Shown here: one piece after another, positions 1-36,748 of the stretch | Numbering within the stretch: the stretch's first letter is position 1 | How the letters are laid out: each line of letters opens with the position of its first letter | NCBI GenBank assembly: GCA_903862955.1 | Contig: CAIPAH010000015.1 | Span: 1-36,748 of the forward strand | DNA length: 36,748 nt | Direction: 5' to 3' | Source of the DNA: an uncultured Opitutia bacterium | GTDB lineage: Bacteria; Verrucomicrobiota; Verrucomicrobiia; Opitutales; Opitutaceae | The notes under the pieces: model-generated | Databases searched by the model: none | Seen by the model: the letters and a program-made list of their open reading frames with translations, nothing else | Told to the model about the DNA's origin: nothing | Program-made: the position numbers and the translations under genes

Positions 1-840
1 CCGCTCAGCGGCGACAGCGGCGACGCGCCGTTCGGCGTCCACTAGCCGCTGGCTGGCAGCGATCTTGGCAGCGGCCTCTATGGTGACGTCCCGCTTGAGG
101 GCGGTAATCTGGGCCTCGGCCTCGCGACAGAGTTTTTCCCACCGTTGGTGGGCCGCCAGCTCGGACTCAAGTGCCTGTCGTGTTTGAGCGCGCGCGGCGA
201 TTTCTCGGTCGCGCTCGGCGGCGACGGCAGCGATACGCTTTTCGGCGTCCGCGAGCCGACGGTTGGCCGCGACCTTGGCGACCGCTTCGGCGGTGACCTG
301 CTGTTTCAGGACTGCAAGTTGCGCCTCCGCTTCCTGGCAGAGTTTTTCCCACTGCCGGTGGGAGGCCACTTCCGCCTGGAGCCGGCGCTGGATTTCGGCC
401 TTGGCGGCGATCTCTTGGTCGCGCTCAGCGGAAACAGCCGCGACGCGCTTCTCAGCGAGATGCTTCAGGTGGGTTGCTTTCTCCTTGGCGCCAGCCTCGG
501 CGGTAACTTGCCGCCTGGCTTGGGCTAACTGGGCCTCGGCCTCGTGACAAAGCTTCGCCCAGCGCTGGTGGGCAGTGCTCTCGGCTTTCAGGGCGTGTAG
601 AACTTGCTCCTTGGCGGCCGCCTCGCTCTGCAGGTTGCCTTCGGCGATCCTGATGCGCAGTTCGGCGTCCTTGAGCCGCTGGCTGGCGGCGACCTTGGCG
701 GTAGCCTCGGCAGCGACCTGTTGCTTGAGGTGCGCAATCTGAGCCTCAGCCTCGTGGCAGAGTTTTTCCCAACGCCGGTGAGCTGCGACCTCGGCGTGAA
801 GCGATTTGAGTGCCTGCTCCTTGGCTGCGGCTTCGCGCCG
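1..840 (-). repeat. Tandem 210-nt repeats encoding 70-residue units
   Basis: The plus-strand landmark AGTTTTTCCC (or its variant AGCTTCGCCC) recurs at 131, 341, 551 and 761, exactly 210 nt apart with no indel. Each unit encodes 70 residues, which is ten heptads, and the units differ by many substitutions, so this is an old but length-conserved repeat. The array continues past the left edge. Confidence 0.9.
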
Positions 841-1035
841 GCGGTCGGTTTCAACAATTTTGGCCTGTTGGTCGGCCGCAACGAGAAGCTCGCGGTGCTG
901 CGTGATGTCTGCCTCGAGGGCCAGCCGCAGGGTCTGCTCTTGGCGGGCCAGCGTTGCAAAATACTCCCGGGTCGCCGCGAGGCTCTTCTCGCGGGTGCGG
1001 ATGATCTGCCAGAGTTGTTGTTCCGGGGAACTCAT
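1..1035 (-). CDS. Long coiled-coil repeat protein, partial (C-terminus beyond left edge)
   Basis: The minus-strand frame from the ATG at 1035-1033 stays open for 345 codons to the window edge. The protein starts MSSPEQQLWQ and is almost wholly Ala, Glu, Lys, Gln and Arg, with no predicted globular motif, signal peptide or membrane segment. From about residue 85 it consists of 70-residue repeats, each carrying a HxRWEKLCxEAEAQ-like core; the Trp of the core is at residues 89, 159, 229 and 299. The start overlaps the stop of the upstream sulfotransferase gene (ATGA), so the two are probably translationally coupled and belong to the glycan sulfation operon. Function is unknown: a scaffold, a length-measuring rod or the coiled-coil part of a larger glycosyltransferase or methyltransferase are all possible, since the C-terminus is not visible. 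Confidence 0.85.
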   Translation of the reverse strand, partial: MSSPEQQLWQIIRTREKSLAATREYFATLARQEQTLRLALEADITQHRELLVAADQQAKIVETDRRREAAAKEQALKSLHAEVAAHRRWEKLCHEAEAQIAHLKQQVAAEATAKVAASQRLKDAELRIRIAEGNLQSEAAAKEQVLHALKAESTAHQRWAKLCHEAEAQLAQARRQVTAEAGAKEKATHLKHLAEKRVAAVSAERDQEIAAKAEIQRRLQAEVASHRQWEKLCQEAEAQLAVLKQQVTAEAVAKVAANRRLADAEKRIAAVAAERDREIAARAQTRQALESELAAHQRWEKLCREAEAQITALKRDVTIEAAAKIAASQRLVDAERRVAAVAAER

Positions 1036-1865
1036 GGCTCGGTCGCATAACCCGCGAGGGCATCCAGGCTGGCGAAGAGGGCGCGTTCCCGCGGGCTGGA
1101 TTTGACGCCGGTGGTGGGCGTGGGCAGCGATTCGATCCGCGTGGCCGACGCGGAAGCGGGCTTGAGCGGAAGGGTATTGTTGCCGGTGACATGCTCCTGC
1201 CGGTGAAACTGGGACTGGAACCGCGGCGGAAAATCCAGGCGCAGCGCAGCGCAAATCCGCCGCAGCGTGTCGGCCGGTTTCGCCGTCAGCTCCTCAAGCT
1301 GGAAGCGTGGGATATCCGCCACGGCCCGCAGGTAGCCCCGGTAATGTTGGGCGAATTCCCGGAGCGGGTAGGATTGGAAACCCGGGATGTGCCGGCGCAT
1401 GGACCGGAAAACCTGCTCGCTGCGCCGGAGCAGCACGGCTTCCGTCACTTCGAAGCCGGCGTCGCGCAGGAAAAGGCGCTGTTCCAGCACGCCACTGGCC
1501 TCTGGCGCCAGGGGCGTGAGCCCGGGGACAAAGTTGATCGCCACCCAGTCGCGCACGCAGAGCCGGCGTTTTTTCTTTGCGCAGCGCCGGGCGAGGAAGG
1601 TGACCTTTTCGAGATAAGTCCGCGCCTCGAGCGCGGCGGCTTCCTTCGCGGTGATCAGGCCGAACCACGCTGACGCTTGCTGCTCCACCGGCAGAAAACT
1701 CGCCGCCGGGTTAACCTCCGATAGCACCACAGTGGCCGGCGCGCAGAGCAAACACTGGCTCAGGAGCGTGCCGCCGGAGCGCGGGAAGCAGTAGAGGACA
1801 GAAATGGGCGGGGGCATTCTAGTTACGAAACGTATCAAACGTGAATCCGCAGCAGGCATCTTCAA
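1032..1865 (-). CDS. Sulfotransferase-like protein (PAPS-dependent family)
   Basis: A 277-residue protein with a nucleotide-binding loop near the N-terminus (VLYCFPRSGGTLLSQ, about residues 24-38), the 5'-phosphosulfate loop typical of sulfotransferases. The family moves a sulfuryl group from PAPS to a hydroxyl or amine of a glycan or other acceptor. The rest (conserved-looking FLRDAGFEVTEAVLLRRSEQVF segment split over residues 132-152) fits the 3'-phosphate-binding region but the acceptor cannot be told. Start: a TTG at 1865 has GGAGGGG about 8 nt upstream; an ATG two codons later (1859) or the ATG at 1817 are alternatives. It lies between the GT/sulfotransferase fusion gene (separated by an inverted acyltransferase gene) and the coiled-coil gene, with which it overlaps by 4 nt. 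Confidence 0.7.
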   Translation of the reverse strand: MKMPAADSRLIRFVTRMPPPISVLYCFPRSGGTLLSQCLLCAPATVVLSEVNPAASFLPVEQQASAWFGLITAKEAAALEARTYLEKVTFLARRCAKKKRRLCVRDWVAINFVPGLTPLAPEASGVLEQRLFLRDAGFEVTEAVLLRRSEQVFRSMRRHIPGFQSYPLREFAQHYRGYLRAVADIPRFQLEELTAKPADTLRRICAALRLDFPPRFQSQFHRQEHVTGNNTLPLKPASASATRIESLPTPTTGVKSSPRERALFASLDALAGYATEP

Positions 1866-1977
1866 GGAAAACCCCTCCGATGCCGAGGTGTTACATTCTC
1901 AACAGCGTGGTTTTATCGCAAAGACCAAGGCCGAGAGTGGGCGAGCGAAGTGTTGTATGAAGCCGGGTTCTCTAGTT

Positions 1978-2016
1978 AAACCGTCCGCGAAGGCGGTTTA
2001 AACTTTTCTTTTTTTC
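1978..2016 (+). terminator. Hairpin plus T-tract upstream of the acyltransferase gene
   Basis: AAACCG-T-CC pairs with GG-CGGTTT around a GCGAA loop (1978-1999) and is followed by a T-rich tract (about 2004-2016). It has the look of a plus-strand intrinsic terminator, but no plus-strand gene precedes it; it sits about 55 nt before the acyltransferase start. It may be a relic of a former gene, a leader attenuator, or insulation against read-through. Confidence 0.4.
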
Positions 2017-2070
2017 TCAAGCGATGGCCCACGGAGCGAGAGCTTTAACGACGCACAGCGTGGTTTGACC

Positions 2071-3054
2071 ATGTTCGGAGCCCTGCGCCTGTTTCTTTCC
2101 CTGTTGGTCGTTTACACCCATCTAGCGGCCGGAGGTTTTATCGGCGGTCGTGCGGTATTCGGATTCTACCTGCTTTCGGGTTACCTAATGACGTTGGTGC
2201 TGCAGGAACGATACCTATTTAGACCGGGCCCGTATTTTCTAAACCGGGCGCTGCGGCTGTATCCCGACTACTGGCTCGTGGCGGGTCTGACTCTGGTAAC
2301 TATTATCATAGTTCCAGGGGCGCAGTCGTTTCATTCGGCCTACCAACTTAGAAACGGGGCCATAGACTACATGGGAAACCTCCTGATCTTCCCATACGTT
2401 ATCTACAAGAACGGGTTGAGACTGGTGCCTCCCACCTGGTCGGTAGCCATTGAGATGGTTCACTACTTCCTGCTCTGGCTTGTCGTCGCGCGGCGGAAAG
2501 GGTTTGCCCTGCTTGCTCTTGGTGTCGGAGCGGGTTTTCACGTCTGGTCGCTCGCAAATGGAGAGCCTCCCTATGCCCGGTATTACTCTGTTTTTGCGTC
2601 GCTCCTGCCGTTTGCACTCGGTGCAACGCTGTATTTTTACGGCTCTCAGGTGCGGGCGATGAGCAGGACGAAGGCATGCGCCACCGGCATAGCTGGGTTT
2701 CTCACGTTTGTGATCACGGGGGCGATGCTCTATCTGCCAAACGTCTCGTCATTCGTTTTTAATGCCGCGATCTACGTCAACCTGCTCGGGGTTTTGGGAA
2801 TGGTTTCGGCACTGTCGCGACTTCCCATTCCGAAATGGGATGAATGGTGCGGACAGCTGGCTTACCCGGTATTTCTTGTGCACTGGCTCGCCGGCTTTTT
2901 GGTCAGCCACTTTCTCAACATGCCCCGCGGCGGGCGCCTTTTCTGTGTATCGCTGCCGGTCGTATTGGTAGCGGCGAGCGGGTTGGCCTATTCCACGCGC
3001 TTGGCGATCGATCCAATACGCTCCTCTGTGCGTCGCTTGGTGCGCGCGAAATAG
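2071..3054 (+). CDS. Membrane acyltransferase, OafA/YrhL type (acyltransferase family 3)
   Basis: A 327-residue polytopic membrane protein. It opens with LRLFLSLLVVYTHLA and FYLLSGYLMTLVL, the arrangement seen in acyltransferase-3 proteins where the His (here in VYTHL, about residue 17) is the catalytic residue, followed by FLNRALRLYPDYW, the usual Arg-rich motif before the second helix. Eight or more hydrophobic segments follow. Such enzymes O-acetylate or O-acylate surface polysaccharides from the inner membrane. The ATG at 2071 is preferred over an in-frame TTG two codons earlier. The gene runs against the flanking sulfotransferase genes, and its base composition is lower (32 of 60 G/C at 2281-2340), which suggests insertion by transfer. 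Its product plausibly acylates the same glycan that its neighbours sulfate. Confidence 0.8.
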   Translation: MFGALRLFLSLLVVYTHLAAGGFIGGRAVFGFYLLSGYLMTLVLQERYLFRPGPYFLNRALRLYPDYWLVAGLTLVTIIIVPGAQSFHSAYQLRNGAIDYMGNLLIFPYVIYKNGLRLVPPTWSVAIEMVHYFLLWLVVARRKGFALLALGVGAGFHVWSLANGEPPYARYYSVFASLLPFALGATLYFYGSQVRAMSRTKACATGIAGFLTFVITGAMLYLPNVSSFVFNAAIYVNLLGVLGMVSALSRLPIPKWDEWCGQLAYPVFLVHWLAGFLVSHFLNMPRGGRLFCVSLPVVLVAASGLAYSTRLAIDPIRSSVRRLVRAK

Positions 3055-3137
3055 ACCAAACGGGCGTCTGGAGGCTTGGGAAAGCAGGCGTTCGGCTCGG
3101 AGTTCAGCCGCTGCTAAAATCGGGCGTTCGAACGGCC

Positions 3138-4589
3138 TTATTGTGGTTCCGGGTAGCCATGCCGCCCGCAGAAGTTGCGCAATTCGGCCTGAACCTGAGT
3201 GGAAATGCGCCGCCAGTCCGAGACTGAGACGCTGGGCTTGGCGATGACTTGTCCCTTGTAGGGTTTGCCGGAATTGAGGTTCTTCGACGGCAATCGGGCC
3301 GGACGGAAAGAACTCGGGATCAGGCCTTGGCTCACCAGCAGCTGCCGAACCTCTTCCTCGCAATTTTCCACGCGAACAACCAGCTGGGGCTTGAGATGCT
3401 CGATGATCCGATTCCAAGCGAGAAAGGCCATGGCAGCGCGCTCCAGCTCGTTCGTGTAAGAGTCCAAGTCGAGGCCCAGTTGCTTCAGAATGTGCCGGCG
3501 GCGGAATTGGTAGGAGATCGGGGAGTGTCTGTTCTCCACCATGATGCTCGGGATGGCGTCGGCGGGGTTGCGGACGTGGTGGATCACCGACGCAAAATGT
3601 TTGTCACGGCGACGTTCAGCCCCGCGGTCCCTGGCAAACGGGTACGGATCGTCCTCCACCGCGAACATCCACGACGAGATCCCGTGCTTGCCGAGACGCT
3701 CGTGCCCGACATCGAGACCGAACGCGTTCAACAGGTGGGCCATGTAGGTTGAGCCGCAGCGCGGATGTCCCACGCACAGGACGTCGAGCGGTTCGATCCG
3801 GATGAACTGAGTGGAAGCGCGCTGCTCAGCTTCGGCAATGGCTGCTTCGTCGTGCGGCTCTGCCTTGCGCAGATACTCTGCCCGAAGTTGCTTGGGTCTG
3901 ATTAGTGAATCAAATGCGCCGGTGCTTTGCGACAGATCGTAGCCAAGTGGGGGTAGCAGGATGTGGGTGTTTACGGTGGGCCCGATTTTCCTGTGGATGT
4001 GGGTATCAGCAGTAAGGGCGATCTGGGTGAACGATTGCTGCAGCTTTCTGGCCATTCCGTTGGTCAGGGCGAACGCGCAGTTCGACATCTTGATCGCATT
4101 GGCGAGAAACAGAAATTTACCCGACCACGCATGTTCCTCGGTCCTTTTCCATCCCAGGCCGAGAAGTGCTTCGGCATCTGGCCTGAAGCCGATGGCCGAC
4201 AGGTTTTCCGCGGTCAGCGCATCTTTCAGCAGTTGAGGCGCATACTCGGTGAACTTGATGTCATCCTCCACCACGAGAGCCGTTCCTACATTCTGCTGTG
4301 CGATCTCCTCCCAAAGCCGCTTGAAGGTGATGAAGGTCGCGACCTGAGAATCGATCAGGACGTTGTTGGGACAATCGCACACCCGCTGCCCGCAGCGGAA
4401 GCAGGGCGGAAAGTTGGCGACCAGGCCGCGCTCGCGATATTCGGCGACGAGCGGGCCGTCATGGTCGGTCGCGTCGAAAAACCGGAAGTCGCCCAAGCCC
4501 ACCGAAGCGAGTTCCCGCGCTGCATGCTCGCGACGCTCCGTGCAGCGCGGCAGGCTGACGCAATAGATTCGATCGAACGGAGGACGCAT
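3138..4589 (-). CDS. Fusion protein: GT25-type glycosyltransferase plus sulfotransferase
   Basis: 483 residues with two domains. Residues 1 to about 245 begin RIYCVSLPRCTERREH, the N-terminal pattern of GT25/LPS glycosyltransferases, and carry an EDD acidic motif (residues 108-110) in ALVVEDDI that would bind the metal-nucleotide sugar. A cysteine cluster CxxCx4CxC (residues 63-73) lies between. Residues about 268-483 begin DVLCVGHPRCGSTYMAH, a PAPS-binding loop, and contain a HVRNPADAIPS segment that fits the 3'-phosphate site. One chain could add a sugar and sulfate it, or act on two sites of one glycan. The ATG at 4589 is chosen because the 41 codons before it are low-complexity and would overlap the upstream gene. 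It is 37 nt downstream of a second sulfotransferase gene. Confidence 0.75.
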   Translation of the reverse strand: MRPPFDRIYCVSLPRCTERREHAARELASVGLGDFRFFDATDHDGPLVAEYRERGLVANFPPCFRCGQRVCDCPNNVLIDSQVATFITFKRLWEEIAQQNVGTALVVEDDIKFTEYAPQLLKDALTAENLSAIGFRPDAEALLGLGWKRTEEHAWSGKFLFLANAIKMSNCAFALTNGMARKLQQSFTQIALTADTHIHRKIGPTVNTHILLPPLGYDLSQSTGAFDSLIRPKQLRAEYLRKAEPHDEAAIAEAEQRASTQFIRIEPLDVLCVGHPRCGSTYMAHLLNAFGLDVGHERLGKHGISSWMFAVEDDPYPFARDRGAERRRDKHFASVIHHVRNPADAIPSIMVENRHSPISYQFRRRHILKQLGLDLDSYTNELERAAMAFLAWNRIIEHLKPQLVVRVENCEEEVRQLLVSQGLIPSSFRPARLPSKNLNSGKPYKGQVIAKPSVSVSDWRRISTQVQAELRNFCGRHGYPEPQ

Positions 4590-4626
4590 GGCGGACGATG
4601 AGGCGGGCTTGGGACTTCGACTTTGA

Positions 4627-5319
4627 CTAAGACCAGCGATTGCGGGCGTCTTCGTAAAAACGGACGTCGTCCTCGAGCAGCGCAGCCAGCTTGTTCCACA
4701 GGGCCGCATCACCGCGTATTCGAGCCAGGCCCCCCTGATACTCTGGATTCGCTCCTTGGTTTTCCTTCACCAGTTCCAAGGGGTGACCGATGCCACGTCC
4801 AATGGCAGCCACAGCCGCCGGCATATTTTCCAACGTGCCGATGTAGTCAAAGTCCGCGAGTTTCATGCCCCCGAAAAATACGTGGGTGTAGAAGTGCCGG
4901 AGAAATGGCACTTGGGCGAATTCCTCCAGGCTCGGGCGTTGACGGAGGAAGTCCTGGTGCAGGCTGTGCGGCTCGGGCGGCATGGTCTGCCAATAGAAAT
5001 AGTGGGAGATCAGGCGGGCCACCGGCTCCCGGATCACCGCTGTGCGGAAGCTGCATTGGACGGAGCGGTATTTTCGCGGATGGAAATGCCCGTGTACCGC
5101 GCGCTTGCCTGCAAGAAGAGCCGGAAGAACCACTTGGGCTTGTTGGAAAAAATCCTCGGGATTCGCGTTCATTGGCGAGGCCGGGTCACCCGGCCGGTCT
5201 CCGGTATCGTGCAACAGGCTCTTTCCATACACCCGACCCAACGCCACTCCCAGGGAGCTGCCACCGCATTTCGGCACGTGGACCGAAACCAATTCCAAGA
5301 TCGGTGTAGGCACGGGCAT
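4627..5319 (-). CDS. Sulfotransferase family 2-like protein
   Basis: 230 residues from the ATG at 5319. The N-terminus ELVSVHVPKCGGSSLGVAL (about residues 8-26) is the P-loop form typical of carbohydrate sulfotransferase family 2 and related heparan-sulfate-type enzymes (HxPKxGGTS). FRTAVIREPVARLISHYFYW in the middle matches the second PAPS-binding motif (RxPxxRxxSxY). Later blocks (NMPAAVAAIG near 155-165, DVRFYEDA at the C-terminus) are usual for this family. It starts 19 nt after the ABC ATPase stop and ends 37 nt before the fusion gene, so all three are likely one transcript. The acceptor is unknown; a glycan exported by the ABC system is the natural candidate. Confidence 0.85.
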   Translation of the reverse strand: MPVPTPILELVSVHVPKCGGSSLGVALGRVYGKSLLHDTGDRPGDPASPMNANPEDFFQQAQVVLPALLAGKRAVHGHFHPRKYRSVQCSFRTAVIREPVARLISHYFYWQTMPPEPHSLHQDFLRQRPSLEEFAQVPFLRHFYTHVFFGGMKLADFDYIGTLENMPAAVAAIGRGIGHPLELVKENQGANPEYQGGLARIRGDAALWNKLAALLEDDVRFYEDARNRWS

Positions 5320-5338
5320 TCCGGAGACGGCGGAGTGC

Positions 5339-6781
5339 TTAGCGAATGGGGGTGGCGGATTTTGCATTGGTCGCTGTCCACGCCGGCTCGACGGTGCAAT
5401 CCATGAAGCCATTCCGGGCGATGCCGGGGGAGGGCAGGACCTTGAACATGAGGGCGTCGGCAAACCCGTGGATGATGACGTCGGGTTCTTCCATCAGCGC
5501 GCGCACGGCCACATTGATGAAATACGTCCCTGGGTTGAAGAGGTTGCGAAAAGTGAATTTGACAGAGATCTCCTGACCCGGGTCAAAACCATCGAAGCCC
5601 TGACCGGCCTGGTGCGTGGCCGCGCCGCTCAGCACGACGCCAGTTAGGCTCTTCGCGGTCCAGCCGAACCGGACTCGCGTGGCGGATTGCTCGAAGGCGA
5701 CCCGCAGGCGGAGGGTGTAGGTTTCCTGCGGGACCAGCACATTGACGCCCCGGTTTTCGGTGTCGTGGATCTGCACCTCGAGAATGCGGGCCCCGCGGGG
5801 GGGAAATTCGCTGCGCGTTTCCGTCCGCAGCTCCTCGAGGAAATATGCATTCGGCCGGGTGGCCGCCAGCTCGCGCGGAGGCGCCGCCAACGCGGCCAGT
5901 GCCGGGGTCGGGGCGAGGGGTGCGGGGCTGGCATCTGCCCGCGCGATCTCGGCGAGGATCTGGGGCCGGGCTTCGGCCGACGCGTAGCAAAGTTGGTTGT
6001 AAAACTGGAGAGCTTCCTTGGGCCGGGCGGTCAGAATGCGCCGACCGTGATCGAGCAGGATGGCGCGCTGGCACAAGGCCACCACGGTCGCGCTGGAGTG
6101 GGAAACGAAGAGAATGGTGGCGCCGCGATCCCGCATTTGCCCGATCCGCGCGAAACACTTGCGCTGGAAGGCCTCGTCGCCGACCGACAGCGCCTCGTCC
6201 ACGATCAGCAGGTCGGGTTCCAGTTGAATCTGCACGGCAAAGGCCAGGCGGATGGCCATGCCGCTGGAATAAGTCTTTACCGGCTGGTCGATGAATTCCC
6301 CGATGTCCGCGAAACTCGCGACCGAGTCGAATTTCGCGTCGATTTCCGGGCGGGTCAGCCCCAACACGGTGGAATTGAGGTAAACGTTTTCCCGGCCGGT
6401 GAACTCCTGGTTGAAGCCGCTGCCGAGTTCGAGCAACGCCGCCAGGCGCCCGTTCACCTTCACGGAACCAGTGGTGGGCTGGAGGGTGCCGGCGATGATC
6501 TGGAGGAGGGTGCTCTTGCCCGAGCCATTGCGGCCGATTATTCCAATAATCTCCCCTCGCTGAATCTCGAACGAGACATTCTCGAGCGCCTTGAAATCTC
6601 GGTAGCTCCGGGACGCTTGGTTGCCGAACCAGCGGCCAGTGGAGCCGGGGAGCATCCCAGCAAGCGCCTCCTGCATGGGGGCGGTAAGTCGCGCAGCCGG
6701 TTTGTCCCAGATCCGATAGGCCTTGGACACGTTTTGGACGGAAATGACCGGGTCGGCGCTCATGCGGTTAAGGGCAATCAT
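5339..6781 (-). CDS. Wzt-like polysaccharide ABC transporter ATPase with C-terminal glycan-binding region
   Basis: 480 residues. Nucleotide-binding domain: Walker A GRNGSGKST (83-91), signature YSSGM (171-175), Walker B LLIVDE (191-196) and the switch His in LFVSHSS. This is the TagH/RfbE/Wzt subfamily (LNxSV.. GRENVYLN segment at 129-136 is typical). After an Ala/Pro-rich linker (about 285-305), residues 330-460 are predicted beta-rich (GARILEVQIHD, ETYTLRLRV, GTYFINVAV) as in the Wzt C-terminal domain that recognises the finished, capped glycan. It drives export of O-antigen-like polysaccharide. The usual partner permease (Wzm) is not next to it in this window. Start: ATG at 6781 preceded by a G-run; a second ATG at 6763 is possible. 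Confidence 0.9.
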   Translation of the reverse strand: MIALNRMSADPVISVQNVSKAYRIWDKPAARLTAPMQEALAGMLPGSTGRWFGNQASRSYRDFKALENVSFEIQRGEIIGIIGRNGSGKSTLLQIIAGTLQPTTGSVKVNGRLAALLELGSGFNQEFTGRENVYLNSTVLGLTRPEIDAKFDSVASFADIGEFIDQPVKTYSSGMAIRLAFAVQIQLEPDLLIVDEALSVGDEAFQRKCFARIGQMRDRGATILFVSHSSATVVALCQRAILLDHGRRILTARPKEALQFYNQLCYASAEARPQILAEIARADASPAPLAPTPALAALAAPPRELAATRPNAYFLEELRTETRSEFPPRGARILEVQIHDTENRGVNVLVPQETYTLRLRVAFEQSATRVRFGWTAKSLTGVVLSGAATHQAGQGFDGFDPGQEISVKFTFRNLFNPGTYFINVAVRALMEEPDVIIHGFADALMFKVLPSPGIARNGFMDCTVEPAWTATNAKSATPIR

Positions 6782-6990
6782 GCCGGCGCCCCCCGCGCGT
6801 TGTCCATTTCATTGACCATGCCACGTGGCGAACCGCCGGGGGTTCCAGCCGTCGCCGGATCTTGCTGGGCCATTCCTGGGGGCGCGTCCACTCGGATCGT
6901 GGAGTCTGGGGCTGACGGAAGTCAACGTGACCCACCCGTCAGGCGTCTGCACGGCGCCCGCGAACTGAACACTGAAAAGCCGGCGGGGAT

Positions 6991-7515
6991 TTACGGCCGA
7001 ACCTCGCCCGAGATGCCGGTTGGGAGATCCGTGCCCGTGAGGGCGGCAACGGCGATCTTGAGAAATGTCACCGTCTTGCCGTCGTCGCTGTCCCAATAAT
7101 GCCCCTGCTCGGGCTGCACGCGGACGACGGTCAACTCCGGGTCATTGACGCCCTGCTTGAACCAGGCCTGCGCAAGGGGATTCCAGTATTTTTCCCGCAG
7201 GGGTTGGCTGTCGCTGACGAACGCGCGACCTTGCAAACTGAGATATTCCGAGGCGGCCGGATTGGCGAAGAGGAGCTGCACGAACGGGTGGCGGCTGACC
7301 TGGCGGTTGAGGGTGCTGGAGCGCGCGCTGAGAAACCAGAGGTTGCCGGCGGCGTCGACGTGTTGGACGGACATGGGCCGGAATTCGAGCGGCGTGTGGC
7401 CCTCGGACGTGCCGAACAGGCAGATGCGTGTGTCCTTGGCGATGCGGCTGATTTTTTCCACCGCCGGGTCGCCGGCCAGGTCGCGGGTCCCAGGCGGAGA
7501 AGAGTGTCGTTTCAT
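6991..7515 (-). CDS. Pyridoxamine 5'-phosphate oxidase-like flavoprotein (general stress protein 26 type)
   Basis: 174 residues from the ATG at 7515; the longer open frame upstream is repeat-containing intergenic DNA. The middle reads RICLFGTSEG, EFRPMSVQHVDAAGNLWFLS and NRQVSRHPFVQLLFANP, the split-barrel FMN-binding pattern of the small PNPOx/stress protein 26 family (RPMxxxxxD..G.lWF). The C-terminus has the usual WFKQGVNDPELTVVRV and a DGKTVTFLKI segment. Members bind flavin or heme-type cofactors, and are induced by salt, oxidative or starvation stress in other bacteria; the substrate is unknown. It does not appear to share an operon with the ABC gene downstream (209 nt gap). Confidence 0.85.
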   Translation of the reverse strand: MKRHSSPPGTRDLAGDPAVEKISRIAKDTRICLFGTSEGHTPLEFRPMSVQHVDAAGNLWFLSARSSTLNRQVSRHPFVQLLFANPAASEYLSLQGRAFVSDSQPLREKYWNPLAQAWFKQGVNDPELTVVRVQPEQGHYWDSDDGKTVTFLKIAVAALTGTDLPTGISGEVRP

Positions 7516-7626
7516 CCCCCGACGGACTGCGGAGGATACGTGCGGTTCCCGCCTGGCCGCGTTTTTGCCCCGGTTTGGGAGGTTACGCCACTTCACCCCG
7601 TGAGCCGGACTAATCGGAGGTTTTTG

Positions 7627-7698
7627 AAGCCGGAAGCCAGCCAACGTTCGCAGTCCAGTTTGCCTCGTGCGGATTCCTGGTTTCCTGGCTTCCGGCTT
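7627..7698. repeat. Inverted repeat, AGCCGGAAGCCAG family (copy 1)
   Basis: AAGCCGGAAGCCAG at 7627-7640 is the perfect reverse complement of 7685-7698, with a 44-nt spacer. A 24-nt stretch ending in the right arm (7674-7697) recurs identically at 27313-27336. The copy lies between two minus-strand genes. Confidence 0.85.
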
Positions 7699-7744
7699 AC
7701 CACTTCGGGTCGCCGAGATCCGGGACTGCGAGTTGCACTGCAGG

Positions 7745-8080
7745 TCAACCGCGCTCCATCGTGCGCTTCTTCTCCCCATCCGCTGGGAAGAACTTGGTCG
7801 GGGGCCGCGTGGCGTATTGGTAGTCAGCCGCCGAGAGGATGAGCAACACCGCGCCGATCGCGATGGCCACGGATCCGAGCTTGAAGATGCCGGCGACGAC
7901 GAGGACAACTCCCAAGCCGATGATAAACTTGGTCCGGCCGCGCATCGCCTTCGGTCCGGTCAGGACGATGCCCCGTCGCTCCGTCTTCATGATGGCCCAG
8001 CCTCGGTTGAGAAACAGCTGCACTTCCAGCGGAATCTCCTGCTCGGGCTCGTCGGAATCTGGCTCGCCACCAATGCGCAT
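7745..8080 (-). CDS. Small two-helix membrane protein, function unknown
   Basis: 111 residues. An acidic N-terminus (EPDSDEPEQE) and a short EVQLFLNRGWAIMK segment are followed by a basic patch and two hydrophobic helices (KFIIGLGVVLVVAGIFKLG, about 50-68; VAIAIGAVLLILSAADY, about 71-87) and a charged tail rich in Lys and Arg. I do not recognise the family. It is transcribed away from the DUF2127 gene across a 150-nt divergent gap. Confidence 0.65.
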   Translation of the reverse strand: MRIGGEPDSDEPEQEIPLEVQLFLNRGWAIMKTERRGIVLTGPKAMRGRTKFIIGLGVVLVVAGIFKLGSVAIAIGAVLLILSAADYQYATRPPTKFFPADGEKKRTMERG

Positions 8081-8230
8081 GAAGGAAAGGGAAGGGGAAA
8101 AGTGAGAGGGATCAGTCGCCGGTCAGCCATCTTCCCGGAATCTGACTGGAATAGTTATCTTTTGGGCGGAGGCGAGCCCCAAGCTGCCGGGCATTGCGCG
8201 ACGGGCGCCATGCTGGTAGGGTGAAGTTGA

Positions 8231-8743
8231 ATGATTCGTAAACCGTTGCTAACCGGGGTTCGCGCCGTCGCGATTGTGGAGGCCTGCAAGGCCGCCCTCG
8301 TGCTGCTGGTCGGTTTCGGCCTGCTCGCGCTCATCCACCGGGACGTGCAGGCGCTCGCGGAAAAATTCGTCCGCCACAGCCATCTCAACCCTGCCGGCAA
8401 ATATCCCCGCATCTTTATCGACGCCTCGGAACGCGTGACGGACGCGAATCTGTGGTTCCTGGCCGCGCTGGCCACGCTGTATTCCGTGGTGCGCGCAATC
8501 GAGGCCTATGGCTTGTGGCACGAACGGCGCTGGGCGGAGTGGTTCGCGCTGGCCTCGAGCGCGATTTACCTGCCCGTGGAGGTTTACGAACTGATGCACA
8601 AGTTCGGCCCGGTGAAGTTCTCGATTTTCATCACGAACGTCGTCGTCGTGCTCTACATGGCCTACGCGCTGAAGCACTCCGCCGATCAGGATCGGGAGCT
8701 GGCTGAGGCAACGCCTCCGCCACCAGCTCCGCCTAATACGTGA
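8231..8743 (+). CDS. DUF2127-like membrane protein
   Basis: 170 residues. It starts RKPLLTGVRAVAIVEACKAA, then has hydrophobic helices near 17-37, 78-95, 108-120 and 130-148, with the conserved-looking RAIEAYGLWHERRWAEWFA between the second and third, the hallmark of DUF2127 proteins. The family is an uncharacterised group of small integral membrane proteins. The C-terminus ends in a Pro-rich tail. Its last 11 nt overlap the end of the convergent asparaginase gene. Confidence 0.8.
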   Translation: MIRKPLLTGVRAVAIVEACKAALVLLVGFGLLALIHRDVQALAEKFVRHSHLNPAGKYPRIFIDASERVTDANLWFLAALATLYSVVRAIEAYGLWHERRWAEWFALASSAIYLPVEVYELMHKFGPVKFSIFITNVVVVLYMAYALKHSADQDRELAEATPPPPAPPNT

Positions 8744-9743
8744 AAAACAGCTCCTGCAACGCGCGCGGGTCGGCCGTGCGCGTCAGGCCGAGCATCAGCA
8801 GCACGCGGCATTTCTGGGGATTCAGCTCGTCGGCGGCGATGAAGCCGAGTTCGTCATCATCGATCTCGATGTTGCGCTCGACCACGCCGCCCCCGGTGCG
8901 CGAGCTGCGCACAATCGCAACACCCGCGCGCGCGGCTGCCGCGGCGGCGGCGAGCGCGGCCTCGTTGAGGTTGCCGTCGCCGACCCCGGCGATGACGAGG
9001 CCCTTGGCCCCGGCGCGGACGGCGGCGTCGATCAGCTCGCGGCCCATGCCGGCGTGCGCGTAAACGATGTCCACGCGCGGCAGGCTCGTGAGTCCGCTGG
9101 CGGAAAATTCGCTGGCCACGGTGTGGCGGCGCACGGGCGGGGCGTAGAGGTGCAACCGGCCGGCGTGGACGAGGCCGGCGAGGCCGCGGTGCGAGGCCTT
9201 GAATGTGCCGACCTGGGTCGTGTTCGTCTTGCTCACCTCGCGGGCGAAATGGATCTCGTCGTTGGCCACGACCAGCACGCCGCGGTTGCGCGTGTCGGGA
9301 TGGGCGGCGACGGCCACCGCGTTGTAGAGGTTCATCGGGCCGTCCGCGCTGATCTCCGTGGCCGGGCGCATGGCGCCGACGAGGACGATCGGCTTGGCGC
9401 TGTGCACGACGAGGTTCAGGAAATAGCCTGTCTCCTCCATCGTGTCGGTGCCGTGCGTGATGACCACGGCCGCGATGTCGGGGTCGGCGAGTGCGGCCTC
9501 GGCGCGGGCGGCGAGTTTCAGCCAGATGGCCTCATTCATGTCCTGGCTGCCGAGCGCGGCGACCTGCTCGACCTCGAGGCGGGCGAGCGTGGCGAGCTGG
9601 GGCACGGCCGCGATGAGCGCATCGATGGAGAATGCGCCCGCCTGGTAGCTGCGGGAGCTGCCCGTCTGGGCGCCGGCGATCGTGCCGCCGGTGGCGAGCA
9701 CGCGAACACGCGGCAGGGGCGCGGGGTGGGTGGATGGGGCCAT
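8733..9743 (-). CDS. L-asparaginase (bacterial type I/II fold)
   Basis: 336 residues from the ATG at 9743. Both catalytic signatures are present: VLATGGTIAG (about 15-24, nucleophilic Thr) and VVITHGTDTMEET (94-106, with the Thr-Asp-Lys relay region). GAMRPATEISADGPMNLYNAV follows as expected. The enzyme hydrolyses asparagine (and often glutamine) to aspartate and ammonia. No signal peptide is evident, so a cytoplasmic enzyme is more likely than a periplasmic one. Two upstream in-frame ATGs (9764, 9833) give arginine-rich extensions; no start has a clear ribosome site. It is divergent from the Gfo/Idh gene. Confidence 0.93.
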   Translation of the reverse strand: MAPSTHPAPLPRVRVLATGGTIAGAQTGSSRSYQAGAFSIDALIAAVPQLATLARLEVEQVAALGSQDMNEAIWLKLAARAEAALADPDIAAVVITHGTDTMEETGYFLNLVVHSAKPIVLVGAMRPATEISADGPMNLYNAVAVAAHPDTRNRGVLVVANDEIHFAREVSKTNTTQVGTFKASHRGLAGLVHAGRLHLYAPPVRRHTVASEFSASGLTSLPRVDIVYAHAGMGRELIDAAVRAGAKGLVIAGVGDGNLNEAALAAAAAAARAGVAIVRSSRTGGGVVERNIEIDDDELGFIAADELNPQKCRVLLMLGLTRTADPRALQELFFTY

Positions 9744-9844
9744 CGGTGACCGGATAGTGCACATCGGCCCGCGGGATGAAAATACAGAATACACGCATAG
9801 TCTGCGCTGGAACCGCCGGGCGCGCGGGCGCAAAGTGGCTCACC

Positions 9845-10759
9845 ATGAATCCGCCCCGCGATTTGAAACTCGGCATCATTGGGCTCGATACGTCGCACGT
9901 GCTCGTCTTCAGCGACACGTTCAACAATCCCGCCTCCAAACAAGCGATGAAGGGCGCGCGGGTGACCATGGCGTGGCCGGGCGGCTCGCCGGATGTGGAT
10001 TCCAGCATCAGCCGCGTGGCCGGCTATACGGCCGAGCTGAAGGACAAATTTGGGGTCACGATCGTGGACAGCCCGGAGGCGGTGGCGCAGGTGTGCGACG
10101 CGATCCTGCTCACGTCGCTCGACGGCCGCACGCATCCCGGGCAGTTCGCGAAGATCGCGCCGTTCGGCAAACCGGTGTTCATGGACAAGCCCTTCGCCGT
10201 GAGCACGGCGGACGCGAAGGCGATGTTCGCGATGGCGAAGAAGCACAACGTGAAGCTGTTTTCGTCATCGTCGCTGCGCTTCACCGAGGCGCTGGTCAAG
10301 GTGGTGACGCCGGAGAACAAGGCGACGGTCAAGGGCGCGGATTTCTGTGGCGCGGCGGCGCATGAGCCGACGAACCCGGGGCTTTACTGGTACGGCATCC
10401 ACGCCGTCGAGATGCTCTACACGACGATGGGCCGCGGCTGCCGGAGCGTACGCTGCGTCTCAAACGCCGACTACGACGTGGCGACCGGAATCTGGGCGGA
10501 CGGGCGGCTCGGCACCGTGCGCGGCAACCGCACCGGGAACTACGAGATGCACGGCCTGGTGCACTTTGAGAAGACGACGGTGCCGGTGAACGTGCAGACG
10601 CAAGTGAAGCCGTTCTATGCCAGCCTCGCGGAGGCGTTTCTGGCGTTCTTCCAGGGCGGGGCCACGCCGATCGACCCGGAGGAGACGATTGAGCTCATCC
10701 GCTTCATCGAGGCGGCGAACGAGAGCAGCGCGAATGGCGGCAAGGAAGTGCAGCTGTAA
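9845..10759 (+). CDS. Gfo/Idh/MocA family oxidoreductase
   Basis: 304 residues from the ATG at 9845. The Rossmann loop is the variant LGIIGLDTSHV (9-19) rather than GxGxxG, a form seen in a branch of the Gfo/Idh family. The cofactor/active-site motif is KPVFMDKPFAVS (DKP in place of EKP, about 117-128). The C-terminal half has the predicted beta-sheet substrate domain (YWYGIHAVEMLYTTMG). Such enzymes oxidise or epimerise sugars and cyclitols with NAD(P). It is 85 nt upstream of a GH36-like gene on the same strand, so it probably processes the sugar released by that enzyme. An upstream extension in frame to 9776 is not supported. Confidence 0.88.
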   Translation: MNPPRDLKLGIIGLDTSHVLVFSDTFNNPASKQAMKGARVTMAWPGGSPDVDSSISRVAGYTAELKDKFGVTIVDSPEAVAQVCDAILLTSLDGRTHPGQFAKIAPFGKPVFMDKPFAVSTADAKAMFAMAKKHNVKLFSSSSLRFTEALVKVVTPENKATVKGADFCGAAAHEPTNPGLYWYGIHAVEMLYTTMGRGCRSVRCVSNADYDVATGIWADGRLGTVRGNRTGNYEMHGLVHFEKTTVPVNVQTQVKPFYASLAEAFLAFFQGGATPIDPEETIELIRFIEAANESSANGGKEVQL

Positions 10760-10804
10760 ATGCATGGTGGGGTCACGGAACCCTGCCGTCATGGACGCAA
10801 GAAG

Positions 10805-10823
10805 GCGGGATCGGCGATCCCGC
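10805..10823. repeat. Perfect 8-bp hairpin between the Gfo/Idh and GH36 genes
   Basis: GCGGGATC-GGC-GATCCCGC is a perfect stem with a 3-nt loop, 22 nt before the GH36 start. It may modulate translation or processing of the downstream message. It resembles the central part of short palindromic elements seen elsewhere in such genomes. Confidence 0.6.
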
Positions 10824-10844
10824 TCTACACCGGAAACCCCCTTC

Positions 10845-13289
10845 ATGAAGATCACCTTCCACGCCGGTATGTTCAGTTGGAGCGCAGGGCACTTCGCGTT
10901 CGGTCCGGGCGGGCCGAAGCTGATGCTCGATGGCCGCAAGGCGGCGCTGCGTTTTGCCGGCGTGAAGGGCCCGGCGCGCAAGCGAACCGCGACGTGGCGC
11001 GGGGCGAAGGCGAAGTTGGTGCAGGAAATTGTCCAGGAATCGGCGGACCGCGTGCGTGTGACCAGCACGCTGCGCAACCCCGGCTTGCGGCCCGTGGCGG
11101 TGAATCACGTGACCTTGTTCGAGTGCGCGCGCCTGGCGCTGGGCCCCGCGCCGGCTGACGTGCGGATCCTTGAGCAGAGCGCCTACATGGGCCGCGTGCG
11201 CACGCCGCGGCAGATGCTGACGGGCAGCGACGGGCTGAAGGCGCTCGACGGCACGATGGCTGGATTCACCGGCCATAATCACACGGTTTTCTACAATCCC
11301 GCGACGCGGCGCGCCCTGCTGATCGGCTTCGAGACCGTGGACCGCTGGCTGCCGAATCTCAGCGGGCGGATGCGGCTCGCGGCCGGGCGGACAATCTCGG
11401 GCGCGGACAATGTCGACGGCGGCACGGCCAAGTCGGCCGCGGCGAAAGACCCGGACGCCGTGGTGAAAGTCCCGGCCTTCCGCCGGTTCACGATCGATTT
11501 TGACGGGGGCGACTATCCGCTCGCGCCGGGCGAAACCCTGGCGCTGGGAAATTTTGTGATCGAGGCGGGGGCTGATCCGCTGGCGCTGCTCGGGGCGCAC
11601 GGCGACCGGATCAAGTCGCGCAACGACTTCGCCTCCGCGCCGCCGCCGCTCGCCAACTGGTGCAGCTGGTATCCCTACCGGCTCGGCGTGAGCGAGCAGA
11701 ACGTGCTCGCCACGGCCCGCGCCGCGCGCGGGAGGCACCTGGAGCAGCTGGGGTTGAAATACCTGCAGCTGGATCTCGGCTGGGAGAAGGACAACATCCC
11801 GACTTACTTCGAGGAAAACGACCGCTTTTCCCGCGGGTTGGGCTGGCTGAGCGGCGAGTTGCGCAAGGAATCGTTCGAACTCGGAGTGTGGGTCGGCGTG
11901 CTCTGCGTGGCGGACACGCATCCGATCGCGAAGGAACATCCCGAGTGGCTGCTGCGCGGCGCCGACGGCAAACCGTTCGTCAACTATCACTGGTTCTGGG
12001 AGCCGTTCTGCCCGGTGTATGCGCTCGATGTGTCGCACTTGGGCGCGCAGGGTTGGTTGCGGGAAAACTTTACGGCGTTGGCCGAGAAGGGCGTGCGCTA
12101 TGTGAAGTGGGATTTCGCGGGGGTGGTCACGGGTGAGAAGCTGCGTCAGCGGCACGATCCGCGGCTGGTCAACCCGCGGGCCATTGAGGCGGTGCGCAAG
12201 GCGTTCCGCATCGCGCAGGACGCGCTGAACTCAACCGGCGAGACGGCGCTGATGATTGACTGCTCCGGCACCGACGCCGCTGCCGCGGGGATCACCGCGC
12301 TGAGTTACGCGAACATGGACACGGGCAACACGGGTCTCGGCTGGCGGCATCTGCGCGAAGTCTACACGAGCTACGCCTGTCATCTCTTCAAACAGCGCTG
12401 GGCGCTGCTGCAGCCGTCGTGCCTCGTGGTGGGTTTGCCCGGCACGCTCGAGGAGGCGCGGATGCGCGCGACCGTCACGTTCATGGGCGCGGGCCACGTG
12501 GACATCGGCGACGACTTGACAACGCTGCCGGAGGACCGGTGGGCGGTGTTGCTCGCAACGCTGCCGCCAAACGGCACGCCGGCGACGCCGGTGGACCTCT
12601 TTCACCCCGTCAAGACCGGCACGGTGCCCTACCTGACGCTGATCAAGGCGAAGGAGAAGACGGACGCGAAGACGGCGCGCTTGTTGGCGCGGGAGACACC
12701 GGCTGAGCGTGAGCCGGGCGGCGCCACGATTTGGACCCTGCCGGTGCGCGCGGACTGGGATGAATGGACGCTCGTGGCGGTCTGCAACTGGACGGAGCCC
12801 GCGGCCGAGATTGGCTCGGGCGTGAACCTGGCGCGGCGTTTCCAAGTCGAGCTCACGCGACTCGGCCTGCCGGCGAATGCGCAACTTTGGGCCTACGAAT
12901 TCTGGTCGGGGCAGTTTCTCGGCGTGATCCCGCGGATGGAGCGGCCGGTGTCGGCTTACCGTCACCCGGGCGACTTCGCGAATCCGATCCAAGAATCGGG
13001 ACCGGGTCTGTTCGACATCGGTTTTCACGGCCCGGCGGTGAAACTTGTCGTGCTGCGGAAACCGCGGCCGCATCCCTGGCCGGTGGGCACGAGTTTTCAC
13101 CAGAGCGGTGGCCGCGAGTTGTCGGACGTGCGCTGGGACGCCGCAAGTCGCACGCTCTCGGGCAAGCTGCTGCGGCCCACGGGCGAAAGCGGCTTCATCA
13201 TGATCGCCGGTGTCCCGGATCTGAGCGGCGTGCGCAAGCTACCGCTGATCGCCACGGCGGACGTGACGGCGTGGTCAGTGCGGTTTTGA
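10845..13289 (+). CDS. GH36-like (clan GH-D) glycoside hydrolase, alpha-galactosidase type
   Basis: 814 residues from the ATG at 10845. An N-terminal beta-sandwich (1 to about 260) precedes a TIM barrel starting NWCSWYPYR (about 270-278). YLQLDLGWEKD is the usual second strand; GVRYVKWDFAG supplies the candidate nucleophile Asp423; and MIDCSGTDAAAAG supplies the candidate acid/base Asp477. A C-terminal beta domain follows. Family members hydrolyse or transfer alpha-galactosyl (or alpha-GalNAc) groups; the exact sugar cannot be read from sequence. No signal peptide: the enzyme is likely cytoplasmic. The in-frame extension upstream to 10617 overlaps the Gfo/Idh gene and is arginine-rich, so it was dropped. 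Confidence 0.82.
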   Translation: MKITFHAGMFSWSAGHFAFGPGGPKLMLDGRKAALRFAGVKGPARKRTATWRGAKAKLVQEIVQESADRVRVTSTLRNPGLRPVAVNHVTLFECARLALGPAPADVRILEQSAYMGRVRTPRQMLTGSDGLKALDGTMAGFTGHNHTVFYNPATRRALLIGFETVDRWLPNLSGRMRLAAGRTISGADNVDGGTAKSAAAKDPDAVVKVPAFRRFTIDFDGGDYPLAPGETLALGNFVIEAGADPLALLGAHGDRIKSRNDFASAPPPLANWCSWYPYRLGVSEQNVLATARAARGRHLEQLGLKYLQLDLGWEKDNIPTYFEENDRFSRGLGWLSGELRKESFELGVWVGVLCVADTHPIAKEHPEWLLRGADGKPFVNYHWFWEPFCPVYALDVSHLGAQGWLRENFTALAEKGVRYVKWDFAGVVTGEKLRQRHDPRLVNPRAIEAVRKAFRIAQDALNSTGETALMIDCSGTDAAAAGITALSYANMDTGNTGLGWRHLREVYTSYACHLFKQRWALLQPSCLVVGLPGTLEEARMRATVTFMGAGHVDIGDDLTTLPEDRWAVLLATLPPNGTPATPVDLFHPVKTGTVPYLTLIKAKEKTDAKTARLLARETPAEREPGGATIWTLPVRADWDEWTLVAVCNWTEPAAEIGSGVNLARRFQVELTRLGLPANAQLWAYEFWSGQFLGVIPRMERPVSAYRHPGDFANPIQESGPGLFDIGFHGPAVKLVVLRKPRPHPWPVGTSFHQSGGRELSDVRWDAASRTLSGKLLRPTGESGFIMIAGVPDLSGVRKLPLIATADVTAWSVRF

Positions 13290-13310
13290 AGCTTCGGGAA
13301 TCGAGCTGAA

Positions 13311-13424
13311 GTTGGCCATGAAGAGGCACAAAACGGCGCAAGAAAAGACCTTGGGATTCGGGTCAGGAGCCAGAATCGAAGCGGCAGAATTTTTTGCGCC
13401 GTTTTGTGCCTCTTCGTGGCCAAC
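13311..13424. repeat. Long inverted repeat, GGCCACGAAGAGGCAC family (copy 1)
   Basis: Left arm 13311-13346 and right arm 13390-13424 are near-perfect reverse complements over about 31 bp (one mismatch in the GGCCA(T/C)GAAGAGGC part), separated by 43 nt. It lies between the convergent GH36 and enolase-superfamily genes, where it could act as a bidirectional terminator or message stabiliser. Confidence 0.9.
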
Positions 13425-13436
13425 CTTCTGGAGGAA

Positions 13437-14579
13437 TCAGAGTTGCGCGACCGATTCGAGACACCGCGCGGCGCGCTCATCGGGCGTGAGGCCGAGGCCG
13501 GGGCCGGTGGGGACGGCGAGCACGTCGTGGGTCGGGGCGAGTGTTTTCCCGACGAGCGAGTCGGCGAGGAATTGCGGGCCGTTCAGGGCGCACGGCCGGG
13601 TGATTCCGGCCCAGGCATAAAGCTGCGCGGCGGCGGCGAGCGAGAAATCCGGGTCGGTCAGACCCGAGCCGAGCACGATGAGGCCGGCAGCGTGGAGCTG
13701 GTTGACGATCGACACGGACGGCCAGAGCCCGGCGTTGCGCGCGGGTTTGAGCGCCATCCCATCCATCAGGCCGAGCGCGATGAATTCCGCGGCGACCTCG
13801 GGGCCGACAATGCCTTCGTCCATCAGGATGGGCAGGGCTCCCTGCTTTTTCAGTGCCTGGTAGCCACGGATTGCCGTGGGTGGCAGCGGTGACTCGAGCA
13901 CGTCCACGCCGGCCGCGCGCAGCTTGGGCGCGATCGCCAGCGCCTGCTCGGGAGTGTAGCCGGTGTTGGCGTCGGCCCAGAGAAAACCGTCCGGCGCGAA
14001 GGCGCGCACACGGCGCGCAAGGTCGAGGTCGTATTCGGCGGACTGCGGATAGCCGACCTTGATGTTGAAATTCCGGTAACCGCGCGCGCGGCCCTCGGTG
14101 AGCTGCTGTTCGATGACAGCGGGTTTCGGCGACGCGACGGTCCAGCTGAGCGTGAGCGAAGGCGGCGCCGAGTTGGGCGGACCGAACAGCTTCCACACGG
14201 GGACGCCGCGCTGTTTTCCGACGAGGTCATGGCAAGCGAGGTCGAGCGCGGCCTTGCAGAGGGGTTGGCCGGTGGAGAACGCGGGGCGGATCGCGTGGTT
14301 CATCGCAGCGTGGAGGCCGGCGAAGTCGGCCGGGTCGCGTCCCAGCACGAGCGGCGCGAGGTAGTGGCGCAGGGTCGTCATGACGGTCTCGACCGTCTCG
14401 TAGGTCCACGACGGCACGGGCACGGCCTGGCCCCAGCCGGTGCGGCCCTCGGCGTCGGTGAGGCGAACGAGCACGCTGGGCCGGGTGACGCGGCCGTCGG
14501 GGCCCGGCGCGAAGAACTTGAACTCACCCGCGACGGCGTAGTCGAAGCGGCCGATTTCGACTTGGACAATTTTGCTCAT
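13437..14579 (-). CDS. Enolase-superfamily protein (mandelate racemase/muconate lactonizing type)
   Basis: 380 residues with the two-domain layout: capping domain to about 130, then a barrel. Barrel residues: Lys174 in NFNIKVG (the first Lys of the usual KxK is Asn172), metal ligands Asp203 (WADANTGY), Glu229 (LESPLP) and Asp254 (MDEGI), and Lys278 in MALKPARNAG. The Lys/Lys pair places it in the MLE-like subgroup (epimerases, cycloisomerases, synthases) rather than the His-Asp mandelate racemase subgroup. The specific reaction is unknown; the context with dehydrogenases, a TIM-barrel isomerase and a heparinase-like protein suggests a sugar or sugar acid. It is the last gene of the minus-strand trio and is separated from its upstream neighbour by a large hairpin. 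Confidence 0.85.
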   Translation of the reverse strand: MSKIVQVEIGRFDYAVAGEFKFFAPGPDGRVTRPSVLVRLTDAEGRTGWGQAVPVPSWTYETVETVMTTLRHYLAPLVLGRDPADFAGLHAAMNHAIRPAFSTGQPLCKAALDLACHDLVGKQRGVPVWKLFGPPNSAPPSLTLSWTVASPKPAVIEQQLTEGRARGYRNFNIKVGYPQSAEYDLDLARRVRAFAPDGFLWADANTGYTPEQALAIAPKLRAAGVDVLESPLPPTAIRGYQALKKQGALPILMDEGIVGPEVAAEFIALGLMDGMALKPARNAGLWPSVSIVNQLHAAGLIVLGSGLTDPDFSLAAAAQLYAWAGITRPCALNGPQFLADSLVGKTLAPTHDVLAVPTGPGLGLTPDERAARCLESVAQL

Positions 14580-14593
14580 CGGATCGGAGTGGG

Positions 14594-14697
14594 TTGGCCA
14601 CGAAGAGGCACAAGAAGGCGCAAAAAAGAAAACATGCGGAGTCCGGGTTGGAAATCAGGGGCCGAGTTTTGCGCTTTTTGTGCCTCTTCGTGGCCAA
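14594..14697. repeat. Long inverted repeat, GGCCACGAAGAGGCAC family (copy 2)
   Basis: Left arm 14594-14625 pairs with right arm 14667-14697. The arms match those of the copy at 13311-13424 but with GCACAAGAAGGCGC in place of GCACAAAACGGCGC. It fills the gap between the TIM-barrel isomerase and enolase-superfamily genes, so it is inside a presumed operon. Confidence 0.88.
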
Positions 14698-14700
14698 AAA

Positions 14701-15597
14701 TCAGGATGCCGCCGGATTGAGCGCGGGGTTGCGGAGGAAGCGGGCGTGGACCTCGCGGATGTAATCGCGGGAACGCCGGGCGGTTTCGTAGGGATCACCG
14801 CCGAGGTCGTAGGCCTGCGAGACGATCGGGCCGGTATAGCCGCGGGACCAGAGCACGCCGAGCGCACCGGCGATGTCGATGTTGCCGTCGTGCAGCGGGC
14901 GCGTGCGGAACGGCTCAGCGGGCTTCGGCCAGCCGTTGAGCACGGCGAAATAACCGAGGCGCTCCATGCCGGGCTGTGCCATCAGTTCGGCGAAGTCGGG
15001 CACGCCGAGGTGGAAGTGGGAGTGAAAAATGGCGACGCCGGGGCGGATGACCTTGGCGCCTGCGTCGCGGAGCACGCGCAATTCGGCGGCGGGCGTGTCG
15101 ATGATGAACCAGACGTGGTTGTAGAGATTGCCGGTCATGCCCTTCGCGCCGAGGGCGTCGTCGGCCGCGCGCACGATGCGGGCGGTGCGCTCCCAGTGGC
15201 GCGGTTCGGCCTTGGCGGAACCGGCCTCGCGGTAGTCCGGCGGGCTGGCGCCGGCGGGATTGCTGAAGACGGTGAAGTTGAGGAACGCGTGCGGGTCGAT
15301 CGCGTGGAGCCGGTCAATGATGCGCCGCGTGCGCTCGATCTCGGCGTCGAGCTTGGGAAATTCGTCGTCGGTCGCGCCCTTGGCGACGACATACATGCCC
15401 GCGTGCTTCAGCCCGCTGGACTTGAACGCCGCGGCGGCCTCGTTCCAGGACTTGTCGTCGTCCGGCTCGATCGGGTGAAGCTCGTAGCCGTCGAAGCCCA
15501 GGTCCGCCGCGATCGCGAGCCGCGTGCGGAACGGATAATTGCGGCGGTGGCCGGCAAAGTGGTTGTTGAAGAGGTAGAGGGGATTGAGCGGGGGCAT
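14701..15597 (-). CDS. Sugar phosphate isomerase/epimerase-like TIM-barrel protein
   Basis: 298 residues with the xylose-isomerase-like (AP endonuclease 2) barrel pattern: FDGYELHPIEPDD near 35-47, GMYVVAKG near 67-74, GNLYNHVWFIID near 155-166, IFHSHFHLGVPDF near 190-202 and PLHDGNIDIAGALGVL near 233-248, which supply the acidic and His residues that usually bind the divalent metal. The family includes sugar isomerases, epimerases and inosose dehydratases. Together with the upstream Gfo/Idh gene (110 nt) this is the classical pairing for inositol- or ketosugar-type catabolism. Cytoplasmic. Confidence 0.85.
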   Translation of the reverse strand: MPPLNPLYLFNNHFAGHRRNYPFRTRLAIAADLGFDGYELHPIEPDDDKSWNEAAAAFKSSGLKHAGMYVVAKGATDDEFPKLDAEIERTRRIIDRLHAIDPHAFLNFTVFSNPAGASPPDYREAGSAKAEPRHWERTARIVRAADDALGAKGMTGNLYNHVWFIIDTPAAELRVLRDAGAKVIRPGVAIFHSHFHLGVPDFAELMAQPGMERLGYFAVLNGWPKPAEPFRTRPLHDGNIDIAGALGVLWSRGYTGPIVSQAYDLGGDPYETARRSRDYIREVHARFLRNPALNPAAS

Positions 15598-15611
15598 GGG
15601 GAATGGCGACG

Positions 15612-15639
15612 AATGACCAATGTCTAATGCCTAATGCCG
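15612..15639. repeat. Four imperfect 7-nt repeats AATGNCN
   Basis: AATGACC, AATGTCT, AATGCCT and AATGCCG follow each other with exact 7-nt spacing, 15 nt upstream of the start of the isomerase gene (on the opposite strand it reads CATTAGGCATTAGAC-like). It lies in that gene's leader. Divergence between units argues against recent slippage. Confidence 0.75.
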
Positions 15640-15707
15640 ATAGACAAAAGGCCGTCGAGGGCGGGGAGATAGGTGTCGGGCTTTCAATGCTCAACTGATC
15701 GCGGACT

Positions 15708-16781
15708 TCAGTCGGCGATCCTCACTGCCTGTTGCGTGTGGGCGGAAGCGAGGAGGGCGTCGAAGACGCCGTGGATGCGCAGGTCGTGCGCGAGGGTGTG
15801 GGACGTCGGACGGTTTTCCCGGATCGCGGCGGTCAGGTCGCGGATGGGAAAGACGAGCGTGTCGTCCCATGGCGGCGGCGCGTCGCGGAGCTTGGTCTCG
15901 GCGAGCGGCGCCTCGCCGACATACGCGTAGTGGTGCAGCGACTGCTTCGCGCCCATCGGCAGGAAGCAGAGGTCCATACCGGCCTTGGTGCCGCGGAACT
16001 CCACGTTGTGACGGTCGGGGCCGTGCTCGGCGGCGCGGCGCTCCCAGTGGATCGTGAGGCCGCCGTCGCAGATGATCTCCGCGGCGAGACGCCCATCGAC
16101 GTTGAGGCAGGGCGGCACGCGCTCGGTCGTGAGCGGGAAGTAGTTGCCGGTGGTGCCGAAGAGGATGCGCGGCTTGAAAAGGTCGCCGAGCACGAAGCTC
16201 AGCCAGTCGAGGTCGTAGGGGCCCCAGTCGAACGAAATGCCGCCGCCGTTTTTGGCCGGGTCGTTGCGCCAGGGTGGGAGCACGGTGCCGGGTTTGCCGG
16301 CCAGGGTCACCTGCTCGAAGTGCACGCGGTAGAGCTGACCGAGTTCACCGTCGGCGACCAGCTGGCGGGCGCGGCGGGCCGTCTCGGAGTTGTGGTAACG
16401 CGAGGAGCAGCAGTTGACGCGGAGATGCGGGACGGTCTGGTGCACCGCGATGACTTCCCGGACCTCGGCCTGGGTGAGGAAGAAGGGCTTCTCGCAGCAG
16501 ACGTGCTTGCCGGCCCTCAGGGCGGCGATCGTCATCGGCTTGTGCAGGAAGGGCGGCGTGGCGATGTAGACCGCGTCCACCTCGGGGTCGGCGAGCAACT
16601 GGTGGTAGTCGGGGTAGATCTTCTTCACCGCGACGAGGTCGGCGAGTTTCCGCGCGGCCTCGGGGTTGACGTCGGACACGGCAACGGCGACGGAACCGCG
16701 GCCCTCGGTGAAAACGCGGGCCATGAGGTTGGCGATGACACCGGCGCCGATGATGCCGTAACGAACGGGAACGTTGGACAT
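15708..16781 (-). CDS. Gfo/Idh/MocA family oxidoreductase
   Basis: 357 residues from the ATG at 16781. The Rossmann loop YGIIGAGVIANLMAR (8-22) has the full GxGxxxxN-like pattern, and GKHVCCEKPFFLT supplies the EKP motif. SFDWGPYDLDWLSFVLGD replaces the more common GxxxDxGxHxxD segment, and the C-terminal domain is beta-rich. It is predicted to oxidise a sugar with NAD(P). First gene of the minus-strand trio (dehydrogenase, isomerase, enolase-superfamily) and divergent from the heparinase-like gene, with which it shares a 126-nt control region. Confidence 0.9.
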   Translation of the reverse strand: MSNVPVRYGIIGAGVIANLMARVFTEGRGSVAVAVSDVNPEAARKLADLVAVKKIYPDYHQLLADPEVDAVYIATPPFLHKPMTIAALRAGKHVCCEKPFFLTQAEVREVIAVHQTVPHLRVNCCSSRYHNSETARRARQLVADGELGQLYRVHFEQVTLAGKPGTVLPPWRNDPAKNGGGISFDWGPYDLDWLSFVLGDLFKPRILFGTTGNYFPLTTERVPPCLNVDGRLAAEIICDGGLTIHWERRAAEHGPDRHNVEFRGTKAGMDLCFLPMGAKQSLHHYAYVGEAPLAETKLRDAPPPWDDTLVFPIRDLTAAIRENRPTSHTLAHDLRIHGVFDALLASAHTQQAVRIAD

Positions 16782-16907
16782 GGGGTGGGAGTCGAGAGAC
16801 GAGGGGCCAGCGTCGAGGGGCCGACGGGGGCGAGGACGGACGGCGGCACACTGCGCGCAACTCACCGCTCGCCACCAGTGAAAAGAAATGAAAATTTTCT
16901 GCTGCGT
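16782..16907. promoter_or_regulatory. Divergent control region between the Gfo/Idh and heparinase-like genes
   Basis: The 126 nt between two outward-facing starts must hold promoters in both directions. It carries a GTCGAGAGACGAGGGGCC and GTCGAGGGGCC pair (about 16790-16822) that resembles the GTCGAGG repeats at 28363-28567, and an AT-rich stretch near the heparinase start. I cannot point to a convincing -35/-10 pair. Confidence 0.4.
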
Positions 16908-19259
16908 ATGAAGCTTACCCCCATCAATTCGGCCGAGGCGATATTCGAGGCGTTCTTTGACGAACAACTCAGTGGCCTGCCGAAGTGGACGGTGCACAAA
17001 GATGGCGCGGAAGGCCTGCAAGTCGCGCAGAGCTGGTCGTTCGTGCATTACGAGTGGCAGCGTCCGCCGGCCGACGCCGCCACGCCCGCGCTGCGGATGA
17101 GCCGGGCGCTGGAGGTGGACTGTAGCGACTACGAGGCGGTGATGTTCTCGCTGGTGGCGCCGCCCGGCGCCGAAGTTGTGCTGGTGGCGGAAACTGACGC
17201 AGGCGTCCGTCGGATGCGCAGCACGCCGTTTGAGCACCGGAAGCGTGAGGTGCTGCTGCCGCTCGAGGGGGCGAAGCGGCTGAGCGGGCTGACCTTGGAA
17301 ATTTACGTCGCCCCAACCTCGTTACCGGGCGTCGTCGGCTGGTTGAACTGGATCGGCCTGCAGCACGGCGGGCAGTTGCAGCGCTACCTGCGGCAGTTCG
17401 AACGCTTCGACGAGCGGTGGGAGGATTATCTCCAGCCGGAGAGTTTCGAACCGACGTTCGAGCCGGCTTTTGGGCTGCATCTCACGAGTGCGGAATTGGC
17501 GGAGGCGCGGGCGCGGCTGGCGGATGCGGGCGGGCCGAAGGTTTCACCGCTCTGGGAACTGGCGAGCGACGCCACCCGGCTCATGCCGGAGAAGATGACG
17601 ACGGAATACGTCAATTTTTGGAACGACATGCGGTTTCCCCGCGACCGCGACTACGGCAAGCACCTGCTCACGCACGGCGCGAACGCCGCGCAGGCGTCGG
17701 TGCTGTTCCGCGACAAGAAACTCGGCCGCCTGGCCGCGCGCTACGCGATGTGCCTGGCGCACAGCACGCGCTGGGACCCGTCGTTCCTGAGCTGGCTGAC
17801 CGGCTGCAAGTGGGAACACCGGGCGTTTGTGCCGAGCCTGGTCATGTATGATTTGGCATTAATTCTCGACCTGTGCGGCGAGTGGTTCACCGACTACGGC
17901 CGCGAGCTGATCCTGCGGCGGCTGGCGGAGGAAGGGCAGGGCACGAACAACTACAACTCCTGGTGGTGGGAATACCTTTTTTGGTGCAACCAGACCGCCT
18001 GGTTCATGCCCGGCCGGATGTATGCCTACCTCGTGCTCGAGCGCGCGATGCCCGCGCGCTGGAAACCGTATCCAAAGCCCGCGGCGTCGCGCGTCGCGCC
18101 CTACACCGACCTCGCGCTGGCGGACCTCTACGACAACCTCGCGAAGATCCTGCTGCCCGACGGCGGCTACACCGAGGGGCCGATGTATTTCACGTTCACC
18201 GCGCGGCAGGCGATGCTCACGTGCTACTACTACGCCCGGGCCCGTGGGAAGGTGGCGCGCGAGCTGATCCCGGCCGCGATGCGTGCCACGGCGCAGATGG
18301 CGGAGGTGCTGGTGAGCACGGCGGATGATTTGTCGATGATCCTGATCTGCGACGCGCAATACATCCCGCAAGAAGGCGCGGCGTTCCTCGCGTGGCTCAT
18401 GCCGGATTCGCACTGGGTGACGGTGTTCCACAAGTCGATCGCGCGCAGCAGCGGACAGCCGATGACGCTGCTGGCGCAGAATCTCCTGCGCGAAGTCCCG
18501 GCGCAGGCGCCGACGTTCCGGCCACTGGTCGAGATGCCGAAGATTGGCCAGGTCGCGTCGCACCGGAAACTCGGCGGCGAATGGGTGAAGCTCTTCCTGA
18601 TGGGCAACCAAGCGGGGGCGTCGCACACGCACGAGGACAAGGGCTCCTTCGTGCTCGAGTTTGCCGGCGACGCGTTTGCGCGTGACTTCGGGAGCTGCGA
18701 CTACAGCAACCCGCTCGCCGACGTGCTGAAGCACGCCCAGCGCCACAACATGCTCGTGCCTGTCGCCGCCAGGGCGCGTCCGCGTCCAGCCAACCCGATC
18801 CTGGCGGACATCACGCCGCAGGCGCGCGGTGATGCGACGGGCTTCCACGCGACGATGGACCTGGCCGCGGGCTGGGAAGGTTGGTTCACGCACTGGAAGC
18901 GCACGTGGGATTCACCGGCACCGGCGGAGCTGACGATCGCCGACGACTGGGCGCTGGAGCGCGGCGACGGCGTGGCGTTTCACTGGACCACGACGCTGCC
19001 CATCACGCTCGAGGTGAAGAACCACCGCGCCGTGATCACCGGCCGCCGCGGCCGCGCGATCCTCACGTGGGACGCTGGCGTCGAGGCTGTGGTCGAGCAG
19101 CTTCCGCTCGAGGAACCGGTGTGGAAGACCGTGATGCAGGAGCGCAAGGAGCAGTATCTCGTCACCACGCTGCACGCCGAGATCCAGCCTCGCCTGACGC
19201 TGACCCAGCGCGGCCGCAGCGGGAAACTAGTCGTGCGGGTGAAGCTCGAATTGTTGTAA
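16908..19259 (+). CDS. Heparinase II/III-like protein (putative polysaccharide lyase)
   Basis: 783 residues from the ATG at 16908. An N-terminal beta region (1-180) is followed by an alpha-toroid (about 200-520; e.g. YGKHLLTHGANAAQAS, WWWEYLFWCNQTAWF, LPDGGYTEGPMYFTF) and a C-terminal beta sandwich that begins ASHTHEDKGSFVLEFAGD (His573, His575, Asp577), the signature of the heparinase II/III C-terminal domain, then DFGSCDYSN. These enzymes cleave uronic-acid-containing polysaccharides by beta-elimination, with Tyr/His catalysis in the toroid and often a metal in the sandwich. No signal peptide is seen, which is unusual for a lyase acting on polymer and suggests it handles imported oligosaccharides. 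Lyase activity is an inference. Confidence 0.8.
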   Translation: MKLTPINSAEAIFEAFFDEQLSGLPKWTVHKDGAEGLQVAQSWSFVHYEWQRPPADAATPALRMSRALEVDCSDYEAVMFSLVAPPGAEVVLVAETDAGVRRMRSTPFEHRKREVLLPLEGAKRLSGLTLEIYVAPTSLPGVVGWLNWIGLQHGGQLQRYLRQFERFDERWEDYLQPESFEPTFEPAFGLHLTSAELAEARARLADAGGPKVSPLWELASDATRLMPEKMTTEYVNFWNDMRFPRDRDYGKHLLTHGANAAQASVLFRDKKLGRLAARYAMCLAHSTRWDPSFLSWLTGCKWEHRAFVPSLVMYDLALILDLCGEWFTDYGRELILRRLAEEGQGTNNYNSWWWEYLFWCNQTAWFMPGRMYAYLVLERAMPARWKPYPKPAASRVAPYTDLALADLYDNLAKILLPDGGYTEGPMYFTFTARQAMLTCYYYARARGKVARELIPAAMRATAQMAEVLVSTADDLSMILICDAQYIPQEGAAFLAWLMPDSHWVTVFHKSIARSSGQPMTLLAQNLLREVPAQAPTFRPLVEMPKIGQVASHRKLGGEWVKLFLMGNQAGASHTHEDKGSFVLEFAGDAFARDFGSCDYSNPLADVLKHAQRHNMLVPVAARARPRPANPILADITPQARGDATGFHATMDLAAGWEGWFTHWKRTWDSPAPAELTIADDWALERGDGVAFHWTTTLPITLEVKNHRAVITGRRGRAILTWDAGVEAVVEQLPLEEPVWKTVMQERKEQYLVTTLHAEIQPRLTLTQRGRSGKLVVRVKLELL

Positions 19260-19265
19260 TGCACA

Positions 19266-19335
19266 TTGGCCACAAAAAGGCGCAATGGAGGCTCTGCCGC
19301 AGCCCCGAGCCCCTGCGTGCCTCTTTGTGGCCAAA
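19266..19335. repeat. Inverted repeat, GGCCAC...GCGC family (short copy)
   Basis: TTGGCCACAAAAAGGCGCAA (19266-19285) pairs imperfectly with 19314-19335 (TGCGTGCCTCTTTGTGGCCAA). It lies 7 nt after the heparinase-like gene and before a convergent gene, a terminator position. Confidence 0.8.
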
Positions 19336-19352
19336 CCTCCGTGGCCGGGGGC

Positions 19353-19772
19353 TCAGAGTGAAAAATCGGTGCTGCCGTTGTCGAGGAGCGGCGCGGCTTT
19401 CCGGACGAGATCGAGCAAAGCGGGGAGATTGAGATCCTCAAGGCGTTTAAACCGGATGCAGGCCTTGCCCACGGACACCTTGCCGAGCTTGGATTTCGCG
19501 GCTTCCGCGATGTTCTTGCCGTTCCGATGACCGCAAATGTAGACGCTCACATACTGCGCGCGGCTCGAGAGCGCGACGATCGGGCAATCGCCCTCGCGGC
19601 CGGTGGCGTAGACGTAGTGATACGGCCCGTAGCCAATCATCGTGCCGTTGTAGGCGAGGTAAGGCTTGAGTTTCGGTGCAGCCTTGCGGATCGCAGCGTG
19701 GAGCGACTTCAGCTCAGAGCGTCGTGGCTCGTCCAAGGCCGCGAGATATTCAGTTGGCGTCGTGGGCTTCAT
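19353..19772 (-). CDS. DUF1801 (YdhG-like) protein
   Basis: 139 residues from the ATG at 19772 (an in-frame GTG at 19790 is an alternative). The pattern PTTPTEYLAALDEPRRSELKSLHAAIRKAAPKLK, split over residues 3-36, then YNGTMIGYGPYHYVYATGREG, AQYVSVYICG and GKACIRFKRLEDLNLPAL is that of DUF1801 proteins, small cytoplasmic alpha/beta proteins related to frataxin-fold YdhG/YdeI. Some relatives are linked to iron or peptide resistance, but the function is not settled. Transcribed toward the heparinase-like gene. Confidence 0.85.
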   Translation of the reverse strand: MKPTTPTEYLAALDEPRRSELKSLHAAIRKAAPKLKPYLAYNGTMIGYGPYHYVYATGREGDCPIVALSSRAQYVSVYICGHRNGKNIAEAAKSKLGKVSVGKACIRFKRLEDLNLPALLDLVRKAAPLLDNGSTDFSL

Positions 19773-19873
19773 CGCCGGAAACGTGGTCACGTGGACGCTT
19801 ACTCACGAGTAGGAAATGGGCAATCCGGCCACTTCGGTGGGTCGGGAGCCCCAGACCACGCCCACGCTCGTTC

Positions 19874-20266
19874 TTACTTTTCCACCTGCGACAACGTGTG
19901 GGCGTCGCGGGCCAGGAGCCAGCGGCCGTCAGGCTGCTGGCGGTAAACCGTGATCCGGTAGCCGGCGAGCTGCATCGTTTCCCCGCCGGCGCGCGGGGTC
20001 ACAGACAACGCGTCGCGGCTCCGCGTGTAAGCCACGTCACCGGCGACGACGACCTCCTCCAACTCGCTGGTGCAATCGATCCGCACCCGGGTTTGGGCGG
20101 CGGAAAAGTTGGTGGAAAATTTTGCCGGACCAAACGGCGCCTGACCCGGATTGAGGAACACGGCATCGTCCGTCATCAGGGTAAGCAAGCGCGCCAGATC
20201 GCGGGCGTTGACGGCCGCGATCCAGGTGGTGTGCACCTCGTGGATGGCTCGTTCGGCAGGGGTCAT
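19874..20266 (-). CDS. NTF2-like (SnoaL/DUF4440-type) protein
   Basis: 130 residues from the ATG at 20266, which has GGAGG 8 nt upstream; an upstream in-frame ATG at 20290 would overlap the previous gene. The N-terminus AERAIHEVHTTWIAAVNARDL and LTLMTDDAVFLNPG match the cone-shaped NTF2-like fold, usually described as ketosteroid-isomerase-like or DUF4440; GYRITVYRQQPDGRWLLARDAH is the usual C-terminal strand pair. The substrate is unknown. It starts 20 nt after the TMEM175-like gene and is probably co-transcribed with it. Confidence 0.87.
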   Translation of the reverse strand: MTPAERAIHEVHTTWIAAVNARDLARLLTLMTDDAVFLNPGQAPFGPAKFSTNFSAAQTRVRIDCTSELEEVVVAGDVAYTRSRDALSVTPRAGGETMQLAGYRITVYRQQPDGRWLLARDAHTLSQVEK

Positions 20267-20286
20267 GGGATTTTCCTCCGAGGCAA

Positions 20287-20877
20287 TCACCCCGCGGGCT
20301 CGTGTTTCGCCAATTCCCGTTCAATGCGGCGATCGGGGATCAGCCAGATCAGCGCGACGGCGACGTAGATCGCGGCCGAAATCCAAGCATGCCAAAAAGC
20401 TGCCGCAATGCCGATGGCGTATCCGACCGGGGAGAGCTTGCCTTTCAAGTCGCGGCCGACGGCCCGGGCGAGAAGCGACGCGGAACCTTCCTGGCACAGG
20501 ATGCATTGCTGCAGGATCCAGTAGGCGACCGCGGCCAGGAGCAGGACCGTGCCGTAGGCCGCCGTCGGCAGCGCAGACAGATGACTTTCGCCCATCCAAT
20601 CGGTCACGAAGGGAATCAGGGACAGCCAGAACAACAGGTGGAGATTCGCCCACAGGATGCTGCCGCTGACGACCTTGGTCGCGTGGAACATGTGGTGGTG
20701 GTTGTTCCAGTAGATGCCGAGGTAGAGAAAGCTCAGCAGGTAGGCGCAGAAGGGCATGGCGACCTCGCGCAGGGCTTCGAGGGTTCCGGCATGGGGCGCC
20801 TTCAACTCGAGCACCATGATCGTGATGAGAATGGCGAGGACGCCGTCACTGAACGCCTCCAAGCGGGTCTTGTTCAT
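20287..20877 (-). CDS. TMEM175-family potassium channel (DUF1211)
   Basis: 196 residues. The N-terminus KTRLEAFSDGVLAILITIMV is the diagnostic RxxxFSDGVxAI motif of first helices of TMEM175/DUF1211 proteins, whose helix 1 lines the pore. FLYLGIYWNNHHHMFH is the next conserved segment. Four to six hydrophobic helices are visible. Bacterial members assemble as tetramers and conduct K+ with weak selectivity. It lies directly upstream of the NTF2-like gene. Confidence 0.92.
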   Translation of the reverse strand: MNKTRLEAFSDGVLAILITIMVLELKAPHAGTLEALREVAMPFCAYLLSFLYLGIYWNNHHHMFHATKVVSGSILWANLHLLFWLSLIPFVTDWMGESHLSALPTAAYGTVLLLAAVAYWILQQCILCQEGSASLLARAVGRDLKGKLSPVGYAIGIAAAFWHAWISAAIYVAVALIWLIPDRRIERELAKHEPAG

Positions 20878-20958
20878 GATTGCGGGCTACCGTTTACAAG
20901 AGCCGCCGCCGAGCGCCAGCCCGGAAGCTGGTTGGGTGGGGCGGGTTCTTCGCAGCCA

Positions 20959-20990
20959 CTGCGCCCTTTGCGTCTCTTTGTGGCCAAACT
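20959..20990. repeat. Half copy of the GGCCAC intergenic repeat
   Basis: CTGCGCCCTTTGCGTCTCTT followed by TGTGGCCAAACT matches the right arm of the larger inverted repeats at 13390-13424 and 14667-14697. I see no matching left arm, so this is a decayed or half element. Confidence 0.6.
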
Positions 20991-21031
20991 CTTGAGACCG
21001 GCAATTCGGAAGCCAGGGTTGCGGATCCGCT

Positions 21032-21382
21032 TCAGGTTTTACCGGTGATCACGACTTCCTCCGGCACGACGAACAGCATGACGCAACCGGTCTTGGAGAA
21101 CACGGGGTGCATGGCGCCGGGCGAGGTGTAGAGATAGTCGCCTGCCCGCAGGTGGTCCGCGCCAAACCGGACCTCACCTTCCAGCACGTAGACCTCCTCG
21201 CCACCCGGGTGGGTGTGGTTCGGATAGGAGGCTCCGGCGTCGAATTTCAGCAGGAAGGTCGGCGGACGCCCGGTGGCCGCATCGAAACGCAGCACCTTGA
21301 CGTAAAGGCCGTCGGTTTTGACGCCGGCCTCGACCAGCGGTTTCCAGTCGAGGGCGTGGGATTGGACATGCAGGGGTTTCAT
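21032..21382 (-). CDS. Small cupin-domain protein (ChrR-like)
   Basis: 116 residues from the ATG at 21382. A single cupin barrel: SYPNHTHPGGEEVYVLEGEV gives the first motif (His, His, Glu metal ligands) and LRAGDYLYTSPGAMHPVF the second (final His). It resembles the anti-sigma ChrR-type cupins and small stress cupins. It may bind a metal and act as a sensor or dioxygenase-like protein; the role is not known. Confidence 0.85.
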   Translation of the reverse strand: MKPLHVQSHALDWKPLVEAGVKTDGLYVKVLRFDAATGRPPTFLLKFDAGASYPNHTHPGGEEVYVLEGEVRFGADHLRAGDYLYTSPGAMHPVFSKTGCVMLFVVPEEVVITGKT

Positions 21383-21423
21383 GGGGAGAGGCGGGAAGGA
21401 TGGCAGCTTTGGCGACGCTTCAA

Positions 21424-21990
21424 TCACCGCGGGACGGTGAAAGCCATCTCTTCCGTGGCGGCGGTTCCGCTCTTTCGGCCCGGGTAGCTGATCCACTTCA
21501 TCGTGAGATTGAGATCGGCGACGATGTTGGCCGCCTCCACTTTCGCGCCGCCGCCGAGGTCGATGTCACGGGTCGTATGGGCGTCATTGAGCAGCGTGAG
21601 GTCGTAGCCGCGATCCAAGGCGGCGTAAGCCATGGCCCGGATGCACCAGTTGGTCTGGGCACCGGCGAGGACGAGATGCGTCGCCCCGAGGCGGGCCAGG
21701 TTCTCTTCCAGGTTCGTGCTTTCGAAGGAGGACTCGAAGCGCTTGTGGATTCGCGCCTCACCCGGCGCGGGCGCGAGTTCCGGCATCAACTGCCACGCGG
21801 CGGAATCCCGCAGCAGGTCGTCTCCCTGGTGTTGAACCCAAATCACGGGCACACCCGCGTCGCGGGCGCGTTCCACGGCGCGGGCGACGTTTCGGATGAC
21901 CCGGGGCGCGTCCCACGCCTCGGCAAGGACGCCGACCTGGACGTCAACGACCACGAGAGCTAGCTGATTACCGGGGCGAATGGTGCTCAT
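21424..21990 (-). CDS. Isochorismatase-like cysteine hydrolase
   Basis: 188 residues from the ATG at 21990. The catalytic triad of the family is visible: Asp16 (LVVVDVQVG), Lys83 (RIHKRFESSF) and Cys116 (AQTNWCIRAMAYAALDRGYD). Members hydrolyse amide or ether bonds (nicotinamidase, N-carbamoylsarcosine amidase and many uncharacterised ones). It sits 41 nt upstream of the cupin gene on the same strand. The extended open frame to 22182 was rejected because its N-terminus has no family similarity. Confidence 0.92.
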   Translation of the reverse strand: MSTIRPGNQLALVVVDVQVGVLAEAWDAPRVIRNVARAVERARDAGVPVIWVQHQGDDLLRDSAAWQLMPELAPAPGEARIHKRFESSFESTNLEENLARLGATHLVLAGAQTNWCIRAMAYAALDRGYDLTLLNDAHTTRDIDLGGGAKVEAANIVADLNLTMKWISYPGRKSGTAATEEMAFTVPR

Positions 21991-22139
21991 CGGTTGAGGA
22001 ATGAAAGAGTCAGACTGCCCGGGTGAAAATAAGAAATCAGGCCGCGGATTTTGTGATGGATGAAGCGGAGCGAGACCACCGCAATGTTCGCAACCTGAGC
22101 CCTCCTCTTGCCTCGAAGGCGGCCCGACATCAGGCCGGC

Positions 22140-22880
22140 CTAGGTGGCACCGCGGGCGACGCTGCGCCGGGTCAGCCACCACCCATAGAGGGCATAGAGA
22201 CCGGTGACGATGATCGTGCCGCCAGCGTCGTGCAGATTCATTTCCTTAGGCGCGGCAAAGGTGTAGCCGCGCGCGATGCCATCGGCGAAGTCCACCAGCG
22301 CGTGCAGCAGGATCGCGGGCAGAATGCTGCCGGAATACAGCCGCGGTCCGGCGAAGCCGATGCCGATGAAGGCCGCGTAGATTACCTGCACGAGACTGGG
22401 TTGCAGCGCGTGGCCGTTAAACAGCCCGCTCAAGTGCATCAGCCCGAAAAGCACCGACGAGAGCATCACCGCGCGCACCACGCCGCCGGGTGCGAGCACC
22501 TTCAGCACGACGCCGCGCATCAGCACTTCCTCGGCGAAACCCACCATGAGGCAGAAGAGCGCGTAACCGAGCACGCGGTCCGCAGTTGCCGTGTGCACGC
22601 CCGAGCCGAGCACCACGAGCAGCGGCAGCACCAGCCAAGGCAGGTAAGCTGCGTAGCCCCGCATGGTATTCGGCCAGTGGAAGTCCACATCCCGCCACCA
22701 GCCCAGCGCCGAGACATACGCGACCGCGACCAGGCAGAACATCAGTTCCGCCAGCAGGCGCGCCGGCAGCTCCGCCATGCATTGTTTCAAGCCCCACGCG
22801 CCCAGCTTCAGGACCAGCAGGGCCGCCACGATGGCTGCGACCGAGAAGACCACGGGACGCCGCGCCGCGAAGGTCTTCAT
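22140..22880 (-). CDS. CPBP-family (CAAX-type) intramembrane protease
   Basis: 246 residues from the ATG at 22880. About seven hydrophobic helices. Family motifs: VGFAEEVLMRG with Glu117, Glu118 and Arg122 (EExxxR), LFGLMHL with His149, and LLHALVD with His193 and Asp197. These are the conserved residues of the Rce1/CPBP metal-independent glutamyl proteases. Bacterial members process peptides or bacteriocin immunity factors; the target here is unknown. Confidence 0.93.
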   Translation of the reverse strand: MKTFAARRPVVFSVAAIVAALLVLKLGAWGLKQCMAELPARLLAELMFCLVAVAYVSALGWWRDVDFHWPNTMRGYAAYLPWLVLPLLVVLGSGVHTATADRVLGYALFCLMVGFAEEVLMRGVVLKVLAPGGVVRAVMLSSVLFGLMHLSGLFNGHALQPSLVQVIYAAFIGIGFAGPRLYSGSILPAILLHALVDFADGIARGYTFAAPKEMNLHDAGGTIIVTGLYALYGWWLTRRSVARGAT

Positions 22881-23115
22881 GACGTGGCCGATGCGCCAGC
22901 AGCGCCCGGCGTGAAGGAAGGGGCAAATTTCATGGGGTGACGCCACCGTGGAGCCGCGCCGCGGTGGAGCAACCCAGGAGCGGACCGATGGCCAATCCCC
23001 GCGATCAATGGCCTGCCCCATGGGTTGTGCGGGCCCGGGACGATCGGGATCGGTCTAATTCGCAGGCAACCTGGTCACTTCAACTCCGCCGTTTCTGCAG
23101 CAACCCCAAACCCAA

Positions 23116-23155
23116 AGCCTGAGCAGCTCTCAGGGCTTGACCCTTTGGTCAGGCT
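23116..23155 (-). terminator. Complex stem at the 3' end of the archaemetzincin-like gene
   Basis: AGCCT (23116) and AGGCT (23155) close an inverted stretch with inner pairings CCTGAG/CTCAGG and TGACC/GGGTCA. It begins at the stop codon of the gene and could fold as a branched stem. A strong T-tract is absent, so a factor-independent terminator is only a possibility. Confidence 0.4.
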
Positions 23156-24054
23156 CATTTGGTGAAGTCATCGCGCAAGCGATCAATGTCGCTGACACTT
23201 TGAATCGGCGAGTACATCAAATCAGTCGGTTCGGTGGAACGTTGATAGCCAAAGTAAATCTCTCCAATCGCCCGCTTGATCATTTTGTAGAAACGGGCGT
23301 CTGCCTGCTCACTCGATACCCCGCCCTCGGCCATGCCCGCGAGTGAGACCACCGAGATTCTATCCTCGTGATAATGCGTGGAAAAAACGAGCCGTCCTCC
23401 CCGCTCCATATCGACCAGATCGCGGTCGGTCAGCACCACATAGTGCGTATTTTCCTTCCGGCCGAGTAAACTGGGTTCGAGTTTCCGAACCGCAGCCGCA
23501 ATTGCACGGGGATCGTAGGCGCCAGCTTCGTTTGCGGGCAAAATCTCGCGGCTCCCCATGGCAATGATTGATTCCACTCTTATGCCCAGGTCCGCCTTCG
23601 CTTTTTCCGCGAGCCGAAAGGCGGTCGCGTCATCGATCAGGAACGGGATGAAGTAAACGTCCACGCCTGCTGCGTTGGCTGAGAGATCGACGGGGCTGGC
23701 GCCATCCCGGCTGGACGGGGTTTCCTCTTCATCCGCAACTTCGTCCACTTCGAAAACTCTTGAGGCGGTCCAGGCGCCGAAGGTGGAAAGCAGCACGAGC
23801 AACGAGGTCCAAAAGACAATTTTCGTCCACGAGGCTGGGTTTCGGAATCTCTTTCCCATCGAAAACAACAACGCGACGATCATTGGAAAAACCAATGAGA
23901 AAACCGCGGCGCCGCTGGACTCTGCGACGTTGTGGCTGGCCCGGAAAGCTCTAGCGTAGCCGAACCACATGGCCAACAGCACGAGAACGAGCGCAGCGAT
24001 CAGTAGGGGAACATTAATCCCCGGTCTTTTTTCAATCAGGGGTGGTTCATCCAT
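23155..24054 (-). CDS. Membrane-anchored archaemetzincin-like protein lacking the zinc motif
   Basis: 299 residues from the ATG at 24054. Three hydrophobic helices (about 14-35, 48-65, 78-98) are followed by an acidic linker (VDEVADEEE) and a soluble domain. The domain follows the archaemetzincin order: VDVYFIPF (131-138), an AYDPRAIAAAVRKLEP segment (179-194), HYVVLTDRDLVDM (204-216), ISVVSLAGM (233-241), MIKRAIGEIYFGY (258-270) and LMYSPIQSVSDIDRLRDDF (279-297). In true archaemetzincins the fifth segment is HExxHxxGxxH with the zinc; here the positions read G264, E265, F268, Q271 and T274, so all three His are gone while Glu265 stays. The family assignment is an inference from pattern. GC is lower than its neighbours (30 of 60 at 23161-23220). 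Confidence 0.6.
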   Translation of the reverse strand: MDEPPLIEKRPGINVPLLIAALVLVLLAMWFGYARAFRASHNVAESSGAAVFSLVFPMIVALLFSMGKRFRNPASWTKIVFWTSLLVLLSTFGAWTASRVFEVDEVADEEETPSSRDGASPVDLSANAAGVDVYFIPFLIDDATAFRLAEKAKADLGIRVESIIAMGSREILPANEAGAYDPRAIAAAVRKLEPSLLGRKENTHYVVLTDRDLVDMERGGRLVFSTHYHEDRISVVSLAGMAEGGVSSEQADARFYKMIKRAIGEIYFGYQRSTEPTDLMYSPIQSVSDIDRLRDDFTK

Positions 24055-24092
24055 GATTTTTGGGGGACGTAGAATGGGGCAGCGGCCGAGCG

Positions 24093-27000
24093 TCAGGCCA
24101 TGCGGCCTGTGGTTTGTGAAAGCTGCAGGCTGATGATTTCGTAGGGGGAAAAGGCCAGACGGCCGTTGCGCAGTGGGGCGGCGATAGGTTGGCCGAGGAG
24201 ATCCACCTTGCGGGCCGACCAGCCCGGGGCGAGGTGGAGCTTCGCGGTGCCGCGCTGGCCGGCGACTTCGTGGAGGCGGAGGGTCCAGCGGGTGCGGGTC
24301 TCGGGCTTCGCCCAGTGGGGGATCAGCGTTTCGCCGCCTTCGAGGCCGCGGAAGGCGGACGCCACCGGGGCGCCGCGGTAGGCGACGGGAGGGGTGAAGA
24401 GGTTCTCGGCCTGCGCGGCGGGCTGCTCGGCGCGGGGAGCGGCGAGGTCGTAGAAGCCGAGGGCGAGCTCGATGGTGTGGCGGCCGAGGTCGGTGTAGAT
24501 CGTGGCGGGTTTGGGCAGGCGGCTGAGCTGCTGGGGATAGGCGCGGCCGTGGTCCTCGTAGCCGACGTGGCGAGGGGTGCGGAGGAGCGTGACGGCGAGG
24601 TCGCCGTCGCGGACGCTGACGCCGTATTTGTTTTCGGTCAGCGCGAACAGGCCGGAGCGTTCGCCCTCGGAGCTGACTGTGGCCCAGCGGCTCATCGGCC
24701 ATTCCCACATCGCCTCGGCCTCGCGCGTCGTCGCGAGCTGCGGACGCAGCACGCTGCCAAAGGGCGTGCCGCAGCGGACCTCGCGTCCGCGGTACGCGGT
24801 GGGGAAATGCAGCTTCAACAGCGAGTTCTCCTCGTTGTAATCCAGCTCGACGGTGACGCGCAGCACGCTCGCGCCCGGCTCCAGCCAGTAGCGCACGGTG
24901 GCGGTGCTGGCCGCGCCAATCTGGCGGGTGACGGCGAGGGAGTTCTTGCCGGCGGTGATTTTGGCGGGGCCGTGGGCGGGCTGGCCGAGCGAGAGCGCGG
25001 CGCGGTCGATGTCCCACGGGCCGAAATTCGCGGCGTGGTCGGGGTAGGCGACGAGCCGGCCGGCGCCGGCGGAGAGTTCGACGGAGCGGCCGTCCACGCT
25101 GAGCGCGGCGAGTTCGCCGTTCGCGGTGAGTCTTGCGACGACGCAACGGTTTGAAAGGGTGCGGCCTTCGACGGTAACGGGCGGAACGTTGCGCACGACG
25201 GCGTGAGAGAGGCGGATGCCGGCGAGCGGGGGAAGGTCGACGACTTTACCGGCGACGACGCAGCGGCGGGCGAAGGGGAGCGGGTTGAAGAGGCAGGACT
25301 CGAGGTGGAGCGTGTTGCCTTCAACGCGCTTGTTCGCGGATGGACGTTTTAACGCGTTGGGGGCAACGCGTTCCACCTGTCGGAGGGCTGCGGCGGTTTG
25401 CTCACGTGTGAGCTTAGCCAGTTCCGGCAAGCCCTTCACGTAAACCTCGGGGATGGAGCTGCCGGGGATGTAGTCGTGGAATTGCGCGAAGACCATGCGG
25501 CGCCAGGCGTGATCCAGGCTGGATGGAGACGCGACGCCCTCGTCGCGTTCGGAATTCCGCGACGGGGGCGTCGCGGCTCCAGTTGCCACCAAGACGGCTT
25601 CTCGAAGTTGCAGGGAGCGCTCGAGGTCGCGGAAGTGGGACTTCACGCGGCTCTGCGTCGTGAAGGTGCCGCGGTGGTATTCGAGGTAGATTTCGCCGTC
25701 GAGGGCGGGCAGCGACGCGCGCTTGGCGGCGAGGCGGTCGAAGTAGGCCTCGGGCTGGTCCCATTTCAGCGCGGGAAGGCCGCGCAGGCCGGAAAGCCGG
25801 CGGGCGCGCTCGCACATTTCCTCGCTCGGGCCGCCGCCGCCGTCGCCGTAGCCGTTGGGCATGAGCGTTTCGTCGTGGATGTCGCCCTGCTGGTTCTGGC
25901 GCGACGTGGCGAGGAGTTCGGCGACGGAGAGGGTGTTGTTGAACTGGATGCCCTGCGTGACGTGGCTGACGACCGCGTGGCCGCCAGCGCCGCGCCAGAC
26001 GAAGCTCGAGTGCGGGAAGCGGTTGACGGTGTTCCAGGTGGTCTTGGTCGTGAAGAAGTAGTCCACGCCGCTCAACTTCATCAGTTGCGGCAGGCACGCG
26101 CTGAAGCCGAACAAGTCGGGCAACCAGAGCACGCGCGAGCGTTGGCCGCTGAGTTTCTCGAATGACTCCTGGCCGAGGATGAACGCGCGGGCGAGGCCCT
26201 CGCCGGTGGGCACGTGGGAGTCGGCTTCGACGTACATGCCGCCGGTGGCTTCCCACTGGCCCGAGCGCAGGCGGGCGCGGACGGCGCGGTGCAGCTCCGG
26301 CGAGCGGCGGCCGACGGCCTCGTAGCTCGCTGCTTGCGAGTAGGCGAAACGGAACTCGGGGTAGAGCGCCATCAGCCGGTTCATGTTCGAGAACGTGTGC
26401 ACGGCCTTGCCCTCGCCGATCTGCTCGGTCCAGAGCCAGACGAGGTCGAGATGCGAGTGGCCGGTGAGCGCCGCGCGCGCGAGCGGCGCGGCATCGCGCA
26501 TCTCGTGATAGACGGTGGCGAGCGCGCGGCGGAGGGCGTCGACGCCCGACGAGTCGAACGCGTCGAGGGCGGTGTCGAGCCCGCGCAGCAGCTTGCGATA
26601 GAGCGGCGAGACGTCGGTCAGCGGGACCTGCTGCGTCATGGCGCCCAGTTCCTTCGGCACGCCGGGAAGTTCGCGAACGCGCAGCTCGAGCATGTAATCG
26701 TAGAGGCAATTCAGGTCGTGATACGCGGCCCACGCGGCGTCATCGCGGCGCAGCAGCGAGGCGTCGCGGAAGAGATTGCCGGTCTCGGCGAGGCCCTTGG
26801 CGTCGGGGTGCCAGACGGCGGCCTGCACGCAGAGCGACTCGACCCAGACCTCGCGCACGCCGGCGGGAAGCTCGACCGTGCGGTGGGCGACGTCGAAGCC
26901 GTAGAACGGCGTGCCGTTGACGAAGAGCGTCGCCTCGCCCTGTTCGTCCCAGCGCATCCAGCGCGGTCCGCCCGCGGGGAGCGTCACGCGACACCAGCGC

Positions 27001-27209
27001 TGATCGTAGAGCCGGCCCCAGGTTTCCCCGTCGCGGACGGGCCGGCGCGGAGCCTTCTTGCCGGTGGCGAGCGGCACGTGCTCCGGGCGGGACGCGGTGG
27101 CCTCGACGCGCAGCGGGCGGGCGTCGGACCAGATCATTTCAGCCAGGCGCAGCACGCCGCGCTGGGTGCGCAGGGGCGTGAGCGAGATCAGGGGATTGAG
27201 CGGCAGCAT
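24093..27209 (-). CDS. GH38 alpha-mannosidase
   Basis: 1038 residues from the ATG at 27209. Family signatures: ALTGHSHLDLVWLWTEQIGE (about 247-266; zinc ligands His and Asp), LWLPDLFGFSACLPQ (361-375; the Asp of PDLFG is the nucleophile), GDGGGGPSEEM (455-465) and FAQFHDYIPGSSIPEVY (574-590). A beta-rich C-terminal region follows. The enzyme hydrolyses alpha-mannosidic bonds with a bound metal. No signal peptide, so it is probably cytoplasmic. Two stretches, residues 543-563 and 611-636, are encoded by large palindromes and flank the conserved FHD block; both look like insertions. It is divergent from the nucleotidyltransferase gene. Confidence 0.93.
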   Translation of the reverse strand: MLPLNPLISLTPLRTQRGVLRLAEMIWSDARPLRVEATASRPEHVPLATGKKAPRRPVRDGETWGRLYDQRWCRVTLPAGGPRWMRWDEQGEATLFVNGTPFYGFDVAHRTVELPAGVREVWVESLCVQAAVWHPDAKGLAETGNLFRDASLLRRDDAAWAAYHDLNCLYDYMLELRVRELPGVPKELGAMTQQVPLTDVSPLYRKLLRGLDTALDAFDSSGVDALRRALATVYHEMRDAAPLARAALTGHSHLDLVWLWTEQIGEGKAVHTFSNMNRLMALYPEFRFAYSQAASYEAVGRRSPELHRAVRARLRSGQWEATGGMYVEADSHVPTGEGLARAFILGQESFEKLSGQRSRVLWLPDLFGFSACLPQLMKLSGVDYFFTTKTTWNTVNRFPHSSFVWRGAGGHAVVSHVTQGIQFNNTLSVAELLATSRQNQQGDIHDETLMPNGYGDGGGGPSEEMCERARRLSGLRGLPALKWDQPEAYFDRLAAKRASLPALDGEIYLEYHRGTFTTQSRVKSHFRDLERSLQLREAVLVATGAATPPSRNSERDEGVASPSSLDHAWRRMVFAQFHDYIPGSSIPEVYVKGLPELAKLTREQTAAALRQVERVAPNALKRPSANKRVEGNTLHLESCLFNPLPFARRCVVAGKVVDLPPLAGIRLSHAVVRNVPPVTVEGRTLSNRCVVARLTANGELAALSVDGRSVELSAGAGRLVAYPDHAANFGPWDIDRAALSLGQPAHGPAKITAGKNSLAVTRQIGAASTATVRYWLEPGASVLRVTVELDYNEENSLLKLHFPTAYRGREVRCGTPFGSVLRPQLATTREAEAMWEWPMSRWATVSSEGERSGLFALTENKYGVSVRDGDLAVTLLRTPRHVGYEDHGRAYPQQLSRLPKPATIYTDLGRHTIELALGFYDLAAPRAEQPAAQAENLFTPPVAYRGAPVASAFRGLEGGETLIPHWAKPETRTRWTLRLHEVAGQRGTAKLHLAPGWSARKVDLLGQPIAAPLRNGRLAFSPYEIISLQLSQTTGRMA
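25303..25378. repeat. 76-nt palindrome inside the GH38 coding sequence (element B)
   Basis: AGGTGGAGCGTGTTGCCTTC begins the left arm (25303-25328), which matches the reverse complement of 25353-25378 with four mismatches in 26; a 24-nt spacer lies between. It stays in frame and encodes about residues 611-636 of the mannosidase. Confidence 0.88.
25524..25581. repeat. 58-nt palindrome inside the GH38 coding sequence (element A)
   Basis: Left arm 25524-25547 and right arm 25557-25581 are reverse complements over 24 bp with two mismatches, with a 9-nt spacer. It is in frame and encodes about residues 543-563, between the toroid segment LREAVLVA and the conserved LDHAWRRM. Confidence 0.9.
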
Positions 27210-27283
27210 CGCAGAGGGAAGTAGAGCGGTGGGGAGGTCATTGCGAGCCCGACGTAGCGGAGGGGGAATGCAGGAGAAATCTT

Positions 27284-27340
27284 TTTTAGCCGGAAGCCAG
27301 GAATCGGATTGGTTCCTGGTTTCCTGGCTTCCGGCTAAAA
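27284..27340. repeat. Perfect 20-bp inverted repeat, AGCCGGAAGCCAG family (copy 2)
   Basis: TTTTAGCCGGAAGCCAGGAA (27284-27303) is the exact reverse complement of 27321-27340. It lies in the divergent gap between the GH38 and nucleotidyltransferase genes and shares a 24-nt identity with the copy at 7627-7698. Confidence 0.9.
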
Positions 27341-27401
27341 CCCGATTGGTCTGCTCCGGCTGCGGCATTGACCGCGGCGGGCAAACGCCTCTGCTGGGGC
27401 G

Positions 27402-28358
27402 ATGGCACCCACGCTCCTCGTCCTCGCTGCGGGCATGGGCTCGCGTTATGGCGGGCTCAAGCAGGTCGACCCGGTCGGCCCGTCGGGCGAGACGGTGCTC
27501 GACTACGCGGTGTTCGATGCGCGGCGCGCGGGTTTCGGGCGGGTGGTGTTCGTGATCCGGAAGGACTTCGAGGCGCTGTTCCGGGAACAGGTCGGCGCGA
27601 AATACGCGGGGCAAATCGCGGTGGATTACGTTTTCCAGTCGCTCGACACGCTGCCGGCGGGCGCGTCCGTGCCGGCGGGACGCGAGAAACCCTGGGGCAC
27701 GGGGCATGCGGTCTGGTGCGCGCGCGAGGCAGTGCATGAGCCGTTCGCGGTGATCAACGCGGATGATTTTTACGGCGCGGATTCTTTCGTGCAGCTGGCG
27801 AAGTTCCTGACCAGCGCGGCGGCGTCGCCGCGGGGCTTCGACCCAATGTCGGGTCACCCGGCGCCGCGCACGCTGGCGACGCAATTCGCGATGGTGGGCT
27901 TCACGCTGGCGAACACGCTGTCCGAGCACGGTGCGGTGGCGCGCGGGCTCTGCGCGACGGGCGCAGACGGGCTGCTGGCGTCGATTACGGAGCAAACGGG
28001 GATCCTCGCGACGGAGGTGGGCCCCGCCGCCGCCGAGACGATGGCGGGCAAGGCGGGGCGAAAATTTTCGGGGAAGGAAACCGTGTCGATGAACTGCTGG
28101 GGCTTCACGCCGGCGCTGTTCGCCGGGCTGGAGCGACAGCTGGGGGCGTTCCTCGCGGCGCGCGGCGGCGATGCGAAGGCGGAATTCTACCTGCCGGCGG
28201 CGGTGTCCGAGATGATCGCCCGGCACGAGGCGGTGGTGCGGGTGTTGCCGACGGGCAGCGCGTGGTTCGGCGTGACGTATCGCGAGGACAAGCCCCGCGT
28301 GATGGCGGCGATCGCGGAACTGGTGCAGGCGGGGAAATACCCAATGCGACTATTTTAG
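27402..28358 (+). CDS. NDP-sugar pyrophosphorylase-like nucleotidyltransferase
   Basis: 318 residues. The N-terminus LLVLAAGMGSRYGGLKQVDPVG (5-26) is the nucleotide-binding signature of sugar-1-phosphate nucleotidyltransferases (LAAGxGxR...K), GTGHAVWCAREAV is the base-recognition segment and VINADDFYGADSF gives the metal Asp. Such proteins turn a sugar-1-phosphate and an NTP into an NDP-sugar. In many bacteria this subgroup is found next to NahK-type kinases, as here (the kinase gene is two genes on). Start ATG at 27402 after TGGGGCG. It precedes GH116 by a 175-nt repeat-rich gap. Confidence 0.88.
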   Translation: MAPTLLVLAAGMGSRYGGLKQVDPVGPSGETVLDYAVFDARRAGFGRVVFVIRKDFEALFREQVGAKYAGQIAVDYVFQSLDTLPAGASVPAGREKPWGTGHAVWCAREAVHEPFAVINADDFYGADSFVQLAKFLTSAAASPRGFDPMSGHPAPRTLATQFAMVGFTLANTLSEHGAVARGLCATGADGLLASITEQTGILATEVGPAAAETMAGKAGRKFSGKETVSMNCWGFTPALFAGLERQLGAFLAARGGDAKAEFYLPAAVSEMIARHEAVVRVLPTGSAWFGVTYREDKPRVMAAIAELVQAGKYPMRLF

Positions 28359-28567
28359 TCGCGTCGAGGGTCGAGGAGTCGAAAAGACGAGGAGCCAAAT
28401 GGAAATGTCGAGATGTCCAAGAGACGAGGAGTCGAGAAGCCAGATTTTCGAGTAAACGAATAGCAACGAGCACCCTGCTTCACATTTCGGCGTTCGACTC
28501 CTCGACCTCTCGTCCCTCGACTCTCTTCTGCCAGTGAAATCGACTACTCGACCCTCGACTCCTCGAC
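28346..28567. repeat. GTCGAGG/GTCGAGGAGTCG repeat cluster around the GH116 start
   Basis: GCGACTA-TTT-TAGTCGC (28347-28363) forms a hairpin over the nucleotidyltransferase stop codon. GTCGAGGGTCGAGGAGTCG (28363-28381), a similar copy near 28425-28437, then opposite-strand copies at 28494-28523 and 28540-28567, recur within 200 nt. The last copy encodes the first codons of the GH116 protein. Confidence 0.8.
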
Positions 28568-31125
28568 CTGGCGGCGGCTGGCCTGTCCTTCGCTCCTACA
28601 CGGGCGAGCACCTGGCGCGAATCGCGATGCCGGTGGGAGGAATTGGCACGGGCACGGTTTCGCTGACGGGGTGCGGCGCTTGGCGTCACTGGGAAATCAT
28701 GAACCGGCCGGCGAAAAATTTCACGCCGGCAGGCCAGGGCGGCGCGGCGCCGTTTTTTGCGGTGCGCGCGGCGCGGCGCGGCGAGCCGCCGGTCACGCGG
28801 CTGCTGGAAGGCCCGCTGCCGGTGGGCGAGTGGGATGGCGAGGAAGGTTCGCCGACGCGACAGGCGGGATTGCCGCGGTTCCGGCGCTGCACGTTTCGCG
28901 CGGCGTATCCGCTGGCGCAGGTGGAGCTGGCGGACGAGGCGGTGCCGGTGACGGCGGTGCTGCAGGTGTTCAACCCGCTGATCCCGGGCGACAGCGCGCG
29001 CAGCAGCCTGCCGGTGGCGCTGGTGCGCGTGGTGCTGCGAAACAATTCGCGCGCGCCGGTGAGCGCGGCGGTGGCGGCGGTGCTGCCCAATTTCATCGGC
29101 TGTGACGGCTTTGCGCTGAAGCTGGACGATTTTCGCGGGAAACTTTTCCCAACCGGCGCGGCGGGCAACCGCAACGAGTGGCGCGAGGCCGGAGGGTTGC
29201 GGGGCCTGGCGTTCGCTTCGGACGGCGTGGACCGGCAGCACGTGGCGTGGGGCACGATGGCGCTGGCGACGACGGCGAAGCGCGGCGTGACGCACCGGAC
29301 CAGCTGGCAGGATTTCATCTGGCCGGCGGACGGCCTGCTGGATTTCTGGGATGACTTTGCGGCGGACGGAAGGCTCGAGTCGCGCGAGTCGAAGAACGAC
29401 ACGCCCACGGGCTCGCTGGCGGTGACGATTGACGTGCCGCCGATGAGCGAGCGCGCGGTGGAGTTCGTCACTGCGTGGCATTTCCCGAACCGCGAGACCT
29501 GGAGCCGTCCGGCAACGGAGCCCCCGACGCTCGTCGGCAATCATTACACGACGCAGTTTGCCGACGCGTGGGCGGCGGCGGTGCACGCGGCGAAGCAATG
29601 GCCGGCACTGGAGCACGACACGGTGGCGTTCGTGCGGGGCGTGGCGGAGAGCGATCTGCCGGCGGAGGCGCGGGAGGCGGCGCTGTTCAACCTCTCGACG
29701 CTGCGCACCCAGACGTGTTTCCGCACGCCGGACGGGCGCTTTTTTGGCTGGGAAGGCTGCTTCGACCGGCGGGGCAGCTGCCATGGGAGCTGCACGCACG
29801 TCTGGAATTACGAGCACGCGACGGCGCACCTGTTTCCCGATCTGGCGCGGTCGATGCGCGAGACGGAGTTTTCCGAGTATGCGATGAACGCGGACGGCCA
29901 CATGAGCTTCCGCGTGCCGCTGCCGTTGAAACCGATCCCCGCGACGGGCTACGTGGCGGCGGCGGACGGGCAGATGGGTTGCCTGATCAAGCTGCACCGC
30001 GAGTGGCGGCTGTCGGGCGACACGGCGTGGCTGCGCGGCCTGTGGCCGCGGGCGAAGGCGGCGCTGGAGTTCGCGTGGCTGCCGGGCGGCTGGGATGGCG
30101 ACCAGGACGGCGTGATGGAAGGCTGCCAGCACAACACGATGGACGTGGAGTATTTCGGCCCGAACTCGCAAATGGCGTCGTGGTATCTGGGCGCGTTGCG
30201 CGCGGCGGAGGAAATGGCGCGGGCTCTGGGGGAGAAGAAATTCGCCGCGAAGTGCCGCAACCTGTTCGAACGCGGCCGGGCGTGGGTGGATGCGAACCTG
30301 TTCAACGATGACTACTATGAGCACCGCATCCAGCCGCCGGGCTCGTGGGATAAGGTTCGGGCGGGGCTGATGTATGACCCCGAGCGGAAGAATGCGAAGG
30401 ACCCGGACTACCAGCTCGGTGCCGGCTGCCTCGTGGACCAACTGGCAGGACAGGTGAACGCGCATTTCGAGGGGCTGGGCCACCTGCTGGACCCGGTGCA
30501 CGAGCGCGAGGCGCTGCGGGCGGTGCTCGCGCACAACCGCCGGCACGGCTTCGACGGGCATTTCAACCACATGCGCAGCTATGTGCTGGGCGACGAGACG
30601 GCGTTGCTAATGGCGTCGTATCCCCGCGGATCCCGGCCGGCGCGGCCGTTCCCGTATTACACCGAGGTGATGACGGGCTTCGAATACTGCGTGGCGCTGC
30701 ACCTCGCGCAGGAAGGCATGGTGCGCGACGCCATGAAAGTCGTGCGCGACATCCGCGCGCGCTACGACGGCCGGAAGCGCAATCCCTTCGACGAGGCCGA
30801 GTGCGGGCATCACTACGCCCGCGCGCTGAACAGCTGGGGACTGATCCCGGCGCTGACGGGCTTCCACTACTCGGCTCTCACCGGGGCGCTGGCGTTTGCG
30901 CCGAGCCGCCACCACGTGCGGTGGTTCTGGTCGGCGGGCGCAGCGTGGGGCACGGTCGAGCTCGCGCCCACGCGGCGGCGCACGAAGGTCACGCTCGTTT
31001 GCCGCGGCGGGCGGTTGAAACTGAGCAGGTTTACGCTGACGGGATTTGGCGAGAAGGAATTCAAGGCGGAGAAAACCCTCGCATCCGGCCGGTCGCTCAC
31101 GATTGAAATAGCGCCTGCCGAATGA
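28534..31125 (+). CDS. GH116-family glycosidase (GBA2-like, beta-glucosidase/xylosidase type)
   Basis: 863 residues. The conserved N-terminal motif RIAMPVGGIGTGTVSLTG (29-46) and an N-terminal beta domain are followed by an (alpha/alpha)6 toroid. WEGCFDRRGSCHGSCTHV (about 406-423) and HNTMDVEYFGPN (533-545) hold the candidate nucleophile (Glu407) and acid/base (Asp537). Family members cleave beta-glucosyl, N-acetylglucosaminyl or xylosyl bonds. No signal peptide. The annotated start is a GTG at 28534 whose first codons fall inside the GTCGAG repeats; no ATG precedes the conserved motif, so the start is uncertain. Its stop overlaps the next gene's ATG by the sequence ATGA, so the two are coupled. 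Confidence 0.88.
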   Translation: MKSTTRPSTPRPGGGWPVLRSYTGEHLARIAMPVGGIGTGTVSLTGCGAWRHWEIMNRPAKNFTPAGQGGAAPFFAVRAARRGEPPVTRLLEGPLPVGEWDGEEGSPTRQAGLPRFRRCTFRAAYPLAQVELADEAVPVTAVLQVFNPLIPGDSARSSLPVALVRVVLRNNSRAPVSAAVAAVLPNFIGCDGFALKLDDFRGKLFPTGAAGNRNEWREAGGLRGLAFASDGVDRQHVAWGTMALATTAKRGVTHRTSWQDFIWPADGLLDFWDDFAADGRLESRESKNDTPTGSLAVTIDVPPMSERAVEFVTAWHFPNRETWSRPATEPPTLVGNHYTTQFADAWAAAVHAAKQWPALEHDTVAFVRGVAESDLPAEAREAALFNLSTLRTQTCFRTPDGRFFGWEGCFDRRGSCHGSCTHVWNYEHATAHLFPDLARSMRETEFSEYAMNADGHMSFRVPLPLKPIPATGYVAAADGQMGCLIKLHREWRLSGDTAWLRGLWPRAKAALEFAWLPGGWDGDQDGVMEGCQHNTMDVEYFGPNSQMASWYLGALRAAEEMARALGEKKFAAKCRNLFERGRAWVDANLFNDDYYEHRIQPPGSWDKVRAGLMYDPERKNAKDPDYQLGAGCLVDQLAGQVNAHFEGLGHLLDPVHEREALRAVLAHNRRHGFDGHFNHMRSYVLGDETALLMASYPRGSRPARPFPYYTEVMTGFEYCVALHLAQEGMVRDAMKVVRDIRARYDGRKRNPFDEAECGHHYARALNSWGLIPALTGFHYSALTGALAFAPSRHHVRWFWSAGAAWGTVELAPTRRRTKVTLVCRGGRLKLSRFTLTGFGEKEFKAEKTLASGRSLTIEIAPAE

Positions 31126-32252
31126 GTTCCCTGCCGGTTCCCCCCGAGTTCCACGCCATCATCCCCGCCTTTCCGCTGCCCGGCCGCCTCGTGTCGGTCG
31201 CGCCGCATGGCAGCGGGCACATCAACGAGACGTATGCGGCGGAGTTTGCCGAGGGCGCGGGAACGCGCCGGTATGTTTTCCAGAAGATCAACCACCGCAT
31301 CTTCAAGAATGTGCCGGGGCTGATGGAGAACGTGCAGCGCGTGACCGCGCACATCGCGGCGAAGGTGCGGGCGACGGCGGGCGAGGCGGCCGCGCGGCGC
31401 GTGCTTCATCTCATCCCGGCGCGCGACGGCCGGGCGTATGCGCAGGACGAGGGCGGCGGTTACTGGCGGGTTTACGATTTCATCGAGGGCGCGCACACGG
31501 TGGACCGCGTGACGACCGAGGCGCAGGCGCGGGCGGTCGCGGCGGCGTTCGGGGAATTCCAGGCGCAGCTGGCCGACCTGCCGGGCGGGCGGCTGATCGA
31601 GACGATTCCGAATTTCCACCACACGCGCAGCCGCTTCGAGAACTTCCGCCGCGCGGTGTCGGAAAACGCCGCGAAGCGCGCGGGCGAGGTGGGCGCGGAG
31701 ATCGAGTTCGCGTTCTCGCGTGAGTCCGACGCGGACCTGCTGCTCGGGTTGCTGGCGCGCGGGGAGATTTCCGAGCGCGTGACGCACAACGACACGAAGA
31801 TCAACAACGTCATGTTGGACGACGCCACCGGCCGGACCGTGGCGGTGATTGACCTCGACACGATCATGCCCGGGCTGCCGCTCTACGACTTCGGCGAGAT
31901 GGTCCGTACGTCGGCCAGCTCGACGCTCGAGGACGATCCCAACCCCGAGAACATGCGCGTGCTCCTGCCGCCGTTTCGCGCGCTCGTCCAGGGCTACCTC
32001 AGTTCGGCGGTGGGGAGCGTGCTGAACAGCACCGAGCGCGCCCACCTCGGCTTTGCGGGGAAGCTGATGACCTACGAGAACGGCCTGCGGTTTCTCACGG
32101 ACTACCTGCAGGGTGACACGTACTACAAAATCAAGCACCCGCGGCACAACCTGGACCGCTGCCGCACGCAGTTCGCGCTCGTGCGCAGCATCGAGGCGGC
32201 GCAGCACGATATGGTCCGCATCATCGTGGAAGCCAGCCAACGGCACGACTGA
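31122..32252 (+). CDS. NahK-type anomeric sugar kinase (N-acetylhexosamine 1-kinase-like)
   Basis: 376 residues. Aminoglycoside-phosphotransferase fold with the sugar-kinase features of NahK: HGSGHINETY (29-38, nucleotide loop), RYVFQKINHRIFKNVPGLMENV (50-71), the catalytic RVTHNDTKINNVMLD (219-233; Asp224) and VIDLDTIMPGLPLYDFGE (243-260; metal Asp244/Asp246). NahK phosphorylates GlcNAc or GalNAc at C1; the sugar preferred here is not readable. It follows GH116 with a 4-nt overlap and precedes the PIG-L gene, which fits release of an N-acetylhexosamine, its 1-phosphorylation and, with the nucleotidyltransferase, activation to an NDP-sugar. Confidence 0.88.
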   Translation: MSSLPVPPEFHAIIPAFPLPGRLVSVAPHGSGHINETYAAEFAEGAGTRRYVFQKINHRIFKNVPGLMENVQRVTAHIAAKVRATAGEAAARRVLHLIPARDGRAYAQDEGGGYWRVYDFIEGAHTVDRVTTEAQARAVAAAFGEFQAQLADLPGGRLIETIPNFHHTRSRFENFRRAVSENAAKRAGEVGAEIEFAFSRESDADLLLGLLARGEISERVTHNDTKINNVMLDDATGRTVAVIDLDTIMPGLPLYDFGEMVRTSASSTLEDDPNPENMRVLLPPFRALVQGYLSSAVGSVLNSTERAHLGFAGKLMTYENGLRFLTDYLQGDTYYKIKHPRHNLDRCRTQFALVRSIEAAQHDMVRIIVEASQRHD

Positions 32253-32265
32253 GGTGCTTGGATTC

Positions 32266-32341
32266 TTGGCCCACGGAGCACACGGATGACACGGAACCGA
32301 CCGATATTTAATCCGTGTATTCCGTGACTTCCGTGGGCAAA
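32266..32341. repeat. Inverted repeat built of CACGGA units
   Basis: Left arm 32266-32295 (TTGGCCCACGGAGCACACGG onward) pairs with 32312-32341. CACGGA appears three times in the left arm and TCCGTG three times in the right, so the arm itself is a short tandem array. It fills the gap between the kinase and deacetylase genes and ends 8 nt before the next start. Confidence 0.88.
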
Positions 32342-32349
32342 TTTGGGTC

Positions 32350-33201
32350 ATGAAGTTTTCCCGGGCTGATGCCGATGTGTTTGTGCCGGATGGTGGTGAT
32401 GTGGCGAAGGCGCTGGCGCGCACGACGCACCTGTGCGTGATCGCGCACCAGGACGACATCGAGATCAACGCCTACCCGGCGGTGGCGGAGTGTTACGGCC
32501 GGACGGATCGGTTTTTCACCGGCGTGACGGTGACCAATGGCGCCGGTTCGCCGCGCGCGGGTAAATACGCTTCGATTACGGATGCCCAGATGATGGACGT
32601 GCGCCGCGAGGAACAGCGGGCGGCGGCCCGGCTGGGCAAATACAACCTGCAGCTGCAGCTCGCGCATCCGAGTGCGGACGTGAAGAAGTCCGGCCACGCG
32701 GGTGTGGCGGCGGATTTGAAGGCGATTTTCGCGGGGTGCCGTCCGAGCGTGGTTTACCTCCACCAGCCCTGCGACAAGCACGACACGCACGTGGCCGTGC
32801 TGCTGCGCAGCCTCGAGGCGCTCCGCTCGCTGCCGCGCGCGGACCGGCCGAAGCGGGTGGTGGGCGTCGAGGCGTGGCGCGGGCTGGACTGGCTGATGGA
32901 CAACGAAAAAGTCCCGCTCGATTGCGCGGCGCACCCGGAGCTGGCGCTGAAGATCATGCAGGTGTTCGACTCCCAGATCGCCGGCGGCAAGCGCTACGAC
33001 CTCGCGGCCATCGGCCGGCGGCAGGCCAACGCGACCTTCCACACCTCGCATGCGACGGACAAGTTCACCGAAATTGCCTGGGCGATGGACCTGACGCCGT
33101 TGGTGACGAACGAGAAGCTGAGCGTTGAGGAGTTCACGCTTGGGACGATCGACCGGCTCCGGGCGGATGTGATCGCGAGGCTGGCGAGGCTGGGTGGCTG
33201 A
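32350..33201 (+). CDS. PIG-L/LmbE-family deacetylase
   Basis: 283 residues. Zinc motifs: CVIAHQDDIEI (29-39; His33, Asp35, Asp36) and YLHQPCDKHDTHVAV (136-150; His138, His144, His147), the HxxDD and HxxDxHxxH pattern of the family. The proteins remove the N-acetyl group from GlcNAc-type sugars or related amides. The neighbour genes (GH116, NahK-type kinase) make an amino-sugar substrate likely. A hairpin terminator candidate follows at 33332. Confidence 0.9.
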   Translation: MKFSRADADVFVPDGGDVAKALARTTHLCVIAHQDDIEINAYPAVAECYGRTDRFFTGVTVTNGAGSPRAGKYASITDAQMMDVRREEQRAAARLGKYNLQLQLAHPSADVKKSGHAGVAADLKAIFAGCRPSVVYLHQPCDKHDTHVAVLLRSLEALRSLPRADRPKRVVGVEAWRGLDWLMDNEKVPLDCAAHPELALKIMQVFDSQIAGGKRYDLAAIGRRQANATFHTSHATDKFTEIAWAMDLTPLVTNEKLSVEEFTLGTIDRLRADVIARLARLGG

Positions 33202-33203
33202 TT

Positions 33204-33295
33204 TTTGCCACAAAAAGGCGCAAGAGGGCGCAAGAAGCCAAACCTCACGCCGTCGAAGGAGTCTGGCTGCGCCTTTTGCGCCTTTTCGCGGCCAA
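33204..33295. repeat. Inverted repeat, GGCCACAAAAAGGCGC family
   Basis: Left arm 33204-33240 (TTTGCCACAAAAAGGCGCAA onward, with a second GGCGCAAG) pairs with right arm 33263-33295 (TGGCTGCGCCTTTTGCGCCT onward). It is a third variant of the family at 13311 and 14594, placed 3 nt after the PIG-L stop. Confidence 0.85.
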
Positions 33296-33331
33296 ATCGG
33301 CTGGCGGCTACGACTTCCTGTCCCGACGCGC

Positions 33332-33354
33332 GACGCCCCATCGGGGTGTCTTTT
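33332..33354 (+). terminator. Rho-independent terminator candidate downstream of the PIG-L gene
   Basis: GACGCCCC-ATC-GGGGTGTC (33332-33350) is an 8-bp stem with one G-U pair and a 3-nt loop, followed by TTTT. It is oriented for the plus strand and would end the transcript that includes GH116, the kinase and the deacetylase. Confidence 0.6.
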
Positions 33355-33461
33355 AAGGCAATAATCAGCTTCACAAGAACGTGCCAAGTCACTGATCAAA
33401 GCCATGTTCCGTAAAGAGTTTGCGATGATCGACCTCGGCGGTCAGTCTGCTTATTCGCGCC

Positions 33462-34796
33462 ATGCTGAGTTTTCCCGTTGAAATCCTGATCGTCTGTGCC
33501 CTCGTGCTTGCCAACGGCCTTCTGGCCATGGCGGAGACGGCGGTCGTGTCGGCGCGGAAGTCGCGGTTGCGTGAGCTGGCCAAGGACAATGCCGGCGCGG
33601 CGAAGGCGCTGGAGCTAACGGAGCATCCGACGCGGTTTCTGGCGCTCGTGCAGTTCTGGCTGACGCTTTCCGGCATGATTGCGGGTGTACTGGCCGGGGC
33701 GAAGGTAGCGGGCCAGTTGACGGAGCAATTTCTGCGCGTGGAGTGGCTCGGGCCGTATGCGGGGGCGCTGGCTTTCGTGTGCGTGACGCTCGGTTTGTCG
33801 GCCTTCATGCTCCTGTTCGGCGAGCTCGTGCCGAAGCGCATCGGCCGCGCGCATCCGGAGAAAGTGGCGTCGCTGCTCGCGGGATCCATGCGCGGGCTGG
33901 CCTGGCTGGCAGCGCCGTTCCTGCGGATGATGGAATTGGCGACGGACGGCCTCACGAAGCTGATCCGGCTCCGCACGCGTCCGCCGGAGGAAACCATGGG
34001 CGACGACGAAGTGCGCGCACTGGTGGAGCAGGGCCTGCATGCGGGCGTGTTTCAGCGCGCGGAGCAGCAGATGGTCGAGGGCGTGCTGGCGCTGGACAAC
34101 CTGCCCGTGACCGCGCTGATGACGCCGCGGCCGAAGATCGTGTTTCTCAACCTCGACGACCCCGAGGAGGTCAACTGGCGCAAGATCGTCACCAGCGGCC
34201 ACTCGTATTTTCCCGTCTACCAGACGAACCGGGACCAGATCGTGGGCATGGTGCCGGTGAAAGCGCTGTGGGCGCACGCGGCGATCGGGCTGCCGACGAC
34301 GCTGAAGAACCTGCTGCTGCCGCCGCTGATCGTGACCGACACCTTGACGGCGATCCAGCTGCTCGAGCAGTTCAAGAAATCCGGCAAGCACATCGCCGTG
34401 GTCACGGACGAATTTGGCGCGGTGCAGGGCCTGGTGACGCTGATCGACGTGCTTGAGGCGATCGTGGGCGACCTGCCGGAGCCGGGCCAGCGCAACCAGC
34501 CCGAGGCGAAACGGCGCGAGGACGGCTCGTGGCTCGTCGACGCGACGCTGGCGACGAGCGAGTTGAAGAAGCTGCTCGGAGTGACGTCGGACCTGCCGCA
34601 TGAGGACGAAGCGGAGTTCCAGACACTGGGCGGTTTCGTCATGACGCAATTCGGCCGCATTCCGGCGGCCGGCGATCACTTCGACTGGGCGGGCTGGCGG
34701 TTTGAGGTGATCGACATGGATCGCCGCCGCGTGGACAAGGTGCTGGTGGGCAAGACCCCGCCATCGTCACCGGCGATCGAGCAGGCTTCGGCGTGA
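33462..34796 (+). CDS. CNNM/CorC-type membrane protein (DUF21 plus CBS domains, HlyC/CorC family)
   Basis: 444 residues. N-terminal DUF21 region with three or four membrane helices and the typical LANGLLAMAETAVVSARKSRL segment (16-36) and GELVPKRIGRAHPEKVA (123-139). Two CBS repeats follow (about 205-330; LMTPRPKIVFLNLDD, GHSYFPVYQ, HIAVVTDEFGAVQGLVTLIDVLEAIVGD), then a CorC/HlyC-type C-terminal domain (about 355-435). These proteins are Mg2+/cation transport or sensing proteins at the inner membrane. It starts 6 nt before the end-of-gene gap to the DUF3667 gene, with which it may share a transcript. Confidence 0.92.
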   Translation: MLSFPVEILIVCALVLANGLLAMAETAVVSARKSRLRELAKDNAGAAKALELTEHPTRFLALVQFWLTLSGMIAGVLAGAKVAGQLTEQFLRVEWLGPYAGALAFVCVTLGLSAFMLLFGELVPKRIGRAHPEKVASLLAGSMRGLAWLAAPFLRMMELATDGLTKLIRLRTRPPEETMGDDEVRALVEQGLHAGVFQRAEQQMVEGVLALDNLPVTALMTPRPKIVFLNLDDPEEVNWRKIVTSGHSYFPVYQTNRDQIVGMVPVKALWAHAAIGLPTTLKNLLLPPLIVTDTLTAIQLLEQFKKSGKHIAVVTDEFGAVQGLVTLIDVLEAIVGDLPEPGQRNQPEAKRREDGSWLVDATLATSELKKLLGVTSDLPHEDEAEFQTLGGFVMTQFGRIPAAGDHFDWAGWRFEVIDMDRRRVDKVLVGKTPPSSPAIEQASA

Positions 34797-34802
34797 GGGG
34801 GC

Positions 34803-35666
34803 ATGACCACGCCCGCCAACGACGCCCCCGGCCAGTGCGTGACGTGCGGCGCACCGGTCGCCGGAAAATTTTGTGCGGCTTGCGGTGAGAAACGGCCCGG
34901 CCCCGACGATTACCGGCTCGAGCATTTCGCCGACGAAGCCGTGGAGTCATTCACCCATGCGGATGGAAAGGTTTTTCGCTCGTTCTGGCTATTGTTGAGC
35001 AAGCCCGGCCGGCTGACGGCGGATTATCTGCGCGGGCGGCGCAAACCTTACCTCAAACCACTGGCGCTGTTCCTGGTGGCGAACACGGTCTTCTTCCTGG
35101 CGCTGCCGTTGCTCGGATGGAACACGCTCACGACCCCGCTGCAGATTCACCTGCACAACGAACTCTACAGCCCGCTGGCCCGCGCGGTGTTTGAGCGGCG
35201 ATTTGCCGCGGGCACGGAGCCGGCGGCGGACTATGTGCGGGAGTTCAATCACCATGGCGCGCTGCTGGCCAAGAGTCTCGTGATCGTGATGGTGCCACTG
35301 TTTGCACTGCTGGTTTGGGCCTGCTTCGCCCGGACCCGGCGGCATTACCTCGAGCACGTGGTCTTCGCGCTGCACTTCTATGCCTTCTGGCTGCTCTACC
35401 TCATTGCGAGCCTGGGACTGACCAACGGCGCGCTGCGGTTGATCGTGGCGGCGGGCGGACGGCCCAGTGACATGGCCATCGACAACACGATCAGCCTGCT
35501 GGGGCTCGGGATCGTCACATGCTTTCTCTATTGCGCAGTCAGAGCAGTCTACGGCGGCACCCGGCGGGCGTCACTGGCGAAAGCACTCATCCTCGCGGCC
35601 AGCGTGGTCGCGATCGTCCAGGTCTACCGGTGCTTCCTGTTTTTCGTGACTTATTGGACGGCGTGA
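34803..35666 (+). CDS. DUF3667-like membrane protein with N-terminal zinc ribbon
   Basis: 287 residues. CVTCGAPVAGKFCAACGEKRP (12-32) is a CxxC...CxxC zinc ribbon, followed by LEHFADEAVESFTHADGKVFRSFWLLLSKPG and the YLRGRRKPYLKPLALFLVAN block that defines DUF3667. Five or so hydrophobic helices make up the remainder (e.g. about 90-108, 157-175, 187-208, 225-240). Role unknown; members are inner-membrane proteins, commonly near cell-envelope genes. It starts 6 nt after the CNNM gene, after a GAGGGGG ribosome-site-like run. Confidence 0.88.
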   Translation: MTTPANDAPGQCVTCGAPVAGKFCAACGEKRPGPDDYRLEHFADEAVESFTHADGKVFRSFWLLLSKPGRLTADYLRGRRKPYLKPLALFLVANTVFFLALPLLGWNTLTTPLQIHLHNELYSPLARAVFERRFAAGTEPAADYVREFNHHGALLAKSLVIVMVPLFALLVWACFARTRRHYLEHVVFALHFYAFWLLYLIASLGLTNGALRLIVAAGGRPSDMAIDNTISLLGLGIVTCFLYCAVRAVYGGTRRASLAKALILAASVVAIVQVYRCFLFFVTYWTA

Positions 35667-35741
35667 CGGCCCGGCCGGTGCGAATAACTTGTCCGCAACG
35701 CGGCGTTGCCTTTCAGTCCGGTGCCACTGACGTTTCGCGCA

Positions 35742-35947
35742 TGGCGGACTCATGCAAGATGCCTTCACCGGAAAAATCACCCGCATCCAAGGCCGCGCCC
35801 TCCCGGACGCGGACAGCCGGGCCGCTCTTCAACACGATCACGAGCGACGACTGGAAGCGCTCGCTCGCCTCGGCGCGGCAGCAGCCGAATGCGATCTCCG
35901 CGCAGATTCGGACCGCGATCTCTTCGTCCTCGAAGAAGACGAAGTAA
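35742..35947 (+). CDS. Small hypothetical protein overlapping the kinase-like gene start
   Basis: 68 codons from ATG at 35742 (MADSCKMPSP...) ending SSSSKKTK. Its third codon positions are about 85% G/C by my count, while the overlapping kinase-like frame in the same stretch is only about 60%, so the small frame looks like the true coding frame here. The product is basic and Ser/Lys-rich at the C-terminus. I do not recognise a family. Confidence 0.45.
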
Positions 35948-36684
35948 GCCTGCTGGAAGCCGCGGGCGACCCGTGGGCGGCGCTGGGCCAAGCCATTCGC
36001 GAATGGCGCGCGCTTTTGCCGCTGCGCCGGCTGGAGGATTTTGGCTTCCTAGCTGCCGCGGAGAATCCGCTCGAGGAGGCGAACCCGCGGCTGCGGCGCA
36101 TCGGGGGTGGCGTGGAGGCCTGGGCGTTTGCGTCGGAGGCGGACGGCTCGGTGTATAAATTTTACCTGCCCCGGGAAGAGAAGCGGATCGGCAGCGTGTT
36201 TGGATTTCACCCAGGCGAGGAAACTGCGCTGCGCGCCGAGGCACGGCTCGGCGACTATCGGGGACTGTTGGAAAAGCTCCTGCTCATCCATGCGCTGGGC
36301 GGCATGGCGACGGAGGTGGTTGCGGTGACACCGGAGGGCATCGTGGTTGCGAAGCAGGCGCTCGGGGAACCGCTGCCGCAGGGCGATGACATGTCGCAAT
36401 CGCTGCCGCCCGGGCTGATCGAGATCCCCTCGCGCTTCGTGCGCGCGAACCGGGATCATCCGCGGCTGTTGTTTTTCGGTGGGCGGGCGTGGCTCGTGGC
36501 CGACCTGCACGCCCGGAATTTTGTGCGGTGTGTCGACGGCGGGCTGCGGGTGATCGACCTCGTGGCGGCGCCGTGGCCGGAGATGTCCACGGCCAGCCAA
36601 TCGCTGATCGCTGATTGGCTCGCCCGGGTCCGGCACGATCCGTGCGCCTCGGTGTTGCCCGGCGCGAGCGACGACGAGCTGTGA
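35752..36684 (+). CDS. Kinase-like protein of the polyvalent-protein type
   Basis: Up to 310 residues. From about residue 80 the sequence reads EDFGFLAAAENPLEEANPRL, RIGGGVEAWAFASEADGSVYKFY (nucleotide-binding-loop-like and an exposed Lys), GGMATEVVAVTPEGIVVAKQ (hinge-like), AWLVADLHARNFVR (catalytic-loop-like Asp and Asn) and LRVIDLVAAPW (metal Asp). This is the pattern of the Ser/Thr/Tyr-kinase-like domain found in phage and mobile-element polyvalent proteins. The first ~65 codons lie in a region where another frame has the coding bias, so the true start may be further downstream (no ATG/GTG until TTG at 36016). Substrate unknown. Confidence 0.62.
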   Translation: MQDAFTGKITRIQGRALPDADSRAALQHDHERRLEALARLGAAAAECDLRADSDRDLFVLEEDEVSLLEAAGDPWAALGQAIREWRALLPLRRLEDFGFLAAAENPLEEANPRLRRIGGGVEAWAFASEADGSVYKFYLPREEKRIGSVFGFHPGEETALRAEARLGDYRGLLEKLLLIHALGGMATEVVAVTPEGIVVAKQALGEPLPQGDDMSQSLPPGLIEIPSRFVRANRDHPRLLFFGGRAWLVADLHARNFVRCVDGGLRVIDLVAAPWPEMSTASQSLIADWLARVRHDPCASVLPGASDDEL

Positions 36685-36748
36685 AAGTAGCGCAGGCGTC
36701 CCCGCCTGCATCATCTGCACTGCAGGCGGGGACGCCTGCGCTACTTCA
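36682..36748. repeat. Long inverted repeat at the end of the kinase-like gene
   Basis: Left arm 36682-36710 begins TGAAAGTAGCGCAGGCGTCC and includes the stop codon of the gene; right arm 36721-36748 is its reverse complement apart from one extra A. A 10-nt loop lies between. Both arms hold the CAGGCGTCCCCGCCTG core, itself nearly palindromic. The window ends at the last base of the arm. Confidence 0.92.

Follow-up and report, generated by a model that had tools for sequence, protein, structure and literature searches.

A GGAG-tagged, REP-like hairpin dimer in frame within a GH38 α-mannosidase gene of an uncultured Opitutia bacterium: a probable mobile element tolerated as a linker

In this study, we describe a 58-nt palindrome, here called element A (25524-25581, minus strand), which lies in frame within a GH38 α-mannosidase gene of an uncultured Opitutia bacterium. 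We consider it very probable that element A is a REP dimer (REPIN), which would have been moved in trans by a REP transposase and would since have been tolerated as a translated linker. The window, i.e. the whole stretch of 36,748 nt that was analysed, belongs to a genome of 3.61 Mb in 31 contigs (genomes, contigs and loci carry our own G, C and L numbers). The host gene (24093-27209, minus strand; 1038 amino acids plus stop) was identified by aligned orthologues and by its Pfam matches (PF01074, PF09261, PF07748 and PF17677). It harbors element A inside the Alpha-mann_mid match (residues 511-607) and, ~150 nt away, a second in-frame dimer that was absent from the preliminary description of this DNA.

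Element A is built from two arms of 24 nt (25524-25547 and 25558-25581), which are 92% complementary with two mismatches and enclose a 10-nt loop. On the gene strand it reads as a GGAG-tagged hairpin (5' unit, 25558-25580, minus strand), a 10-nt spacer (25548-25557) and an inverted hairpin ending in CTCC (3' unit, 25525-25547, plus strand, tag outward). As read from the sequence, each unit could form a 7-bp stem with a 4-nt loop, and the minimum-energy fold of the whole element is one long hairpin. Folded as single-stranded DNA, the 58 nt reach -28.1 kcal/mol compared to a shuffle mean of -13.2 (z -7.1), and none of 200 shuffles is as stable. Inverted repeat and fold together confirm the in-frame palindrome that had been claimed earlier. 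Counted from the ATG at 27209, the element starts at the third base of residue 543 and ends at residue 562 (..T GAATPPSRNSERDEGVASP). No target-site duplication was recognisable by eye at the GH38 junctions, and Rfam, searched with gathering thresholds over the whole window, returned no match.

Comparison with orthologous loci shows that the stretch is an addition to the gene. When 38 non-redundant loci were aligned with MAFFT, the residues encoded by element A proved to be present in only two, the window and L077, the latter from a separately assembled genome of a congener (G011), while the other 36 have a short linker at this place. These loci are the window, L074-L104 and L120-L125, since L109-L119 represent the same contigs as eleven of them and L108 is the window itself. 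From the first set of loci, 31 of 34 were aligned (L105 does not contain the region, and L106 and L107, only 28-30% identical, were omitted); from the second set 18 of 30, the other 12 being distant paralogues. The earlier proposal that residues 543-563 form an inserted linker, missing from most GH38 homologues, is thereby upheld. Relative to the empty sites of L081 and L074, the net gain is 42 nt in the window and 54 nt in L077. This is less than the 58 nt of the element, and hence some linker bases were lost or replaced.

Element A belongs to a dispersed family. Allowing at most one mismatch, its unit is matched six times in the window genome, where it is sparse and where two matches are element A itself and four lie elsewhere, 52 times in G009 and 65 times in G011; a reversed control pattern gave 0 or 1 match per genome, and 1 in the window genome. 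The preliminary description had suggested that further copies of the arm be sought in the parent genome, and such copies exist. Matches occur in 9 of the 12 genomes of the genus, including G005 with 8 and G003 with a single one that equals the control. With a stricter dimer pattern, 4 of 61 genomes of the bacterial family were matched, namely the window genome, G009 and two of other genera; the family of element A thus occurs in its own genus and in two other genera of the same bacterial family. Head-to-head dimers make up 31 of 38 examined clusters in G011 and 15 of 34 in G009, and 24 of the 35 two-unit clusters of G011 have spacers of 13 or 14 nt. Furthermore, the stem pair left free in the search pattern covaries: among 147 unit matches it is G-C in 130, A-T in 12 and another pair in 5 (A-C 3, C-G 1, G-T 1). 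Little speaks for a chance palindrome or an assembly artefact beyond the fact that element A is one GC-rich inverted repeat on one contig. We regard this explanation as practically negligible, as it is refuted by the shuffles, by the separate assembly that yielded L077 and by the family's presence in 9 of 12 genomes against 0-1 control matches.

REPs of the GTAG class are defined by an unpaired terminal tag that conforms to GTAG, degenerate mainly at its second and third place, and by a short loop on a stem of 6-13 bp. Their stems vary by complementary changes, they frequently form head-to-head dimers with the tag outward, and they occur in many, mostly intergenic copies (Di Nocera et al. 2013, PMC3733652). 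The family of element A shares with them the stem-loop, the covarying stem, the head-to-head dimers and the dispersal. Its tag is GGAG; the text of PMC3733652 gives GYAG, GYRG, GTRG, GTMG and GTGG, without GGAG, and other families of the window genome carry GTAG or GTGG. The preliminary description knew of no report of in-frame palindromes for this kind of bacterium, which was mistaken: GTAG-class REP dimers lie within ORFs of Opitutus terrae, where they are most numerous among the species examined, code for 20-30 residues, occur twice in some ORFs and include a GTGG tag variant (PMC3733652). Both cases share the family Opitutaceae, tagged hairpins, head-to-head dimers, copies within ORFs, two inserts per ORF and the GTGG tag. 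They differ in the GGAG tag found here, compared with the variants listed in that text only, and in that a cognate transposase was not found for element A.

The REPINs of Pseudomonas and E. coli, known from the REPIN/RAYT systems, likewise have two inverted REP units, set apart by a short spacer. The likeness extends to transposases, which here are flanked by matching hairpins of two other families, F7 and F2. The present case is different in that some copies are coding and in that no transposase flanked by the family of element A was found. The initial comparison with Rickettsia palindromic elements (RPEs) holds in part. RPEs too are in-frame palindromes that lengthen conserved proteins, and the effect, an added linker, is similar; two reviews report that Rickettsia guanylate kinase is active with its RPE insert, with changed substrate affinity (PMC2229807, PMC10969869). 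RPEs are, however, about 100-150 bp long and found in Rickettsia according to the same reviews (PMC2229807, PMC10969869), whereas element A measures 58 bp, comes from a different phylum and is built, like a REP dimer, from two tagged hairpins. A Rickettsia-type element was rejected on size and build, and element A is better filed as a tagged REP dimer (REPIN).

As was noted at the outset, the window's intergenic palindromes have a core unlike that of element A. The one at 36685-36746, at the contig end and not in frame within a gene, is a GTAG-tagged dimer of another family, F1, and the one at 27284-27340 is untagged and of another class. The latter and 7627-7698 are palindromes of the kind TTTTAGCCGGAAGCCAGGAA and kin, more copies of which occur in 20 stretches sampled from the genome. 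Long palindromes of the type TTGGCCACGAAGAGGCACAA are present at 13311-13424, 14594-14697 and 19266-19334, with kin in L160, L164 and L166, and GTCATTCTGAGCGCAGCGAAGAATCC palindromes occur in L163 and L166. Four contigs (the window's, C14, C17 and C19) end in or beside hairpins of the GTAGCGCAGGCG family, and the assembly thus probably breaks at such repeats.

Which enzyme might have mobilised element A can be approached through the transposases of the genus. The window genome encodes two transposase genes whose sole NCBIfam match is REP_Tyr_transpos, at 74 and 64 bits (E 9e-21 and 1e-17), both below the cut-off of 80; in Pfam, one lies above and one below the Y1_Tnp cut-off. Inverted hairpins stand on both sides of these genes and match families F7 (exact) and F2 (with 3 mismatches each). 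Of 17 transposase loci that were retrieved with the transposase of the window genome, nearly all have by our reading a tagged hairpin on both sides, L207 having only a 17-nt match and L206 both hairpins in the same orientation; the family of element A was looked for beside these loci and not found. Within 4 mismatches, it also stood beside the transposase in none of 29 loci, some of them cut by contig ends, which were retrieved with NCBIfam NF047646 and represent 10 of the genus' 12 genomes. Because none of these transposases is flanked by this family, the mobilisation of element A is argued by analogy. A REP-associated tyrosine transposase would have acted on it in trans, with single-stranded DNA as the mobile form, and the move would date to an ancestor of the window species and G011. 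For other tags, the biochemistry of such mobilisation, with cleavage at a tag-related dinucleotide, is known (PMC8266576). The dinucleotide CT precedes both GH38 copies of element A and the unit of L259, which would fit such a cleavage; it is absent before the four other in-frame 5' units of the family (those in the TrmH-type, RecD2, UxaE-like and ABC-F genes). As a separate observation, a longer transposase-like gene of 331 amino acids (G000:C22:240348-240758; L163 about 9784-10776) is flanked by inverted CTAACTTTTGTAGTT-type repeats, which lie outside the scanned tagged families.

The second dimer in the GH38 gene (25304-25377, minus strand; residues about 612-636, VERVAPNALKRPSANKRVEGNTLH) belongs to the GTGG-tagged family F2. 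At this place, called site 2, an F2 dimer is also present in L081, L074 and L075, as well as in L077, there with the 5' tag in a different codon phase, and L076, from outside the genus, carries a GTAGGAGC-tagged pair of another family. Altogether, site 2 is filled by a dimer in 6 of the 38 loci, by two families. In the GH38 protein tree (35 rows, three partial rows omitted, insert columns removed; quick IQ-TREE with SH-aLRT only), L077 branches first, then the window, then L081 with L074 and L075, with supports of 99-100. A clade of window and L077 is rejected on this quick tree (AU p 0.0006). The two carriers of element A are hence not sisters, and a single gain requires a clean loss or a transfer.

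In spite of the tree, the two copies of element A look like one insertion event when their sequences are compared. Their spacers are 2 edits apart, against 4 for the next nearest dimer and 6-8 for 42 of 53 dimers (the window's own included), although this argument gains in part from spacer length, as both copies have 10-nt spacers, most others 13-14 nt, and the length difference alone adds edits. The 3' unit is identical in both, as are the bases directly after the element. These similarities argue for common origin against two separate insertions into the same linker, an explanation that we find unlikely even though the tree separates the carriers and repeated hits on one linker do occur in the genus. 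One gain followed by clean loss, transfer between lineages and two gains are the histories to be considered, the last being less likely; with a single gain, element A would later have been lost or replaced in the lineage of G004, G002 and G006, or passed between lineages. The copies of the window and G011 differ at five bases, all in the 5' unit and the spacer. Two of these changes are a matched stem change from CGGCG/CGCCG to CGACG/CGTCG, and four of the five alter a residue, so that the peptide of element A is not conserved.

If the element arrived as a REP dimer, it would have survived within the gene because the loop is exposed and because the codons gained are whole in number and include no stop. 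It would then be translated into a flexible linker in which Ala, Pro, Ser and charged residues are frequent and which does nothing specific for the enzyme. An AlphaFold2 model computed from 19 sequences (mean pLDDT 76.9) is consistent with this. It places the element A stretch 549-563, with pLDDT < 50, between helices 521-543 and 565-578, and the second-element stretch 617-634, likewise with pLDDT < 50, between helix 587-614 and strand 638-641. Since few alignment rows hold the inserts (2 of 19 for element A and 5 of 19 for the second), low pLDDT at these places is partly expected.

As one would expect of REPs, tagged copies seldom lie in frame within genes. We scored clusters of tagged hairpins from about ten families with a home-made codon score, whose model was trained on 400 kb plus the window and called ~87% of bases coding. 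Across 20 stretches of 20 kb of the window genome, 3 of 30 clusters of all tagged families are in frame; the stretches were hand-picked and non-random, nine covering already known places, and the other eleven alone give 0 of 8. Elsewhere, 2 of 3 clusters in the window and 2 of 37 in loci fetched by pattern match are in frame. In a survey of seven genomes, which omits G005, G003 and some places in other genomes, the family of element A is in frame in 9 of 100 clusters among the matches listed, corresponding to eight separate events as GH38 is counted twice; the remaining 91 are not in frame by the home-made codon score, which is different from annotated intergenic. In-frame hosts in the window genome are, by Pfam, MnmA, a MeaB-type GTPase, a carboxyltransferase, an acetyl-CoA synthetase-like enzyme and a SpoU-type methylase. 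G011 adds an FtsY-type GTPase, an ABC-F-type ATPase, RecD2 and a weakly matched UxaE-like protein, the names FtsY, ABC-F and acetyl-CoA synthetase-like being interpretations of matches in Pfam and the PDB. In the window genome, the TrmH-type case is accepted by the first cluster scoring and fails the stricter scoring of the seven-genome survey. In the window genome, GTAG-only clusters are in frame in 1 of 38 cases compared to 6 of 24 for other tags (Fisher p 0.011, 8 mixed clusters omitted). A rule by which GTAG families avoid genes because one of their frames reads TAG is suggestive only, as families are confounded and the places were chosen by pattern.

MnmA provides a further case of a linker that has been hit repeatedly. 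Each of the 12 genomes of the genus contributed orthologues (L331-L343), in which the linker after ATGHYARR measures 8-9 residues in six species and is occupied by a tagged dimer in the other six. These dimers belong to four families, F2 in the window genome, GTAGGGGCGCTG in G011, the GTGGGTCGGGC type in G002, G006 and G004, and GTAGGGCGCGACC in G009, where this last family also adjoins a REP transposase gene (L200). Aligned with the E. coli enzyme 2der, MnmA of the window genome has most of its insert opposite gaps; the two hairpins of this insert are not alike, so that it escaped the screen for long inverted repeats and was seen as two F2 units. The MnmA linker of G004 contains an additional palindrome and has 71 residues in all. 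Different REPs at about one place have been reported in recB of Xanthomonas campestris and X. oryzae (PMC3733652). The situation here is alike, extending to four families in one MnmA linker across six species. Inserts were seen in other genes as well. RecD2 carries long in-frame inserts after GNVLKDLIA (about residue 516), of 44 residues in the window genome and 55 in G003, with others in G006 and G008 (L324, L326 and further loci), and within the 44-residue insert lies a purine-rich palindrome that belongs to another class. In both the window genome and G004, a SpoU/TrmH-type methylase (L160 and L305) has in-frame palindromic inserts, which differ in make-up and occupy roughly the same linker.

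A stable hairpin within a conserved gene might also be removed from the RNA or skipped by the ribosome, leaving the protein unchanged. Against this speaks that all six MnmA inserts, in genes picked out by homology and not by frame, are in frame and free of stops, and the same is true of the six GH38 carriers; a skipped element would need neither frame nor absence of stops. The RecD2 inserts at residue 516 are open as well, at least some of them being of another class. In G011, the GH38 gene maintains an open frame of 1052 codons through both inserts, the one reported stop lying beyond the aligned gene end. We therefore judge removal or skipping very improbable and retain translation of element A as the preferred reading.

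The in-frame copies appear to be unevenly distributed over the codon phases. In 13 of 15 in-frame 5'-tagged events, the tag starts on the first position of a codon (phase 0), for which equal thirds give a chance of 3e-5 (at least 13). These events stem from 17 rows, of which two pairs were merged by shared descent, with MnmA of G002 and G006 counted together with that of G004; single inverted units that have no 5' tag (FtsY-type, acetyl-CoA synthetase-like, L305) do not enter the count. The exceptions are the F2 dimer of L077, which may be one event with that of the window at site 2, and MnmA of G009. The coding flanks of L259 are weak (0.12 and 0.10), and without this locus the count is 12 of 14. 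GTAG-tagged events are at phase 0 in 3 of 4 cases, one phase being barred by a stop, and events with other tags in 10 of 11. Codon usage was ruled out as the cause for the GGAG family: in called genes GGAG is found at phase 2 in 1295 of 1488 cases, so that composition does not bring about the bias. For GTGG, at phase 0 in 1412 of 2222 cases, it is possible in part. We found no report of such a phase rule in literature searches that covered open-licence papers only. As the events are few and were gathered by us, the bias should be taken as a lead only.

These observations bear on whether the insertions are selected, REP dimers being kept as useful flexible linkers or as gene-regulating DNA or RNA hairpins. 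Different families have entered the same linkers (four families in MnmA, across 6 of 12 genomes, and two at GH38 site 2), phase 0 prevails in 13 of 15 events, and stems covary in the family and changed in a matched manner between the coding copies of element A, all of which would fit selection. On the other hand, four of the five substitutions in element A change a residue, peptides differ among families, most congeners do without the insert, and a hairpin can be maintained by conversion between units with no selection on the gene. On balance, we consider selection unlikely and continue to favor a REP dimer tolerated as a linker. A related idea, that REP dimers of unrelated stems repeatedly colonise the same linkers (MnmA, GH38 and possibly the TrmH-type methyltransferase) and persist almost only in phase 0, is put forward tentatively, as we consider it possible yet rather doubtful. 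If true, coding-compatible mobile DNA would recurrently lengthen linkers of conserved enzymes, and a rule of targeting or selection would set the phase.

In summary, element A provides a case in which empty and filled sites in close relatives may be compared for a REP dimer that became part of a coding gene. The occurrence of different families at one linker in many congeners is apparently new, as is the codon-phase bias, which serves as a lead; the MnmA linker with its several families and the phase bias make it testable whether such insertions are tolerated, aimed or useful. Finally, our findings call for caution, in that lineage-specific linkers in proteins of Opitutaceae may be repeat DNA.
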